This document shows, in pieces, positions 1 to 64,000 of a DNA stretch of 64,000 nucleotides. Position 1 is the stretch's first letter. The number at the start of each line of letters is the position of its first letter. Source of the DNA: Bacteroidota bacterium (GTDB lineage Bacteria; Bacteroidota; Bacteroidia; Chitinophagales; Chitinophagaceae); assembly GCA_018267705.1 (NCBI GenBank), contig JAFDXX010000001.1, forward strand, positions 62,001 through 126,000, written 5' to 3'. Both the position numbers and the translations under genes were made by a program. The notes below the pieces were generated by a model that was not told the DNA's origin, ran no database searches, and was given only the letters and a program-made list of their open reading frames with translations.

Positions 1-89
1 TGCACACCAATGCCTGCAAAGTGGCAGGCAATACGGCTGCCCATAACACCACTACCTAATACGGCAATTTTTTTAATAGTTCTTTTCAT
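1..89 (-). CDS. 3-hydroxyacyl-CoA dehydrogenase, N-terminal fragment (cut by window edge)
   Basis: Only the first 29 codons lie in the window; the gene runs off the left end. The translation starts MKRTIKKIAVLGSGVMGSRI and continues with ACHFAGIGV. This is a Rossmann NAD-binding fold with the GxGxMG signature of the 3-hydroxyacyl-CoA dehydrogenase domain of FadB/FadN-type beta-oxidation enzymes, and the 'GSGVMGSRIACHFAGIG' form is typical of Bacteroidota homologues. It is divergent from the GMC oxidoreductase at 229. A TAnnTTTG promoter lies at 109-116 on this strand. Whether an enoyl-CoA hydratase domain follows cannot be seen. Confidence 0.8.
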   Translation of the reverse strand, partial: MKRTIKKIAVLGSGVMGSRIACHFAGIGV

Positions 90-108
90 AAAAGCAAAAT
101 GTTGAAAT

Positions 109-140
109 CAAAACTAAAGAAAAAATAGTTAGTTATGCAA
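109..140 (-). promoter_or_regulatory. Bacteroidota-type promoter of the 3-hydroxyacyl-CoA dehydrogenase gene
   Basis: Read on the minus strand, TAGTTTTG (116 to 109) fits the -7 consensus TAnnTTTG. A TTG at 140-138 sits 21 bases upstream, as the -33 box. Transcription would start near 103, about 14 bases before the ATG at 89. The dyad at 121-148 overlaps the spacer and the -33 box. Confidence 0.5.
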
Positions 141-148
141 CTATTTTT
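121..148. promoter_or_regulatory. Perfect inverted repeat, operator candidate
   Basis: AAAAATAGTT and AACTATTTTT form a perfect 10-base inverted repeat around an 8-base centre. It lies between two divergent genes, so it is not positioned as a terminator, and it covers the -33 box of the minus-strand promoter. A regulator-binding site is the simplest reading (inference). Confidence 0.4.
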
Positions 149-228
149 CATTTTAAAATAAATTATCCGCTTTTTTTATTCAATCAATTTAAACAACTTA
201 CATTCATACCTCAAAACTCTTTCTTGTC

Positions 229-1971
229 ATGGGCGAATTCACTATAAAAAAACAATCAAAAAAATACGATGCGATAATAGTAGGCTCTGGTGCAGGTGGT
301 GGAATGGCTGCTTACATTTTAGCTAATGCAGGTTTAAAGGTTTGTATTATTGAAGCAGGAGCAATGTACGATCCGCAAAAAAATATTACGCAACTAAAAA
401 ATCCTTGGGAAAGCCCACGCCGTGGGGCTTCTACTAAACATAGACCTTTTGGAGATTTTGATGCGTGTTATTGGGGGTGGGAAATTGACGGAGAGCCTTA
501 TACAAAAGAAACAGGAACCCAATGGGATTGGTGGCGTGCCAGAATGTTAGGAGGAAGAACTAACCATTGGGGTAGAATTTCTTTGCGTTTTGGACCCAAA
601 GACTTTAAAAGAAAAAGTATTGATGGTTTAGGAGATGATTGGCCTATTGGTTATGAAGACATAAAACCTTTTTATGATAGAGTGGATAAATTAATTGGTG
701 TTTTTGGAACAAATGAAGGTTTAGAAAATGATCCTGATGGCTTTTTTCTTCCACCGCCAAAACCAAGATTGCACGAGTTGTTTATAAAAAAAGCGGCAAC
801 AACTGCAGGCGTAAAAATTATTCCATCAAGACTTTCAATTCTTACCAAACCAATCAATAATGAAAGAGGTTCTTGCCAATTTTGTGGGCAATGCAACAGA
901 AACTGTAGTTATTGGAAAGCAGATTTTTCATCAACAAATGTTTTAATATATCCTGCATTAAAAACAGGAAATGTTGATATTATTCCCAATGCAATGGCTA
1001 GAGAGGTTTTAACAAACGATGAAGGCCTGGCAACCGGTGTTTCCTATATTAATAAAGATGATATGATGGAATATCAAGTTACAGGCAGAACAGTTATTGT
1101 TGCAGCCAGTGCTTGCGAAAGTGCCCGATTATTATTAAACTCAAAATCTCAACGTCACCCTAATGGTTTAGCTAATAGCAGTAATGTTGTTGGAAAATAT
1201 TTGCATGATAGTACCGGAGCTGCGTTAGGCGGCATATTACCAGAATTGTTTGATAGAAAACGCTACAATGAAGATGGTGTAGGAGGAATGCATATATACA
1301 GCCCATGGTGGTTAGATAATAAAAAATTAGATTTTCCACGTGGTTATCATATAGAATATTGGGGCGGAATGAGCCAACCTGCTTATGGTTTTGGTTGGGA
1401 TATTCAATACCAAAATGGTAAATATGCAGTGCATGGAAAACAAAAACAGCCCGGTGGCTACGGTGCTTCATTAAAAGAAGATTATCGCTTTTTTTATGGT
1501 GCAGGGGTTGGCATGGCAGGCAGAGGCGAGGCTTTGGCATTAGAAAGTAATTATTGTGCTATTGACCCTAATGTGGTTGATAAATACGGTATTCCTGTTT
1601 TAAAATTTAATGTAAAATGGAGTGAACATGAAATTAAACAGGCAAAACACATGAAAGAAACGTTTAAAGAAATAATGCATAACATGGGTGCGATAATTAC
1701 TTGGGGTGGAGATGATGACGCAAGTAACAATTATGGATTAGAAAGCCCGGGAAAAATTATTCATGAAGCAGGAACAGTAAGAATGGGAAATGATGCAAAA
1801 AAATCTGCCTTAAACAAACACAGTCAAGCACACGATTGTAAAAATTTGTTTTGTGTTGATGGAGGACAATTTGTTAGTCAGGCAGATAAAAATATAACAT
1901 GGACGATACTTGCTTTATCAATGCGAGCAAGCGAGTATATTATAGATGAAATGAAAAAACAAAATTTATAG
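229..1971 (+). CDS. GMC family FAD-dependent oxidoreductase (gluconate/glucose dehydrogenase alpha-type) with Cys cluster
   Basis: 580 residues. The N-terminal FAD-binding fold has GSGAGGG at residues 19-25, followed by an acidic strand end (IIEAG). The 'RMLGGRTNHWGR' block and the C-terminal HEAGTVRMG (His512) and QADKNITW (Asn555) segments are hallmarks of the GMC family large subunit. Residues 216-226 hold four cysteines spaced CxxCxxCxxxC, resembling the Fe-S site of bacterial FAD-glucose dehydrogenase alpha subunits. There is no signal peptide. The next gene encodes a gluconate 2-dehydrogenase subunit-3-like protein with a twin-arginine leader, so hitch-hiker export to the periplasm is likely. 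The exact sugar or polyol substrate cannot be told. ATG 229 is chosen because the FAD motif follows within 20 residues. Confidence 0.93.
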   Translation: MGEFTIKKQSKKYDAIIVGSGAGGGMAAYILANAGLKVCIIEAGAMYDPQKNITQLKNPWESPRRGASTKHRPFGDFDACYWGWEIDGEPYTKETGTQWDWWRARMLGGRTNHWGRISLRFGPKDFKRKSIDGLGDDWPIGYEDIKPFYDRVDKLIGVFGTNEGLENDPDGFFLPPPKPRLHELFIKKAATTAGVKIIPSRLSILTKPINNERGSCQFCGQCNRNCSYWKADFSSTNVLIYPALKTGNVDIIPNAMAREVLTNDEGLATGVSYINKDDMMEYQVTGRTVIVAASACESARLLLNSKSQRHPNGLANSSNVVGKYLHDSTGAALGGILPELFDRKRYNEDGVGGMHIYSPWWLDNKKLDFPRGYHIEYWGGMSQPAYGFGWDIQYQNGKYAVHGKQKQPGGYGASLKEDYRFFYGAGVGMAGRGEALALESNYCAIDPNVVDKYGIPVLKFNVKWSEHEIKQAKHMKETFKEIMHNMGAIITWGGDDDASNNYGLESPGKIIHEAGTVRMGNDAKKSALNKHSQAHDCKNLFCVDGGQFVSQADKNITWTILALSMRASEYIIDEMKKQNL

Positions 1972-2021
1972 GTCCTCTATTTCTACCGAGGCATAAATTA
2001 TATTTTAAAAAATAAACAAAA

Positions 2022-2066
2022 TCCTCCTTATTCCCTTCTTTGAAGGAGAGGGGTTGGGGGTGAGGT
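2022..2066. repeat. Pyrimidine/purine-rich intergenic element, probable dispersed Bacteroidota repeat
   Basis: The gap before the small-subunit gene carries a pyrimidine-rich arm followed by GGAGAGGGGTTGGGGGTGAG. A small hairpin CCTTC-TTT-GAAGG sits at the centre, and CCTC/GAGG ends could pair. The composition is strikingly G-rich for this AT-rich genome. Similar 'gagaggggttggggtgagg' strings recur between genes in many Bacteroidota genomes (from general familiarity, not a search). No second copy was noticed in this window. Confidence 0.4.
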
Positions 2067-2067
2067 T

Positions 2068-2778
2068 ATGGACAGAAGAAAATCTATTAAAGCCTTAGTA
2101 TTAGGCACAGCAGCATCAAGCATTTTAATTGATGCTTGTAAAACATCGGCAGATAAACAAAATCCGGCAACCTTTGCAGATGCTTTTGCAGGATTGGATA
2201 GAATGAAAGAAGAAAAAGCAGCTTACAATAAAATTGTTGCCGAGCCCGATTTTTTCACCAAACATGAAATGAAAACTATAACGGTTTTACAAGATATAAT
2301 TATACCGAAAGATGCTGTTAGCGGTAGTGCAAGTGATGCAAAAGTGCATGAGTTTATAGGTTACATAGTAAAAGAAAAAACAGAACTGCAAACACCATTA
2401 CGCGGCGGTTTGCGTTGGTTAGATTTGCAATGTGTAAAGCGATATGAAAAATCTTTTGTGGAATGTGATAATAAACAACAAATGGAAATGGTTGATGATA
2501 TAGCTTGGCCTGAGATAGAATACAAAGATGAAAAAGGAAATATAAAAAAAAATGGTAAAGTAAAGCCCAACATGCAGCAAGGAGTTAATTTCTTTAATTT
2601 ATTAAGAAACCTTGTAGCAACAGGTTTTTATACTTCTGAAATTGGTGTGAAAGATTTAGGCTATGCAGGCAATGTATCAAACCGTTGGAATGGTGTACCT
2701 GATGATGTATTAAAACAATATGGTTTAGCTTATACCGAAAAAGAATTAAAAGAGTGTGTAAGTTTTGAAAAAATATAA
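2068..2778 (+). CDS. Gluconate 2-dehydrogenase subunit 3 family protein (Tat-exported small subunit)
   Basis: 236 residues. The N-terminus MDRRKSIKALVLGTAASS is a twin-arginine-type leader (Arg3-Arg4 then hydrophobic stretch), and Cys24 follows in a weak lipobox (LIDAC). The body matches the gluconate 2-dehydrogenase gamma-subunit pattern: 'TITVLQDIIIPKDAVSGSASDAKVHEFI' early, and 'FFNLLRNLVATGFYTSEIGVKDLGYAGN' near the end. In the known enzymes this small subunit carries the Tat signal and escorts the FAD subunit across the membrane. It lies 96 bases after the GMC gene and is presumably its partner. No cytochrome c subunit is adjacent, so the electron acceptor is unknown. Confidence 0.9.
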   Translation: MDRRKSIKALVLGTAASSILIDACKTSADKQNPATFADAFAGLDRMKEEKAAYNKIVAEPDFFTKHEMKTITVLQDIIIPKDAVSGSASDAKVHEFIGYIVKEKTELQTPLRGGLRWLDLQCVKRYEKSFVECDNKQQMEMVDDIAWPEIEYKDEKGNIKKNGKVKPNMQQGVNFFNLLRNLVATGFYTSEIGVKDLGYAGNVSNRWNGVPDDVLKQYGLAYTEKELKECVSFEKI

Positions 2779-2813
2779 AATAAAAGCCTCGATATTATCG
2801 AGGCTTTTATTTT
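2777..2813. terminator. Bidirectional rho-independent terminator
   Basis: AAAAGCCTCGATA, a two-base loop, then ATCGAGGCTTTT make a long perfect hairpin flanked by A and T runs. It lies between two convergent genes (small subunit and metG), whose stop codon it nearly touches. Confidence 0.85.
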
Positions 2814-4926
2814 AGCTAACTCCACTTCCTTCATCAATTTTATTATCGGGGTTTACAAAATGAAGCTTACCATTTTTATCTTCTGCCATTAAAATCATTC
2901 CATTACTTTCTATTCCTCGCATTTTACGCGGAGCTAAATTGCATACAACTGTTACTTGTTTTCCTACAATATCTTCTGGTTTAAAATATAAAGCAATTCC
3001 ACTTACAATGGTTCTTGTTTCAAAACCTAAATCAACAGAAAGCTTTAATAGCTTATCGGCTTTTTCTACTTTTTCTGCTGCTGTAATTGTTCCTACACGT
3101 AAATCAATTTTAGCAAAATCATCAAATACAATTTCAGGTTTCAATGGAATAGTTTCAGATTGTTTTATTTCTTCCACTTTATTTTCTTTTGATTGTTGAC
3201 TTTTGAGTTTTAATTTTTCAAGTTGTGCTGCAATTTCTTCATTTTCAATTTTCCTGAATAATAATTGCGGTTCACGTAAACTATAGCCAACGCTTAAAAG
3301 CTTTAGACTGCCTGCATTTTGCCAATCTAACATTTTATCTACCACTTTTAACATGTGTAACATTTTTTTTGCAGTAAATGGTAAAAAAGGATTGATAAAT
3401 ATTGCTAAGTTGGCGGTTAGTTGCAAACATAAATGCAAACAATTGTCAATTAATTTTTGATTTTCAGGATTTTCATTTAATGATTTTGCAAGAATCCAAG
3501 GCTCTTTTTTTTGCATATATTGATTTGCTTTTCTTGCTAAATCAATTACTTCAAATTGTGCATCTCTAAACTTAAACTCTTCAAGATAATTTTGAATTTT
3601 TATTTTTGAGTTTTGAATTGATTCAATTAATTCTTTATCAGTTTCATCTATTAAATTGTTATGAAATACAGGCACTTTTCCGTTACATAGTTTATGCATT
3701 AACACAAAAGTTCTGTTAACATAATTTCCGAAAATGCTTACTAACTCGTTATTGTTTGCATCTTGAAAACCTTTCCAGGTAAACTCGCTATCTTTTGTTT
3801 CGGGTGCAATGGCGGTTAAATAATAACGTAATACATCTGCCATACTTTCTCCGCCATTTTCTTGTTTAATCCAATCGTTAATATATTCATCCATTTCAAT
3901 ACTCCATCCTCTGCTGGTACTCATTTTGTCTCCTTCTAAATTCATGAACTCATTACTTGTTACAAATGCAGGAAGAATATTGCCGTGTAGTTTTAGCATT
4001 ATAGGAAAAATAATTGAGTGAAAAACTATATTATCTTTTCCTATAAAGTGTACTAATTGTGTATCATTGTTAAACCAATAGGGTTTCCAATCTTTATCAT
4101 TATCTAATGCCCATTGTTTGGTAGCAGAAATATATCCAATAGGTGCATCAAACCAAACATAAAGCACTTTCCCTTCTGCATTTTTTACAGGTACTTTTAT
4201 TCCCCAATCTAAATCTCTTGTAACGGCACGTGGTTGTAAACCGCCGTCAATCCAGCTTTTGCATTGGCCAACTACATTCGAACGCCAATTATCTTTATGT
4301 TCTTTTAAAACCCATTCACGCAAAAAATCTTCATGTTTATCTAATGGCAAATACCAATGTTTAGTAATTTTTTTTATAGGTGTTTTTCCGCTTAATGTAG
4401 AAACAGGATTTATTAATTCATCGGGGCTTAAACTTTTTCCGCATTTTTCGCATTGGTCTCCATAAGCACCATCATTTCCGCAATTAGGGCAAGTGCCTTT
4501 AATAAATCTATCGGCTAAAAATGTTTTTGTTTCTTCATCATAATATTGTTCACTTTCTTTAATTTCCAAATTACCATTATCATTCAACGTAGTGAAAAAT
4601 TCTTGTGCAGTTGTATGATGTATGGGTGCAGATGTGCGATGATAGATATTGAAACTAATGCCTAAATCTTTAAAATTTTGTTCAATTATAGGATGATATT
4701 TATCAATAATAGCTTGTGCTGTTGTGCCTTCTTTCATTGCCTGAATGGGAATGGCAGTGCCGTGTTCATCACTTCCGCAAACAAAAACTACATCTTTTTT
4801 CTGGGCACGCAAATAGCGTACATAAATATCTGCCGGAATGTAAGCACCTGCCAAATGTCCAATATGTTTTAAACCATTCGCATAAGGTAAAGCACTGGTC
4901 ACTAAATATCTTTTCGGTTGATTCAT
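2812..4926 (-). CDS. metG: Methionine--tRNA ligase
   Basis: 704 residues, charging tRNA-Met in the cytoplasm. The class I synthetase signature PYANGLKHIGHLAGA (HIGH type) is near the N-terminus. A zinc knuckle (CPNCG ... CEKCG) is near residues 145-165, and the KMSKS loop reads GDKMSTSRG near residue 334. The C-terminal 110 residues (from 'FAKIDLRVGTITAAEKVEKA') are the EMAP/Trbp111-like tRNA-binding domain used for dimerisation. Length and order match the long MetG1 form. It converges on the GMC small-subunit gene through a shared terminator. A minus-strand TATTTTTG at 4983-4976 could be its -7 box. Confidence 0.98.
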   Translation of the reverse strand: MNQPKRYLVTSALPYANGLKHIGHLAGAYIPADIYVRYLRAQKKDVVFVCGSDEHGTAIPIQAMKEGTTAQAIIDKYHPIIEQNFKDLGISFNIYHRTSAPIHHTTAQEFFTTLNDNGNLEIKESEQYYDEETKTFLADRFIKGTCPNCGNDGAYGDQCEKCGKSLSPDELINPVSTLSGKTPIKKITKHWYLPLDKHEDFLREWVLKEHKDNWRSNVVGQCKSWIDGGLQPRAVTRDLDWGIKVPVKNAEGKVLYVWFDAPIGYISATKQWALDNDKDWKPYWFNNDTQLVHFIGKDNIVFHSIIFPIMLKLHGNILPAFVTSNEFMNLEGDKMSTSRGWSIEMDEYINDWIKQENGGESMADVLRYYLTAIAPETKDSEFTWKGFQDANNNELVSIFGNYVNRTFVLMHKLCNGKVPVFHNNLIDETDKELIESIQNSKIKIQNYLEEFKFRDAQFEVIDLARKANQYMQKKEPWILAKSLNENPENQKLIDNCLHLCLQLTANLAIFINPFLPFTAKKMLHMLKVVDKMLDWQNAGSLKLLSVGYSLREPQLLFRKIENEEIAAQLEKLKLKSQQSKENKVEEIKQSETIPLKPEIVFDDFAKIDLRVGTITAAEKVEKADKLLKLSVDLGFETRTIVSGIALYFKPEDIVGKQVTVVCNLAPRKMRGIESNGMILMAEDKNGKLHFVNPDNKIDEGSGVS

Positions 4927-5019
4927 TTTACTAATATCTTTTATTTCGTGTTTTTATCGTAAAAAATTTAAGATGCAAAAATAAGTGTTGTGCAATGAAG
5001 CTTTTATTAATATTGCTGT

Positions 5020-5934
5020 ATGATTAAAATTCCTCCTTATCTTAAAAAAGGCGATTGCATTGGGTTGGTTTGTCCAAGTGGTTTTATGGCTTACGAAAAA
5101 ACTACAACCTGTGTAGAAGTTTTACAAAAATGGGGTTATAAAGTAAAAATGGGTAAAACAGTGGGCGGCAAACAAAAAAATTATTTTTCAGGAACAGATG
5201 AAGAACGTTTGCACGATTTACAAATGATGTTGGATGACGATAATATAAATGCAATATTATGTGCCAGAGGTGGATATGGCATGAGTAGAATAATTGATGC
5301 TATAAATTTTCATAAATTTAAAAAGAAACCTAAATGGATTATAGGTTTTAGTGATATTACTGTTTTACATGCACATATTCATAATACACTAAAAATTGCA
5401 ACCTTGCATGCCCCTATGGCTGCGGCTTTTAATGATGGAGAATTTAAAAATGAATATGTACAATCATTAAATAAGGCATTAAAAGGTGTTAGCCTTAAAT
5501 ATACTTGCAACATTCATAGCTTTAATAAATTAGGAAAAGCAACAGGTGAGTTGGTTGGCGGTAACCTTAGTTTAATAGCTCATTTAATAGGTAGCTCATC
5601 TTCTTTCAATACAAAAAATAAAATTTTATTTATAGAAGATGTGGGAGAATATGTTTATAACGTTGATAGAATGTTTATTCAATTAAAAAGAGCAGGGATG
5701 TTACAAAACCTTGCAGGGCTTGTTATTGGAGGTTTTACAGAAATGAAAGATACAACTGCTTCTTTTGGTAAAAATGTGTATGATGTTTTGCAAGAACATA
5801 TTAGTGAATACAAGTATCCTGTTTGTTTTAATTTTCCTGTAAGCCATGATAAAGAAAATTATGCTTTAAAAGTGGGTGTAGTGTACGAGTTACACGTTGC
5901 AACAAAAAATGTTCAATTAAAAGAAATTAGATAG
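5020..5934 (+). CDS. LD-carboxypeptidase (peptidase family S66)
   Basis: 304 residues, the usual length of MccF/LdcA-type serine peptidases. These remove the terminal D-Ala from murein tetrapeptides during recycling, or cleave related amides. Family landmarks: 'LVCPSG' at the N-terminus, 'ARGGYGMSRI', the nucleophile Ser111 in IGFSDITVLH, 'ELVGGNLSLIAHLIGS', 'FIEDVGEYVYNVDRM' (acidic triad member) and the His in 'FPVSHDKEN'. There is no signal peptide, consistent with a cytoplasmic recycling enzyme. It is followed 31 bases later by a secreted-protein gene. Confidence 0.93.
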   Translation: MIKIPPYLKKGDCIGLVCPSGFMAYEKTTTCVEVLQKWGYKVKMGKTVGGKQKNYFSGTDEERLHDLQMMLDDDNINAILCARGGYGMSRIIDAINFHKFKKKPKWIIGFSDITVLHAHIHNTLKIATLHAPMAAAFNDGEFKNEYVQSLNKALKGVSLKYTCNIHSFNKLGKATGELVGGNLSLIAHLIGSSSSFNTKNKILFIEDVGEYVYNVDRMFIQLKRAGMLQNLAGLVIGGFTEMKDTTASFGKNVYDVLQEHISEYKYPVCFNFPVSHDKENYALKVGVVYELHVATKNVQLKEIR

Positions 5935-5939
5935 TTCAT

Positions 5940-5947
5940 TATATTTG
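5940..5947 (+). promoter_or_regulatory. Candidate -7 box TATATTTG
   Basis: TATATTTG matches TAnnTTTG exactly, six bases after the stop of the LD-carboxypeptidase gene and 18 bases before the ATG at 5966. No good -33 TTTG is visible, so it is only a candidate. Confidence 0.35.
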
Positions 5948-5965
5948 TAGATTAAACAAAATTTT

Positions 5966-6541
5966 ATGAAGAAGTTTTTATTATTAAGTGCTGTAAGTTT
6001 TTTTGTTGGCTTAAACGCAACAAATGCACAAGTTGACCAAGTGAATACTTCGGGAAGAAATGCTTCTGCCGGAGGGAGAACGCAAAACGGAATGGCAGAT
6101 GCAATGAATGAACGTATTTATGGTTCTTATTTTGAAGCGAAGTATATGCCTAAACCACCTATTTATCCTTATGGGCAAGATTCGTTGCATCGTTATTTTT
6201 ATAATCATTTTGAAGGCTTTGAACATGTATTAACAAAAACAATTGATAAAGGCGATACAGCTAAATATATTCGTGTATATTTTCAATATGTAATAGATAA
6301 AAATGGAACTCCGTTTGATGGAAAATTTTTGCGTGTTGCCGGAACTCCTTATGCAAAAGGTGATAATGCAAAAACTATCAAATATTTTAATGAAGACAAA
6401 GAAATTTTAAACAAACAAGTAAAAAATTTGGTAAGCAAAATGGGTTTTTGGAAACCTGGCTTACATAATAATGTACCTGTAGATGCAATTGTTGAAGATT
6501 ATTTTCAGTTTTGGGTGGGTATTAATCCGCCGGCACATTAA
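5966..6541 (+). CDS. Secreted protein with TonB C-terminal-like domain
   Basis: 191 residues. MKKFLLLSAVSFFVGLNATNAQ is a signal peptide with a likely cut after NAQ. The C-terminal half ('IRVYFQYVIDKNGTPFDGKFLRV ... VSKMGFWKPGLHNNVPVDAIVEDYFQFWVGI') follows the pattern of TonB_C domains: a strand with V.F.I..DG, a helix, then M..W.PG..N..PV. No transmembrane anchor or proline-rich spacer precedes it, so it is not a classic TonB. In Bacteroidota many small secreted proteins carry this fold alone. Function unknown. Confidence 0.85.
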   Translation: MKKFLLLSAVSFFVGLNATNAQVDQVNTSGRNASAGGRTQNGMADAMNERIYGSYFEAKYMPKPPIYPYGQDSLHRYFYNHFEGFEHVLTKTIDKGDTAKYIRVYFQYVIDKNGTPFDGKFLRVAGTPYAKGDNAKTIKYFNEDKEILNKQVKNLVSKMGFWKPGLHNNVPVDAIVEDYFQFWVGINPPAH

Positions 6542-6561
6542 TTATATTTTATTGTAAAAGC

Positions 6562-6606
6562 AAAACAGCGAAGAAACATGTTTAACATTACTTCGCTGTT
6601 TTTTTG
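6562..6606. terminator. Bidirectional rho-independent terminator
   Basis: AAAACAGCGAAG and CTTCGCTGTTTT form a 12-base perfect stem around a 17-base loop, followed by a T run. It serves the secreted-protein gene and, from the other side, kup. Confidence 0.85.
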
Positions 6607-6623
6607 TGCATGTATTGAATGCG

Positions 6624-8630
6624 TTATGATAATCTTTTTAATTTAACATTAGTAACAGGCGAAACAATAAGCGGAAATTTTTCAACTGTTACGGTGCTGG
6701 GGTCTAAACCAAAACCACGTTCTTCTCCTAAACTAATTTCTTTTAACCAGAAATAAAGTTTCATAATTAGCTTTTCAATAAATGGTAGTTCGTTATCAGA
6801 GCTTAAATATTTTTCCATTACCACAAATTGAAAATCGCCTACAATATTATTTTTTTCCAAACTTTCGTATCTGCTGGTAATATCAACTTCTTTATTCATT
6901 ACCAAATCTTGCACTACTTTTCTAAACAGCATATTAATACGTTGTTCTACTCTAAAACCTAATCTAAATTCTACACGTATAATATCATTTGCCATAATAT
7001 GATCAACAGAATATTCGCAAGTATAAGGTTCATCTATAACATCTACATGTATAAACCAGTATATATCGGCTCTTTTAGGTTTTCTGTTTAAAATAGAATA
7101 AATAATTTTATGTTCTATTTCTTTAGGGTTATTGGCACTCGTCATATATACTAAGTGGGTAGCGTATTTTGCAATACTGTTATCTTCACTTAATTCTTTT
7201 AATAAAGGAATATATTGATGCAGCCTTACAAATTCTATATATCTATTTTTAATTTTTCGGCTTCTGTACCATATATACATTACTATAAATAAGCCGCCGC
7301 CAATTATTAATGTTACAAAACCACCATGTGGAAATTTATCTAAATTGGCAATTAAGAAGCAACTTTCAATAGTTATATATACTACAAGGTATAAATAAAT
7401 GAATATAGGTTTAACGCGATGGCTAACTAAATAATTGGCAAATAAAACAGAAGTACTAATCATAGCCATTGTAATAGCTAAACCGTATGCAGCACCCATG
7501 TTGGTTGATTTTTGAAAATACAGTGTAACACCAACGCAGCCTACATATAAAAGCCAATTAATACCCGGTATATAAAGTTGTCCTTTTTCTTCGGTAGGAT
7601 ACACCACTTTTAATTTAGGCCATAAGTTTAATTTAATGGCTTCTCCAATTAAAGTAAATGCACCACTAATTAAAGCCTGGCTGGCTATAATAGCTGCTAC
7701 TGTTGCAATAATAACTCCTGCTAGTTTAAACCATTGTGGCATTAGTTCAAAAAACGTATGAAACCCTTGTGCAAATTGTTCATCTCCAATTACTGCTCCA
7801 TTTTTATTAGCAAGCAGCCAAGCACCTTGCCCTAAGTAGTTTAATATTAAACATATTTTTACAAAGCCCCACGATATGCGAATGTTATCTCTTCCACAAT
7901 GGCCTAAATCACTATATAAAGCTTCGGCTCCGGTTGTACATAAAAATACTGATCCTAATAGCCAAAAACCTTTAGGATATTTTGTTAAAAGATCAATAGC
8001 ATAGTGTGGAGATAATGCTTTGAATATTGACATGTCTTCGTGCAAATGAAGAATGCCCAACATTGCCAACATTATAAACCAAATACTCATTATAGGCCCG
8101 AATAATTTACCAATAGAGGCAGTGCCAAATTGCTGTGCTACAAACAATAAGGTTATAATACTTATTACAATTAAAACAATGGTTGAGCTACCTTCTTGAA
8201 TACCCAATTTAGGTAACTGTTTTAAACCTTCTACTGCTGATGAAACAGAAATAGGAGAGGTAATAATACCATCTGCCAATAAAGCTGCACCACCTAACAT
8301 GGCAGGTATTACTAACCATTTTTTTCTTCTTCTTACTAAAGCATATAAACTAAATACACCACCTTCACCTTTATTATCGGCTTTAAGTGTTAGTATTACA
8401 TATTTAATGGTTGTTTGTAAAGTAAGTGTCCAAATAATGCAAGATAAAGAGCCTAAAATAAGTTCTTCATTAATTACTTTTCCTGCAATAATTTCATTTA
8501 ATACGTAAAGTGGAGATGTGCCTATATCTCCATAAATAATACCTAATGTAATAATTAATCCGGCTGCTGTAACTTTGTTTGTGTACTTACCCACTGCTGA
8601 GGTTATTAGTTCTAGTTGATTATTCAACAA
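6624..8630 (-). CDS. kup: KUP/HAK/KT family potassium uptake protein
   Basis: 668 residues. The N-terminal 450 residues hold about 12 membrane helices and start with the family signature GIIYGDIGTSPLYVL. 'KADNKGEGGVFSLYALVR' and 'LLADGIITSPISV' are further conserved Kup blocks. The C-terminal 200 residues are the soluble cytoplasmic domain. The protein takes up K+ with H+ across the inner membrane. It stands alone. A minus-strand TAAATTTG at 8665-8658 lies 28 bases upstream of the ATG and may be its -7 box. Confidence 0.96.
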   Translation of the reverse strand: MLNNQLELITSAVGKYTNKVTAAGLIITLGIIYGDIGTSPLYVLNEIIAGKVINEELILGSLSCIIWTLTLQTTIKYVILTLKADNKGEGGVFSLYALVRRRKKWLVIPAMLGGAALLADGIITSPISVSSAVEGLKQLPKLGIQEGSSTIVLIVISIITLLFVAQQFGTASIGKLFGPIMSIWFIMLAMLGILHLHEDMSIFKALSPHYAIDLLTKYPKGFWLLGSVFLCTTGAEALYSDLGHCGRDNIRISWGFVKICLILNYLGQGAWLLANKNGAVIGDEQFAQGFHTFFELMPQWFKLAGVIIATVAAIIASQALISGAFTLIGEAIKLNLWPKLKVVYPTEEKGQLYIPGINWLLYVGCVGVTLYFQKSTNMGAAYGLAITMAMISTSVLFANYLVSHRVKPIFIYLYLVVYITIESCFLIANLDKFPHGGFVTLIIGGGLFIVMYIWYRSRKIKNRYIEFVRLHQYIPLLKELSEDNSIAKYATHLVYMTSANNPKEIEHKIIYSILNRKPKRADIYWFIHVDVIDEPYTCEYSVDHIMANDIIRVEFRLGFRVEQRINMLFRKVVQDLVMNKEVDITSRYESLEKNNIVGDFQFVVMEKYLSSDNELPFIEKLIMKLYFWLKEISLGEERGFGLDPSTVTVEKFPLIVSPVTNVKLKRLS

Positions 8631-8726
8631 AGTTATGTTAATTTAAAAGGTACAGTCCAAATTTAATTTACATATTTTTTGCTTAAAGCTATTTATAAAC
8701 AATAAATTTAATTGTGTTTTGCAGCG

Positions 8727-8734
8727 TACATTTG
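8727..8734 (+). promoter_or_regulatory. Candidate -7 box TACATTTG
   Basis: TACATTTG fits the Bacteroidota -7 consensus and lies 24 bases before the ATG at 8758. This supports the downstream start over the in-frame ATG at 8746. No clear -33 box. Confidence 0.4.
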
Positions 8735-8757
8735 AAATGATTTAAATGTTTTTATAC

Positions 8758-10278
8758 ATGAAAAAAACAGTATTATTTATTGCAGTTTTATTCTTTCTGT
8801 CGGTATTGGTAACCCATGCACAAAATATTATTTATTCTGAACCCGATAGAACCGAAACAACAAATACATCTTATGAAATAATAGGAAAAATAAACGGCAA
8901 TATTCTTATTTATAAAGGGTATAGAGATTTACATTTTATTGCCATTTATGATAATGAAATGAAACTGATAAAAAAAGTAAGACAAGAATATATTTCCGAT
9001 GCTATTATAGATGCAGATTTTATACAATACCAAGATTTTTTTTACATGATATATCAATATCATAAAAGAGGCATTGTATATAGCATGGGCGTTAAAATAG
9101 ATGGTAATGGAAATAAAATTGATAACCCTATTTTATTAGATACAACTAATGTTAGTGTGGCATCTAACAAAGTATATTCTTTATCTATTAGTGAAGACAA
9201 ACAAAAAATATTACTGTTTAAAATAAATACCAAAAGTGATAAAGAGCATATTGTAACAACCCTATTGTTTGATAAGCAACTTAATGTATTGCATAAAAGT
9301 AAAATACTTGTTGATATGCCGGAGAAGAATGATTTTTTAGCTGAATTTGTTGTAGATAATGATGGAGATGTTGCCTTTATGAGAGAAGCCGGAACTAAAC
9401 AAAACGATAATATTAATAAGCTTACTTTATTTACCAAGTCTGCATTTTCCGATAACTTGAAATTATACGATATTAAATTAAGCAATATATATTTAGATGA
9501 TATAAAACTAAAAGTTGATAATGTTAACAAACATTATTTGGTAACTTCTTTTTACAGTAAACAACACCGTGGTAATGTAGATGGATTATTTGTTTATTTA
9601 TGCGATAAAAAAGCCGATAAAGAATTACTAACAACAAGTGTTTTATTTACAGATGATCTACGTAATCAGGCAAAAAGTGATGGAGGTATAAAAACAGCAT
9701 TCAATAATTTTTTCATACGAAACATAATAATGAAGCAAGATGGAGGCTTTGTAATTATTACAGAATCCGTTTACACTTCGTCTCGAGGTAATGCTTTTAA
9801 TCGATGGGATTATTTATACGGTTCTCCTTATTGGAACCCCGGCAGTTATTACTATTACGGATCTCCCTACTCATATTACAATTACCCTTGGCGTTATAAT
9901 AATACTTTTGGTAATGGGGTAAGATATTATGCCGATAATATTGTTATTCTTTCTTTTGATGATAAATCAAAAATGGAATGGAGCAATGTAATTCCAAAAT
10001 CTCAGTTTGATGATAATAGCGATAATTATATTGGCTATGGCTTAGTAAATAGCGGTAGCGAAATACATATTTTATTTAATGTATTGGAAAAACGAAATTG
10101 GTTATTAACCGATCAAACTTTTTCAGATGACGGTCAATTAAACCGCAAACCAACTTTAAAAAATTTAGATAAAGGGTATGAGTTTATGCCAAGTCAGGCA
10201 AAACAAACCGGAAGTAAACAATTAATTGTTCCGTGTATGTACCGTAATTATGTTTGCTTTGCAAAAATTGACCTTTAA
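8758..10278 (+). CDS. Secreted protein of unknown function with Tyr/Gly-rich insert
   Basis: 506 residues from ATG 8758; an upstream in-frame ATG (8746) would add four residues before the signal peptide. MKKTVLFIAVLFFLSVLVTHAQ is a clear signal peptide. The body is rich in short beta-type segments with Asp/Asn turns, suggesting a beta-propeller-like or WD-like fold (inference). Around residues 360-385 lies a stretch dominated by Tyr, Ser, Pro and Asn ('YGSPYWNPGSYYYYGSPYS'), followed by the rest of the fold. I recognise no family. A GTG-start membrane protein gene follows 12 bases later and may be co-transcribed. Confidence 0.85.
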   Translation: MKKTVLFIAVLFFLSVLVTHAQNIIYSEPDRTETTNTSYEIIGKINGNILIYKGYRDLHFIAIYDNEMKLIKKVRQEYISDAIIDADFIQYQDFFYMIYQYHKRGIVYSMGVKIDGNGNKIDNPILLDTTNVSVASNKVYSLSISEDKQKILLFKINTKSDKEHIVTTLLFDKQLNVLHKSKILVDMPEKNDFLAEFVVDNDGDVAFMREAGTKQNDNINKLTLFTKSAFSDNLKLYDIKLSNIYLDDIKLKVDNVNKHYLVTSFYSKQHRGNVDGLFVYLCDKKADKELLTTSVLFTDDLRNQAKSDGGIKTAFNNFFIRNIIMKQDGGFVIITESVYTSSRGNAFNRWDYLYGSPYWNPGSYYYYGSPYSYYNYPWRYNNTFGNGVRYYADNIVILSFDDKSKMEWSNVIPKSQFDDNSDNYIGYGLVNSGSEIHILFNVLEKRNWLLTDQTFSDDGQLNRKPTLKNLDKGYEFMPSQAKQTGSKQLIVPCMYRNYVCFAKIDL

Positions 10279-10290
10279 AACTCATTGTAA

Positions 10291-11265
10291 GTGGTTGCAT
10301 TATTTAGAAATACATCTTTTTCTTCTATTTTTTTATTAATTGTATTGTCTTTATTAGTACATGCACATTTTTTTGTTAGCCCAACACAAATTGTTGTAGA
10401 TGATGATGGTTTATTATCATTCATATTAAAAAAATATATTCAACCATTGCCTTCGGTTTACTTGTGGTTATTGTACATAGGAGTTTTATTGTTGCAAGCA
10501 ATAAGGTTAAACTTAGTATTGAATGAAAATAAAATGTTTCATCACAATAATTACACCGCCGCAATGGCTTATATAGTAATTACCGGTTTTTTTTCTGAAT
10601 GGTGTATTATAACTCCTGCATTTATTGCTAACACATTTATCATTTGGATACTTATTCAATTGTTTAAATTATATAACAATCCATCTCCTAAAACATTACT
10701 ATTTAATACAGGTTTAATTATTGGAATATCGGTTATTTGTTATCATCCAACCGCTATTTTAATTATTGTTGTTTTATTTGCATTAGCAGTGGTAAGACCC
10801 TTCAGAATAGCAGAATGGCTAATATTATTAATGGGCACTATTGCACCACTTTATTTAATAATATCATTCTTGTTTTTATCAGATAATTTAAAACTAATCA
10901 ATCAATTCTTACCTAATATTCAAATAGGGCTACCGCATTTTATTAATAATGCATGGCTACTGTATGCAGCTTTGGTGTTATTTATTTCTTTATTGGCAGG
11001 TTTATTTTTTTATGCCAATGCAAGCAAAAGAATGGTAATACAAATCAGAAAAAACTGGAACATATTATTAGTCATGTTATTACTTATGTTATTTATACCT
11101 TTTGTGTTTACAACTACAGCAATGCATACAGCTGTAATGCTAATAATACCGTTAGCTGCATTTATTGCAAATGCATATTTATATCCAAAACGTTTATTGT
11201 TTCCCAACTTACTTTTTCTATTGGCATTGGCAGCAATTATTCACAATAATTGGATTATAAGTTAG
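10291..11265 (+). CDS. Polytopic membrane protein, DUF6427-like
   Basis: 324 residues starting at GTG; no ATG lies near enough to replace it. About eight to nine hydrophobic helices span the sequence. 'FRNTSFSSIFLLIVLSLLVH' at the start, 'NNYTAAMAYIVITGFFSEW' and 'CYHPTAILIIVVLFALAVVRPFRIAEW' resemble the Bacteroidota-only DUF6427 family, whose function is unknown. The start 12 bases after the preceding secreted-protein gene suggests one transcript. Confidence 0.85.
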   Translation: MVALFRNTSFSSIFLLIVLSLLVHAHFFVSPTQIVVDDDGLLSFILKKYIQPLPSVYLWLLYIGVLLLQAIRLNLVLNENKMFHHNNYTAAMAYIVITGFFSEWCIITPAFIANTFIIWILIQLFKLYNNPSPKTLLFNTGLIIGISVICYHPTAILIIVVLFALAVVRPFRIAEWLILLMGTIAPLYLIISFLFLSDNLKLINQFLPNIQIGLPHFINNAWLLYAALVLFISLLAGLFFYANASKRMVIQIRKNWNILLVMLLLMLFIPFVFTTTAMHTAVMLIIPLAAFIANAYLYPKRLLFPNLLFLLALAAIIHNNWIIS

Positions 11266-11297
11266 AAAATATAACAACCCGTTAATAGCATAAACAG

Positions 11298-11305
11298 TAA
11301 CTTTG
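11298..11305 (+). promoter_or_regulatory. Candidate -7 box TAACTTTG of purQ
   Basis: TAACTTTG matches TAnnTTTG 19 bases before the purQ ATG. The -33 region is weak. Confidence 0.4.
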
Positions 11306-11324
11306 TACCCTAACTTTTCTTATA

Positions 11325-11984
11325 ATGAAATTTGGTGTTGTTGTATTCCCCGGTTCTAATTGTGATAGAGATATGCAAGATGCTTTGCAGTACGACTTAA
11401 ATAAAGAAGTAATAATGCTTTGGCATAAAAACAAAAGCTTAGAAGGCTTATCTACAAATGATTGTATTGTTTTACCCGGCGGCTTTTCTTATGGAGATTA
11501 CTTACGTTGTGGAGCCATTGCACGTTTTAGCCCCATGATGCAAAGTGTAATTGATTTTGCTAATAAAGGCGGTAAAGTATTAGGCGTTTGCAACGGCTTT
11601 CAAGTATTGTGTGAAAGTGGATTACTACCCGGCGTATTATTGCAAAATGCACATCAACAATTTGTTTGTAAAAATATTTTTATTAAAAATGAAATTACAG
11701 GCACATTAAAGATACCTGTTGCACATGGCGATGGTAGATATTTTGCGAATGATAATATATTAGATGAATTGCAAAAGAATAATCAAATAATTTTTAATTA
11801 TTGTGATGAAAACGGAAATATTAACACCGCATCAAACCCTAATGGTGCAGCTAGAAATATTGCAGGCATTTGTAATAAAACAAGAAATGTTTTTGGAATG
11901 ATGCCTCACCCCGAAAGAGCAACTTCTCAAACTCTAAATAATATAGATGGTATTAAAGTTTTTAAATATTTAGGATTAAATTAA
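11325..11984 (+). CDS. purQ: Phosphoribosylformylglycinamidine synthase subunit PurQ
   Basis: 219 residues. This is the glutaminase subunit that feeds ammonia to PurL for FGAM formation in purine synthesis. Signature parts: MKFGVVVFPGSNCDRD at the N-terminus, the catalytic Cys in GVCNGFQVL near residue 88, and the His-Glu pair in PHPERA near the C-terminus. Length fits the small-subunit form. PurL and PurS are not in the window, while purE lies far away at 62910. The DsbD-alpha gene starts seven bases after its stop. Confidence 0.97.
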   Translation: MKFGVVVFPGSNCDRDMQDALQYDLNKEVIMLWHKNKSLEGLSTNDCIVLPGGFSYGDYLRCGAIARFSPMMQSVIDFANKGGKVLGVCNGFQVLCESGLLPGVLLQNAHQQFVCKNIFIKNEITGTLKIPVAHGDGRYFANDNILDELQKNNQIIFNYCDENGNINTASNPNGAARNIAGICNKTRNVFGMMPHPERATSQTLNNIDGIKVFKYLGLN

Positions 11985-11990
11985 TTTAAC

Positions 11991-12455
11991 ATGAACAAGT
12001 TTTTTATTTTTTATTTTTTATTTTTTATTTTCTCATTAACAGCATTTCAATCATCTGCACAAATGCAAAACCCTGTAAGCTGGAAATTTGAAGCAAAGAA
12101 AAAAGCAGAAGGAGTATATGTGTTTATTGCAACAGCAAGTGTTGATAAACCTTGGCATATCTATTCTCAAAACACCGGTAAAGGAGGGCCTGTTGCAACC
12201 AACTTTGTTTTTAAAGCAAACCCATTAATAAAAGTAGATGGAAAAGTTAGTGAAGCAGGTAAGTTAGAAAAAGTATATGACAAAAATTTTAAAACAGATG
12301 TGCTGTTTTATTCAAACATAGTAACCTTTACGCAAACTGTTATGATAAAAGGAAAAGCTAAAACTAATTTTGCCGGAACAGTTGAATATATGGTTTGTGA
12401 TGACGAACAATGTTTGCCTCCTGTTAAAAAAGCTTTTGATTTAAAGTTGCAATAA
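11991..12455 (+). CDS. Stand-alone DsbD N-terminal (alpha) domain protein, secreted
   Basis: 154 residues. MNKFFIFYFLFFIFSLTAFQSSAQ is a signal peptide. The rest matches the DsbD-alpha immunoglobulin-like domain: 'PVSWKFEAKKKAEGVYVFIATASVDKPWHIYSQ' and, near the end, VCDDEQCLPP, which carries the redox Cys pair. In DsbD this domain passes electrons to periplasmic thiol partners. It sits 12 bases before a full DsbD that has its own, more diverged alpha domain. This looks like a duplicated or separated acceptor domain. Confidence 0.9.
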   Translation: MNKFFIFYFLFFIFSLTAFQSSAQMQNPVSWKFEAKKKAEGVYVFIATASVDKPWHIYSQNTGKGGPVATNFVFKANPLIKVDGKVSEAGKLEKVYDKNFKTDVLFYSNIVTFTQTVMIKGKAKTNFAGTVEYMVCDDEQCLPPVKKAFDLKLQ

Positions 12456-12467
12456 TTCTTGTATTTG

Positions 12468-14408
12468 ATGAAAAAAATTCTTTCTCTTGTATATTTTGTG
12501 TTTATTGTATTGTATACAAACGCACAATCAGATAGTGTAGTACATTTTAAAATTTCAACAAAAAAAATAAATGATAGTACATACACATTGCAAACAGAAA
12601 GTGTTATTGCAAAAGGTTGGTATTTGTATGGAAATAATCCACATGTAGATGGGTTACAAACCATTCAATTACAATTTAATAATGAGAATGTAACAACAGT
12701 TAAACCTATTTCATTTTTAAGTACACCCAAAAATATTGTTGATAAAATTTTTGAGAAACAAGTGAATGTTTTTACTGATAGTGCAGTTGCTGTGCAATCA
12801 ATTGTAATAACAAAAACAATTCCTGCTTCATTAAAAATTATTATAACAGCATCATTAGCTAAGGGTACCGAATTTCATCAGGCAGAAGATACTTTAACGG
12901 TTGCTTTGCAAGGTGGAGTACAAAGTACTAATACGGCTACTATTAAACTTGCTTCAATTCATATTAATGAACCTTTAAATAATTGCGGAACAAAAACTGC
13001 TACACATAATGGTGATTTTATAACTGTTTTTTTATTAGGACTTTTAGGCGGGTTTATTGCTTTGCTTACTCCATGCGTATTTCCAATGATTCCGGTTACA
13101 GTTTCATTTTTTACAAAACGCTCTTCTAATAAAAAACAAGCGATAAAAAATGGATGGCTTTACGGATTATTTATTTTCTTAATTTATGTTTTAGCAAGTT
13201 TGCCTTTTCATATTTTAGGAAATGTGCAGCCCGAAATTTTTAATAATATATCAACCAGCCCCTTATTAAACATTATATTTTTTATTATATTTATTATTTT
13301 TTCAATATCATTTTTCGGATTTTTTGAAATTACCTTGCCTAGCAACATTGCAACCAAAACCGATACGAAAAGTGGTTTAGGAAGTATTGGTGGAATTTTC
13401 TTTATGGCACTAACATTGGCAATAGTATCTTTTTCGTGCACAGGCCCTATTTTAGGTTCATTATTGGTGGGTTCTTTAAGTGGTGGTGCATGGCAATTAA
13501 CTGCAGGTCTTGCTGGTTTTGGATTAGCACTGGCATTACCTTTTGGATTGTTTGCTGTTTTTCCAAATTGGTTGCACAGAATGCCTAAAAGTGGCGGGTG
13601 GTTAGATACGGTTAAAAAATTCTTGGCATTTGTTGAAGTAGGATTAGCATTTAAATTTTTATCGAATGCAGATTTAGTAATGCATTGGGGCATTTTAAAA
13701 AGAGAAACATTTTTTGCCGTTTGGATAATTACTTCAACTTTACTTGCCTTGTATTTATTTGGTATTATTCGTCTTCCGCATGATTATAAAGGCATGAAAA
13801 TTAGTAAAGGAAGAAAGTTTGTTGGAGTACTTACAATAATTTTTACTTTGTATTTATTACCCGGAATTACGCAATCAAAATATGCAAACCTTAAATTATT
13901 AAGTGGTTTTCCACCACCATTAAGTTATAGTATTTACGGAAAAGAAAATGTGCATGGTAAAGGCTTAGAAGCTAATGTGATAAATGATTATGCAAAAGCA
14001 GTGCAATTAGCAAAAGAACAACATAAACCTTTGTTAATTGATTTTACAGGGTGGGCCTGCGTGAATTGTAGAAAAATGGAAGAAAATGTGTGGACACAGC
14101 CTGAAGTGTATGAATACATTAAAAATAATTTTATTTTAGTTTCTTTATATGTTGATGATAAAGAAAAACTGCCTGCTGATGAACATATTATTGATTATGT
14201 TACAAAAGATAAAACGGTAAAAGATATTCTCTTGGTGGGGGATAAGTGGGCTACTTTTCAATCAGAAAATTTTAATCAAGTTACACAACCTTTGTATGTT
14301 ATTTTAAATAATGATCAACAATTAATTAATACACCTGTTGGTTATACGCCAAATGCAAAAGAATATTTACAATGGTTGCAATGTGGCAAAAATACTTTTG
14401 ATAAATAG
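12468..14408 (+). CDS. dsbD: Thiol:disulfide interchange protein DsbD
   Basis: 646 residues from ATG 12468; upstream in-frame TTG codons precede the signal peptide MKKILSLVYFVFIVLYTNAQ and are not needed. Domains: a periplasmic alpha-like domain (about 20-160), a CcdA-like membrane domain of eight helices with its two redox cysteines in 'LLTPCVFPMIPVTV' and 'VSFSCTGPILGS', and a C-terminal thioredoxin domain with FTGWACVNCRKME (CxxC). It moves reducing power from cytoplasmic thioredoxin to the periplasm. The alpha domain here lacks an obvious CxxxxC pair; the separate upstream protein has one, so the two may cooperate (inference). Confidence 0.95.
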   Translation: MKKILSLVYFVFIVLYTNAQSDSVVHFKISTKKINDSTYTLQTESVIAKGWYLYGNNPHVDGLQTIQLQFNNENVTTVKPISFLSTPKNIVDKIFEKQVNVFTDSAVAVQSIVITKTIPASLKIIITASLAKGTEFHQAEDTLTVALQGGVQSTNTATIKLASIHINEPLNNCGTKTATHNGDFITVFLLGLLGGFIALLTPCVFPMIPVTVSFFTKRSSNKKQAIKNGWLYGLFIFLIYVLASLPFHILGNVQPEIFNNISTSPLLNIIFFIIFIIFSISFFGFFEITLPSNIATKTDTKSGLGSIGGIFFMALTLAIVSFSCTGPILGSLLVGSLSGGAWQLTAGLAGFGLALALPFGLFAVFPNWLHRMPKSGGWLDTVKKFLAFVEVGLAFKFLSNADLVMHWGILKRETFFAVWIITSTLLALYLFGIIRLPHDYKGMKISKGRKFVGVLTIIFTLYLLPGITQSKYANLKLLSGFPPPLSYSIYGKENVHGKGLEANVINDYAKAVQLAKEQHKPLLIDFTGWACVNCRKMEENVWTQPEVYEYIKNNFILVSLYVDDKEKLPADEHIIDYVTKDKTVKDILLVGDKWATFQSENFNQVTQPLYVILNNDQQLINTPVGYTPNAKEYLQWLQCGKNTFDK

Positions 14409-14421
14409 TTTTAGTTTTAAA

Positions 14422-14751
14422 TTATTTTTTGAAAGCAAAATATACGGCACCCACAATTAAAGTAAAACTTACAGCATAGTTCCAACGAAGCGGTTCTTTT
14501 AAATATATTACTGCAAATATGCTGAAGGCAACGAGTGTAATAATTTCTTGAACAATTTTTAACTGAAATCCTGTCCAACCCGTTGTGTAACCAATTCTGT
14601 TTGCCGGTACAGTAAGGCAATATTCAAAAAAAGCGATGCACCAACTAATTATAATGGCTTTCCATAGGGGTAACCCTTTTTCTTTTAAATGCCAATACCA
14701 AGCAATTGTCATAAATACATTTGAACATAATAAAAGTGCAATTGTCTTCAT
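14422..14751 (-). CDS. DMT family protein (DUF486)
   Basis: 109 residues with four hydrophobic helices. 'NVFMTIAWYWHLKEKG', 'FFEYCLTVPANRIGY' and 'FQLKIVQEIITLVAFSIFAVIYLKEPL' are characteristic of the DUF486 family, small relatives of drug/metabolite and EmrE-like transporters. Substrate unknown. It converges on dsbD with 13 bases between them and no clear terminator. Confidence 0.92.
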   Translation of the reverse strand: MKTIALLLCSNVFMTIAWYWHLKEKGLPLWKAIIISWCIAFFEYCLTVPANRIGYTTGWTGFQLKIVQEIITLVAFSIFAVIYLKEPLRWNYAVSFTLIVGAVYFAFKK

Positions 14752-14782
14752 TAGTAAAAATTATAATATATTTTTTGTGATT

Positions 14783-16240
14783 TTATTTAACGGCAATAAC
14801 ATTTCCGTTTTCGTTCAATTTGTAATTAATATTTCTAATTGTAATTTCTTTTCCTTGTTTTAAATCTTGCAAATTAGTAATATCGTCATTTTCAAAATGC
14901 AGGCTGCCATTAGTTTGCATAGCAATGGTTATATAATCTACATGCGTGCCTATAGTACCGCCGCAAATAATAATTTTTACCGGTTTGTTTATTTGTTTTA
15001 CTAATGCAATATCTCTTACGGGAGCCCAGTTATCTGCCATTAATACTACTTCGTTACAATTATTATACATGGCTAACGATTTTATAATGGCTTCGCAAAT
15101 ATTTTCAGGTGTATCTCCGCCACTACCTTTTTCCATTGTTGTTTCCACTAAATTACTTACCGCTTTAATATTGGTAAATGAAGTACCATATACGCCGCCT
15201 GTTTGCCCTAAAATTTTCTTTTCTGTTGGCATATCATTGCCATCATTAAAACAAGTAAAGTATTGAATTATATTTTTTTGTTCTGGCAGTGATAACCAGT
15301 TTAATAATTGTAAAGTATATGGAGACATGCTTAATGTTACATCTGCCACTACCAAAGGTTTATCCCATTTATTTCTAAGTAATATTTTTATAAGTGATGA
15401 ATCTTTTAGAGGTTTTTTTGCTGCTACAGTTCCTTCTGTTTCTTTGGTTATTGTTTTTGTTGCAGGCGTTTTGGTAACTAGCAAATAAATTGAATCTGTA
15501 TTTCTAAAACGATCTTGTTCTTCATGCGTAAGTATGCCAATATTATTTATAGTTTTTGTTGAAACATGAATTAACTCTTCATCAGTATTTATAACAATTT
15601 TATTTGTATAAATATCTTTAATGGGTTTGTTCATGTAATATCTTGGTTGAATGATTCTTCCATTGTGAATAACAGACCAATAATTAATTTTCTTTCTGGG
15701 TGCGGGGGCAATAGGCACTGCAGGTTTTGATGTTTCAACTGTGGGAGTAATTGTTTTTTCAAATTGTTTAATTAATGTTATTTCTTGTTGGTGAAATATT
15801 TCGGTTGGTTTATCTCTATAATTAACAATTATGCCGTGTAATAACTTTTCGGCACTTTCTTTATCTTTTCCATCCATTTGCCTAATAATTTGCCACTGTA
15901 TTTGTTTTTGTTGAATAATATTAGGAGAAAGTAGAATGAGATTTTGAAAACGTTTTTTATTTAATGGCTTTAGTGTTTGTGAAGAAGGATAATCTGTAAA
16001 CACCAAATCAACCGATAATATTTCGGCATTATATAATGCTGAAACGCCTGTGGTATCAAGTATTTCAGGTTTTCCGAAATTCATTCTAAAAAAAATACTT
16101 TTATTACCTGTTAAAGATTGTTTGTAATAAGGTAATTGAATGATTTTATTGTCTAATACTGAATCTATAAATTTATCATACTGTGCAAATAATACAAATG
16201 GCTGCAATAAAAATTGAAGTATGATAATTTTGCGTAACAT
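14783..16240 (-). CDS. Secreted protein with C-terminal VWA-like domain
   Basis: 485 residues. MLRKIIILQFLLQPFVLFAQ is a signal peptide. The middle third is low in hydrophobics and contains a Pro/Ala/Lys-rich linker. The last 190 residues look like a von Willebrand A-type fold. 'PLVVADVTLSMSPYTLQLL' gives a DxTxS in place of the MIDAS DxSxS, 'GGDTPENICEAIIKSL' supplies the conserved Thr-Pro-Glu helix, and 'EVVLMADNWAPVRD' the next strand. Protein- or metal-binding role inferred, function unknown. It precedes the gdh terminator and stands apart from its neighbours. Confidence 0.85.
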   Translation of the reverse strand: MLRKIIILQFLLQPFVLFAQYDKFIDSVLDNKIIQLPYYKQSLTGNKSIFFRMNFGKPEILDTTGVSALYNAEILSVDLVFTDYPSSQTLKPLNKKRFQNLILLSPNIIQQKQIQWQIIRQMDGKDKESAEKLLHGIIVNYRDKPTEIFHQQEITLIKQFEKTITPTVETSKPAVPIAPAPRKKINYWSVIHNGRIIQPRYYMNKPIKDIYTNKIVINTDEELIHVSTKTINNIGILTHEEQDRFRNTDSIYLLVTKTPATKTITKETEGTVAAKKPLKDSSLIKILLRNKWDKPLVVADVTLSMSPYTLQLLNWLSLPEQKNIIQYFTCFNDGNDMPTEKKILGQTGGVYGTSFTNIKAVSNLVETTMEKGSGGDTPENICEAIIKSLAMYNNCNEVVLMADNWAPVRDIALVKQINKPVKIIICGGTIGTHVDYITIAMQTNGSLHFENDDITNLQDLKQGKEITIRNINYKLNENGNVIAVK

Positions 16241-16301
16241 TTATTGCTTAACATTTTGTAGTTAAAGCTAATATAAAATTTATTGTTATACGTTTAAAAG
16301 T

Positions 16302-16335
16302 AAAAAGTCTCACAATATTTTGTGAGACTTTTTAA
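16302..16335 (-). terminator. Rho-independent terminator of the glutamate dehydrogenase gene
   Basis: AAAAGTCTCACAA ... TTGTGAGACTTTT forms a near-perfect hairpin flanked by A and T runs, 17 bases past the stop of the gene at 16352-17770. Confidence 0.85.
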
Positions 16336-16351
16336 ATATACTTTCAATTTA

Positions 16352-17770
16352 TTATGGGAAGATTCCTAACTCACTATAGCTGGTTGCTACTTTGTTAATA
16401 GCATTTACATAGGCTGCAGTACGCATATCCGGTATTTCGGGGTTGCTATGCCATATATCCATAATTTCTCTGGTGGCAGTAATCATAGATTCTTCTAAAC
16501 CGCTGTGCACTAAATCAACTTCTTCAGGCCCGTGTAAAATAAACAACTTTTCTTTTTCACTTACTTTTTTGCCGCTTAGTTCTTCAATTTGGCTAAGTAT
16601 ATGTGTGTTCATATTTTCGGTAAAACGTTTTTCCATTCTTCCGTAACGCACGTGACTTAAGTTCTTTAACCACTCAAAATAACTAACGGTAACACCACCT
16701 GCATTTAAGTACATATCAGGTACTACCAAAATTCCTTTTGCTGCAAACACATCATCGGCTTCAGGTGTTAATGGTCCATTAGCTGCTTCGCCAATTATTT
16801 TTGCTTTTATTCTTGGTGCATTTTCTTCGTTAATAACATTTTCTAATGCAGCCGGAATTAAAATATCGCATGCTAATTCTAAAGCTTCTTTACTGTTTGT
16901 AATATTAGTGGCTCCCGGAAAATTTAAGATAGAGCCTGTTTTTTTTCTGTGTTGAAAAACTTCTTCTTCATTTAACCCTTTTGCATTATAAACAGCACCT
17001 TCATATTCTGCAATGGCAACTACAATAGAACCATGTTCTCTAAAAAATTTTGCTGTATGATATCCTACGTTTCCTAAGCCTTGTACAACAACTGTTTTTC
17101 CTTCAACACCTACTGTTAACCCTACTTTCTTCATAACATCAGGCATATTACAAACTTCACGTACACCAAAGAAAACACCTAAGCCTGTTGCTTCTTTTCT
17201 TCCTCTTACACCACCTTGCGAAATAGGTTTTCCTGTTACACAACCTGCTGCATCTATTTCTCCGGGTTTTAATGATGCATAAGTATCAACTATCCATGCC
17301 ATTTCTCTTTCACCTGTTCCATAATCGGGAGCAGGTACATCAATACCAGGGCCTATAAAATTTTTCTTTACTAATTCGCTTGTATAACGTCTTGTAATTT
17401 TTTCTAATTCGTAAGCACTGTAATTACGCGGATTAATTTTAATACCGCCTTTACCACCACCAAAAGGAACGTTTACAATAGCACATTTGTACGTCATTAA
17501 ACTTGCTAATGCCATTACTTCATCTTGGTTTACGGCATCACTAAATCTAATACCACCTTTACAAGGGCTTTTATGTTGGCTGTGTTGCACGCGGTAAGCT
17601 TCAATTACTTCAATTCTGCCATCATCCATTTTTACAGGAAAACGCATGCTGTAAATGCTGTTACAAGCTTTAATTTGTTCAAGTAAGCCTTTATCCCATT
17701 TGGTAAATTTGGCGGCTTTATCAAAACTTTTTTCTACACTTTTAAAAAAACTGTAATTCGTGTTCGACAT
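16352..17770 (-). CDS. Glu/Leu/Phe/Val dehydrogenase (probable NAD(P)-glutamate dehydrogenase)
   Basis: 472 residues from the ATG at 17770 ([20 protein letters not shown]). The reading frame stays open upstream to 17839, but that extension translates a repeat element and is not conserved-looking. Catalytic Lys segment: '[15 protein letters not shown]'. '[21 protein letters not shown]' and the Rossmann motif '[16 protein letters not shown]' are further family signatures. The enzyme interconverts glutamate and 2-oxoglutarate plus ammonia. Length and the GDH-type substrate loop favour glutamate over leucine. It has its own terminator and a long leader. Confidence 0.94.
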
Positions 17771-17797
17771 AAAATTTAATTTTTGTTTTTTATATGA

Positions 17798-17875
17798 GGC
17801 AATCGTTTTTGCTACTATTCCACTTTTGTTGCGTCGCACTCTTGTGCGTTCTTATCGTTATTCAACAGCGTAAAT
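17798..17875 (-). repeat. Dispersed intergenic repeat, copy 1
   Basis: Read on the minus strand, the core is ACAAGAGTGCGACGCAAC (17845-17828). It is preceded by GAACGC and followed about 16 bases later by CAAAAACGATTGCC. The same order with 14 of 18 core bases and 12 of 14 tail bases identical occurs on the plus strand at 59807-59856. CGCAC-TCTT-GTGCG forms a small hairpin. It occupies the leader of the glutamate dehydrogenase gene. The family limits are estimated. Confidence 0.5.
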
Positions 17876-17941
17876 CATAAACCGTAAATTGCAAATGGCA
17901 AGAAGAAAATTATAATAAACTTACAAAATGCAGTTTTCAAT

Positions 17942-18160
17942 TTACGCATTCTTCTCTTTTTCCAACTTCGTTATTTTTCTATCTAGATTAAATAAGTATA
18001 TAAATAATCCTAAAACTATTACTATTACTACCACCATTACAACATAAATTTTTCCGTTGCTTTTTAATACATCAGTTGAGTTGCTTGTACCCTGTGCATA
18101 AGAAATGGTATTAATAAGTACTAAACAAAAAAGCGTAATTATTTTTTTTATATTAAGCAT
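17942..18160 (-). CDS. CcmD family small membrane protein
   Basis: 72 residues from ATG 18160 (MLNIKKIITLFCLVLINTIS). A hydrophobic leader, a short polar stretch, then one long helix (KIYVVMVVVIVIVLGLFIYL) ending in the charged NLDRKITKLEKEK tail. This is the pattern of Bacteroidota CcmD proteins, which help CcmC handle heme for cytochrome c maturation. The ATG overlaps the ccmC stop by eight bases (ATGCTTAA), so the two are translationally coupled. The in-frame TTG at 18166 is a less likely start. Confidence 0.85.
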   Translation of the reverse strand: MLNIKKIITLFCLVLINTISYAQGTSNSTDVLKSNGKIYVVMVVVIVIVLGLFIYLFNLDRKITKLEKEKNA

Positions 18161-18836
18161 TAGCAAAACGTTTTTCTTTTTCTATTTGAATACGAATTCT
18201 TAAAGTAGTTATCCAAACTCCTAATAAAGTCCAGCCAATTACGGCAGGCCAAAAAACGGCTTTCATTATCGGAGAAGAATCTTCAGGGTTTAATCCAGGA
18301 TTACCTTCACTGCCTTCTCCACCGGGATGCAAACTTTCAACCAATCTAGGCAATATCCATAATGTAGGAAATAACATAAAGAATGCAAATACATTATATA
18401 CAGCTCCAATTCTTGCTTTTTTTTCATCTTCATTTAAACTTCCTCTTAAAACAAAATAAGCTAAGTAAATAAGCATAGCAATAGCGGCACCGTTTTGTTT
18501 GGCATCGCCACTCCAAAATGCACCCCATTGGTAATTAGCCCAAATAGCTCCGGTTGTTATTCCTAATAAACCAAATACTACTCCGGTTCTTATATATTCT
18601 AATGAATAAAAATCGTATTTAAGTTGTGGATTGCGTAAATATTTAATGGCATATATTAATGATACACCAAATAATATCATCATACCAAACCACATAGGTA
18701 CATGAAAAAATAAATTTCTAATACTTTGTTGCATGGGCACCCCGCGTGGTTCGGGTACTTTAATTATAAAACCCATTGAGCATGTGTACATAAGTAACAC
18801 AAAGCATAATATCTTCCACCAAGTCTTACGGAGCAT
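18153..18836 (-). CDS. ccmC: Heme exporter/cytochrome c biogenesis protein CcmC-like
   Basis: 227 residues with six hydrophobic helices. The conserved tryptophan-rich periplasmic loop reads ANYQWGAFWSGDAKQ; conserved His residues lie in 'IRNLFFHVPMWFGM' and 'LVESLHPGG'. CcmC presents heme to CcmE during cytochrome c maturation. The canonical WGxxWxWD reads WGAFWSGD here, with Gly in place of the third Trp. Only ccmD follows; ccmB, ccmE and ccmF are not in the window. A TAATTTTG at 18883-18876 (minus) may be its -7 box. Confidence 0.93.
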   Translation of the reverse strand: MLRKTWWKILCFVLLMYTCSMGFIIKVPEPRGVPMQQSIRNLFFHVPMWFGMMILFGVSLIYAIKYLRNPQLKYDFYSLEYIRTGVVFGLLGITTGAIWANYQWGAFWSGDAKQNGAAIAMLIYLAYFVLRGSLNEDEKKARIGAVYNVFAFFMLFPTLWILPRLVESLHPGGEGSEGNPGLNPEDSSPIMKAVFWPAVIGWTLLGVWITTLRIRIQIEKEKRFANA

Positions 18837-18959
18837 AAAGTATATTTACAAACGATACAGTGTTGTTTGTGGTGGCAAAATTAGGGTAAACAACTTCAAT
18901 AAACTATTAGATTAGTAAATTTTACCCCTTTAAACAATTATACCAACTTATATTGCAGT

Positions 18960-20660
18960 ATGAGTAATGCTTTGCTTTCAATAAACAATTTAAACGTAAG
19001 TTTTTACAGTGATGCTAAAAGAAGTACTGCTTTGCACAATATTAATATTGAAGTAAAAAAAGGAGAGACTGTTGCAGTGGTGGGAGAGAGTGGATCGGGA
19101 AAATCAATCACCTCATTGTCTGTATTACAATTACTTCCTTCTCCCCCGGCTGAATTTGAAAGTGGTGAAATTGTTTTAAATAGCAATAATGAAAGTGTTG
19201 ATTTACTTCATGCAAATAACAAAATAATTAGAACCATTAGGGGAAAAAAAATTGCTATGATTTTTCAAGAACCTATGACTTCGCTTAATCCGGTTATAAC
19301 TTGTGGCAAGCAAGTAATGGAAGCTATTCTTACACATCAAACTATTTCTAAGCAAACAGCCAAAACAAAAACAATTGAATTATTTAAACAAGTACAACTT
19401 CCTAACCCTGAATTAATTTTTAATCGTTATCCGCATGAAATAAGTGGTGGGCAAAAGCAACGGGTAATGATTGCAATGGCAATGAGTTGCGAACCCGAAT
19501 TATTAATTTGTGATGAACCTACCACTGCTTTAGATGTTACGGTACAAAAAAATATTTTAGAACTGATTAATCATTTAAAGCAGCAAAATAATATGAGTGT
19601 GATTTTTATATCGCACGATTTAAGTGTTGTTGCAGAAATTGCTGATAGAATTATTGTAATGTATAAAGGAGAAATTGTTGAAGAAAATATTGCTAAAGAA
19701 ATATTCATCAATCCGCAACATGCTTACACCAAAGCATTACTACAATGTAGGCCAAATAAGCATTTGAAAGGAGAAAGGTTACCTGTTGTGAGTGATTTTT
19801 TAGGAGAAGAAAATAGTGATCATAAGTTGCCGGTTATAAATTATCGTAAATCGGAAAATAATAATAGTCAAACAATTCTATCAGTAAAAAATGTAAAGGT
19901 TTATTTTCCTGCGAATAAAAATTTTTTTGGCAAACCTCAGTCTTTTATAAAAGCTGTTGATGATGTGAGTTTTGAAGTAAAAGAAGGAGAAACAATTGGT
20001 TTAGTTGGAGAAAGTGGTTGTGGTAAAAGTACTTTAGGCAGAACCATTTTAAGATTAATTGATGCAACAGAAGGAAGTATTATATATAAAAATAACAATT
20101 TAATTAAAGCTGATAATGCAACGCTTAAAGCTTTAAGAAAAGACATGCAGTTAATTTTTCAAGATCCTTATTCTTCACTTAATCCAAGAACAAAAATTGG
20201 AGAAGCAATTGAAGAACCTTTATTGGTGCATAACATTTTTACTTCTGCTAAAACGCGAAAAGAAAAAGTAATTGAATGGTTAGAAAAAGTAAACCTGCGT
20301 GCAGATTTTTATAATCGTTATCCGCATGAATTTAGTGGAGGACAACGGCAACGTATTGTAATTGCAAGGGCATTAATTATGCAACCCTCTTTTGTTATTT
20401 GTGATGAAAGTGTTGCAGCTTTAGATGTAAGCATGCAAGCACAAATTTTAAATTTACTAAACGATTTAAAAAATGAAATAGGGTTTGCCAATATTTTTAT
20501 ATCGCATGATTTAAGTGTGGTGCGTTATATAAGCGATAGAATTATTGTAATGCATAAAGGTAAAATTGAAGAGCAAGGTAATGCAGAAGATGTATATAAT
20601 AACCCACAAAAAGCATATACAAAAAAGTTAATAGAATCTATTCCGAAAATAAAATTTTAA
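18960..20660 (+). CDS. ABC transporter, two fused ATPase domains (oligopeptide/nickel type, DppDF/YejF-like)
   Basis: 566 residues with two complete ABC ATPase halves. Half one has Walker A GESGSGKS near residue 40, signature ISGGQKQR and Walker B 'LLICDEPTTALDV'. Half two has GESGCGKS, FSGGQRQR and 'FVICDESVAALDV', with Ser where the Pro usually stands. 'QDPYSSLNPRTKIGEAIEEPL' is typical of the oligopeptide (Opp/Dpp) C-subfamily. Such fused proteins energise peptide import with OppB/OppC permeases, none of which is in the window. The gene stands alone between divergent ccmC and a terminator. Confidence 0.95.
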   Translation: MSNALLSINNLNVSFYSDAKRSTALHNINIEVKKGETVAVVGESGSGKSITSLSVLQLLPSPPAEFESGEIVLNSNNESVDLLHANNKIIRTIRGKKIAMIFQEPMTSLNPVITCGKQVMEAILTHQTISKQTAKTKTIELFKQVQLPNPELIFNRYPHEISGGQKQRVMIAMAMSCEPELLICDEPTTALDVTVQKNILELINHLKQQNNMSVIFISHDLSVVAEIADRIIVMYKGEIVEENIAKEIFINPQHAYTKALLQCRPNKHLKGERLPVVSDFLGEENSDHKLPVINYRKSENNNSQTILSVKNVKVYFPANKNFFGKPQSFIKAVDDVSFEVKEGETIGLVGESGCGKSTLGRTILRLIDATEGSIIYKNNNLIKADNATLKALRKDMQLIFQDPYSSLNPRTKIGEAIEEPLLVHNIFTSAKTRKEKVIEWLEKVNLRADFYNRYPHEFSGGQRQRIVIARALIMQPSFVICDESVAALDVSMQAQILNLLNDLKNEIGFANIFISHDLSVVRYISDRIIVMHKGKIEEQGNAEDVYNNPQKAYTKKLIESIPKIKF

Positions 20661-20671
20661 TTATAAAACAA

Positions 20672-20704
20672 CAATGCCCCATAAGTTTTACGGGGCATTT
20701 TTAT
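20672..20704. terminator. Bidirectional rho-independent terminator
   Basis: AATGCCCC, a ten-to-eleven-base loop, GGGGCATT, then a T run. It separates the ABC gene from the convergent endonuclease gene. Confidence 0.8.
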
Positions 20705-20720
20705 TATGTTTATGAATAAC

Positions 20721-22058
20721 TTATTTGGTATCAACTTTTGCAAGCAAAACATTTCTAATAGATGATGAAATATTCGTCATTAATGAATAACCTGTTGCAG
20801 TTTGAATGGCATTAGCACTTGTTCTATAGGTTTTCCAATTATTGTTTACAGTATTAATGTTTGGAATAATTACAGCAATAACTCTTGCACTGGTATCAAT
20901 TCTATTTAAATCGTTATTACCATTTGGGATTAAAACAACTATCTTCCATATATAAGCCGGAACGGTTACATGCCCACCTGCAATTGTAGTGGCACTACCG
21001 TTGCTGCCAACACCACCAATTCCATAAGAGCCCATTTGAATAAATGCTTCGTTGCCTTGATTAACGTATGCTCTAATAGAATCTTCCATTCTACCCCAAG
21101 TAATTTGGTTATTATTAGGTGCTTGCGGAATCATGTTACTCATTAAAAAAGTGGCAGAATTGGCACTAACCGAACTTGTTCTGTCTGCAGAAGGGCAATT
21201 ATGACCTCTATCAAAACCGCTGCCTGAATAATCGGTACCTTTTACCCAATAAAAACTAGTAGGTAAAGAGCTATCGGCTCTAAAATTGTTTAACCTATCT
21301 GTTCCTCCAAAATCTCCTGTATATAAATGCCAGCTAACCCAATTAGGTGTGCCTCTTGAATTATTGTAAGAAATATCATAATATGTTTTTACCATTAAAT
21401 AGTTATTGGCACTATCAAGAGTTGTTTTTGCATTACTTGGATTGCCTAATAGTAAGTGATCATTATCTGGTACAAAAATATTATTATATGGATTAATTGT
21501 AATGTTATCAATATTTATTCTATTGCTTCCACCTGATAGTTTTTGTATCTGAAATCTGATGTTTCCTGAAATATTAACAGTAAAACTTGCAGTAGTTAAT
21601 GTTGTTGAAGAAGTAGTAACAGTACTACCAACTTGTGTGTAAGAACTTCCACCATTGGTAGATTTAAATAATCCCCAAGTGCTTGTCCCATCTGTGCCGT
21701 ATACAGCATGTTGTATAGTTACAGTTGCTGCACCATTAGTAGCATCAAAATTCATAGTAATAGTTCCTGTGTTTCTAATACGTGCAGATTGACTGCCAAT
21801 TTTAGCATCACTACTACTTGTGCCAATTAATGCATCATTCATATTCCACGAACCGGTTGTTAGTGTAACATTAGCAGCAGCATAACTGGTTTTTGTGCCT
21901 GTTTCAAAATCTTCGGTTGTTGAAGATGTTGTTGCCATGACAACTTGTAAATCAGGGTTTACGGAATCTGTTGGTTGAACTAGATTCTCTTTTTTACATG
22001 AAGAGAGCGAAAAAAATACAAAAGAGAAACCAAGCAAAATTGTTTTTACTTTTCTCAT
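20721..22058 (-). CDS. DNA/RNA non-specific endonuclease lipoprotein (tandem copy A)
   Basis: 445 residues. MRKVKTILLGFSFVFFSLSSC is a lipoprotein signal with lipobox SLSSC and KK after it. Residues about 45-165 form a beta-rich accessory domain ('FETGTKTSYAAANVTLTTGSW', 'GSQSARIRNTGTITMNFD', 'INIDNITI') resembling jelly-roll modules found on secreted Bacteroidota enzymes. The C-terminal half is a beta-beta-alpha-metal nuclease: SGFDRGHNCPSADR with catalytic His286, and 'FLMSNMIPQAPNNNQITWGR', which supplies the metal-binding Asn. It probably degrades nucleic acid outside the cell for nutrient or phosphate. It is a tandem duplicate of the gene at 22196-23539. Confidence 0.93.
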   Translation of the reverse strand: MRKVKTILLGFSFVFFSLSSCKKENLVQPTDSVNPDLQVVMATTSSTTEDFETGTKTSYAAANVTLTTGSWNMNDALIGTSSSDAKIGSQSARIRNTGTITMNFDATNGAATVTIQHAVYGTDGTSTWGLFKSTNGGSSYTQVGSTVTTSSTTLTTASFTVNISGNIRFQIQKLSGGSNRINIDNITINPYNNIFVPDNDHLLLGNPSNAKTTLDSANNYLMVKTYYDISYNNSRGTPNWVSWHLYTGDFGGTDRLNNFRADSSLPTSFYWVKGTDYSGSGFDRGHNCPSADRTSSVSANSATFLMSNMIPQAPNNNQITWGRMEDSIRAYVNQGNEAFIQMGSYGIGGVGSNGSATTIAGGHVTVPAYIWKIVVLIPNGNNDLNRIDTSARVIAVIIPNINTVNNNWKTYRTSANAIQTATGYSLMTNISSSIRNVLLAKVDTK

Positions 22059-22135
22059 TTTAAGTTAGTTGAAGGTTTAAAATATGGGTTTATGCAAAAC
22101 CGAATATAATATTTATAAAAAAAAATACAAAAAAT

Positions 22136-22170
22136 AAAACAGCCCCATAATTTGTATGAGGCTGTTGTTT
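22136..22170 (-). terminator. Rho-independent terminator of endonuclease copy B
   Basis: AACAGCC and GGCTGTT close a hairpin extended by CATA/TATG across one mismatch, with A and T runs outside. It lies 26 bases past the stop of copy B, so the two copies have separate transcripts. Confidence 0.7.
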
Positions 22171-22195
22171 GAAGAAAATATTATTTTATTGAAGA

Positions 22196-23539
22196 TTATT
22201 TGGTATCAACTTTTGCCATTAACACCTTTCTTATTGCAAACGGAACATTAGTCATAAATGAATAACCTGTTGCAGCTTGAATAGCGTTAACACTTGTTCT
22301 ATAGGTTTTCCAATTGCTGTTTACACTATTAATGTTTGGAATAATTACAGCAATAACTCTTGCATTGGTATCAATTCTGTTTAAATCATTATTACCATTG
22401 GGAAGAATGACTGCTAATTTCCATATATAAGCGGGTACTGTTACATTTCCACCAGCTATGGTATTCGTCACACTTCCGCTACTGCCTATTCCACCAATTC
22501 CATAAGAACCCATTTGTATAAATGCTTCATTACTTTGGTTGGTAACGTATGATCTAATAGAATCTTCCATTCTACCCCAAGTAATTTGGTTATTATTAGG
22601 TGCTTGCGGAATCATGTTACTCATTAAAAAAGTGGCAGCATTTGCTTCATTAGAACTTGTTCTGTCTGCAGAAGGGCAATTATGACCCCTATCAAAACCA
22701 CTGCCTGAGTAATCAGTTTGCAAAACCCAATAAAAACTTGGCGGTAATGTACTGTCTGGCCTAAAATTGTTTGATCTGCTGGCTGTTCCTAAATCTCCTG
22801 TATATAAATGCCAGCTAACCCAGTTGGGTGTACCTCTTGAACTATTGTATGAAAGTTTATAATAGCTTTTAATCATTAAATAATTATTGCCACTTTCAAG
22901 TGTAGTTTTTGCATCGCTGGGGTTGCCTAATAATAAATGGTCATTGTCGGGTACAGAAATAGGTGTATAGTAATTAATAGTAATATTATCAATATTTATT
23001 TGGTTAGCACCACCTGATAATTTTTGTATTTGAAGCCTTACTTTACCCGAAATATTTAGAGTGAAATTTACAGGTGATAATACAGTTGATGATGAAGTAA
23101 TAGTACCACCTACTTGTGTGAAGGTAGAGCCTCCATCAATAGAAGCAAATAAACCCCAAGTACTTGCTCCATCTGATCCATAAACTGCATGGTTAATAGT
23201 AACAGTACTTGCTCCGCTATCTACATCAAAATTCATGGTAATAGCCCCTGTATTTGTAATTCGTGCAGATTGACTACCTGCTTTAGCATCACTGCTGCTG
23301 GTACCAATTAATGCATCGGTAAAATTCCATACACCTGTATTTAGTGTAACATTGGCGGCGGGGTATGTAGTTTTTGTTCCCTTTTCAAAATCTTCAATTA
23401 TTGAAGATGAGGTTGAACTGGGAGGTGTTGGTGTTGGTGTTGGTGTTGGATTTGGCTGAACATTGTTATCCTTTTTACAAGAAGCAAATAAAATAACAAT
23501 TAAAGAAGCAGCAAGCAACCCTGCTTTCATTTTTCTCAT
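22196..23539 (-). CDS. DNA/RNA non-specific endonuclease lipoprotein (tandem copy B)
   Basis: 447 residues, same architecture as copy A: signal with lipobox LFASC, a Thr-Pro linker (PNPTPTPTPTPP), the beta-rich accessory domain, and the nuclease domain with SGFDRGHNCPSADR (His286) and the MIPQAPNNNQ block. The TP linker is encoded by a tandem hexamer (ggtgtt four times on the plus strand, 23424-23449) that could vary in length by slippage. One stretch of 86 bases (22553-22638) is identical to 21072-21157 in copy A, although other parts of the genes differ widely. Confidence 0.93.
   Translation of the reverse strand: MRKMKAGLLAASLIVILFASCKKDNNVQPNPTPTPTPTPPSSTSSSIIEDFEKGTKTTYPAANVTLNTGVWNFTDALIGTSSSDAKAGSQSARITNTGAITMNFDVDSGASTVTINHAVYGSDGASTWGLFASIDGGSTFTQVGGTITSSSTVLSPVNFTLNISGKVRLQIQKLSGGANQINIDNITINYYTPISVPDNDHLLLGNPSDAKTTLESGNNYLMIKSYYKLSYNSSRGTPNWVSWHLYTGDLGTASRSNNFRPDSTLPPSFYWVLQTDYSGSGFDRGHNCPSADRTSSNEANAATFLMSNMIPQAPNNNQITWGRMEDSIRSYVTNQSNEAFIQMGSYGIGGIGSSGSVTNTIAGGNVTVPAYIWKLAVILPNGNNDLNRIDTNARVIAVIIPNINSVNSNWKTYRTSVNAIQAATGYSFMTNVPFAIRKVLMAKVDTK
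23424..23449. repeat. Hexanucleotide tandem repeat in the endonuclease copy B linker
   Basis: Four copies of GGTGTT (plus strand) encode the Thr-Pro repeats after the lipoprotein signal. The repeat unit keeps frame, so changes in copy number would alter only linker length. Confidence 0.75.
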
Positions 23540-23661
23540 ATTTGTTAGTTAGGTTTTAAATATGCGTTTGAGTAAACTTCAAATAACTAGTATTTGGTTT
23601 ATAAAATATAATGTGTATAAGTTATTAATTTGTGGGTAGTACTTGTAATAATATAATAAAA

Positions 23662-23693
23662 ACATACCTCCTCAAAATTTTGAGGAGGTATGT
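23662..23693. terminator. Perfect 32-base palindromic terminator
   Basis: ACATACCTCCTCAAAA and its exact complement follow each other with no spacer, giving a very strong hairpin. It lies 45 bases past the stop of the AOS-family gene (minus), flanked by A-rich and T-rich sequence. Confidence 0.8.
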
Positions 23694-23738
23694 ATAATCG
23701 GGTTCTATTTTTAATTAATTTTTTTCAAGAGAAATCAA

Positions 23739-25040
23739 TTATTTGTTTTTTACTTTATCTACTATGTAGTTAAATCTTCCGGCATGTACGTCTGCCATAT
23801 CTGGTATTTCGGTAACTTTATAAACACCTGCATCTAATTTTTCTTTTGTGGCAGAGAAGGCTTCTAATGTTTGTTCTATATCCTCATCAGTATGTGCGGC
23901 ACTTGGTATTAAACGATAAATAATATGCCCTTTTGGTATTACAGGATACACAACAATACTTGCAAATACACCGTAATTTTCTCTTAAATCCATTACCATT
24001 GCAGTAGCTTCTTCTACACCGCCTTTCATGTAAACAGGAGTTACGGGGCTATCAGTTGCTCCAATATCAAAGCCACGTTCTTTTAATCCGGTTTGAAGTT
24101 TAGTAGCATTATGCCATAGTTTTTCTTTTAGTTCAGGCATTGTACGAAGCATTTGCAAACGTTTTAAATTACCAATTACAATTGGCATTGGTAAACTTTT
24201 TGCAAAAATTTGAGAGCGAATATTGTATCTTATATAATCAATAATAATTCTTGGGCCTGCTAAAAATGCACCAATGCTTGCCATACTTTTAGCAAATGTG
24301 CTAAAATATAAATCAATACCATCTTGACAATTTTGTTCTTCACCGGCACCGGCACCGGTTTTTCCTAATGTGCCAAAACCATGTGCATCATCAACCAATA
24401 ATCTAAAATCATATTTTAATTTTAAATCAACTATTTCTTTTAGTTTACCTTGGTCTCCTGCCATTCCAAAAACACCTTCTGTAATTACTAATATACCGCC
24501 TGAGTTTTGTTTTTCAATTAAAGCAGTTGCACGGTCTAATTGTTTTTGAAGGTCTTCAATATCGTTGTGTTTGTAAACGTATCTGTGACCTGTGTGCAAG
24601 CGTAATCCATCAATAATACAAGCGTGGCTTTCTGCATCGTACACAATAATGTCATGTCTTCCGCAAATAGCATCAATAGTACTCATAATACCTTGATAGC
24701 CGTAGTTTAATAAAATAGCATCTTCTTTATTTTCAAAAGCAGCTAATTCTGCTTCTAATTGTTCGTGCTGGTTGCTGTTTCCACTCATCATTCTAGCACC
24801 CATTGGATAAGCTAAACCAAACTGTTCGGTTGCTTCGGCATCTATTTTTCTTATTTCAGGATGATTGGCTAAACCTAAATAATTATTTAAACTCCAAACA
24901 ATTACATCTTTTCCGCGAAATTTCATTCTGCTACTAATTGGGCCTTCTAATTTTGGAAATGCAAAATATCCATGAGCTCTTTGTCTATGTTGCCCAATAG
25001 GGCCGTAATTTTTTACTAATCTCTCAAAAATGTCTGCCAT
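23739..25040 (-). CDS. AOS-family PLP enzyme, serine palmitoyltransferase/KBL-like
   Basis: 433 residues. Fold-type I PLP enzyme of the alpha-oxoamine synthase family, which condenses an amino acid with an acyl-CoA. Landmarks: 'WSLNNYLGLANHPEIRK', 'DAESHACIIDGLRLHTGHRY', 'ITEGVFGMAGDQG', 'LVDDAHGFGTLGKTGAG' (cofactor Asp and His) and the Schiff-base Lys251 in STFAKSMASIGAF. Bacteroidota make sphingolipids with serine palmitoyltransferase of this family, which makes that a plausible role; glycine C-acetyltransferase (KBL) or 8-amino-7-oxononanoate synthase are alternatives. The protein is some 30 residues longer at the C-terminus than usual SPT. It has its own promoter and terminator. Confidence 0.93.
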   Translation of the reverse strand: MADIFERLVKNYGPIGQHRQRAHGYFAFPKLEGPISSRMKFRGKDVIVWSLNNYLGLANHPEIRKIDAEATEQFGLAYPMGARMMSGNSNQHEQLEAELAAFENKEDAILLNYGYQGIMSTIDAICGRHDIIVYDAESHACIIDGLRLHTGHRYVYKHNDIEDLQKQLDRATALIEKQNSGGILVITEGVFGMAGDQGKLKEIVDLKLKYDFRLLVDDAHGFGTLGKTGAGAGEEQNCQDGIDLYFSTFAKSMASIGAFLAGPRIIIDYIRYNIRSQIFAKSLPMPIVIGNLKRLQMLRTMPELKEKLWHNATKLQTGLKERGFDIGATDSPVTPVYMKGGVEEATAMVMDLRENYGVFASIVVYPVIPKGHIIYRLIPSAAHTDEDIEQTLEAFSATKEKLDAGVYKVTEIPDMADVHAGRFNYIVDKVKNK

Positions 25041-25195
25041 TGATTTATTGGTTTAAAAGTTTAAAGATTAAAAGGTAAAAGGTTTAAGAAGCAGTGTAAC
25101 TTGTAATTTAGTTAGCTATGATAAACCTTGTACGCTTCTTTAGTTTAGAACACTTGCTTGTATTTAAATACTGCTATGCACAGTAAAAATTGTTG

Positions 25196-25226
25196 CAAAA
25201 GTAGTTATTTGGCAAGAATGAGCCAA
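25196..25226 (-). promoter_or_regulatory. Promoter of the AOS-family gene
   Basis: On the minus strand TACTTTTG (25203-25196) is an exact -7 box, with a TTG at 25226-25224 20 bases upstream. It implies a leader of about 150 bases, which holds several degenerate TTAAAAG-like direct repeats (25053-25090) and nothing else recognisable. Confidence 0.5.
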
Positions 25227-25286
25227 CCCAAATAATGTTTATTATTAAAATAATGAACTCTTTTAAATGTATCAATACACAACCAT

Positions 25287-25294
25287 TACATTTG
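25287..25294 (+). promoter_or_regulatory. Candidate -7 box TACATTTG of pafA
   Basis: TACATTTG lies 16 bases before the pafA ATG; the -33 region is weak. No PhoB box-like direct repeat is seen, in keeping with the phosphate-irrepressible nature known for PafA. Confidence 0.45.
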
Positions 25295-25310
25295 TTTTAA
25301 CTTTAAAATT

Positions 25311-26954
25311 ATGAAGCAACTGTTATTGAGTTTTGCAATTCTTATTGTATTTAGTGTTTCCGCACAAACTTCACGTAAGGTTAATTTTCAAAACAATAAT
25401 AAGCCAAAATTAGTAGTGGGCATTGTAGTGGATCAAATGCGTTGGGATTATTTATATCGTTTTTATGATTTATATAAACCAACAGGAGGGTTTAAACGTT
25501 TATTAAATGAAGGGTTTAGTTGCGATAATACTTTTGTGCCATACTTGCCAACCGTTACAGCATGCGGACATACTTGCGTGTACACAGGAAGTGTACCTGC
25601 TATACATGGTATTACCGGAAATACATGGTGGGATAATAACTTAAATAAAAGTGTTTATTGTGCTGAAGATAAAACGGTTAATACTGTTGGGTCTAATACT
25701 ATTGATGCGGGTCAAATGAGCCCTAGAAATGTTTGGGTTACTACTATAACAGATGAATTAAGATTAGCCACCAATTTTAGAAGTAAAGTAATAGGGTTAT
25801 CTATGAAAGACAGAGGTTCTATTATTCCAGCGGGGCATTCGGCCAACGCTGCTTATTGGTATGATGGTAAAAGCGGAAATTTTATTACCAGCACTTATTA
25901 TATGAATACATTGCCTGAATGGGTGCAACAATTCAACAATAAAAAACTAACCGATAGTTTGTATGAAAAGAATTGGAATTTGTTGTTTGATAAGAATGTT
26001 TATTTAAAATATTGCGATACCAATTATGAAGCATATACCGGTAAACCTTTTGGTAAAAATGCATCTTTCCCTTACGATTTAAAACAATATAAAAACAAAG
26101 ATTTTTCTAAAATTTTAAGTACACCGTATGGAAACGTTTTATTAGCAGAAATGGCAAAAAATACAATTGCTAATGAAGCATTGGGTAAGCATGATGTGAC
26201 CGATTTTTTAACGGTTAGTTTTTCTTCAACCGATTATGTAGGTCATTCTTTTGGACCAAATTCTTGGGAACTATTAGAAACCTATGTAAGGTTAGATGAA
26301 ACATTAGGTAGTTTGTTTGCTTATTTAGATAAAACTGTTGGGAAAAATGAATACACCGTTTTTTTAACTGCCGATCATGCCGGAGCTCATGTTCCTGAAT
26401 TTTTAAATAAACATGGAATTGATGGGGGAAGATGGGAAGACAAGGATATTAGAAAGGACTTAATAACTTTTACCAAAAATACTTATGGCACTTCTTTAAT
26501 TAATGCCGTTTATGAACATGATGTTTATATTAATCATGCCTTGGTTGATTCATTAAAACTTAACCTTCAAAATGTAAAACAAACTATTGCTACTTATTTA
26601 TTAAAAGATACTAAAGTATTGCAAGTGGTAGATAAACCTAATGCGGCTCAAGCAACTATTCCTCAAAAAATAAAAGATATGGTTGTAAATGGATATAATG
26701 CCACCCGAAGCGGAGATATACAAATTATTACAAAAACAGGTATTATGGATGCAGGGAAAACAGGTATGAGCCACGGGGTATGGAATGCTTACGATAGCCA
26801 TATCCCTTTAGTGTGGTATGGTGCAGGTATAAAACATGGTAGCACGCACCGAGAAACTTATATGACAGATATTGCTGCCACCTTAGCTGCTTTTTTAAAT
26901 ATTCAAATGCCAAGCGGTTGCATTGGAAAAGTAATTACAGAAATTCTTGAATGA
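25311..26954 (+). CDS. pafA: Alkaline phosphatase PafA (phosphate-irrepressible type)
   Basis: 547 residues, signal peptide MKQLLLSFAILIVFSVSAQ. It follows PafA of Elizabethkingia closely throughout: VVDQMRWDYLYRFYD (metal Asp), the nucleophile Thr83 in PTVTACGHT, 'GSVPAIHGITGNTWWD', 'LSMKDRGSIIPAGHSANAAYW', 'STDYVGHSFGPNSWE' (metal Asp and His), 'FLTADHAGAH' (metal Asp-His) and 'GMSHGVWNAYDSHIPLVWYG' (metal His). A periplasmic Zn phosphomonoesterase releasing phosphate from organic sources. With the nearby nucleases it suggests scavenging of extracellular nucleic-acid phosphate (inference). Confidence 0.96.
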   Translation: MKQLLLSFAILIVFSVSAQTSRKVNFQNNNKPKLVVGIVVDQMRWDYLYRFYDLYKPTGGFKRLLNEGFSCDNTFVPYLPTVTACGHTCVYTGSVPAIHGITGNTWWDNNLNKSVYCAEDKTVNTVGSNTIDAGQMSPRNVWVTTITDELRLATNFRSKVIGLSMKDRGSIIPAGHSANAAYWYDGKSGNFITSTYYMNTLPEWVQQFNNKKLTDSLYEKNWNLLFDKNVYLKYCDTNYEAYTGKPFGKNASFPYDLKQYKNKDFSKILSTPYGNVLLAEMAKNTIANEALGKHDVTDFLTVSFSSTDYVGHSFGPNSWELLETYVRLDETLGSLFAYLDKTVGKNEYTVFLTADHAGAHVPEFLNKHGIDGGRWEDKDIRKDLITFTKNTYGTSLINAVYEHDVYINHALVDSLKLNLQNVKQTIATYLLKDTKVLQVVDKPNAAQATIPQKIKDMVVNGYNATRSGDIQIITKTGIMDAGKTGMSHGVWNAYDSHIPLVWYGAGIKHGSTHRETYMTDIAATLAAFLNIQMPSGCIGKVITEILE

Positions 26955-27028
26955 AACTAAATAGCTTTTAGTAGTTATTTTATCGTTTTTTTGTTTCAAA
27001 AAACAATTTGATACAATTAATTGATATA

Positions 27029-27102
27029 TTTTACTGTAAAACTGTTTTATTTCCATGTCATATTTATGTATTTTTACAATACATAAAAGGTATATTTATA
27101 CC
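27029..27102. promoter_or_regulatory. Dyad-rich intergenic region upstream of the gene at 27184
   Basis: Three inverted repeats follow each other: TTTTAC-T-GTAAAA near 27029-27043, TTATGTATT-5-AATACATAA at 27064-27086, and GGTATA-TT-TATACC at 27089-27102. None carries a T run like a terminator apart from general AT richness. They lie between pafA and the next gene on the same strand and could be operators or a weak pafA terminator. Confidence 0.35.
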
Positions 27103-27183
27103 ATTTCTAATAATCCAATACTTACTGATATTCCACCTAAATTGTTTTCGAGAACATTTAATTAATTATTTGGAAATAAATTT

Positions 27184-27903
27184 ATGAGGCAATTATCAAC
27201 TTGGTTATTAATCTCGGTGGCTTTCCTCCCTTTAAGCATAGCAAACTCTTTTTCATTTATAAAAGAGAGTATGCCTTCGTTTAAAAATACTATTACTTAT
27301 TTTGATTATCATAACGGACCTGATTTTTTAAATGTTACAATGGCAGAAGTGGATGCCGAGGCTGATTTATATATTCCACCCAATAAAGTTTATACGGGAG
27401 ATGAAGCAAAAAGTTTACGTAATAAATTAGAGAATTTGGTTCAAAGCAATAAAAAATCAATTGGTTTGTATTGGGCTTTATTGCGTTATTATAGTGGTGC
27501 ACCCGATTTTATTGGCGGTACTGCAGGTTCTGCAATTCAATATGCAAATTATATTTATTCAATGAATCCGTATATAGGTTGTTTGGCTTATGAGTTTGCT
27601 TTTACAAAGTTGAAAGATTTGAATAAAGCCTACGATTGGTATCAACGTTCATTAAGTGTTGCCTTACCTAATAATATGATTTGGGAGGAAATTAAATATA
27701 ATAATACCGTACTTACCGGGATAAAAGTTTCAGGCAATTTTAATAACTGGAAATTACAAAATATGTACGAAACTAAAGAAGGAACTTACAGCAGAAAAGT
27801 ATTAATGCCTAAATGCGAAACTTGTGTGTATAAAATTTTAGTTGATTATCGTACCACACACTCACCAAACTCTTTAAGGCAATCTTTAATTTTTAATAAC
27901 TAA
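27184..27903 (+). CDS. Secreted protein with AMPK/CBM48-like C-terminal segment
   Basis: 239 residues. MRQLSTWLLISVAFLPLSIANS is a signal peptide. The middle holds a helical region ('AKSLRNKLENLVQSNKKSIGLYWALLRYY ... KLKDLNKAYDWYQRSLSVALP') that looks like a TPR-type repeat pair. The last 65 residues ('GIKVSGNFNNWKLQNMYE ... YSRKVLMPKCETCVYKILVDYR') resemble the glycogen-binding E-set domain of AMPK-beta/CBM48, which has the same 'SGNFNNW' strand and ends in 'YKFLVDG'-type sequence. Function unknown. It converges on the amidotransferase with seven bases between stops. Confidence 0.85.
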   Translation: MRQLSTWLLISVAFLPLSIANSFSFIKESMPSFKNTITYFDYHNGPDFLNVTMAEVDAEADLYIPPNKVYTGDEAKSLRNKLENLVQSNKKSIGLYWALLRYYSGAPDFIGGTAGSAIQYANYIYSMNPYIGCLAYEFAFTKLKDLNKAYDWYQRSLSVALPNNMIWEEIKYNNTVLTGIKVSGNFNNWKLQNMYETKEGTYSRKVLMPKCETCVYKILVDYRTTHSPNSLRQSLIFNN

Positions 27904-27910
27904 ATTATAA

Positions 27911-28750
27911 TTAGTTTGCTACACAAACTTCTCCTATAACTTGATTTAAGAAATTAGGAAGAATATGGTTGTAAGTACACATAATTTTATCAGGGTCTTG
28001 CAATTGTTCTAACATACTTTTCCATTTAGCTTCTCCGTGTTGCTCTGTTACAACTTTCTTTTTATCTTCTCTTTGCAAATACATACTCATACCAACAGCA
28101 TCTGCTTCGGGATGAAATTGTGTTCCAAAAAAATACTCGTTAAAACGCACTGCCATTATAGCTCTTGGTAAATTAACGTGTGGTCTTTCTTTTTCAATAG
28201 CTAAAATTGTTGCACCCATTTTTTCAATTACTGTATCGTTAGGTTCAATTACCTGATAATCTCTACTATCAACTGCATAAAAAGGGTTTTTCATTCCTTC
28301 AAAAATAGCTTCATGTACATGTGTGTTTATTTGATGAATAGGAAATACACCAAATGAAGTTGATTTTCTTTTACAAACATTACCAATATTGTAATGCCTG
28401 CATACTAATTGAAAACTGTGGCAAATGAAGAATACTAATTTTTTATTATTGTGTAGAATATTTTTGTTATAATCTTCAACGGATTGCAACCAATTAAAAT
28501 ATTGATTATCCCATTCTGTTCCTTTACTGTCTATTGGTGAGCCGGGGCCGCCGGTTGATATATATGCATCGTAACTTAAATCGGGAAACTGTAGTTTTAA
28601 GCGAACTTCAAATTCATTATAAATTATTTGTAAATGATTATTGCTTGCCCATTGTTCAAGAATTTCTTTTATACAACGCATACCCTGATTGTCTTGCCCT
28701 TCGTACAGATCTAAAATAGCAATACGGATAGTTTTTTCTTCCCTGTTCAT
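27911..28750 (-). CDS. Class I glutamine amidotransferase-like protein
   Basis: 279 residues. N-terminal 'RIAILDLYEGQDNQGMRCI', 'YDAYISTGGPGSPIDS' (oxyanion strand), the Cys nucleophile in VFFICHSFQLVCRHY and the His/Glu pair in 'FGTQFHPEADAVGM' define a class I GATase domain with no fused synthetase. The C-terminal 60 residues are an extra helical part. GMP synthase- and YfeJ-like stand-alone members have varied or unknown partners. A TATGTTTG promoter ends only eight bases before the ATG, so the mRNA is probably leaderless or nearly so. Confidence 0.9.
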   Translation of the reverse strand: MNREEKTIRIAILDLYEGQDNQGMRCIKEILEQWASNNHLQIIYNEFEVRLKLQFPDLSYDAYISTGGPGSPIDSKGTEWDNQYFNWLQSVEDYNKNILHNNKKLVFFICHSFQLVCRHYNIGNVCKRKSTSFGVFPIHQINTHVHEAIFEGMKNPFYAVDSRDYQVIEPNDTVIEKMGATILAIEKERPHVNLPRAIMAVRFNEYFFGTQFHPEADAVGMSMYLQREDKKKVVTEQHGEAKWKSMLEQLQDPDKIMCTYNHILPNFLNQVIGEVCVAN

Positions 28751-28757
28751 AAGAATG

Positions 28758-28790
28758 CAAACATAAGTATTTTGATTTTTTTGTATTCAA
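28758..28790 (-). promoter_or_regulatory. Promoter of the glutamine amidotransferase-like gene
   Basis: Minus-strand -7 box TATGTTTG (28765-28758) with TTG at 28790-28788, 22 bases apart. The predicted start point is within a few bases of the ATG at 28750. Confidence 0.5.
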
Positions 28791-28854
28791 TACACTTGTG
28801 TTGTTGATAAGTTTAGTTTTTAATTGAAGAAATTTTTCGCTTTTCACATAAAAT

Positions 28855-28894
28855 AAAAGAGAGCTATCAAATAAAAATTTAATAACTCTCTTTT
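28855..28894. terminator. Rho-independent terminator of the M42 peptidase gene
   Basis: AAAAGAGAG and CTCTCTTTT enclose a 22-base loop, with A and T runs. It lies 20 bases past the stop of the gene at 28914. Confidence 0.7.
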
Positions 28895-28913
28895 AGTAAT
28901 TATATTAAAGTAA

Positions 28914-30032
28914 CTACAAATAACTCAAGTTTGTTTTAGGTGTTAATGCTAACAATGTTTCATACATTAATTGAATTGTATTTTCAATATCACTTTTATG
29001 CAGCATTTCTACTGTTGTGTGCATGTAACGTAATGGTATAGAAATTAATACACTGGGGCAGCCATCGTTTGCATACGCAAAACTATCGGTATCTGTTCCG
29101 GTGCTTCTGCTTACGGTACGCATTTGTAATGCAATTTTTTTCTTCTCAGCAACATCTTGTACAAATTGCAATAATTTATTATGCACTGCAGGGCCGTACG
29201 TTGGTGATGGGCCTTTACCGCAAACAACATCTCCTTCTATCATTTTATTAATCATTGGTGTTTGCGTATCATGCGTAACATCTGTAATAATAGCAATATT
29301 GGGTTTAATTCTGCGAGCAATCATTTCAGCACCACGTAAACCAATTTCTTCTTGCACAGCATTTACAACATATAATGCATAAGGCAATTGTTTTTTGTTT
29401 TCTTTTAATAAACGAGCAACTTCTGCAATCATAAAACCGCCGATTCTATTATCAAATGCACGAGCTATATAATAACCATTTGCTAATTCATCAAAACCTT
29501 CTTCGTAAGTAATTACACTTCCTATATGTATGCCTAATGCTTCTACTTCTTTTTTATTTCTTGCTCCACAATCTAACCACAAGTTTTCAACTTTTGGTTG
29601 TGTTTCTTTTTCGCTGCCGCCTAAACGGGTATGGATGGCAGGCCAACCAAATACTGCTTTTACCGCCCCTTTTTTACCATGAATTAATACACGTTTTGAT
29701 GGAGCAATTTGATGATCTACACCGCCATTTCTTTTTACATAAATTAATCCTTCATTCGTTATATAATTTACAAACCAACTTATTTCATCGGCATGTGCTT
29801 CTATTACAACTTTAAATGGAGCAGTTGGATTAATAATGCCTACAGCTGTTCCGTAAGGATCAACCATTTGCGTATCGGTATATTGTTTAACATAGTTTAA
29901 CCAAACTTTTTGCCCGCCACTTTCAAAACCAACAGGTGATGGTGTGTTAATATAATTTTTTAAGAATTGGAAAGATGCATTGGTTATTATTGATTTGTGT
30001 GTTTTAGTTTTTGTTTTTTTTTCTTTTGCCAT
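28914..30032 (-). CDS. M42 family metallopeptidase (glutamyl aminopeptidase/endoglucanase-like)
   Basis: 372 residues. A lysine-rich start (MAKEKKTKTKTHKS) leads into the di-zinc peptidase fold: metal His in VVIEAHADEISW, bridging Asp in YIARAFDNRIGGFM, general-base Glu pair in NAVQEEIGLRGAE, Asp in IITDVTHDTQTP and the last His in RYMHTTVEMLH. Family members form large tetrahedral aminopeptidase particles that trim peptides in the cytoplasm. No signal peptide. Length is slightly above the usual 350 because of the basic N-terminal tail. Confidence 0.95.
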   Translation of the reverse strand: MAKEKKTKTKTHKSIITNASFQFLKNYINTPSPVGFESGGQKVWLNYVKQYTDTQMVDPYGTAVGIINPTAPFKVVIEAHADEISWFVNYITNEGLIYVKRNGGVDHQIAPSKRVLIHGKKGAVKAVFGWPAIHTRLGGSEKETQPKVENLWLDCGARNKKEVEALGIHIGSVITYEEGFDELANGYYIARAFDNRIGGFMIAEVARLLKENKKQLPYALYVVNAVQEEIGLRGAEMIARRIKPNIAIITDVTHDTQTPMINKMIEGDVVCGKGPSPTYGPAVHNKLLQFVQDVAEKKKIALQMRTVSRSTGTDTDSFAYANDGCPSVLISIPLRYMHTTVEMLHKSDIENTIQLMYETLLALTPKTNLSYL

Positions 30033-30054
30033 AATATGATTTTTTTATGATGTA

Positions 30055-30972
30055 TTACGTTTGAAAATAAATTGTTGCAATAGTACCAAAAAATGCTTTT
30101 GCAAGCATTAATCCATCAATGATTATTAAATAATATAGAATTGATTGCCTGCGGTGAAGTGAATAAGCAACTACTAATAATAAAACGAATGGAATAGCGT
30201 TCAACAATATTCGTATTAACGAAAAATGTTGTGAGGTACTATAAATCAAAAATGTGCCAAAACCAATTACACAAAGCGGAATAATAATTAAAAAGATGGT
30301 CTTCCTTAAACCAACTCTTACTACAAATGTTTTTAATTGTTGATTATAATCGGCTGCATAATCTTTTATATCAAACATTATACAAAGCACCGTTACAAAC
30401 ATAAAATTTTTTATAAACAACAAACAGTTTATAAAAGCAATGTGCAAATGAATATTTTTTTCAATTGTATAAAATAGAAATGGATATACTGTAACTAACC
30501 CGCCCCATACAAAACCTATAACAAAAGGTTTTAAAAAACCTGTATTTCGCAAATTATATTTTCCGAATTTTCTATTTTCTATTCCATAATAAAATGCTGC
30601 TACCATAGGAAATATTAAAAGTAAAGCCCATGATTGCCACTGCATTTGTAAAACATTTTTCCATATATCTTTTAATAAAATTCCTAAACAAATAATGCCT
30701 ATTAGTGTTAGCAATAGCTGACTGTAAATAACTAATTTTCTATGTTGTATGTACCATAGAGTACGTTTATTATTTGTATTATAAGTTGTATTGGTTATGT
30801 ATGCTTTTGTATAGTATAAAACTGTTACAGCAAATAATAATATATAGTACAGCAAAGGATTTAAGGGAAGTTGTTGCTGCAAACTTGCTTCAATTGAAAG
30901 ACCAATGGTGCAGAAGCCATAAAAATAATTACCAAAAAAAATAAAATGTATTATTGTTTTGGTACGTTGCAT
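30055..30972 (-). CDS. UbiA-like membrane protein lacking the first Asp motif
   Basis: 305 residues with about eight to nine membrane helices. 'VLCIMFDIKDYAADYNQQLKTFVVRVG' fits the second Asp-rich motif of UbiA prenyltransferases (DxxDxxxD). The first motif (NxxxDxxxD) is not visible: the equivalent loop reads 'YITNTTYNTNNKRTLWYIQ'. It may therefore be a non-prenyltransferase relative or one with altered diphosphate binding. It is translationally coupled to the upstream lipoprotein gene (TAATG at 30974-30970). Confidence 0.85.
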   Translation of the reverse strand: MQRTKTIIHFIFFGNYFYGFCTIGLSIEASLQQQLPLNPLLYYILLFAVTVLYYTKAYITNTTYNTNNKRTLWYIQHRKLVIYSQLLLTLIGIICLGILLKDIWKNVLQMQWQSWALLLIFPMVAAFYYGIENRKFGKYNLRNTGFLKPFVIGFVWGGLVTVYPFLFYTIEKNIHLHIAFINCLLFIKNFMFVTVLCIMFDIKDYAADYNQQLKTFVVRVGLRKTIFLIIIPLCVIGFGTFLIYSTSQHFSLIRILLNAIPFVLLLVVAYSLHRRQSILYYLIIIDGLMLAKAFFGTIATIYFQT

Positions 30973-31424
30973 TATTTAAGTAAAGTAATAACAGGTGAAA
31001 CTAATGTATCGCTAACATTATTGGCTTTATCTTTTAAAACAAAACGAAAATAGGAAGAATCGTTAATAGTGCCGCAGCCTGTAATAGATACATATCCTGT
31101 ACTTGTTGTATTGTAAGCAAAATTAATATCAAAATATCCGCTTAAATTTTTTGTTGTGGGAAAATCAGGTACTTTATACTTTACTGCAAAATTTGTTCCC
31201 GGAGAGCTAGGGCATGTTTTAGAAACTTTTTGTATCCACATTGTATCTTGAATATCGCCTTCTGCATCTGTGAAATTTATTTGGAAGTTTAATACTTGCC
31301 CTTGTGAAAACGTTAATGAATTAATACTTTTAAATGAAAGTTGCGGTTTAGAAGTAAATTGCCCTTTATTGCAGGCAATTATTGCAAAAGCTATTAATGT
31401 TACTATCAATAATTTTGTCTTCAT
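30972..31424 (-). CDS. Small lipoprotein of unknown function
   Basis: 150 residues from ATG 31424 (MKTKLLIVTLIAFAIIACNKG), chosen because the signal sequence with lipobox AIIAC starts there; in-frame upstream ATGs add a hydrophilic tail. After the lipid-anchored Cys the protein is a single beta-rich domain, possibly Ig-like or cadherin-like ('FQINFTDAEGDIQDTMWIQK', 'FRFVLKDKANNVSDTLVSP'). Two internal cysteines may pair. It overlaps the UbiA-like gene by one base and is divergent from the LuxE-like gene, 43 bases away. Confidence 0.85.
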   Translation of the reverse strand: MKTKLLIVTLIAFAIIACNKGQFTSKPQLSFKSINSLTFSQGQVLNFQINFTDAEGDIQDTMWIQKVSKTCPSSPGTNFAVKYKVPDFPTTKNLSGYFDINFAYNTTSTGYVSITGCGTINDSSYFRFVLKDKANNVSDTLVSPVITLLK

Positions 31425-31467
31425 ATTTTTTTTATTCATTTCAAATGTAAACAATTCATTGCAACTA

Positions 31468-32454
31468 ATGATAGCCGAACAAGAATTGATTAATAGTATT
31501 TTTAATATTCAGCATAACTTTAACCAGGTTGCTCATTCCGTTTTTTCTTTTCAATATCAAAACAATAAAATTTATAGGCAATGGTGCAGTTTAATGCAAC
31601 CAGAAATAGTTAACACACAATTTCAACTTTTTACTGTTCCATTTCTTCCTATTTCATTTTTTAAAACACATACCGTTACATCAACTAATTTTATTCCACA
31701 ACAAATTTTTGAAAGTAGCGGTACAACAACAACTATTAACAGCCAACATTTAGTTAAAAACATTAATATTTATAAAACGAGTTTCATAAAAACTTTTGAA
31801 ACCTTTTATGGGCAAATAAATGAATGGTGCGTAATTGGTTTATTGCCTTCTTATTTAGAAAGAAATAATTCTTCATTAGTAATGATGGTTGATGAAATGA
31901 TTAAACTTTCTAACAACGCATACAGCGGTTTTTATTTGAATGAATTTGATAAATTGAAAACTGTTTTAACTGAATTAGAAAATAAAAAACAAAAAACATT
32001 ATTAATTGGTGTAACATTTGGGTTGCTCGATTTTGCAGAAAAAAACAAAATGCAACTAAATCATACTATTGTAATGGAAACAGGTGGAATGAAAGGAAGA
32101 AAAAAAGAATTAACCCGTAATGAAGTACATAATTTTTTAAAAGAAAACTTAGGAGTAAAGGAAGTACATTCAGAATATGGAATGACAGAATTATTATCTC
32201 AGGCATATTCAAAAAATAACGGAAAATTTATTTGTCCGCCATATATGAAAGTTGTAGTAAGAAGTGAAGAAGACCCCTTGCAAATTAATTTTTCTGGGAA
32301 AGGAATTTTAAATATTATTGATTTAGCTAATATATATAGTTGTTCATTTATTGCAACAGATGATGCAGGTATTGTTTATGAAGACGGTAGTTTTGAAGTA
32401 ATAGGCAGAGTAGATAGTAGCGATATTAGAGGTTGTAGTTTATTAGCTATTTAA
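31468..32454 (+). CDS. LuxE/acyl-protein synthetase-like protein
   Basis: 328 residues from ATG 31468 (MIAEQELINSIFNIQHNFNQ); the open frame runs further upstream across the divergent lipoprotein gene and is ignored. Acyl-adenylating features: FESSGTTTTINSQH (ATP loop, SGTT type), 'VHSEYGMTELLSQAY' (A5 motif YGMTE) and 'GRVDSSDIRGCSLL' near the end. LuxE activates fatty acids and passes them to its own cysteine. Here no luxC or luxD is nearby. In Bacteroidota such lone LuxE-like enzymes are widespread and their acyl acceptor is unclear. Confidence 0.9.
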   Translation: MIAEQELINSIFNIQHNFNQVAHSVFSFQYQNNKIYRQWCSLMQPEIVNTQFQLFTVPFLPISFFKTHTVTSTNFIPQQIFESSGTTTTINSQHLVKNINIYKTSFIKTFETFYGQINEWCVIGLLPSYLERNNSSLVMMVDEMIKLSNNAYSGFYLNEFDKLKTVLTELENKKQKTLLIGVTFGLLDFAEKNKMQLNHTIVMETGGMKGRKKELTRNEVHNFLKENLGVKEVHSEYGMTELLSQAYSKNNGKFICPPYMKVVVRSEEDPLQINFSGKGILNIIDLANIYSCSFIATDDAGIVYEDGSFEVIGRVDSSDIRGCSLLAI

Positions 32455-32456
32455 TG

Positions 32457-32497
32457 AAGAGTTGATAGTTACAAACGGTAGCTATCAACTCTTGTTT
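32457..32497. terminator. Bidirectional rho-independent terminator
   Basis: AAGAGTTGATAG and CTATCAACTCTT form a 12-base perfect stem with a 13-base loop. It lies between the convergent LuxE-like and dapD genes. Confidence 0.85.
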
Positions 32498-32524
32498 TCC
32501 AATTATTAATTCTTTATTTTAACC

Positions 32525-33340
32525 CTACACACTCACATTAAAATCTCTTAAAGCATCATTCAAACTTGTTTTTAAATCAGTGCTGGGTTTGCGTTTGCCA
32601 ATAATTAAAGCACAACCAACTCCAAAATCTCCGGCAGGAAATTTTTTGGTATAGCTTCCCGGAATTACAACACTTCTTGCAGGAATTCTTCCTTTCATTT
32701 CTACCGGTGCATCACCACTTACATCTATAATCTTGGTAGATTGTGTTAGTACAACATTAGCTCCCAATACAGCTTCTTTTTCTACCATTACACCTTCTAC
32801 AACAATACAACGGCTGCCAATAAAACAACCATCTTCAATAATAACAGGGCTTGCTTGTAAAGGTTCCAAAACGCCACCAATACCAACCCCTCCACTTAAA
32901 TGTACATTTTTACCAATTTGAGCACAACTACCCACCGTAGCCCAAGTATCAACCATTGTACCCTCATCTACATAAGCACCAATATTTACATAACTTGGCA
33001 TTAAAACTACATTTTTAGCTAAGTAAGCGCCATAACGTGCAACTGCATGTGGCACTGCACGCACACCAAGGCTTGCATAGTTTTTCTTTAATAACATTTT
33101 ATCGTAAAATTCAAATGGCTCAACATCCCAGGTTTGCATTTGTTGTATGCCAAAGTATAATAATATGGCTTGTTTTACCCATTCATTCACTTGCCAATTT
33201 CCTTGCTCAATAGGAGATGCAGTTCTTAATCTTCCTTTATCTACTTCTTCTATTACGGTACGCACCGCATCGCTATACTTTGCATTTTTTAATAATTCGC
33301 GGTTGCTCCATGCTTCTACTATTAATTGTTGTAATTCCAT
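32525..33340 (-). CDS. dapD: 2,3,4,5-tetrahydropyridine-2,6-dicarboxylate N-succinyltransferase
   Basis: 271 residues, a succinyl-CoA-dependent step of lysine and diaminopimelate synthesis. The N-terminal helical domain is followed by a left-handed beta helix with hexapeptide repeats ('MPSYVNIGAYVDEGTMVDTWATVGSCAQIGKNVHLSGGVGIGGV' in short repeats). The family block RGAVPHAVARYGAYLAK reads RAVPHAVARYGAYLAK here. The C-terminus 'ALIIGKRKPSTDLKTSLNDALRDF' is also typical. It shows that the organism uses the succinylase branch. A 16-base palindrome spans its promoter. Confidence 0.96.
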   Translation of the reverse strand: MELQQLIVEAWSNRELLKNAKYSDAVRTVIEEVDKGRLRTASPIEQGNWQVNEWVKQAILLYFGIQQMQTWDVEPFEFYDKMLLKKNYASLGVRAVPHAVARYGAYLAKNVVLMPSYVNIGAYVDEGTMVDTWATVGSCAQIGKNVHLSGGVGIGGVLEPLQASPVIIEDGCFIGSRCIVVEGVMVEKEAVLGANVVLTQSTKIIDVSGDAPVEMKGRIPARSVVIPGSYTKKFPAGDFGVGCALIIGKRKPSTDLKTSLNDALRDFNVSV

Positions 33341-33362
33341 TTTCTATTTTTTTGCGAAAATA

Positions 33363-33378
33363 ATTGCTTGCAAGCAAT
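33363..33378. promoter_or_regulatory. 16-base perfect palindrome at the dapD promoter
   Basis: ATTGCTTGCAAGCAAT is an exact palindrome. On the minus strand it directly abuts TATTTTCG (33362-33355), a near-consensus -7 box 15 bases before the dapD ATG, so it would lie in the spacer. This is the position of a repressor operator (inference). Confidence 0.45.
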
Positions 33379-33473
33379 GAGCAGCTTTTTGTTTAATACT
33401 TCTTATTGTTAATTTTAGAATACTTTTTTGTTGAAAGAAAAAAACAAATTAATTTGTAATTAAACCTTGCTTC

Positions 33474-34199
33474 ATGAAACTATTTTTTTCTGTAATAGCT
33501 GTTCTTATTCTTAATACAATTGCATTTGCACAAATTAAATTAACCGTAAACGATAAATCAATCATTAAAGATTCTTCGGGAATGGTGTACCCTTATTCTA
33601 TTTGGGTAAAACTTATGCAAACCAATCAATACGGGTTAAGACCTGTAAATGCTAAAGATGTGAAAACAGAATTTATTATTTATAAACTTTCAGAAAAACA
33701 ATTAGCCAGCAGAGATGCTTTAACATCAAAATTACCTATGCCTGCCGAGAGCAGATTTTTTAGAACAGGTGATAAAATACATCCATTTAAAGATAAAGAT
33801 ATTGAAGGGAATAAATTATCAATTAAAGATTTAAAAGGGAAAATAGTTGTTCTTAATTTTTGGTTCGTTGCCTGCCCACCTTGCAAAGCAGAAATTCCCG
33901 ATTTAAATAGAATTGTAGATAAATATAAAGACAATACCGATGTTGTTTTTATTGCCATTGCTTTAGATGATGCGTATGCTATCAATGAGTTTCTTAAAAC
34001 AACTCCTTTCAAATATCATATTATTGATAATGGCCGTTACATTGCAAATGGTAACTACGGCATTACTTCTTATCCAACACATGTTGTAATAGATAAAGAA
34101 GGTATTATTCGTTTTCATACTACAGGTTTAGGCTCCGGCACAGTAAGTTGGATTAATAAAACCATTGAAAATCTTTTAAAAGAAGAAAACAAACAATAG
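33474..34199 (+). CDS. TlpA/ResA-like thioredoxin-fold protein, exported
   Basis: 241 residues. MKLFFSVIAVLILNTIAFAQ is a signal peptide. Residues about 25-95 are a separate N-terminal domain. From about residue 105 the AhpC/TSA-Redoxin fold begins ('FKDKDIEGNKLSIKDLKGKIVVLNFWF'), with the active site ACPPCKAEIPDL (CPPC) and cis-Pro in 'ITSYPTHVVIDKEG'. A periplasmic thiol-disulfide oxidoreductase that could receive electrons from DsbD (12468-14408). It is divergent from dapD across a 133-base gap containing the 16-base palindrome. Confidence 0.93.
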   Translation: MKLFFSVIAVLILNTIAFAQIKLTVNDKSIIKDSSGMVYPYSIWVKLMQTNQYGLRPVNAKDVKTEFIIYKLSEKQLASRDALTSKLPMPAESRFFRTGDKIHPFKDKDIEGNKLSIKDLKGKIVVLNFWFVACPPCKAEIPDLNRIVDKYKDNTDVVFIAIALDDAYAINEFLKTTPFKYHIIDNGRYIANGNYGITSYPTHVVIDKEGIIRFHTTGLGSGTVSWINKTIENLLKEENKQ

Positions 34200-34300
34200 T
34201 ATTAGTTTTTTTCGTTTGGCATGTTGGCTGTATTTTCGCACTCCGTTTTCTGAGCATAAAAAAATAAAAATCAGAAACTTAAAATTTCAAATTTAAAAGT

Positions 34301-35707
34301 ATGGCATACGACGTAATTGTTATTGGTAGCGGCCCGGGTGGTTATCCTGCTGCTATTCGTGCTTCTCAATTAGGTTTTAAAGTAGCAATCATAGAAAAAG
34401 AAAATTTGGGCGGAATTTGTTTAAACTGGGGTTGTATTCCTACCAAAGCTTTATTAAAAAGTGCACAAGTTTACGAATATTTAAAACATGCATCCAACTA
34501 TGGTATTAATGCATCGGGCAGTGCAGATTTTGGTGCTGTTATAAAACGTAGTCGCGGTGTAGCAGATAAAATGAGCAAAGGTGTTCAATTTTTAATGAAG
34601 AAAAATAAAATAGATGTAATTATGGGCTACGGAAAAATTGCATCTAAAGGAAAAGTAGAAGTTACTGCTACAGATGGAAGCAAACAAATGGTTGAAGCAA
34701 AATATATTGTTATTGCAACAGGTGGAAGAAGCCGTGAATTACCAAACTTAAAACAAGATGGTAAAAAAGTTATTGGCTATCGCGAAGCAATGGTATTAGC
34801 CACACAACCTAAAAGCATGATTATTGTTGGAAGTGGTGCAATAGGTGTTGAGTTTGCTTATGTATATAACAGCATGGGAACAAAAGTTACCATTGTAGAA
34901 TTTATGCCAAGAATTGTACCTGTAGAAGATGAAGAGGTAAGTAAAGAATTAGAAAAACAATATAAAAAACAAGGCATTGATATTTTAACCAACGCATCTG
35001 TTGAAGCTGTTGATACTAATGGAGCCGGCGTAAAAGCTTTAGTTAAAAAACAAGATGGTAGCACCATTACTTTAGATGCAGATATTGTTTTAAGTGCAGT
35101 AGGTGTTGTTGCAAATATTGAAAATATTGGTTTAGAAGAAAATGGCATTAAAACAGAAAAAGGAAAAATTATTGTAGATAAATATCAACAAACTAACGTT
35201 GCAGGTATTTATGCCATTGGCGATTGCAGTCCGGGACAAGCCTTAGCACATGTTGCAGCTAAAGAAGGAATTAATGCAGCCGAACACATGGCATATTTAG
35301 AAAAGAAACACCATCATTTACCCGATACAATTGATTACAACAATATTCCGGGTTGTACTTATTGCACACCAGAAATTGCAAGCATTGGTTACACAGAAAA
35401 AGCAGCTAAAGAAGCAGGTTATGAATTAAAAGTTGGAAAATTTCCTTTAATGGCAAGCGGAAAAGCAAGTGCAGCAGGGGCTACAGAAGGATTTATAAAA
35501 GTAATTTATGATGCTAAGTATGGTGAATTTTTAGGAGCACACATGATTGGTTATAATGTAACTGAAATGATTGCTGAAGTTTCTGTTGCCAGAAAATTAG
35601 AAACAACGGCACACGAAATTTTAAATGCTATTCATCCACATCCAACTATTAGCGAAGGTGTAAAAGAAGCTACAGCAGCTGCTTATGGAGAAGCAATTGA
35701 TATTTAA
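34301..35707 (+). CDS. lpdA: Dihydrolipoyl dehydrogenase
   Basis: 468 residues, the E3 flavoprotein of 2-oxoacid dehydrogenase and glycine cleavage complexes. FAD motif GSGPGGYPAAIRA at the start, the redox pair in GGICLNWGCIPTKALLKS (CxxxxC), NAD motif 'VGSGAIGVEFAYVYNSMG', 'YAIGDCSPGQALAHVA' and the catalytic His-Glu region 'AIHPHPTISEGVKEA'. Full length. The other subunits are not nearby. A 101-base leader of low complexity precedes it, with TATTTTCG at 34231-34238 as a possible -7 box. Confidence 0.97.
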   Translation: MAYDVIVIGSGPGGYPAAIRASQLGFKVAIIEKENLGGICLNWGCIPTKALLKSAQVYEYLKHASNYGINASGSADFGAVIKRSRGVADKMSKGVQFLMKKNKIDVIMGYGKIASKGKVEVTATDGSKQMVEAKYIVIATGGRSRELPNLKQDGKKVIGYREAMVLATQPKSMIIVGSGAIGVEFAYVYNSMGTKVTIVEFMPRIVPVEDEEVSKELEKQYKKQGIDILTNASVEAVDTNGAGVKALVKKQDGSTITLDADIVLSAVGVVANIENIGLEENGIKTEKGKIIVDKYQQTNVAGIYAIGDCSPGQALAHVAAKEGINAAEHMAYLEKKHHHLPDTIDYNNIPGCTYCTPEIASIGYTEKAAKEAGYELKVGKFPLMASGKASAAGATEGFIKVIYDAKYGEFLGAHMIGYNVTEMIAEVSVARKLETTAHEILNAIHPHPTISEGVKEATAAAYGEAIDI

Positions 35708-35734
35708 TAGAATATAAATTTTACAATATAACCT

Positions 35735-35768
35735 AAGGGATTACAAAGAAATTTGTAATCCTTTTTTT
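35735..35768. terminator. Bidirectional rho-independent terminator
   Basis: GGATTACAAA and TTTGTAATCC make a tight hairpin followed by a seven-T run. It separates lpdA from the convergent gene at 35770. Confidence 0.85.
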
Positions 35769-35769
35769 A

Positions 35770-36267
35770 TTAGAATTGAATACGAACAACATAGCGTTTA
35801 TCAAACTCAGAAGCATTTTTATTCTTCCATAATTGAGTATTATGTAAATGAATTTTTTGTTTATCTGTTATGGGAATGTAATAGTGCTTTATTGGTGTTG
35901 TTGTAGAAGTTATTTGTACAAACAATTTTTCTGATTGATAGCTACACCAATTAAATAATGTAATTATTTTATTTTCAACAAAATGGTAGGCTGTATCATA
36001 AACGGCAGATGGATCTTTTATTATAATATTTTTTTGCCTTTCTTTCCACCAACTATACAATTCAAACTTGCTCACAATACTATCGTTTGTTGTAAGTAAA
36101 TAAACGGGATCATGCTTTTCATTTACTAATAAAATATTGTAATTATTGAATTTATAACTACTTTCCCAACTCAATACTACAATGCCTTTGCAGTCCCAAG
36201 GGCAGTGTTGTGAGAAACAATTTGCAACAAGAAAAAAAGTAAAAAATAATAATAACCCAAATTTCAT
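35770..36267 (-). CDS. Secreted protein of unknown function
   Basis: 165 residues. MKFGLLLFFTFFLVANCFSQ is a signal peptide, and the mature protein starts with HCPWDCKGIVVLSWE. It is rich in aromatic and beta-prone residues and contains four cysteines outside the signal. I recognise no family. It is divergent from the histidine phosphatase gene with 60 bases between. Confidence 0.78.
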   Translation of the reverse strand: MKFGLLLFFTFFLVANCFSQHCPWDCKGIVVLSWESSYKFNNYNILLVNEKHDPVYLLTTNDSIVSKFELYSWWKERQKNIIIKDPSAVYDTAYHFVENKIITLFNWCSYQSEKLFVQITSTTTPIKHYYIPITDKQKIHLHNTQLWKNKNASEFDKRYVVRIQF

Positions 36268-36327
36268 TCATTTATTTTTTTGTACGTTATTACAAAGTGA
36301 GTGTAATTTATAATAAATTTTTTTTGT

Positions 36328-36840
36328 ATGAAATTTATATTCAAACTATCTTCTCTTACAGTTGTTGCAGTAATCTTTTGTTTAAAAAGCTTTTCACAAA
36401 CAACTATTATTTTACTACGTCATGCAGAAAAAGATACAACTATTCAAGGTTCTACAACAATGAATGCTAATCCGCCATTATCTGAAAAAGGGAAACATCG
36501 TGCAATACGTTTAATGAATGAATTAAAAAATTATTATCCCAATTTAATTTATTCAACCGATTATATCAGAACAAAATCTACTATTCAACCTATTGCTCAA
36601 AAATTTAAAAAAGAAATTATTTTATACAATGTAAAAGAGCAAAATAAATTGGCAGATGAATTATTAGCAATGGAAAATAAAACCATTATAGTGGTTGGCC
36701 ATTCTAACACTATTCCTTTGTTAGCCAATATGCTTATGAAGCAAAACTTGTTTACACTAATGGATGATAGTGATTATAAACATTATTGGATTATAACTAT
36801 TAAAAACGCTAAAGCTACAGCTTGTATAAAAGAATATTAA
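36328..36840 (+). CDS. Histidine phosphatase superfamily protein, exported (SixA/PGAM-like)
   Basis: 170 residues. A signal peptide (MKFIFKLSSLTVVAVIFCLKSFSQ) precedes TTIILLRHAEKDTT, whose RHAE holds the phosphorylated His. 'PPLSEKGKHRAIRL', 'IYSTDYIRTKSTIQPIA' (Arg) and VVGHSNTIPLLANML (second His) complete the active site. The short form of the superfamily acts on phosphoproteins or small phosphate esters; substrate unknown, location periplasmic. Confidence 0.92.
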   Translation: MKFIFKLSSLTVVAVIFCLKSFSQTTIILLRHAEKDTTIQGSTTMNANPPLSEKGKHRAIRLMNELKNYYPNLIYSTDYIRTKSTIQPIAQKFKKEIILYNVKEQNKLADELLAMENKTIIVVGHSNTIPLLANMLMKQNLFTLMDDSDYKHYWIITIKNAKATACIKEY

Positions 36841-36874
36841 TGGCTGTTATACAAAAGGCAATTATTAAACTCAG

Positions 36875-36906
36875 TTGCCTTGAACTCCTTTATTACCTTA
36901 CATTTG
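36875..36906 (+). promoter_or_regulatory. Promoter of prfC
   Basis: TTG at 36875-36877 and an exact -7 box TACATTTG at 36899-36906, 21 bases apart. The leader of about 75 bases contains a small hairpin AAGTTT-7-AAACTT. Confidence 0.55.
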
Positions 36907-36984
36907 CGGCTTCAAAAAAAGGCGGGAAACCGGAAAGTTTGTACGTTAAACTTATCGGGCTCTGGCTGACTTGCAGACTTAAAC

Positions 36985-38571
36985 ATGAAATACGAAAAAG
37001 AAATAAACAGAAGAAGAACTTTTGCCATCATCTCTCACCCCGATGCCGGTAAAACAACACTAACTGAAAAGTTATTATTATTTGGTGGAGCTATTCAAAC
37101 AGCGGGAGCCGTAAAAAGCAATAAAATAAAAAAACATGCTACCAGCGATTTTATGGAAATTGAGCGTCAGCGTGGAATTTCTGTTGCAACAAGTGTAATG
37201 ACTTTTGAATATAAAAATTGTTTAATTAATTTATTAGATACTCCGGGCCATAAAGATTTTGCTGAAGATACTTACAGAACATTAACAGCTGTTGATAGCG
37301 TTATTCTTGTTATTGATAGTGTAAATGGAGTAGAAGACCAAACAAGAAGATTAATGGAAGTGTGCCGAATGAGAGATACTCCCGTAATTGTTTTTATTAA
37401 TAAAATGGATAGAGACGGTAAAAACCGTTTTGATTTATTAGAAGAAATTGAAAAAGAATTGAAAATTAGTTTACACCCAATGACTTTACCCATTAACAGC
37501 GGTAAAGATTTTAAAGGAGTATATAATTTACACAATAAAAGTTTATTATTATTTACGGCCAACACAAAAGCAGATGAAGAAGATACTTTTGTAATTAGTA
37601 ATTTGAATGATAAAATTTTAGATAATAAAATTGGGGAAAGAGATGCAACCCAACTGCGTGAAGATGTAGAATTAGTAGATGGCGTTTATGGTGAATTAAA
37701 TGTAGAAGATTATTTAGCAGGAAAAATTGCACCCGTATTTTTTGGAAGTGCTGTAAATAATTTTGGTGTAAAAGAAATGTTAGATACGTTTATAAACGTA
37801 GCACCAACACCACTTTGCAGAGAAACAAGTATAAGAGAAGTTTGCCCGGGAGAAGAAAAATTCAGCGGATTTGTTTTTAAAATTCATGCCAATTTAGATC
37901 CTAAACACAGAGATAGAATTGCATTTATGAGAATATGCAGCGGTAAGTTTGAGCGTAATAAATATTATCATCATGTGCGTTTAGATAAAGACATTCGGTT
38001 CAGTAACCCTTATTCTTTTTTAGCAAGAAGTAAAGATGTAATTGAAGATGCTTTTCCCGGAGATGTAATTGGTTTATTTGATACAGGAAATTTTAAAATA
38101 GGAGATACCTTAACCGAAGGAGAAAATTTTTTCTTCACCGGTATTCCCACTTTTTCTCCCGAAATATTTAAAGAATTGGTGAATAAAGATCCTATGAAAA
38201 CAAAACAATTAGAAAAAGGTATTCAACAATTAACTGATGAAGGCGTTGCACAATTATTTACACAGTTTGGCGGTAATAAAAAAATTATTGGTTGTGTAGG
38301 AGAATTGCAGTTTGAAGTTATACAATATCGCTTATTACAAGAATATGGTGCTGCCTGTGAGTTTAGAGCCTTGCCATTTTACAAAGCTTGTTGGCTTACA
38401 AGTAATGATGAAAAAAAGTTAGAAGATTTTTTGCGTTTTAAACAAACCAATAGTGCAGAAGATAAAGATGGTAATCCTGTTTATCTTGCTCAAAGCGAAT
38501 GGTTTTTAAATACAGAAATTACCAATAATCCTGATATTGAATTTCATTTTTCAAACGAAGTGCATAAATAA
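36985..38571 (+). CDS. prfC: Peptide chain release factor 3
   Basis: 528 residues, a translational GTPase that ejects RF1 and RF2 after peptide release. G1 is [19 protein letters not shown]; the switch region is '[23 protein letters not shown]', G3 [14 protein letters not shown] and G4 FINKMDRDG. The later EF-G-like domains include '[24 protein letters not shown]' and '[15 protein letters not shown]', both family-specific. Full length. It stands alone under its own promoter, and I see no strong terminator before the convergent lactonase gene. Confidence 0.97.
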
Positions 38572-38655
38572 TAATTAAGTATGGCACCCAATTAAATTGA
38601 AAATAATTTCAGTAATAAATTGTTTTAAATAATCATTCAAATAAATACGTAAAAT

Positions 38656-39765
38656 TTATTTTAAATCTGTCATTTTTATACAAACAGGTTTTTCTACATG
38701 AATAACTTGCCCATTTGCTTCTAAAAAACCTGTTGATTTTATAATAGTAAAAACAACAATATTATTACTGTCTCTATTAGCAACTAATAAATATTTTCCG
38801 GTTGGGTCTATAGCAAAATTTCTTGGATGAATACCATTGGTAGATTGATGTCCAATTAATCTTAATTTACCATCACTTTGTACACCATAAATAGTTATAT
38901 CGTTGGCTTTGCCTCTGTTGGTAGTGTATAAATATTGTCCGTTAGGTGTTATATGAATATCTGCACTGCCTTTATCTTCTTTGCTTTTTGTATTATCACT
39001 TTCAATAGTTTGCAATTCGGTTAATTTTTCATTGTTATATGAGTAGGCAACTACATCTCCTTTCAATTCATTTATTAGATATACAAATTTTTTATTGGGA
39101 TGAAAAGTAATATGTCTTGGTCCGCTTCCGTCTGCAATATCTGTTGTTGTTACGTTTTCTTCATTCAAAGGTTTTTCGTTGGTGAGATTAAATGGGTATT
39201 GATAAATTTTATCTGTACCTAAATCTGTTGAGAATAAATATTTTTGATCGGGAGAAAATATTGTGCAATGCACATGAGGTTTTGATTGTCTAACAACATT
39301 TGCACCATAACCTTGATGCTCTATTGTTTGCAACGATTCGTTTAAACTTCCATCTGCATTGGTTTTCATAATGCTTAATGTTCCACTGCTATAATTGGCA
39401 ACACTTACCCATTTCCCTGTAGAATCAATATCTACAAAACAAGGTGCTTCTCCGTTGCTTGATACTTTATTAATAAATTTTAATTCACCTTTTGTTTTGT
39501 TGAAGGCTATAGCATTTACTTCTCCATTACTGCCAGCAGCTTCATTTACGGCATAAACATATTTTCCATTTGATGAAACACATAAATACGAAGGATTATT
39601 TAATCCTGAAATTTTGCTTACGGGTGTTGCTGTTCCTAATACAAAATTGAATTTGTATAAATGAATATCACTTGTATAAGTACCTACCAACATATAACAT
39701 TCTTTTGGTTGTGCCAAAGCATGGTAACTAAACAACAAACCAATAACCACAAGTAAGCGTTTCAT
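38656..39765 (-). CDS. Lactonase family protein (secreted 7-bladed beta-propeller)
   Basis: 369 residues from ATG 39765 (MKRLLVVIGLLFSYHALAQ), which gives a clean signal peptide; the frame stays open 19 codons further upstream. Repeats of about 45 residues with 'NPSYLCVSSNGKYVYAVNE', 'APCFVDIDSTGKWVSVANY', 'PHVHCTIFSPDQKYLFSTDLG' and 'GPRHITFHPNKKFVYLINEL' follow the YbhE/6-phosphogluconolactonase-type propeller. The signal peptide argues against a pentose-phosphate role in the cytoplasm. The substrate is unknown. Confidence 0.92.
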   Translation of the reverse strand: MKRLLVVIGLLFSYHALAQPKECYMLVGTYTSDIHLYKFNFVLGTATPVSKISGLNNPSYLCVSSNGKYVYAVNEAAGSNGEVNAIAFNKTKGELKFINKVSSNGEAPCFVDIDSTGKWVSVANYSSGTLSIMKTNADGSLNESLQTIEHQGYGANVVRQSKPHVHCTIFSPDQKYLFSTDLGTDKIYQYPFNLTNEKPLNEENVTTTDIADGSGPRHITFHPNKKFVYLINELKGDVVAYSYNNEKLTELQTIESDNTKSKEDKGSADIHITPNGQYLYTTNRGKANDITIYGVQSDGKLRLIGHQSTNGIHPRNFAIDPTGKYLLVANRDSNNIVVFTIIKSTGFLEANGQVIHVEKPVCIKMTDLK

Positions 39766-39812
39766 AATTTTTATTTTGGAACAAGATAATGAATGAAGAA
39801 ATACAAGCAACA

Positions 39813-39845
39813 AAAAAGCCACTCCAAAATTTGGAATGGTTTTGT
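39813..39845 (-). terminator. Rho-independent terminator of glmM, near-identical to that of rpoB
   Basis: On the minus strand CCATTCCAAA and TTTGGAGTGG pair (one G-U), followed by a T run, 27 bases past the glmM stop. It matches 29 of 33 bases with the terminator after rpoB at 59741-59773. Confidence 0.8.
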
Positions 39846-39871
39846 ATGATTTTTAATAAACAAATTTCCGA

Positions 39872-41260
39872 TTATTGCATTGCCTCTCTAATATCTTGCA
39901 TTAAGCGATTGGCAATATTTGCAGCAGTTGTTTCAAAATTACTCTCGGCATAAATACGAATGATAGGTTCAGTATTACTAGTTCTTAAATGCACCCAATC
40001 TGTTTCAAATTCAATTTTTAAACCATCATCTGTATTAATGTTTTGTTTTTTATATTTCTTTTTAATAACGTCAAAAATTTTATGAACATTAAATCCGTTT
40101 TGTAGTTCAATTTTATTTTTGCTCATAAAATAATCGGGATAACTGTTTCTTAACTGTTTAGCTGTTTTTTTTTCTTTAGCTAAATGTGTAAGAAATAAAG
40201 CAATACCAATTAATGCATCTCTTCCGTAATGTAAATCGGGTACAATAATTCCGCCATTGCCTTCTCCGCCAATTACTGCATTTACTGCTTTCATTTTGGT
40301 TACTACATTTACTTCTCCAACAGCACTTGCAAAATATTCTCCGCCATGTTTTAGCGTAATATCTTTTAATGCACGGGTAGATGACATGTTGCTAACTGTA
40401 TTGCCTTTTCGTTGCTGTAAAACATAATCGGCAACTGCAACCAAAGTATATTCTTCGCCAAACAAACTACCATCTTCACAAACAAAGCAAAGCCTATCTA
40501 CATCGGGATCTACGGCAATGCCTAAATCTGCTTTTTGTTTGTTTACTTCATTACATAATGTAGTTAAATGTTGTGGTAATGGTTCGGGGTTGTGTGCAAA
40601 TTTTCCATTTACTTCAGCGTTTAAAACAATTATATCTGCATCTTTTACACCTAATGCTTTTAGTAATTCGGGTACGGCAAAAGCTCCTGAACTGTTAATG
40701 GCATCAACAACAATTTTAAATTTTCTTTTTTTAATTAATGCAATATCAACTAATGCATAATTAATTATTTCGTGTATATGTTGTTGCAATGCAGAAGTAT
40801 TGCTTGTATGATTTCCTAGTTTATCTACTGAAGCAAACGTATAATCATCTTTTTCTGCAATTGCTAAAACTTCGGCACCATCTGCTGCATTAATAAATTC
40901 GCCTTTACTGTTTAATAATTTTAATGCATTCCATTCTTTAGGGTTATGGCTTGCTGTAAGAATAATACCTCCGGCTGCTTTCTCAAACACAACAGCCATT
41001 TCAACAGTTGGTGTAGTACTTAAACCAACATCTATTACATTTAAACCTAATGCATTTAGTGTGCTTACAACTAAACCTTGTACCATTTCTCCACTTATTC
41101 TTCCATCTCTTCCAATAATTATTTTATTATTAGAAGATTGTTTAGAAAGCCATGTTCCGAATGCTGCAGTAAAACGAACCACATCTAACGGACTTAATGT
41201 CTCGCCGGGTTTACCACCAATAGTGCCTCTAATGCCTGATATACTTTTAATTAATGCCAT
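39872..41260 (-). CDS. glmM: Phosphoglucosamine mutase (phosphohexomutase family)
   Basis: 462 residues. 'ISGIRGTIGGKPGETLSPLDVVRF' at the start, phosphoserine loop GGIILTASHNPKEWNA, metal loop IAVDPDVDRLCFV, sugar loop GGEGNGGII and phosphate-binding RTSNTEPIIRIYAES. It converts glucosamine-6-P to glucosamine-1-P for cell-wall UDP-GlcNAc. The family also includes phosphomannomutases, so the substrate is inferred from overall resemblance to the Bacteroidota GlmM. Minus-strand TATGTTTG at 41317-41310 is a likely -7 box. Confidence 0.93.
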   Translation of the reverse strand: MALIKSISGIRGTIGGKPGETLSPLDVVRFTAAFGTWLSKQSSNNKIIIGRDGRISGEMVQGLVVSTLNALGLNVIDVGLSTTPTVEMAVVFEKAAGGIILTASHNPKEWNALKLLNSKGEFINAADGAEVLAIAEKDDYTFASVDKLGNHTSNTSALQQHIHEIINYALVDIALIKKRKFKIVVDAINSSGAFAVPELLKALGVKDADIIVLNAEVNGKFAHNPEPLPQHLTTLCNEVNKQKADLGIAVDPDVDRLCFVCEDGSLFGEEYTLVAVADYVLQQRKGNTVSNMSSTRALKDITLKHGGEYFASAVGEVNVVTKMKAVNAVIGGEGNGGIIVPDLHYGRDALIGIALFLTHLAKEKKTAKQLRNSYPDYFMSKNKIELQNGFNVHKIFDVIKKKYKKQNINTDDGLKIEFETDWVHLRTSNTEPIIRIYAESNFETTAANIANRLMQDIREAMQ

Positions 41261-41309
41261 AGAATATAGAATAAAATTTATAATTTGTTTATTTACTGTG
41301 GAGGGGGTG

Positions 41310-41363
41310 CAAACATAACAAATTTATAGTTGTGTTTTCTTCCTTTTTCAATAACTATCTTTG
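41310..41363. promoter_or_regulatory. Divergent promoters of glmM and the methyltransferase gene
   Basis: Minus strand: TATGTTTG (41317-41310) for glmM. Plus strand: TTG at 41330-41332 and TATCTTTG at 41356-41363, 23 bases apart, for the methyltransferase. The plus promoter overlaps the GTG-started extension of that frame and so supports the ATG at 41380. Confidence 0.5.
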
Positions 41364-41379
41364 CTGTCTAATTGTATGT

Positions 41380-42126
41380 ATGCAGTATAAAGCGTGGTAT
41401 AAAGATTGGTTTAGCTCACCTTACTATCACATGTTGTATAATAACCGTGATGAAGAAGAAGCGTTATTATTTATTGAAACATTAATTGATTATCTAAAAC
41501 CCAATAAAGGTTGTAAAATGTTAGATGTGGCTTGTGGAAAAGGCAGGCACAGCAAGGCTTTGGCAGATATGGGTTTTGATGTTACGGGAATTGATTTGTC
41601 GTTACCCTCAATTGAAGAAGCAAGAAGTTTTGAAGAAGATAATTTGCATTTTTATCAGCATGATATGCGTTTGCCTTTGTGGATGAATTATTTTGATTTT
41701 GCTTTTAATTTTTTTACAAGCTTTGGTTATTTTAAAACACAAAGAGAACATAACAATGCCATTCGTTCTATTGCTCAAAGCTTACAACAAAATGGAATTT
41801 TAGTAATTGATTATTTGAATGTGCATTATGCAGAAGCACATTTAGAAAAATCTTTTATTAAACAAGTAAATGATTTAAGTTTTCATATTAGCAAATGGCA
41901 AAATGAAGATCATTTTTTTAAACAAATTCAAGTAAAAGATGGAAATAATAATTTAAAACATTTATTTACGGAAAGAGTTGCAAAGTTCTCATTGGGAGAT
42001 TTTACCGAAATGTTGGCATATCATAAAATGCAAGTACAGCAAGTGTTTGGAGATTATAAATTAGGAAGGTACGATGTAAACAAATCTCCCAGAATGATTG
42101 TAATAGCTAAAAAATTAAATAGTTAA
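41380..42126 (+). CDS. Class I SAM-dependent methyltransferase
   Basis: 248 residues from ATG 41380 (MQYKAWYKDWFSSPYYHMLY), chosen because the -7 box lies at 41356-41363, upstream of it. SAM-binding motif MLDVACGKGRHSKALADMGF, then GIDLSLPSIEEA (acidic residue for the ribose) and 'LHFYQHDMRLP'. The start 'YKDWFSSPYYHMLYNNRDEEEALLFIETLI' is common to a Bacteroidota group whose acceptor is unknown. The next genes (PAP2 and GT39) follow on the same strand. Confidence 0.92.
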   Translation: MQYKAWYKDWFSSPYYHMLYNNRDEEEALLFIETLIDYLKPNKGCKMLDVACGKGRHSKALADMGFDVTGIDLSLPSIEEARSFEEDNLHFYQHDMRLPLWMNYFDFAFNFFTSFGYFKTQREHNNAIRSIAQSLQQNGILVIDYLNVHYAEAHLEKSFIKQVNDLSFHISKWQNEDHFFKQIQVKDGNNNLKHLFTERVAKFSLGDFTEMLAYHKMQVQQVFGDYKLGRYDVNKSPRMIVIAKKLNS

Positions 42127-42284
42127 AATATTTTGTATTTTATGAGATTACAAAACGGAGAGCTACCTTCTTAACATTGAACCTTTCAATTTTTTTGCCT
42201 TATTTTAAATGGCAAATCAATCATCACAATAATTCATCAAATACGCAAATTCTATTTTCAACGGTTAAAAGTTATCTTTACGGT

Positions 42285-42905
42285 ATGTTGTTTATAATTT
42301 CTGTTTTATTGAATTTGTTTGATAAACTTTTTGCTTCTATAAAACAAGCAGATTATTTTTTGTTTCAACAAATCAACTCTCATTTTACCAATTCTTTTTT
42401 AGATACTGTTTTACCTTTTATTCGTAACTCAAATTTTTGGGTTCCTTTATACTTATTTCTTTTAGTATTTATTTTAATAAACTTTGGAAATAAAGGATGG
42501 ATATGGGTTGCAGGGCTTATTGTAACAGTTACTTTAACTGATCAGGTTAGCAGTCATTTAATTAAAAATATAATACAACGCCCTCGGCCTTGTTCTGATT
42601 TTACATTACATTTTCCTGTGCGATTGTTGTTAAATAATTGTTCGGGTGGATTTAGCTTTACATCTTCACATGCAACCAATCATTTTGGTGTAGCAATTTT
42701 TATAGTAACCACTTTGCAACAATTTTTAGGCAAATGGAAATGGTTTTTTATTGCATGGGCAGCTATTGTTAGTTATGCTCAGGTATACGTTGGCGTGCAT
42801 TATCCTTTTGATATTTTGTGCGGTGCAATATTGGGCTGTTGTTTAGGATATGGCACTGCTAAACTTTTTCTCTTTAAATTTAATAACACATTGCAGCTTT
42901 TATAA
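42285..42905 (+). CDS. PAP2 family phosphatase (lipid phosphatase-like)
   Basis: 206 residues from ATG 42285 (MLFIISVLLNLFDKLF); the frame is open from a TTG at 42177 but that part looks non-coding. Six membrane helices. Phosphatase motifs: KNIIQRPRP (KxxxxxxRP), 'SFTSSHATN' (SGH motif with Ser-His) and SYAQVYVGVHYPFD, where Gln replaces the usual Arg of SRxxxxxHxxxD. Likely an undecaprenyl- or lipid-diphosphate phosphatase at the inner membrane. It starts nine bases before the GT39 gene ends its spacing, in a probable transcript with it. Confidence 0.88.
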   Translation: MLFIISVLLNLFDKLFASIKQADYFLFQQINSHFTNSFLDTVLPFIRNSNFWVPLYLFLLVFILINFGNKGWIWVAGLIVTVTLTDQVSSHLIKNIIQRPRPCSDFTLHFPVRLLLNNCSGGFSFTSSHATNHFGVAIFIVTTLQQFLGKWKWFFIAWAAIVSYAQVYVGVHYPFDILCGAILGCCLGYGTAKLFLFKFNNTLQLL

Positions 42906-42914
42906 ATTATTGTA

Positions 42915-44567
42915 ATGGATAAAAAATATTTTAATGTAATTATTGCATCAACTGTAGTTGTATATATATTGAGCATGTTTTATGTTCCTTTAATGGATAT
43001 TGATGCAGCTCAATATGCTTCTATATCTCGTGAAATGTTGGAAAGAAAAAGTTATTTACAACTATATGATTTAGGAAAAGATTATTTAGATAAACCACCT
43101 ATGTTGTTTTGGCTTTCTACCATAAGCATGAAAATTTTTGGTATTCATGATTGGGCATATCGGTTACCTTCTTTTCTGTTTTCATTAATAGCCATTTATT
43201 CAACTTTTAGATTAGCATATATCTTCTATAAAAAAGAAATTGCTTTATTGAGTGCATTAGTATTAGCTACAAGTCAGGCAATGTTTTTAATTAATCATGA
43301 TGTTAGAACCGATACTATGTTAATGGGCTGGGTAACCTTTTCACTGTGGCAATTAGCAGCATGGTATGCAACCAACAAGTGGAAATATTTTTTATTAGGG
43401 TTTATTGGAATTGCCGGCGGAATGATGACGAAAGGTCCTATTGCATTAATGGTTCCTGTATTTGCATTAGTACCGCATTTTATTTTAAGAAGAGAATGGA
43501 AACAATTTTTTAGATGGGAATATTTGCTAGGCATATTTATAATTGCTATTGCTCTAATACCTATGAACATTGGGTTATACCAACAATTTGATATGCATCC
43601 CGGAAAAATAATAAACAATGTTCCTATAAAATCTGGTTTGCGTTTTTATTATTGGACACAAAGTTTTGGAAGATATACCGGTGAGAATGTTTTTAAAGAA
43701 ATGAATGAATTTACTTTCTTATTACAAAACATGTTGTGGAGTTTTTTGCCATGGATTATTTTCTTTTTAATAGGATTATTGTTGAATGTAGTAAGATTAA
43801 TTCAAGATAAATTTAAACTTGCACAAAAGGAAGAATGGATTACAACCGGGGGTTTTATTGTTACTTATTGTGTATTGGCAAGAAGTCAGGCACAGTTGCC
43901 TCATTATATATTTATTGTTTTTCCGTTGGCATCGGTTGTTACAGCTAAGTTGTTGTATAAATTATTGTTTACTTCAGAGTTTAAAAAATTACAAAATGTT
44001 TTAGCTGTATTTCATTTTATACTATTTGGATTATTGTGGTTAGCAATAATTGGTTTAATGTATTGGCCATTTGCAACTATCCCAAAATTTGTAAGCATTA
44101 TAGCATTAATATTTTTTATTGTTTATCTTATCATCATATTCAGAAAAAAAATAAAATGCCCTAAACTACTGTTAGCTGCATGTTTTACTACAATTGGTAT
44201 TAATGCTTTTTTGAATACGGAGTTTTATCCTTCTCTACTTTCATATCAACGCGGCAGTATGTTTGCTGCTTACATTCAAAATAATAAAATTGATAAAAGC
44301 AATATTGTTTTATTGAATGAAAATATAGGCCACTCGTTGCATTTTTATTCCAATCATATTTATCCTATAGTATCGTTAAATGAGTTGAATAATAAAGAAA
44401 TGGTAATTGCAAAGAAAGATAGCTTGCCACTTATTATGCAACGCTTCCCTTCAGCAACTGTTATTACAGAAATTAAAACGTATGGAGTAACACAATTATC
44501 ACTTCCATTTCTTAACCCAAAACTTAGAGAAAAAGAGTTGATAATTTATGATTTAATTAAACTATAG
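42915..44567 (+). CDS. Glycosyltransferase family 39 protein (ArnT/PMT-like)
   Basis: 550 residues with a dozen membrane helices. The first periplasmic loop has MDIDAAQYASISREM (catalytic acidic pair) and 'YLDKPPMLFWLSTISMKIFGI', the classic DKPP signature of GT39/GT83 enzymes that move sugars from a polyprenyl phosphate onto lipid or protein. The C-terminal 80 residues are a small soluble domain. The PAP2 gene nine bases upstream could recycle the lipid carrier, which fits a cell-surface glycan role (inference). It overlaps the convergent polX gene by six bases. Confidence 0.93.
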   Translation: MDKKYFNVIIASTVVVYILSMFYVPLMDIDAAQYASISREMLERKSYLQLYDLGKDYLDKPPMLFWLSTISMKIFGIHDWAYRLPSFLFSLIAIYSTFRLAYIFYKKEIALLSALVLATSQAMFLINHDVRTDTMLMGWVTFSLWQLAAWYATNKWKYFLLGFIGIAGGMMTKGPIALMVPVFALVPHFILRREWKQFFRWEYLLGIFIIAIALIPMNIGLYQQFDMHPGKIINNVPIKSGLRFYYWTQSFGRYTGENVFKEMNEFTFLLQNMLWSFLPWIIFFLIGLLLNVVRLIQDKFKLAQKEEWITTGGFIVTYCVLARSQAQLPHYIFIVFPLASVVTAKLLYKLLFTSEFKKLQNVLAVFHFILFGLLWLAIIGLMYWPFATIPKFVSIIALIFFIVYLIIIFRKKIKCPKLLLAACFTTIGINAFLNTEFYPSLLSYQRGSMFAAYIQNNKIDKSNIVLLNENIGHSLHFYSNHIYPIVSLNELNNKEMVIAKKDSLPLIMQRFPSATVITEIKTYGVTQLSLPFLNPKLREKELIIYDLIKL

Positions 44568-46247
44568 CTTGTTTCTTTTTGCTTGTTGCGTTTCAACAAA
44601 TTTTTCAAATTCAGTTAAAGAAAAGCTGCTTAAGTTTTGTTGTTTAGTTAAACCGGCTTTTTGTGCAGCAAGTATGCCGTATTTACAATCATTAAAACCA
44701 TCAAGATTATGTGCATCGGGGTCTATAGAAATTAAAACATTTTTCATTAATGCATAATCAATCCACCGCCAATCAATATCTAATCTGCGTGGATGTGCAT
44801 TTAATTCTATTACTACATTGTTGGCTGCACAAGCATCTATAATTATTTTATGATTGATAGGATAACCATTTCTACTTAATAAAAGCCTTCCCGTCATGTG
44901 CCCTAAAATTGCGGTGAATGGGTTTTCAATGGCTTTTAATAAACGCATCATAGCTTTTTCTTCATTCATTTTTAAGTTTGAATGAACAGAAGCAATAATA
45001 ATATCAAAAGTTTTTAAAATTGCCGGAGTATAGTCAAGGTTCCCATCATTTAAAATATCGCATTCAATACTTTTAAAAATTTTAAATGGATAAAGTTGTT
45101 TGTTTAGCGTTTCAATTAATTCATGTTGTGCAACAATTCTATCTTCTGTTAAACCTTTGGCATAATACGCAGCTTTTGAGTGATCGCTTATAACTAAATA
45201 TTGTAAACCTCTTGTAATACATTCGTTGGCCATTTCTTCAATAGTGTTACTTCCATCACTCCAATTGCTATGACTATGAATAATAGCTTTTATATCTTCC
45301 GGCTGAATTACTGTGGGTAAACTTTTGTTTTTTGCTTGTTCTAGTATAAAGCTTTTCTCTCTTAAAAATGCTGGAACAAATTCAATATTATAAATTGAGA
45401 ATATTTCTTCTTCAGTTTTATAAAAAGTATTTTCATTCCAATTAGTATGTTTTACCCATTCATTATAAAACTCTTCGCTACAACTTGTTTTAAAAAGTGT
45501 AGCAATTAAATTTTCATTGCTGCAACAGTAAAATCCTAACTCAATATTTTCTTTTCCTTTAAATGAAATATAATTAGTGGTTTCGGTAATTAGTTGATAT
45601 TCATTCTGTAAAAAAAAATTTTTGAAATTAGTGGTTGAACAATTAGTTACCCATTCTAATTTATCAATAGTTTCTAATTGCCTTTTAAATGCACTTGTTA
45701 TATAAAATGAAAATTCTTTAAAAATGGTTTTTAGTTTTTCATCTAATGCAATAGTATAAGTTTCAATTTGTTCGTATAAATAATTTCCCATGTTGCTTAA
45801 ATAAAACTCAATTGATTCTTTAATATTGTTTTGTGTTTTTTCTCCAAAGCCTTTATATAATGTTAATCTGTTTTCATTACAAGCATATAATAATTCTCCA
45901 ATAGTTTCTATTTCTAAATCTTTCCAAATAGTTGCAATTTTTTTTGGCCCGAGCCCTTTTATATGCAATAACATTTCTATGATTCCCTGAGGTGTTTTTT
46001 CTAAATATTCATTTAAAGAAGATAGCTGCCCGGTTTGTAATTGTTCAATAATTTTTTTGCCAACAGACTCTCCAATACCTTTTAGCGATAATATTTTTTC
46101 TTCATCAATAGTATTTAATTGAATATTTAATTTTTCAATATTGTATGCAGCAGATGAATATGATTTTGCTTTAAAACTATTATCGCCATGTATGTCCATA
46201 AGTTTGGCAAGCAAAGAAAAGTTATCTGCAATAGTATAATTGTCCAT
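44562..46247 (-). CDS. polX: PolX-type protein: HhH + degenerate polymerase palm + PHP domain
   Basis: 561 residues. Residues 1-160 hold an 8-kDa-like region and helix-hairpin-helix motifs ('LKGIGESVGKKIIEQLQTG', 'HIKGLGPKKIATIWKDL', 'LYKGFGEKTQNNI'). The palm follows, but the catalytic DxD reads Lys196-Leu-Glu198 in ETIDKLEWV, and the third Asp is Glu in IELGFYCC. The PHP nuclease domain is intact: H324-S-H326 in IIHSHSNWSDG, VISDHS, ASVHSNL, GHMTGRLL and SIDPDAHN. It probably acts as 3'-5' exonuclease or AP endonuclease in repair without polymerising. Confidence 0.93.
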   Translation of the reverse strand: MDNYTIADNFSLLAKLMDIHGDNSFKAKSYSSAAYNIEKLNIQLNTIDEEKILSLKGIGESVGKKIIEQLQTGQLSSLNEYLEKTPQGIIEMLLHIKGLGPKKIATIWKDLEIETIGELLYACNENRLTLYKGFGEKTQNNIKESIEFYLSNMGNYLYEQIETYTIALDEKLKTIFKEFSFYITSAFKRQLETIDKLEWVTNCSTTNFKNFFLQNEYQLITETTNYISFKGKENIELGFYCCSNENLIATLFKTSCSEEFYNEWVKHTNWNENTFYKTEEEIFSIYNIEFVPAFLREKSFILEQAKNKSLPTVIQPEDIKAIIHSHSNWSDGSNTIEEMANECITRGLQYLVISDHSKAAYYAKGLTEDRIVAQHELIETLNKQLYPFKIFKSIECDILNDGNLDYTPAILKTFDIIIASVHSNLKMNEEKAMMRLLKAIENPFTAILGHMTGRLLLSRNGYPINHKIIIDACAANNVVIELNAHPRRLDIDWRWIDYALMKNVLISIDPDAHNLDGFNDCKYGILAAQKAGLTKQQNLSSFSLTEFEKFVETQQAKRNKL

Positions 46248-46283
46248 AGTTCAAATGTAGTAATAGCAAGGGTTCTGTAAAAT

Positions 46284-46316
46284 AATAAAACCCCGCAAAG
46301 CGAGGTTTTATTTTTA
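46284..46316. terminator. Rho-independent terminator of the histone-like gene
   Basis: AAAACCTCGC, a three-base loop and GCGGGGTTTT (minus strand, one mismatch), with flanking A and T runs. It lies between the polX start and the stop of the 44-residue gene at 46338. Confidence 0.75.
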
Positions 46317-46337
46317 TTAAGCTTTAAGTTTTTAAGC

Positions 46338-46472
46338 TTATTTCTTTTTAGCAGCTTTTTTAGCGGCTTTTTTTGGAGCAGCTTTTTTAGCAGCTTTTTT
46401 TGGAGCAGCTTTTTTTGCAGCGGCTTTTTTTGGAGCAGCCTTTTTAGCGGCTTTTTTTGCGGCTTTTGCCAT
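46338..46472 (-). CDS. 44-residue Lys/Ala/Pro repeat protein (histone H1-like)
   Basis: The gene reads MAKAAKKAAKKAAPKKAAAK and goes on in the same way to end AAKKAAKKK, with three AAPKK units. Composition is only Lys, Ala, Pro and the initiator Met. It resembles the C-terminal tails of histone H1 and bacterial H1-like proteins (Hc1, AlgP, and the tail of some HU proteins), which bind DNA by charge. A clean ATG and TAA, a terminator after it and steady codon mixing (GCA/GCC/GCT, AAA/AAG) argue for real coding. It is 73 bases downstream of rpmA and could be a nucleoid or ribosome-associated factor (inference). Confidence 0.75.
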   Translation of the reverse strand: MAKAAKKAAKKAAPKKAAAKKAAPKKAAKKAAPKKAAKKAAKKK

Positions 46473-46545
46473 AATTGTAAAATTTAATGGTTAGTTAATA
46501 CTATAAAAGTATAAATATTTTATTAACCGCAAAAAAAAATTTTTT

Positions 46546-46812
46546 TTAAGCCGATGTTGCAACAGGTAATACAGATACTTTAGTTCTGTTTTCCTTTCCT
46601 TTTTTAAATTCAACAACACCATCTGTTAACGCAAATAATGTGAAGTCTTTTCCAACTCCAACATTTTTTCCGGGATGATATTCTGTACCACGTTGGCGTA
46701 AAATAATATTTCCTGAAACAGCAGGCTGTCCACCAAAAATTTTTACACCTAAACGTTTGCTGTTACTATCGCGTCCGTTTTTTACACTTCCTTCACCTTT
46801 TTTATGTGCCAT
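46546..46812 (-). CDS. rpmA: 50S ribosomal protein L27
   Basis: 88 residues: [20 protein letters not shown] at the start, then [22 protein letters not shown], the universal bL27 core. The N-terminus reaches the peptidyl-transferase centre. It lacks the cleavable extension found in Firmicutes. It follows rplU by 61 bases, in the usual rplU-rpmA operon. An A/T-run self-complementary stretch just after the stop may weaken read-through into the KAAP gene. Confidence 0.97.
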
Positions 46813-46873
46813 AATTTTTTTATTTTAAAATTCTTTAAATTAAATTCTGTTTAGAATTTATAGTAGAAAATTA

Positions 46874-47179
46874 TTATGCTATACTTTCAATTTTAATTTG
46901 AGTATAGTGTGTACGATGTCCATGCTTTTTACGAAAACCTTTTCTTCTTTTCATTTTAAAAGCAATTACTTTATCGCCTTGCACTAAATCTTTTACAATT
47001 TCGGCAGTTACTGTTGCTTTGGCAGCAGTACCTACTGAAACAGTTCCTGCATTATCTACTAATAATACATCACTAAACTTTACTTTATCTCCGGTTTTAC
47101 CTTGCAGGTGAGGTACATATAAATTATCTCCGGCTTGCACTTTAAATTGTTGACCTGCGATTTTTACTACTGCTAACAT
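46874..47179 (-). CDS. rplU: 50S ribosomal protein L21
   Basis: 101 residues: MLAVVKIAGQQFKVQAGDNL, then 'VLLVDNAGTVSVGTA', 'DKVIAFKMKRRKGFRKKHGHRTHYTQIKI', the bL21 signature near the C-terminus. First gene of rplU-rpmA. Its promoter lies 21-53 bases upstream. Confidence 0.97.
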   Translation of the reverse strand: MLAVVKIAGQQFKVQAGDNLYVPHLQGKTGDKVKFSDVLLVDNAGTVSVGTAAKATVTAEIVKDLVQGDKVIAFKMKRRKGFRKKHGHRTHYTQIKIESIA

Positions 47180-47199
47180 AGCTTAAAAAATTAGGACGG

Positions 47200-47232
47200 C
47201 AAAGGTAAGGGGTAGAAGCGAGATTTTACAAA
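47200..47232 (-). promoter_or_regulatory. Promoter of rplU-rpmA
   Basis: Minus strand TTTG (47232-47229), a 21-base spacer and TACCTTTG (47207-47200): both boxes match the Bacteroidota consensus. The leader is about 15 bases. Confidence 0.65.
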
Positions 47233-47298
47233 GTTTTTTAAAATAACTATATCCACATTATTACACTTATGCTTTTTTTATAAAAAACTACTAAAAAG

Positions 47299-47321
47299 GC
47301 TGCTTGTGCAGCTTACATTTG
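47299..47321 (+). promoter_or_regulatory. -7 box with adjacent dyad upstream of the GH3-like gene
   Basis: TACATTTG at 47314-47321 lies 22 bases before the ATG at 47344. A perfect dyad GCTGC-TTGT-GCAGC (47299-47312) touches its upstream side, in the place of an operator. Confidence 0.4.
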
Positions 47322-47343
47322 CAAACTTGTAAGTGAAGTGCTT

Positions 47344-48837
47344 ATGAATTTAAAATCGTTATTAGCAAGACCATTTGCTCATTATATATATACTAAAATT
47401 GAAAAAAGCAAAACTTCTGCAGTTGCAGACCAGTTTGAGATATTTCAAAAAATACTAAAAATAGGTATACAAACAGTTTTTGGAAAAGAGCACAGCTTAC
47501 ATGAAGTTTCCAATCATCAGCAGTTTATACAGGCTGTTCCTATAAGAGACTATGAGCAATTGAAACCGTATATTGAACAAATAAAAGAAGGGAAGAAAAA
47601 TATTTTATGGCCGGGAAAGCCAATTTATTTGGCTAAAACCAGTGGCACTACCAGTGGTGCAAAATATATTCCTATTACAAAAAATTCTATTTCAAATCAT
47701 ATTGATTCTGCACGAAATGCTTTACTATGTTATATGGCAGAAACAGGAAATTATGATTTTGCCAAAGGAAAAATGATTTTTTTAAGTGGTTCTCCGGAAT
47801 TAGAAAGAGTTGGTGGAATTCCTACAGGAAGACTAAGTGGTATTGTAAATCATCATATTCCTAAATATTTACGTTCTAATCAATTACCAACTTACGAAAC
47901 AAATTGTATTGAAGATTGGGAAACCAAATTGGATAAAATTGTTGAAGAAACAATAAACAAACAAATGACGTTAATTAGTGGTATTCCACCTTGGATGCAA
48001 ATGTATTTTGATAGATTAATTGAAAAAAGTGGTAAGAAAGTAAGTGAATTGTTCCCCGATTTTTCTGTAATGGTACAAGGCGGAGTAAATTTCGCCCCTT
48101 ATAAAAAGAAATTATTTGATAGTATTGGAAAGCAAATTGATTGCATTGAATTATTTCCGGCAAGCGAAGGTTTTTTTGCTTTTCAAGATTCACAACAACA
48201 CGAAGGTTTATTATTAAATACCAATTCAGGAATATTTTTTGAATTTATTCCTGCCAACGAAATATTTAATACCAGCCCAACAAGGTTAAGTTTAAAAGAT
48301 GTTAAACTAAATGAAAACTATGCATTAATTATTAATAGTAATGCAGGTTTATGGGGATACAATATTGGCGATACCGTAAAATTTGTAAGCCTAAACCCTT
48401 ACCGCGTAATAGTTACAGGAAGAATCAAACATTTTATATCTGCATTTGGCGAACATGTTATTGGAGAAGAAGTAGAATATGCTTTATTAAAAGCAGCAGA
48501 AGAATTTGAAACTAAAATTACTGAATTTACCGTAGCACCCAATATTGCACAAGGAAAAGGAAAAAGCTACCACCAATGGTTTATTGAATTTGAAAATGCA
48601 CCTAAAAACTTAATCAATTTTTCCGAAAAAATAGACGAAGTTTTACGCAAGAAAAATGTATATTATGATGATTTAATTCGCGGCAATATTCTTCAACCTT
48701 TAAAAATAAATATTGTAAGAAAAAACGGATTTATAGATTACATGAAGTCTATTGGTAAACTTGGCGGGCAAAATAAAGTACCACGCCTAAGCAATGATAG
48801 AAAAATTGCAAACGAATTAGAAGCTTTTTTGGCATAA
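47344..48837 (+). CDS. GH3 auxin-responsive promoter family protein (acyl-adenylating)
   Basis: 497 residues from ATG 47344 (MNLKSLLARPFAHYIYTKIE); a GTG two codons upstream is less likely. The ATP loop reads LAKTSGTTSGAKYIPITKN, followed by 'LISGIPPWMQMYFDRLI', 'FSVMVQGGVNFAPYKKK', 'DCIELFPASEGFFAFQD' and 'VIVTGRIKHFISAFGEHV'. These belong to the ANL-superfamily GH3 group that in plants links acids to amino acids. Bacterial members are widespread in Bacteroidota and their substrates are unknown. dxr follows after 52 bases. Confidence 0.92.
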   Translation: MNLKSLLARPFAHYIYTKIEKSKTSAVADQFEIFQKILKIGIQTVFGKEHSLHEVSNHQQFIQAVPIRDYEQLKPYIEQIKEGKKNILWPGKPIYLAKTSGTTSGAKYIPITKNSISNHIDSARNALLCYMAETGNYDFAKGKMIFLSGSPELERVGGIPTGRLSGIVNHHIPKYLRSNQLPTYETNCIEDWETKLDKIVEETINKQMTLISGIPPWMQMYFDRLIEKSGKKVSELFPDFSVMVQGGVNFAPYKKKLFDSIGKQIDCIELFPASEGFFAFQDSQQHEGLLLNTNSGIFFEFIPANEIFNTSPTRLSLKDVKLNENYALIINSNAGLWGYNIGDTVKFVSLNPYRVIVTGRIKHFISAFGEHVIGEEVEYALLKAAEEFETKITEFTVAPNIAQGKGKSYHQWFIEFENAPKNLINFSEKIDEVLRKKNVYYDDLIRGNILQPLKINIVRKNGFIDYMKSIGKLGGQNKVPRLSNDRKIANELEAFLA

Positions 48838-48889
48838 TTATTCTATTATCTTTACCCGCTTTAAATTTTATTGAAGAAATAATAAATAA

Positions 48890-50047
48890 ATGCAAACAAA
48901 ACGCATTGCAATATTTGGCTCCACAGGCTCAATTGGCACACAAGCATTAGAAGTAATTGCCGAAAATTCTAATTTGTTTTCTGTTGCTATATTAACAGCA
49001 CAAAACAATGTTGATTTATTAATTAAACAAGCATTACAATTTAATCCGCAAATAGTTGTAATTGGTGATGAAAAAAAATATCAAACACTAAAAGAAGCTT
49101 TAGCCAATACAACCATAACTATTGCTGCCGGAGAAGCAGCTATAATTGAAGCTGCCGCATCAGATATTTATGATATGATGTTGGCTGCAATTGTTGGTTA
49201 TGCAGGTTTAAAACCAACATTAAAAGCTATTGAAAACGGTAAAGCAATTGCCTTAGCAAATAAAGAAACATTAGTTGTTGCCGGAGATATTGTAATGAAA
49301 AAAGCATTAGAAAAAAGAGTTCCGATTATTCCTGTTGATAGTGAACATTCTGCAATATTTCAATGCCTTGTAGGTGAAGGAAGAAATAAAATTGAAAAAA
49401 TAATTCTTACAGCAAGTGGTGGCCCTTTTTTAGGAAGAAAACCTAACTTTTTGGTTAATGTAAAAAGAGATCATGCACTACAACATCCTAATTGGAGTAT
49501 GGGTGCAAAAATTTCAATTGATTCCTCAACTTTAATGAATAAAGGGTTAGAAATGATTGAAGCCAAATGGTTATTTAATCTGCAACCTCAACAAGTGCAA
49601 GTAGTAGTGCATCCGCAAAGTATTATTCATAGTATGATACAGTTTGAAGATGGCAGCATAAAAGCACAAATGGGGTTACCCGATATGAAATTGCCTATTC
49701 AATATGCAATGGCATTTCCACAACGCTTGGCTAATAATTTTAAACGATACGATTTTAAAAAACCCAATGCGTTAACTTTTGAAGAACCTGATTTAAAAAC
49801 TTTTCGCAATTTAAGTTTAGCTATAGATGCCTTACACAAAGGTGGTAATCTTCCGTGTATTATGAATGCGGCTAATGAAATTGCTGTTTTTGCATTTTTA
49901 AGAAACAGAATTGGATTTTTAGATATGACAGAATTAATTGAACGAACTATGAACAAAATTCCATTTATAGAAAAACCAACATTAAAAGATTACTTTGATA
50001 GCGATGGTGAGGCACGTAATTTCGCCGCCTCTATCATTCAAATGTAA
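48890..50047 (+). CDS. dxr: 1-deoxy-D-xylulose 5-phosphate reductoisomerase
   Basis: 385 residues, first committed step of the MEP isoprenoid pathway. NADPH motif FGSTGSIGTQALEVI, 'ALANKETLVVAGDIV', metal and substrate segment 'IPVDSEHSAIFQCL', 'LTASGGPFLGRK', 'HPNWSMGAKISIDSSTLMNKGLEMIEA' in short blocks, and 'VVVHPQSIIHSMIQFEDGS'. Full length. It is followed by rseP, a common pairing. Confidence 0.97.
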   Translation: MQTKRIAIFGSTGSIGTQALEVIAENSNLFSVAILTAQNNVDLLIKQALQFNPQIVVIGDEKKYQTLKEALANTTITIAAGEAAIIEAAASDIYDMMLAAIVGYAGLKPTLKAIENGKAIALANKETLVVAGDIVMKKALEKRVPIIPVDSEHSAIFQCLVGEGRNKIEKIILTASGGPFLGRKPNFLVNVKRDHALQHPNWSMGAKISIDSSTLMNKGLEMIEAKWLFNLQPQQVQVVVHPQSIIHSMIQFEDGSIKAQMGLPDMKLPIQYAMAFPQRLANNFKRYDFKKPNALTFEEPDLKTFRNLSLAIDALHKGGNLPCIMNAANEIAVFAFLRNRIGFLDMTELIERTMNKIPFIEKPTLKDYFDSDGEARNFAASIIQM

Positions 50048-50157
50048 ACACTAAGCATTCAATTTATTTTAATGAATTAAAATTTTAGAACGAATAAGAT
50101 AGTAATAAAAATATTTATATAAATTTATTTAAAACCCTCATAGAGACATAAAAGCAT

Positions 50158-51516
50158 ATGACATTTTTAGCAATTAACTGGTCAATCGTAGGCATTAAAG
50201 CTGCACAGTTTGTTTTATCATTTTCAATATTAGTAATACTACATGAGTTTGGACATTTTCTTCCTGCAAAATGGTTTAAATGCAGAGTAGAAAAATTTTA
50301 TTTATTTTTTAATCCGTGGTTTAGTTTGGCAAAAAAGAAAATTGGCGAAACAGAATGGGGGCTTGGCTGGATACCGTTTGGAGGCTATGTAAAAATTAGT
50401 GGAATGATTGACGAAAGCATGGATAAAGAACAAATGAAATTGCCACCCAAAGAGTATGAATTTAGAGCCAAAAAACCTTGGCAACGCTTAATTATAATGC
50501 TGGGCGGCGTAACTGTAAACGTACTTTTAGCTATTATTATTTTTATTGGTATAACATGGGTTTGGGGAGATGAACATATCAAACCAACTGAAGCTAAATA
50601 CGGATTAGCTGTAGATTCTTTAGGTAAAAGTGTTGGCTTAAAAGATGGAGATATTATTTTAAAAATAGATACCAACACAGTAAAAGACGAAGCAAACATT
50701 ACCAAGCACATTATCCTATCCGAAGCAAAAAATATTACTGTTTTACGAAATGGAAAAGATACCGTTTTACAATTACCCGAAAATTTAATACGCCAATTAA
50801 ATAAACAAAAAGGAATTGGTTTTGTTGAATTACGTTTTCCTTGTATTGTAGACACTATTGATAAAAAATTTCCTGCATATACCGCCGGCTTAAGAAAAAA
50901 CGATAAAATTATTGCTATTAATAATGTTCCTACAGAATACTATCATTTAGTAACACAAGAAATAAAAAAATATAAAAACGAAGTAGTTCAAGTTAAAATC
51001 ATTCGTAATAACATTGATACATTAACAATACCAATAAAAACAACTGAAGAAGGAAGAATAGGATTTAGCCCCATTGCCAATTATACTCAATTAGGTTTTC
51101 ATATTGATACTGTTGAATACTCTTTTATACAATCTATATCAAAAGGAACGGGAAGATGTTTTATTACATTACAAAATTATTTAACGGGCATAAAGCAAAT
51201 ATTTTCAGGAAAAGCAAACCCAAATGAAAGCTTAGGCAGTGTAATTAGTATTGGCAGCGTATTTCCTGGAGTATGGGATTGGCAAAGCTTTTGGACACTA
51301 ACAGCCATCTTCTCAATTATTCTTGCATTTATGAATGTATTACCCATACCTGCATTAGATGGAGGGCATGCACTATTTACAATTATTGAAATCATCACAG
51401 GTAAAAAACCAAGTGATAAATTTATGGAATATGCCCAAACTGTTGGAATGATATTATTATTAGGTTTAATGGCTTATGCATTAGGGTTAGATGTGTTTAG
51501 ATTGTTTACTAAATAA
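50158..51516 (+). CDS. rseP: Site-2 protease RseP
   Basis: 452 residues. Zinc site HEFGHFLPAKWF (His29, Glu30, His33) in the first helix, two PDZ-type regions in the middle ('VDSLGKSVGLKDGDIILKIDT' and 'FPAYTAGLRKNDKIIAINNV') and the third zinc ligand in NVLPIPALDGGHALF near the C-terminus. It cuts membrane-bound anti-sigma factors or remnant signal peptides. No strong terminator lies between it and ssrA. Confidence 0.95.
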   Translation: MTFLAINWSIVGIKAAQFVLSFSILVILHEFGHFLPAKWFKCRVEKFYLFFNPWFSLAKKKIGETEWGLGWIPFGGYVKISGMIDESMDKEQMKLPPKEYEFRAKKPWQRLIIMLGGVTVNVLLAIIIFIGITWVWGDEHIKPTEAKYGLAVDSLGKSVGLKDGDIILKIDTNTVKDEANITKHIILSEAKNITVLRNGKDTVLQLPENLIRQLNKQKGIGFVELRFPCIVDTIDKKFPAYTAGLRKNDKIIAINNVPTEYYHLVTQEIKKYKNEVVQVKIIRNNIDTLTIPIKTTEEGRIGFSPIANYTQLGFHIDTVEYSFIQSISKGTGRCFITLQNYLTGIKQIFSGKANPNESLGSVISIGSVFPGVWDWQSFWTLTAIFSIILAFMNVLPIPALDGGHALFTIIEIITGKKPSDKFMEYAQTVGMILLLGLMAYALGLDVFRLFTK

Positions 51517-51580
51517 GATATAGAAGGAGAGAAGAAAATAAAAACTAATTGAATCATATAAAACTTGAAATAAAAGGGAG

Positions 51581-51615
51581 TTGAATTTATATCAATTTTT
51601 TTTAATGTAAATTTG
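51581..51615 (+). promoter_or_regulatory. Promoter of ssrA
   Basis: TTG at 51581-51583 and an exact TAAATTTG at 51608-51615, 24 bases apart. Transcription would start near 51621, giving a precursor with about 40 bases 5' of the mature end. Confidence 0.45.
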
Positions 51616-51661
51616 TAGTAGAAAGAAAAATGTTCTTTGATAAAATTCATAATTCATAAAA

Positions 51662-52030
51662 GGGCCTGTATTGGTTTTGACAGCATAAGTTATGGTAAGT
51701 ATAAGCATGCAGTGCGTTGAATAATTAGCACTTAAATCTGAATATTCAAACTATAAATGGCAATACACAGTATGCCATGGCTGCTTAATCAGTGATTAAC
51801 CAGTCATTCGGGCCGCCGAACAGGTTAGCTTGTTACCAAGTTCCGCCGCCGACTCAAAACAAAACAAGATGCGGTTGTTATAGGCTGTGCTAACAACTAA
51901 AGTACATTCAGCTAAGTATTAAATTGGTTTGTTCATTTCCTGTTAAATACCTACAATGAATAATGAAATAAGCATGTAGAAAATTTATGATAGCAATGTT
52001 TGGACAGCGGTTCGAGTCCGCTCAGGTCCA
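51662..52030 (+). ncRNA. ssrA: Transfer-messenger RNA
   Basis: The 5' end GGGCCTGTATTGGTTTTGAC and the 3' part (T-arm GCGGTTCGAGTCCGC, then CAGGTCC) pair as a seven-base acceptor stem with a G3-U70 wobble, the alanine identity element. The tag frame resumes at GGC 51759 and ends at TAA 51786-51788, encoding GNTQYAMAA, of the same length and style as other Bacteroidota tags (e.g. GETNYALAA). The discriminator A52030 is followed by CCC, so the 3' CCA is not fully encoded and needs tRNA nucleotidyltransferase. It rescues stalled ribosomes with SmpB. Confidence 0.95.
51759..51788 (+). other. tmRNA tag-peptide reading frame (GNTQYAMAA)
   Basis: GGC AAT ACA CAG TAT GCC ATG, then GCT GCT and TAA. 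The ending YAMAA is a typical degradation signal. The resume codon GGC (Gly) is the usual Bacteroidota choice. The preceding bases ACTATAAAT stand at the resume-codon determinant. Confidence 0.85.
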
Positions 52031-52041
52031 CCCAAAAATAC

Positions 52042-52079
52042 AAAGGCTGCCAATCGGCAGCCTTTGTGCTATTTTTTCT
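52042..52079. terminator. Bidirectional rho-independent terminator after ssrA
   Basis: AAAGGCTGCC-AATC-GGCAGCCTTT is a perfect ten-base stem, followed on the plus strand by a six-T run and on the minus strand by a T-rich stretch. It serves ssrA and the convergent gene at 52079. Confidence 0.9.
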
Positions 52080-52453
52080 TATGATTTGTAGTAGTTTCTT
52101 TTAGCCATATCAATTTCATGATCTCTTGCTTCTTTCAATTGCCTAATTTCATGCCTTTTTTCTTTCCCTTTTAAATCCATTCTAGCAGATTCAATTCTTT
52201 GAGCATATTCGTGTTCAATATCTGCAATTTTTTGGTCAAGTTTTGAAGGTCTTGCACTCAACATGTATGGCATATTATAGTATGGATAGTAACCAAAAGG
52301 GTAGTAAGAATAAGGATAATAAAATCCGCCACCAACAATTACAGTAGTACGTGGTCTGTAATAACCTCTGCCACCTCTTGCAATTATATGACCTTGAGCA
52401 CTTGATAATAAACAACTACTGCTAAAAATCATCATTAATAATATCTTTTTCAT
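52079..52453 (-). CDS. Small secreted protein with Tyr-rich segment and coiled coil
   Basis: 124 residues. MKKILLMMIFSSSCLLSSAQ is a signal peptide. A Gly/Arg/Tyr patch is followed by 'GGGFYYPYSYYPFGYYPYY', then from about residue 70 a charged amphipathic helix ('KLDQKIADIEHEYAQRIESA', 'KEKRHEIRQLKEARDHEIDM'). The layout recalls other short Bacteroidota exported proteins with a surface-sticky aromatic stretch; no function is known. It ends in the ssrA terminator. Confidence 0.8.
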   Translation of the reverse strand: MKKILLMMIFSSSCLLSSAQGHIIARGGRGYYRPRTTVIVGGGFYYPYSYYPFGYYPYYNMPYMLSARPSKLDQKIADIEHEYAQRIESARMDLKGKEKRHEIRQLKEARDHEIDMAKRNYYKS

Positions 52454-52574
52454 AACCTTCTGTTTTATACTTTTATAGACTCAATAAACATGCAAAAGCA
52501 ACTTATTTCTACTAATAATTTCAGGTTTTCACATTCTTTTATATAGGTAGAAAAAGCGGGCATTTAAAATCAAT

Positions 52575-52606
52575 TTTGATTATTTAATAACAGCTCCATA
52601 CATTTG
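52575..52606 (+). promoter_or_regulatory. Promoter of the rplKAJL operon
   Basis: TTTG at 52575-52578 and an exact -7 TACATTTG at 52599-52606, 20 bases apart. Transcription should begin near 52610, right at the first arm of the leader hairpin. Confidence 0.65.
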
Positions 52607-52607
52607 C

Positions 52608-52692
52608 ACTCCCAAAAAAGTTCTTTTTATTTAAGAATGATTGAAATTTCGCAGTAATGTGAAGTATTTGGGAGTTACGTATAAAACGTAAC
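52608..52692 (+). promoter_or_regulatory. Structured leader of rplK (ribosomal-protein autoregulation candidate)
   Basis: ACTCCCAAA (52608-52616) pairs with TTTGGGAGT (52667-52675) across 50 bases, and GTTACGT-ATAAA-ACGTAAC (52674-52692) forms a second hairpin overlapping its 3' arm by two bases. The two therefore compete or stack. In other bacteria L1 represses the L11-L1 mRNA by binding its leader; this could be the equivalent site (inference). Confidence 0.5.
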
Positions 52693-52717
52693 GTTATTAC
52701 CAATTAAATCGTAAACA

Positions 52718-53164
52718 ATGGCAAAAGAAATCTCCGGATTTGTAAAGTTGCAGGTAAAAGGCGGTCAAGCCAATCCTGCACCACCTGTAGGCCCTGCATT
52801 GGGTTCTAAAGGTGTAAACATCATGGAGTTCTGCAAACAATTTAATGCAAGAACTCAAGACAAAATGGGAAAAGTAGTTCCCGTTATCATTACAGTTTAT
52901 ACTGATAAATCTTTCGATTTTGTTATTAAAACTGCTCCCGCTGCAATTCAGTTAATGGAAGCCGCAAAAATTCAAAAAGGAAGTAAAGAAAGTAACCGTG
53001 CAAAAGTTGGTAAAGTAACTTGGGCACAAGTTGAGGCTATTGCAAAAGACAAAATGCCCGATTTGAATTGCTTTAAGTTAGAAAGTGCAATGAGCATGGT
53101 TGCCGGTACTGCACGTAGCATGGGTTTAACTGTTGAAGGAAAAGCCCCTTGGGAAAACAATTAA
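52718..53164 (+). CDS. rplK: 50S ribosomal protein L11
   Basis: 148 residues: '[23 protein letters not shown]', '[20 protein letters not shown]' and the C-terminal rRNA-binding '[19 protein letters not shown]' are uL11 signatures. It forms the GTPase stalk base. secE and nusG, usually upstream, are absent; the next gene upstream is an unrelated secreted protein. rplA starts 25 bases later. Confidence 0.98.
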
Positions 53165-53189
53165 TTATTCATCTTAAATTCATAAAACA

Positions 53190-53882
53190 ATGTCTTTAAC
53201 TAAAAAAAGAAAAGTTGCAGAAACTAAGGTGGATAAAAATAAGTTCTATTCACTTAAAGAAGCTTCTGCATTAGTAAAAGAAATCAATTGCACAAAATTT
53301 GATAGTTCAGTTGATTTACATATTCGTTTAGGCGTAGATCCTAAGAAAGCAGACCAACAAGTTCGTGGTACTGTAACCTTACCACATGGTACAGGTAAAA
53401 CAAAAAAAGTATTAGTACTTTGTACACCTGATAAAACTGCAGCAGCAGAGTCTGCCGGGGCAGATTTTGTTGGGTTAGATGAATTTATTACAAAAATTGA
53501 AGGTGGTTGGGTAGATGTAGATGTAATTATTGCTACACCTTCTGTAATGCCTAAAATTGGTAAATTAGGTAAAGTACTAGGCCCGCGTAATTTAATGCCT
53601 AATCCTAAAACAGGAACAGTTACAAATGATGTAGCTGCTGCCGTAAATGAGGTAAAAGGCGGAAAGATTGCATTTAAAGTTGATAAAACAGGTATTGTTC
53701 ACGCATCTATTGGTCGTGTTTCTTTTACGGCTGAAAAAATTGCCGAAAACAGTACAGAATTAATCAACGCAATTAATAAATTAAAACCATCTTCTGCAAA
53801 AGGTACTTATTTAAAAGGCGTAAGCATGGCAAGTAGTATGAGCCCAGGTATTGCATTAGATACAAAACCATTAGCTAACTAA
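53190..53882 (+). CDS. rplA: 50S ribosomal protein L1
   Basis: 230 residues: '[34 protein letters not shown]' in the usual blocks, '[33 protein letters not shown]' (L1 signature near residue 120) and '[22 protein letters not shown]'. Binds 23S rRNA at the E site and is a likely translational repressor of its own operon. Second gene of the rplKAJL operon. Confidence 0.98.
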
Positions 53883-53883
53883 T

Positions 53884-53921
53884 CCTGTGGAGCCTTCTTG
53901 TAAAGAAGACAATGAAACAGG
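53884..53921 (+). promoter_or_regulatory. Hairpin between rplA and rplJ (L10-leader-like candidate)
   Basis: CCTGT ... ACAGG closes an interrupted hairpin whose inner stem is CTTCTT-GTA-AAGAAG. The asymmetric internal loop between the stems is like the bulged element that L10(L12)4 binds in other bacteria. It stands 20 bases before the rplJ ATG. Confidence 0.4.
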
Positions 53922-53940
53922 TTTATAAAAAACATTAGTT

Positions 53941-54450
53941 ATGACAAAAGAACAAAAAAATGAAGTGATAGAAGTTCTCAAAGAGAAATTCTCACAATAC
54001 AATAACTTCTACGTTACAGATACAGAATCTTTAACGGTAGAACAAGTTACAAAACTTCGTAAAGCTTGTTTTGATAAACAAGTAGAAATGAAAGTTGCCA
54101 AAAACACATTAATTAAAAAAGCATTAGAAGCAATAGATGCTGAAAAATATGCAGGTGTTTATGAATCTCTAAACAATGTAACGGCATTAATGTTTAGCGA
54201 AAACCCTAAAGAACCAGCTTTAATAATCTCTTCTTTCCGTAAACAAAGCAATGGAGAAAGACCAACTTTAAAAGCTGCATTTATTAATGGAGATGTTTAT
54301 AGTGGAGATAATAATTTAGTTGCATTAACTAAAATTAAAACCAAAAACGAACTTATTGGAGAAGTTATTGGTTTACTACAATCTCCTGCAAAACGTGTAT
54401 TGGCTGCATTATTGAACCACCACGAAAAGCAAGCAGAAGTAACTGCTTAA
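53941..54450 (+). CDS. rplJ: 50S ribosomal protein L10
   Basis: 169 residues: MTKEQKNEVIEVLKEKFSQY, 'FYVTDTESLTVEQVTKLRKACF', 'VEMKVAKNTLIKKAL' and the C-terminal helix 'SPAKRVLAALLNHHEKQ' that anchors L7/L12 dimers. Third gene of the operon. A structured gap of 131 bases follows before rplL. Confidence 0.97.
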   Translation: MTKEQKNEVIEVLKEKFSQYNNFYVTDTESLTVEQVTKLRKACFDKQVEMKVAKNTLIKKALEAIDAEKYAGVYESLNNVTALMFSENPKEPALIISSFRKQSNGERPTLKAAFINGDVYSGDNNLVALTKIKTKNELIGEVIGLLQSPAKRVLAALLNHHEKQAEVTA

Positions 54451-54503
54451 TTTGAAATTTCTAATTAGAAATCATCAAATTAAAAATTTAAAATAACCCA
54501 ACA

Positions 54504-54568
54504 CCACTGAGGTAAAATGTGGCAATATTTTTTAACCATCCGCCGGAGATAAAACGATGAAGGCGGTT
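54504..54568 (+). promoter_or_regulatory. Paired hairpins between rplJ and rplL
   Basis: CCAC-11-GTGG near 54504-54522, and CCGCC (54540-54544) with GGCGG (54562-54566), the latter flanked by AACC/GGTT ends, are GC-rich islands in an AT-rich spacer just before the rplL ATG. They could act as an attenuator or processing site that raises L7/L12 stoichiometry (inference). Confidence 0.35.
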
Positions 54569-54581
54569 AAAACGTAAAAAC

Positions 54582-54959
54582 ATGGCAGACGTAAAAACAT
54601 TAGCCGAACAATTAGTAGGCTTAACAGTAAAAGAAGTACAAGAATTAGCAGATGTATTAAAATCTGAGTATGGTATTGAACCAGCAGCAGCAGCAGTAGT
54701 AGTAGCTGCCGGCGGAGACGGTGGTGGTGCAGCAGCAGCGGCTGAAAAAACATCTTTTGATGTTATTTTAACTAGTGCAGGTGCAGCTAAATTAGGCGTT
54801 GTTAAAGTTGTAAAAGAATTAACAGGCTTAGGTTTGAAAGAAGCTAAAGATTTAGTTGACGGTGCTCCAAAACCAGTTAAAGAAGGTGTTTCTAAAGCTG
54901 AAGCTGATGATTTAGCAGCTAAGTTAAAAGAAGCTGGTGCTGAAGTTGAAATTAAATAA
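54582..54959 (+). CDS. rplL: 50S ribosomal protein L7/L12
   Basis: 125 residues: the N-terminal dimerisation helix ('[20 protein letters not shown]'), an Ala/Gly-rich hinge, and the C-terminal domain with '[20 protein letters not shown]' and '[21 protein letters not shown]'. Last gene of the operon, ended by a strong terminator. rpoB does not follow directly. Confidence 0.98.
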
Positions 54960-54975
54960 TTTCAGTAATTGTAAT

Positions 54976-55010
54976 AAAAAATACCCCGAAATTTTTCGGG
55001 GTATTTTTTT
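54976..55010. terminator. Bidirectional rho-independent terminator after rplL
   Basis: AAAATACCCCGAAA, two bases, TTTCGGGGTATTTT with long A and T runs. It ends rplL and the convergent gene at 55013. Confidence 0.9.
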
Positions 55011-55012
55011 GC

Positions 55013-55660
55013 CTAAAACTTAAACGATAAGCCGGCGGCTAAAATATATTTCCCATACCCGGCTTCTATAAAAAAAGAGGATTGTTTGGATAAACCAAAC
55101 TTAACACCCAAACCTACTTGGTAAGCTAATTCTGAAGGAGAATTTGACGTAAAAGCAGGTGTACCATTGCTATATAAATAATTAACTGTACCCGAATTTA
55201 TGCCAATGGCTGTTCTTAAATAAGGTTTTACTTTTTCACTTCCCGGCATATAATTCATTAAATTCAACATAATACTCCAGCTTTCAATATTTCCTGTAAA
55301 AGCAGTTGATGAACTGCTGTAACTATTATAAGAAACAGAAGCTTTGCCATACGTTCCTATAATACCAATACTATTATATTTACTGTATTGATAATCTATA
55401 GAACCCATAACTGGTCCAGTTTGTGTAGCTGTTCCTTTATAATAATTGTAAAAATCGCCAAGTAAACTTTTGTCAAGATTTGGAAAACCATAACCTAAAG
55501 AAATATTCATGGAAGGTTCGTATTTCGGCTGCTCTCTTCTTGCTTGCCTTCTGTAACCTCCTGGTCTAAATCTAATGCTTGAACCCATCCAAACTTGTGA
55601 TTCTGCATTTATTATTATTCCTGATAAAATAGTTAATAAAAAAAATGTTTTCCTAACCAT
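55013..55660 (-). CDS. Outer-membrane beta-barrel protein
   Basis: 215 residues. MVRKTFFLLTILSGIIINAESQ is a signal peptide. After a basic patch (RPGGYRRQARREQPKYEP) come alternating hydrophobic beta strands ('MNISLGYGFP', 'VMGSIDYQYSKYNSIGIIGTYG', 'VKPYLRTAIGINSG', 'YQVGLGVKFGL') and a C-terminal strand ending in LSFKF, the usual aromatic end of an outer-membrane barrel. It lies between rplL and rpoB in the opposite direction, which splits the usual ribosomal/RNA-polymerase gene cluster. Confidence 0.85.
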   Translation of the reverse strand: MVRKTFFLLTILSGIIINAESQVWMGSSIRFRPGGYRRQARREQPKYEPSMNISLGYGFPNLDKSLLGDFYNYYKGTATQTGPVMGSIDYQYSKYNSIGIIGTYGKASVSYNSYSSSSTAFTGNIESWSIMLNLMNYMPGSEKVKPYLRTAIGINSGTVNYLYSNGTPAFTSNSPSELAYQVGLGVKFGLSKQSSFFIEAGYGKYILAAGLSFKF

Positions 55661-55773
55661 AAGAATGTTTATTCAAGGATAATATTCCCAACCTATTGTT
55701 TACTTTTAATATGGTAAAATTTTGTTAGAAACTGCTTATTTTTAGATTGTTAAAAAATCTCAATAATTTTCAT

Positions 55774-55803
55774 TTTGCTATTTCAGTACAATCCTTACTT
55801 TTG
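55774..55803 (+). promoter_or_regulatory. Promoter of rpoB
   Basis: TTTG at 55774-55777 and TACTTTTG at 55796-55803, 18 bases apart, both exact. It gives rpoB its own transcript, separate from rplKAJL. Confidence 0.65.
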
Positions 55804-55833
55804 CAATCCTTTTTAATTTAGGCTAATTAGCTA

Positions 55834-55887
55834 AATACTGTTTCGATTTATGGCCATTAACCCGCAACAGTATTCACTTTCGAAAGT
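55834..55887 (+). promoter_or_regulatory. Structured leader of rpoB
   Basis: AATACTGTT (55834-55842) pairs perfectly with AACAGTATT (55866-55874), and ACTTTCGAAAGT (55876-55887) is a 12-base palindrome just after it. The total leader is about 100 bases, unusually long for the short leaders around it. It may be a control point for RNA polymerase level (inference). Confidence 0.45.
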
Positions 55888-55907
55888 AAAAGGCTTTACA
55901 ATAAATT

Positions 55908-58900
55908 ATGTCTACAACAACATTGCACAACAGGGTAAGTTTCGGGAAAACAAAACATTTAGCAGAAACCCCAGATTTACTTGACATTCAGTTAGAATCG
56001 TTTAAAGAATTTTTTCAATTAGAAACAACGCCTGATAAACGAAACGTTGAAGGCTTGTTTAGGGTATTTAAGGATAATTTTCCTATTACCGATACCCGCA
56101 ACATTTTCGTGTTAGAATTTTTGGATTATTTTATTGATCCGCCTCGTTACAGTATTGAAGAATGTATGGAACGTGGTTTAACTTACGCAGTGCCTTTAAA
56201 AGCAAAATTGCGTTTAAGCTGTAATGATGAAGAGCACGTAGATTTCCAAACTATTGTTCAAGATGTATTCTTAGGCAATATTCCTTACATGACACCGCGT
56301 GGCACATTTGTAATTAATGGTGCAGAACGTGTAGTAGTATCTCAATTACACCGCTCTCCGGGTGTATTCTTCGGTCAGTCCGTTCACCCTAACGGAACAA
56401 AAATTTATTCTGCTCGTGTAATTCCTTTTAAAGGTGCATGGATGGAATTTGCTACAGACATTAACAATGTTATGTATGCATATATTGACCGTAAAAAGAA
56501 ATTTCCGGTAACTACTTTATTACGTTCAATTGGTTTTGAAACAGATAAAGATATTCTTGAATTATTTGGCATGGCCGATGAGGTTAATGCAAGCAAAAAA
56601 GAATTAGAAAAACATATAGGCAAAAAATTAGCTGCTCGTGTATTAAGAACATGGGTAGAAGATTTTGTTGATGAAGATACAGGTGAGGTTGTTAGCATTG
56701 AACGTAACGAAATTGTAATGGAACGTGATACAATTTTAGATGAAGATGCTATTAATACAATTATTGAATTAGAAATTAAAAACGTATTCATTCAAAAAGA
56801 AGATGTTGGAGGTGATTATGCTATCATTTACAACACTTTAAATAAGGACACTTCAAATTCTGAATTAGAAGCCGTTCAACATATTTACCGTCAATTGCGT
56901 GGTGCAGATGCTCCGGATAATGAAACTGCACGTGGTATTATTGATAAATTATTCTTTTCTGATAAGCGTTATGATTTAGGGGAAGTTGGCCGTTATAAAA
57001 TCAATAGAAAACTTGGTTTAGAATATCCTTTAACTAAAAAAGTTTTAACTAAACAAGATATTATTGAAATCATTAAATACTTGGTTCGTTTAACTAACGC
57101 TAAGGCTGAAATTGATGATATTGATCATTTAAGTAACCGTCGTGTAAGAACAGTAGGAGAACAACTTTATGCTCAATTTGGAGTTGGTTTAGCTCGTATG
57201 GCCCGCACTATTCGCGAACGTATGAATGTTCGTGATAATGAGGTATTTACACCTGTTGATTTAATTAATGCTAGAACACTTTCTTCTGTAATTAATTCAT
57301 TCTTTGGAACTTCACAATTATCTCAATTCTTAGACCAAACCAACCCACTTTCTGAAATTACGCACAAACGTCGTATTTCAGCTTTAGGGCCCGGAGGTTT
57401 AAGTAGAGAAAGAGCAGGTTTTGAGGTTCGTGACGTACACTATTCTCACTATGGTCGTTTGTGTACCATTGAAACTCCCGAAGGGCCAAACATTGGTTTG
57501 ATTTCTACTTTATGCGTTCATGCTGCCGTAAACGATATGGGCTTTATAGAAACTCCATACCGTAAGGTTGAAAATGGTAAAGTGAATATGAAAGAATTAA
57601 CTTTCTTAAGTGCCGAAGAAGAAGATACAGCTAAAATTGCCCAAAGCAATTCTCCTTTAAAAGATAATGGAGAGTTTGCTGAAGACAGAGTGGTATCTCG
57701 CCAAACAGGAGATTTCCCAATTTTAGATAAAGCAGAAGTAGAATATATGGATGTGGCTCCTAACCAAATTGTTGGTTTAAGTGCTTCATTAATTCCTTTC
57801 TTAGAACATGATGATGCTAACCGTGCATTAATGGGCTCAAACATGCAACGTCAGGCCGTACCTTTAATTCGCCCTGAAGCCCCTACAGTTGGAACAGGTT
57901 TAGAAGGAAAAGCAGCTCGCGATGCTCGTATTCAAATTCATTCAGAAGGAAAAGGTATTGTTGAATTTGTTGATGCAAATGAAATTCATGTTCGTTACGA
58001 TAGAAATGATTTAGACAGATTAGTAAGTTTTGAAGAAGACTTAAAAGTTTATAAACTAACTAAATTCATTAAAACAAACCAAGCTACTTGTATCAATCTT
58101 CGTCCGGCTGTTAAAAAAGGACAACATGTTAAAAAAGGAGATTTCTTAACTGAAGGTTATGCAACTAAAGATGGTGAATTAGCTTTAGGAAGAAATTTAC
58201 AAGTTGCCTTCATGCCTTGGAAAGGTTACAATTTTGAAGATGCAATTGTAATTAACGAAAAAGTTATACGTGAAGATTGGTTTACTTCTGTACACATTGA
58301 AGAATATGAATTAGAAGTACGTGATACTAAATTAGGAGAAGAAGAATTAACTCCCGATATTCCGAATGTATCTGAAGAAGCAACAAAAGATTTAGATGAA
58401 AACGGTATTATTAGAATTGGAGCTACTATTAAAGAAGGAGATATATTAATTGGAAAAATTACACCAAAAGGAGAAAGTGACCCTACACCGGAAGAAAAAT
58501 TATTACGTGCTATTTTTGGTGATAAAGCCGGTGATGCAAAAGATGCTTCTTTAAAAGCACCTAATGGAACAGAAGGGATTGTAATTGATAAAAAATTATT
58601 TCAACGTGCTAAGAAAGATAAAAATTCAAAAGTGCGTGAAAGATCTCAATTAGAAAAAGTTGAGAAAATTCATCAACAAAATATAGAAGACCTAAAAGAA
58701 CAATTATTAGGTAAACTACAAATGTTGTTGAAAGATAAAACTTCTGCAGGCGTAAGCAATACGTTTGGTGAAGTATTAATTGGAAAAGGTGCCAAATTCA
58801 ATGCAAAAAATATCTCGGTAATTGATTATCAAAACGTAAACCCATTAGGTTGGAGCGGAGAAAAAGAAACCGATGATTATATTAATACTTTATTACATAA

Positions 58901-59711
58901 CTATAGTATTAAATATAATGAAGAGTTAGGAAGATACAAAAGAGAGAAATTTAATATTTCAATAGGAGATGAGTTACCAGCAGGTGTATTAAAATTAGCC
59001 AAAGTTTATCTTGCTGTAAAACGTAAGTTAAAAGTGGGAGATAAAATGGCAGGCCGCCACGGTAATAAAGGTATTGTTGCAAAAATTGTACGTGCAGAAG
59101 ATATGCCGTTTATGGAAGATGGAACACCGGTTGATATTGTATTAAACCCATTAGGCGTACCTTCTCGTATGAACCTTGGACAGATTTATGAAACCATTTT
59201 AGGTTGGGCAGGTAAAAAATTAAATATGCGTTTTGCAACACCAATTTTTGATGGTGCAAGCACTACCGAAATTGAACAATATTGTAAAGACGCTAATATT
59301 CCTTTAAACGGACATACTTATTTATACGATGGTGAAACTGGTGAACGATTCCACCAAAAAGCAACAGTAGGTGTTATTTATATAATTAAACTACACCATA
59401 TGGTTGATGATAAAATGCATGCTCGTTCTATTGGACCATACAGTTTAATTACACAACAACCTTTAGGTGGTAAAGCTCAGTTTGGTGGTCAAAGATTTGG
59501 TGAAATGGAAGTTTGGGCATTAGAAGCTTACGGTGCCGCTAACATTTTACAAGAATTATTAACCATTAAATCTGATGATATTATTGGCCGTGCAAAAACT
59601 TATGAAGCTATTGTAAAAGGTGAGAATATACCACGTGCCGGTATTCCTGAATCATTTAATGTATTGGTGCATGAATTGAGAGGTTTAGGATTAGATTTAA
59701 AATTTGAATAA
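55908..59711 (+). CDS. rpoB: DNA-directed RNA polymerase subunit beta
   Basis: 1267 residues, full length for Bacteroidota. It starts '[30 protein letters not shown]' and includes the rifampicin-pocket segments '[40 protein letters not shown]' in order, '[26 protein letters not shown]', '[12 protein letters not shown]', '[17 protein letters not shown]', '[23 protein letters not shown]' and the end '[18 protein letters not shown]'. The rifampicin region shows the usual sensitive-type residues (Gln, Asp, His, Ser). rpoC does not follow; the terminator at 59741 and rimO do. Confidence 0.99.
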
Positions 59712-59740
59712 GATTTATATTTTATCAATTCATACAAAGA

Positions 59741-59775
59741 GAAAGCCATTCCAAATTTTGGGATGGCTTTTTTGA
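59741..59775 (+). terminator. Rho-independent terminator of rpoB
   Basis: AAAGCCATTCCAAA, two bases, TTTGGGATGGCTTT with one G-U pair, then a T run. It is 29/33 identical to the glmM terminator (39813-39845, minus). Its presence ends the rpoB transcript before rimO. Confidence 0.85.
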
Positions 59776-59806
59776 TTTATTGAATTTGTAAGATGCACAG
59801 TAATTT

Positions 59807-59856
59807 GAAAGTACAAGTGAGTGACACAACAGGCGATGCTATGAAAAACAATTGCC
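59807..59856 (+). repeat. Dispersed intergenic repeat, copy 2
   Basis: Core ACAAGTGAGTGACACAAC (59813-59830), then GAAAAACAATTGCC (59843-59856). It shares 14 of 18 core bases and 12 of 14 tail bases with the copy before glutamate dehydrogenase (17845-17798, minus). The limits are estimated and the spacing between core and tail differs by four bases. Confidence 0.5.
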
Positions 59857-59908
59857 GGTTACAAAATATCTTCTTATAATTCATAATTTATAATTCTTAA
59901 GGCAAGCG

Positions 59909-59916
59909 TATCTTTG
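59909..59916 (+). promoter_or_regulatory. Candidate -7 box TATCTTTG of rimO
   Basis: TATCTTTG ends eight bases before the rimO ATG, which would make a nearly leaderless mRNA. No clear -33 box. Confidence 0.45.
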
Positions 59917-59924
59917 CCGCTTCT

Positions 59925-61232
59925 ATGAAGGCAAGAACATTACAAAAAGATAAAGTAAACATTATTACACTTGGTTGCAGCAAAAACTTAGTAGATAGTG
60001 AAGTATTAAGCGGTCAGTTAGCGGCCAACGAAATTGATGTAGTACATGAAAATAAAAAACTTGATCATAACATTGTTGTTGTAAACACTTGTGGTTTTAT
60101 TGATAAAGCAAAAGAAGAAAGTATTAATACCATTCTTGATCAACTTGAATTAAAACGTAGAGGCAAATTAGATAAAGTGTATGTTACCGGTTGTTTAAGT
60201 GAACGTTACCGAAATGATTTAGAAAAAGAAATTCCGGAAGTAGATGCGTGGTTTGGTACATTAGAACTTCCTTTAATATTAAAACAATTTGATGCAGATT
60301 ATAAAACCGAATTGTTAGGAGAGCGTTTATTAAGCACACCTAAGCATTATGCATATGTAAAAATAAGTGAAGGATGTAATAGAACTTGTGCTTTTTGTGC
60401 TATTCCATTAATGCGTGGAGGCCATATTAGTAAACCAATTGAAGAATTGGTGAAAGAAGTTGAAAGCCTTGTACAGAAAGGCGTTAAAGAAATTATGCTA
60501 ATAGCACAAGAACTTACTTATTATGGTTTAGATATTTATAAAAAACGTGAATTACCCAAACTATTAGATGCCTTAGCTGCAATAAAAGGTTTAGAATGGA
60601 TAAGGTTGCATTATGCATATCCTTCAAAATTTCCGTTAGAGATTTTAGATGCAATGAACAGGCATAATAATATTTGCAAATATTTAGATATGCCTTTGCA
60701 ACATGCCAGTAATAATATGCTGAAAGCAATGCGAAGAAATATTACAAGAGAAGAAATGACGGAATTAATTCATACTATTAGAGAAAAAGTTCCGGGCATT
60801 TGTTTGCGTACAACTTTAATTGCAGGCTTTCCCGGAGAAACAGAAGATGATGTGGAAGAATTAAAAGAATTTTTAAAACTACATAGATTTGATAGAGTAG
60901 GAATTTTTCAATACAGCCATGAAGAAAATACTTCTGCTTATGATATGGAAGATAACATTAGTGCCGAAATAAAAGCAGAACGTGCACAAGAAATTATGGA
61001 AGTGCAACAAGAAATTAGTTTAGAAAAAAACATGGAAAAAGTTGGTAAAACTTTTAAAGTAGTGATTGATAAAAAAGAAGCCGGACGTTATTTGGGCAGA
61101 ACAGAATTTGATAGTGTGGAAGTAGATAATGAAGTAATTATTCACTCAAAAAATAAATTACAGATAGGAGAATTTGTGAATGTGCAAATTACGAAGGCTT
61201 ATGATTATGATATTGAAGGTGAAGTAGTATAA
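59925..61232 (+). CDS. rimO: 30S ribosomal protein S12 methylthiotransferase
   Basis: 435 residues. The N-terminal UPF0004 domain has three cluster cysteines ('IITLGCSKNLVDSE', 'VVNTCGFIDKAKEES', 'VTGCLSERY'). The radical SAM motif is SEGCNRTCAFCAIPLMRG (CxxxCxxC). 'LRTTLIAGFPGETEDDVEEL' and the C-terminal TRAM domain ('VVIDKKEAGRYLGRTEFDSVEVDNEV') follow. It adds a methylthio group to Asp of S12. Length matches RimO, not MiaB, whose C-terminus is different. Confidence 0.96.
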   Translation: MKARTLQKDKVNIITLGCSKNLVDSEVLSGQLAANEIDVVHENKKLDHNIVVVNTCGFIDKAKEESINTILDQLELKRRGKLDKVYVTGCLSERYRNDLEKEIPEVDAWFGTLELPLILKQFDADYKTELLGERLLSTPKHYAYVKISEGCNRTCAFCAIPLMRGGHISKPIEELVKEVESLVQKGVKEIMLIAQELTYYGLDIYKKRELPKLLDALAAIKGLEWIRLHYAYPSKFPLEILDAMNRHNNICKYLDMPLQHASNNMLKAMRRNITREEMTELIHTIREKVPGICLRTTLIAGFPGETEDDVEELKEFLKLHRFDRVGIFQYSHEENTSAYDMEDNISAEIKAERAQEIMEVQQEISLEKNMEKVGKTFKVVIDKKEAGRYLGRTEFDSVEVDNEVIIHSKNKLQIGEFVNVQITKAYDYDIEGEVV

Positions 61233-61314
61233 AAAATACATTTACAATTTTAGATGCACACTTTAAAGAATAAGATTATTAAATAGAGATACGCTTATTT
61301 CGTATTTTCAAATT

Positions 61315-62913
61315 ATGGAAAGCAACTGCGGTTATATACCTTATAAAAATACGGGATATTTTTCTAAGTTGGTTATTGATTATTTAGAAGAAAATAAAAA
61401 TCTTCAAAACTTTTATAACTATTCTGTTTCAATAGAAGGTATTCAGCAATCTATTCAAGCACGTAAATTATTTAATACTAACAGAAAATTATTAGTGAAT
61501 GAGTTGTATAATCAATATCAAAATATACCTCTTTCAAACAAACAAAAATCAAACCTTGAGTTATTGTTAAATGAAAATACTTTCACAATAACCACTGCAC
61601 ACCAGCCCAATATTTTTACAGGTCCTTTATATTTTATATATAAAATAATTCATGCAATTAAATTAGCAGATGATTTAAACGAAACTTTAAAAGAGTATCA
61701 ATTTATTCCGGTGTATTACATGGGAAGTGAAGATGCAGATTTAGATGAATTAGGGTTTATTAATATAAACGGTGAGAAATTAATTTGGAATACTAAACAA
61801 ACCGGTGCAGTTGGCAGAATGAAGGTAGATAAGGCTTTTGTTGAATTAATTGAAAAAATTTACGGACAAGTTGGTGTTTACACTTACGGAAAAGAATTAA
61901 TTGAAATTTTTAAAAAATGTTATGTAGAAGGTAAAACCATACAACAAGCAACATTAGCATTAGTGAATGAATTGTTTGCAGAATATGGATTACTTATTTT
62001 AATTCCGGATAATGCAGCACTAAAAAAATCTTTTGAAAATGTAATTCAAAAAGAATTAACTGAACAGTTTTCTCATTCAATTGTTGCACAAACTTCAACA
62101 GAATTAAGTAAACATTATAAAGTGCAAGCAAATGGCAGAGAACTGAATTTATTTTATTTGTACGAGAATAAACGTTCAAGAGTTGTATTGCACAATTCGC
62201 AATTCACTATTGACGATTCTTCATTAACTTTTACGCAAGAAGAAATATTAAATGAACTTAAAAACTATCCTGAACGGTTTAGTGGTAACGTAATTTTGCG
62301 TGGTGCTTTTCAGGAAACTATTTTACCAAATATTGCTTTTATAGGAGGGGGAGGAGAGTTGGCTTATTGGTTAGAATTGAAAAATGTTTTTTCGGCAGTT
62401 AATGTGCCTTATCCAATGCTTATACTGCGTAATTCGTTTTTATTATTTACTAAACAACAAGAAGAAAATTTATTGAAACTTGGTTTTGTAATAGAAGATT
62501 TATTTAAAAGTAAAAGTATTTTGATGAATGAATTGGTAAAACGAGAATCTGATAAACAATTAGATCTTAGTAAAGAAATTGCCGAGATTAAAAATATTTA
62601 TCAACAATTAAAAAATATTGCACAACAAGTTGATGCTACTTTACAACAACACACAGAAGCATTGCAGGTAAAGACTTTGAAGCAAATAATTAATTTAGAA
62701 AAGAAAATATTACGAGTTGAAAAAAGAAAATTTACTACGCAAGCCATTCAACTTAGTAAAATAAAAGAACACCTATTTCCTACTAATAATTTACAAGAAC
62801 GCGTAGAAAATTTTTCATTGTTATATGCCAAGCAAGGGAAGAAAATTATACGAGAAATTTATAATGTATCAAAAGGGTTGAGCCAAGAATTTACCATTCT
62901 TCAAATTGGTTAA
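61315..62913 (+). CDS. bshC: Bacillithiol biosynthesis cysteine-adding enzyme BshC
   Basis: 532 residues. '[28 protein letters not shown]', '[21 protein letters not shown]', '[18 protein letters not shown]' and '[12 protein letters not shown]' are family blocks. It joins cysteine to GlcN-malate, the last step of bacillithiol, the low-molecular thiol used by many Firmicutes and Bacteroidota. The C-terminal coiled coil (about residues 405-480) is rich in Gln and Lys. It overlaps the convergent purE by four bases. Confidence 0.95.
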
Positions 62914-63431
62914 CTATCAAACTCATTTTTCCAATTCGTTTTTATTTGTTCTACTTTATTTAATACTTCGGTTTGTAAATGCTCTTTATAATGTTGTAAT
63001 GCAATAGCAATGTTTTCATCAAACGTACCAATAATTTCGGCAGCTAAAATACCTGCATTTTTTGCTGCATTTAGTGCAACAGTTGCAACAGGTACACCGT
63101 TGGGCATTTGTAAAATAGAAAGTACACTATCCCATCCATCAATAGAATTAGATGATTTTATAGGTACACCAATTACAGGTAAAGTTGTAATGGCAGCAAC
63201 CATTCCGGGTAAATGTGCAGCACCGCCGGCTCCGGCAATAATTACTTTTAATCCTCTTTGTTTTGCTTTAGAGGCATATTCCATCATACGTTGAGGAGTT
63301 CGGTGTGCAGACACAACAGTTAATTCAAAATTAATATTAAATTGTTTTAGAATATCTGCTGCTGTTTGCATAATGTTTAAGTCACTATCGCTGCCCATGA
63401 TAATACCTACTAAAGGTTTTGTTGTTGCCAT
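62910..63431 (-). CDS. purE: N5-carboxyaminoimidazole ribonucleotide mutase
   Basis: 173 residues: [35 protein letters not shown] (His in SAHRTP), [17 protein letters not shown], '[10 protein letters not shown]' and '[17 protein letters not shown]' are the class I PurE core. It moves the carboxyl group from N5-CAIR to CAIR in purine synthesis. purK is not visible. The next upstream gene on the strand, pdxJ, ends 52 bases before it. Confidence 0.97.
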
Positions 63432-63483
63432 ATTGTTATTAAGTTAATTCTTAAATTAATAAATCATTTCATTCTTCACTTAT

Positions 63484-64000
63484 TTATGCCAACTGTCTTT
63501 TATACATTTGAATTGTATTTTCATACCCTAAATAAATGGCATCGCAAATTAATGCATGCCCAATACTTACTTCATCCAGCCACTCAATATTTTGTTTAAA
63601 GAATTGAAGATTTTGTAAATCTAAATCATGCCCTGCGTTTAAACCCAAACCTAATTCTTTTGCTTTTTTTGCAGCAGCAATATATGGTGCAATTGCTTTT
63701 TGTTTATTAGCCGTATATTGTTTTGCATAACTTTCTGTGTATAATTCAATACGGTCTGTTCCTGTTTGTGCAGCACCTTCTACCATTTCAATAATTGGAT
63801 CAACAAAAATTGAAACACGAATATTTGCCTTTTTAAAAATAGTAATTATATTGGTTAAATATGTTTTATGCTCTTTGGTATTCCATCCATGATTGCTTGT
63901 AATTTGATCAAGTGTATCAGGCACAAGTGTTACCTGATTTGGTTTTGTTTTTAATACCAAATCAACAAATTTTTCTTCGGTGCAATTACCTTCAATATTA
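63484..64000 (-). CDS. pdxJ: Pyridoxine 5'-phosphate synthase, C-terminal part (cut by window edge)
   Basis: 172 codons in the window; the gene continues to the right. The in-frame sequence at the edge reads NIEGNCTEEKFVDLVLKTKP, the usual ANIEGNPT-type strand of PdxJ, followed by 'QVTLVPDTLDQITSNHGW', 'RVSIFVDPIIEMVEGAAQTG', 'RIELYTESYA', 'GLGLNAGHDLDLQNL' and 'DEVSIGHALICDAIYLGYENTI'. It closes the pyridoxine ring from DXP and 3-amino-2-oxopropyl phosphate. The TTG at 63960 is an internal codon, not a start. Confidence 0.96.
   Translation of the reverse strand, partial: NIEGNCTEEKFVDLVLKTKPNQVTLVPDTLDQITSNHGWNTKEHKTYLTNIITIFKKANIRVSIFVDPIIEMVEGAAQTGTDRIELYTESYAKQYTANKQKAIAPYIAAAKKAKELGLGLNAGHDLDLQNLQFFKQNIEWLDEVSIGHALICDAIYLGYENTIQMYKRQLA

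Follow-up and report, generated by a model that had tools for sequence, protein, structure and literature searches.

The gene on the reverse strand at the center of this study, located in the window (the entire 64,000-nucleotide stretch of contig JAFDXX010000001.1 that was analyzed), very probably encodes a noncanonical PolX, a predicted repair nuclease on the framework of an inactive polymerase. The protein appears, on the basis of its sequence, to be a further member of a published class and not a discovery. Prostova et al. (2022; PMC9226535) described noncanonical PolX as proteins with an altered catalytic triad, changes in the dNTP site, deletions in the palm or fingers, and an intact PHP domain. 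Their main cluster comprises Bacteroidetes and Deinococcus-Thermus, with Taibaiella soli and Flavisolibacter named in the legend of the alignment figure (PMC9226535), and the picture presented in PMC12926913 agrees. The window PolX shares with the class an altered triad, a degraded dNTP site, shortened fingers, and the PHP ligands HHHEHHEDH, but it differs in its Lys-Glu-Gly (KEG) triad and in carrying Leu425 and Lys392 where the Thermus thermophilus and Deinococcus radiodurans enzymes have Phe and Ala. The exact residues that we report can be used to test this assignment.

Table 1. Features of the window. Domain limits within the PolX protein are approximate.
Feature	Position in window	Strand	Basis or remark
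Predicted noncanonical PolX gene, 561 aa	44562..46247	(-)	ORF call
8 kDa HhH domain, aa 1-75
Thumb HhH domain, aa 76-150
Palm, aa 151-245
Fingers, aa 246-290
Linker, aa 291-318
PHP domain, aa 319-541	44625..45293	(-)	Alignments
S185-A186-F187-K188-R189 codons, degraded GSxRR dNTP-binding motif	45681..45695	(-)	Alignments
Lys196-Leu197-Glu198 codons, replacing the catalytic Asp-x-Asp	45654..45662	(-)	Profile-to-chain and MAFFT alignments
Gly238 codon, replacing the third catalytic Asp	45534..45536	(-)	Both alignments
GC-rich hairpin followed by T-rich sequence	46285-46310	(-)	Between the 44-aa ORF and polX; terminator-like by eye, terminator scan negative
44-aa ORF, almost only Lys/Ala/Pro, histone H1-tail-like	46338-46472	(-)	Just downstream of rpmA
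tmRNA	51662-52033	(+)	Only Rfam family above gathering score in the window

The ORF call returned the same coordinates and strand as a first-pass annotation made from the sequence alone, and the HhH and PHP domains named there were recovered as the Pfam matches above cut-off (PF14716, PF14520, and PF02811, with HHH_8 at residues 1-75, HHH_5 at 91-146, and PHP at 324-485). The same Pfam scan did not find a palm or thumb domain, and the NCBIfam model for PolX (NF006375) scored 370.7 bits, under its curated cut-off of 426, which places the protein outside canonical PolX by this measure. The ORF codes for a full-length family X protein with 8 kDa, HhH thumb, palm, fingers, and PHP domains all present. 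An AF2 model generated from 26 sequences had a mean pLDDT of 90.8, with most of the palm above 90, and confidently predicts that the palm fold is kept. The closest solved structure was D. radiodurans PolX (2w9m_B; Z 37.9, rmsd 9.8, 526 residues aligned), and the model also matched T. thermophilus PolX (3au6_A; Z 35.4, rmsd 14.4, 529 aligned). The high whole-chain rmsd values probably reflect domain placement, and identification of the fold therefore rests on Z scores and coverage.

Among characterized enzymes, D. radiodurans PolX (2w9m) is the top structural match of the window PolX and shares with it a five-domain fold and an altered triad. The D. radiodurans enzyme differs in having one more acidic triad residue, fingers of 37 residues in our alignment, and Glu at the Lys65 column. 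Canonical representatives are the PolX of T. thermophilus (3au2) and Bacillus subtilis, both of them polymerases (PMC9226535). They share the domain order and the HhH and PHP core of the window protein; the T. thermophilus enzyme differs in its DDD triad and its GSxRR and YxTGS motifs. The actinobacterial 'PolX-like' proteins also keep PHP and have lost polymerase function; however, their polymerase domain is deleted, whereas the window PolX keeps a putatively dead one (PMC12926913).

To define the palm columns, a 26-sequence profile was aligned to solved chains and a separate MAFFT alignment was made; the two agree. Both yield K196/E198/G238 as the catalytic triad, consistent with the first-pass reading of Asp-x-Asp as Lys196-Leu-Glu198. 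That reading had also placed the third Asp at the Glu of IELGFYCC (Glu236), but in both alignments Asp243 of T. thermophilus (chain numbering) pairs with Gly238, two residues later (E-N-I-E-L-G versus N-G-L-Q-V-D). The same MAFFT columns read DDD in T. thermophilus and AEE in D. radiodurans, and the latter is the published triad, which supports the third-site column. K196 and G238 are thus non-acidic replacements of catalytic Asp residues, as in noncanonical PolX. The GS of the nucleotide-binding GSxRR motif is likewise changed, to S185-A186 and not to the TS initially proposed, and the gate region aligns as KTSCSE versus YLTGSK. At the Asn279 column the residue is Tyr, neither Asn nor Ser, in one alignment and a gap in another. 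The fingers comprise 25 residues versus 38 in T. thermophilus in the MAFFT alignment, and the palm, with the domain limits defined here, spans 75 residues versus 78, palm deletions being common but not universal in the class. Collectively, these alignments point to a degraded polymerase metal site and dNTP site and to shortened fingers.

The distribution of these features among relatives was evaluated in 170 distinct sequences with a readable palm, including the window, most of them from the same family and class. This set is not random: close homologs were given priority and 36 members were selected to span families, such that loci in the class sample comprise the best 30 of 145 plus 36 chosen ones, mostly one per family. 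Rows dropped were one whose palm reads N (L186), eight duplicates, and the window's own locus (L001). A first alignment (A1) comprised 25 of 29 non-self loci; the four with a reported stop were left out and entered later alignments. An altered triad was found in 167 of the 170 relatives in this non-random set, in 96 variants, and the remaining three (L147, L184, and L185) have DDD. The 32 altered and the 4 canonical sequences in a tree of 36 hand-chosen rows lie on opposite sides of one branch (support 100/99). The nearest two congeners carry KEN and KEG; sequencing error as the source of the altered triad was rejected because these congeners are in the same state.

A polymerase that remains active through a different set of metal ligands, with Glu198, Asp195, and Glu236 taking over from the three Asp residues, could account for columns 195 and 198 being acidic in 67% and 79% of the altered rows, and Glu236 lies on the same strand two residues ahead of the third site. 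We consider this very improbable, however, given that none of the 167 altered rows has three acidic residues at the aligned triad sites, that the third position is most often Arg or Lys (70/167), that a degraded dNTP motif is accompanied by shortened fingers, and that the Deinococcus AEE enzyme is inactive as a polymerase. Nor did a search by column recover catalytic Asp residues preserved at other palm positions, a finding that the first-pass annotation had itself named as a refutation of its reading: columns of the palm and fingers that are acidic in at least 50% of altered rows are limited to 162, 192, 195, 198, 259, and 279-281, D195 is offset by one residue from the catalytic D-x-D, and the D-x-D plus third-strand arrangement could not be rebuilt. 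An intact Asp at another palm position was accordingly rejected, as no acidic column fits.

The PHP site, by comparison of sequences, is complete, with nine metal ligands and a five-residue DNA path. The ligands are H324, H326, H356, E395, H422, H450, E481, D511, and H513 (the HHHEHHEDH pattern), and all nine are kept in each of the 167 altered rows. The motifs initially listed (HSH 324-326, SDH 354-356, VHS 421-423, GHMTG 449-453, and DPDAH 509-513) are all present; two further ligands, Glu395 and Glu481, were absent from that list. Residues along the DNA path of B. subtilis PolX are R469, R474, N498, R503, and K545 (PMC6616362), and their counterparts, at a constant offset of 15, are R454, R459, N483, R488, and K530. 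These basic and polar residues are kept in 166-167 of the 167 altered rows.

One position in this domain departs from the B. subtilis enzyme. At the site of Phe440 the window PolX has Leu425, and Leu occupies this column in 157 of the 167 altered rows; the T. thermophilus and D. radiodurans enzymes and two canonical class members have Phe. The Phe440Ala substitution lowers AP-endonuclease efficiency 480-fold and removes most AP-endonuclease and exonuclease activity in B. subtilis PolX (PMC6616362), suggesting that the PHP activity of the window protein could be weaker or shifted. A term search of the main text of PMC9226535 returned no mention of the equivalent residue. Two other distinctive positions are the near-invariant basic residues Lys392, kept in 166/167 altered rows and Ala in T. 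thermophilus and D. radiodurans, and Arg127, kept in 156/167 altered rows and replaced by an acidic residue in the same two enzymes.

The PHP part of the model also matches YcdX (Z 27.6, rmsd 2.0, 222 residues aligned) and histidinol phosphatases (Z ~20, rmsd 2.9-3.4, 222-225 aligned), as would be expected were the protein a small-molecule phosphatase or phosphoesterase with no DNA role, like HisK-type PHP proteins. The near invariance of the thumb HhH motifs and of the DNA-path residues makes such a function highly unlikely. Sequence conservation is strong in the thumb HhH part and PHP and lower in the 8 kDa part. Comparison with the two congeners yielded dN/dS values of 0.062 and 0.023 for the thumb, 0.105 and 0.063 for PHP, and 0.368 and 0.193 for the palm. 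Purifying selection is thus strongest on the thumb and PHP. The palm value is about three times that of PHP yet below 0.4 everywhere in these two comparisons, indicating that the palm is relaxed but constrained, as expected of a scaffold, and is not a pure relic. This constraint, together with the retention of Glu198 and an acidic neighbor, would speak against a nuclease-only protein.

Activities assayed for related enzymes are consistent with a nuclease. The PolX of D. radiodurans (AEE) and D. gobiensis (ARE) have no polymerase and strong Mn-dependent 3'-5' exonuclease activity, and mutation of two PHP ligands abolishes the exonuclease activity of the former (PMC9226535). An earlier report that the AEE enzyme acts as a polymerase is cited and disputed in PMC9226535. 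The earlier proposal of a nuclease instead of a gap-filling polymerase is supported by homology to these enzymes and by the window triad having fewer acidic residues than AEE, and by analogy we infer that polymerase activity has been lost.

A noncanonical PolX of this type might operate as follows. The HhH and 8 kDa domains would bind gapped or nicked DNA, with the dead palm acting as a scaffold, and the PHP domain with Mn2+ would trim or unblock 3' ends as a 3'-5' exonuclease, 3'-phosphatase or phosphodiesterase, or through AP cleavage. The gap would then be filled by another polymerase. The 8 kDa domain may additionally be a dRP-lyase acting through Lys65, which is kept in 141/167 altered rows and aligns with chain residue 72 of Pol lambda (Lys312 in our numbering), the lyase lysine of that enzyme. 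This match makes 5'-dRP lyase activity plausible.

In the host, the likely setting of these steps would be base-excision or single-strand-break repair. The class has been proposed to be linked to NHEJ, with NHEJ genes enriched in PolX genomes (PMC9226535), and in our sample of 296 class genomes (145 with a PolX match, 35 with Ku, and 22 with both, by hand count) Ku was detected in 22 of 145 PolX genomes versus 13 of 151 others. This difference was not significant (Fisher p 0.10), and 123 of the 145 PolX genomes lack Ku. Moreover, the host genome (2.63 Mb, completeness estimate 100%) yielded no match to Ku (PF02735) or to ATP-dependent ligase (PF01068), models that do match control genomes, and no second PolX was found in it. 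An end-processing role with Ku and LigD is therefore exceedingly improbable for this protein and was rejected for this host, barring a Ku gene missing from the assembly. With these observations the published class, in which the nuclease is the reason for retaining a polymerase, comes to include a host without any NHEJ, where the class must have another job. The host also encodes an ExoIII homolog and AP_endonuc_2 proteins, suggesting that the role of PolX may be redundant; PolX as the sole AP endonuclease of the cell was rejected on the strength of the ExoIII score (307 bits).

Examination of the family revealed a lead that, if it holds, would matter more than the window gene itself. One relative (G009) has two PolX genes, a nuclease-only gene (L019) and L147 (G009:C41:40800-42900), which has a DDD triad and intact GS and TGS motifs and in which the PHP ligand positions read RQRLNNECQ. 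With L147 as the query against 394 family genomes (assigned to Chitinophagaceae by named relatives), a second, canonical-type PolX gene was identified in 45, and one locus was read per genome. Four of these second genes combine a DDD palm with a dead PHP site (L211-L214; L147 and L212-L214 in a side list), and 23 have DDD in an ORF of 340-455 aa that ends before PHP (L232-L254). A live PHP was found in 17 loci, one of which (L228; triad DDF, two stops reported) looks degraded, and one short gene (L255) falls outside these classes. G616, with a short frame of 277 aa, was not counted as PHP-less. Thus, 27 of 394 family genomes encode an intact polymerase triad with a dead (4) or absent (23) PHP.

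Searches (tblastn with three PHP domains) of ~1.5 kb downstream of the 23 PHP-less genes (148 bases for L243) returned no match. In the one PHP-less gene that was scanned, Pfam recovered the 8 kDa part, thumb, and palm. The PHP-less PolX2 group differs in that its N-terminal domain is missing as well (PMC12926913). A polymerase-core tree of 47 rows groups the dead-PHP genes in a single clade (100/98) and requires two changes for the PHP-less genes, a single change occurring in 0 of 200 bootstrap trees. At least two losses of PHP, and more probably three, have therefore occurred, the latter count treating the two PHP-less groups and the dead clade separately. Only 10 of 2935 collected prokaryotic PolX are shorter than 400 aa (PMC9226535), a count against which the rate of PHP loss among the second genes is odd. 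A literature search restricted to papers outside subscription found none that describes a PolX with a dead or missing PHP from these bacteria.

The nuclease-only PolX is also present in 43 of the 45 second-gene genomes (judged by a score of more than 800 bits, with G426 and G482 as the exceptions) and in 26 of the 27 with a dead or absent PHP. This pairing was rejected as evidence by itself because nearly all genomes of the family carry the nuclease-only gene; 372 of 394 genomes match the query somehow, most of them plausibly through that gene. We tentatively propose, as a possibility somewhat short of an even chance, that the family split PolX in two: the near-universal nuclease-only PolX would do 3'-end cleaning, freeing the second, canonical PolX to lose PHP at least twice (likelier three times) and become Pol beta-like, the two together amounting to B. 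subtilis PolX in trans. If true, such natural separation-of-function pairs make coordination of the two PolX activities testable.

Upstream of polX on the same strand are rpmA (L27) and rplU (L21). Among 45 named loci covered by more than 13 kb of sequence, 43 have both genes; in 20 loci of other families, the 2.5 kb upstream contained neither. Of 62 named loci with L27 at most 2.5 kb upstream, 56 have a micro-ORF similar to the 44-aa ORF (23-139 aa) in the interval from rpmA to polX. No such ORF occurs in any of 20 upstream regions taken from outside the family, in 19 of which polX was re-found by tblastn. A Pfam scan of the window micro-ORF gave no match, and its Lys/Ala/Pro repeat pattern was not found elsewhere in the host genome. 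In four loci where L27 is more than 4 kb away, the micro-ORF is with rpmA in three and beside polX in none. A partner-gene relationship with polX was rejected, as the micro-ORF tracks rpmA.
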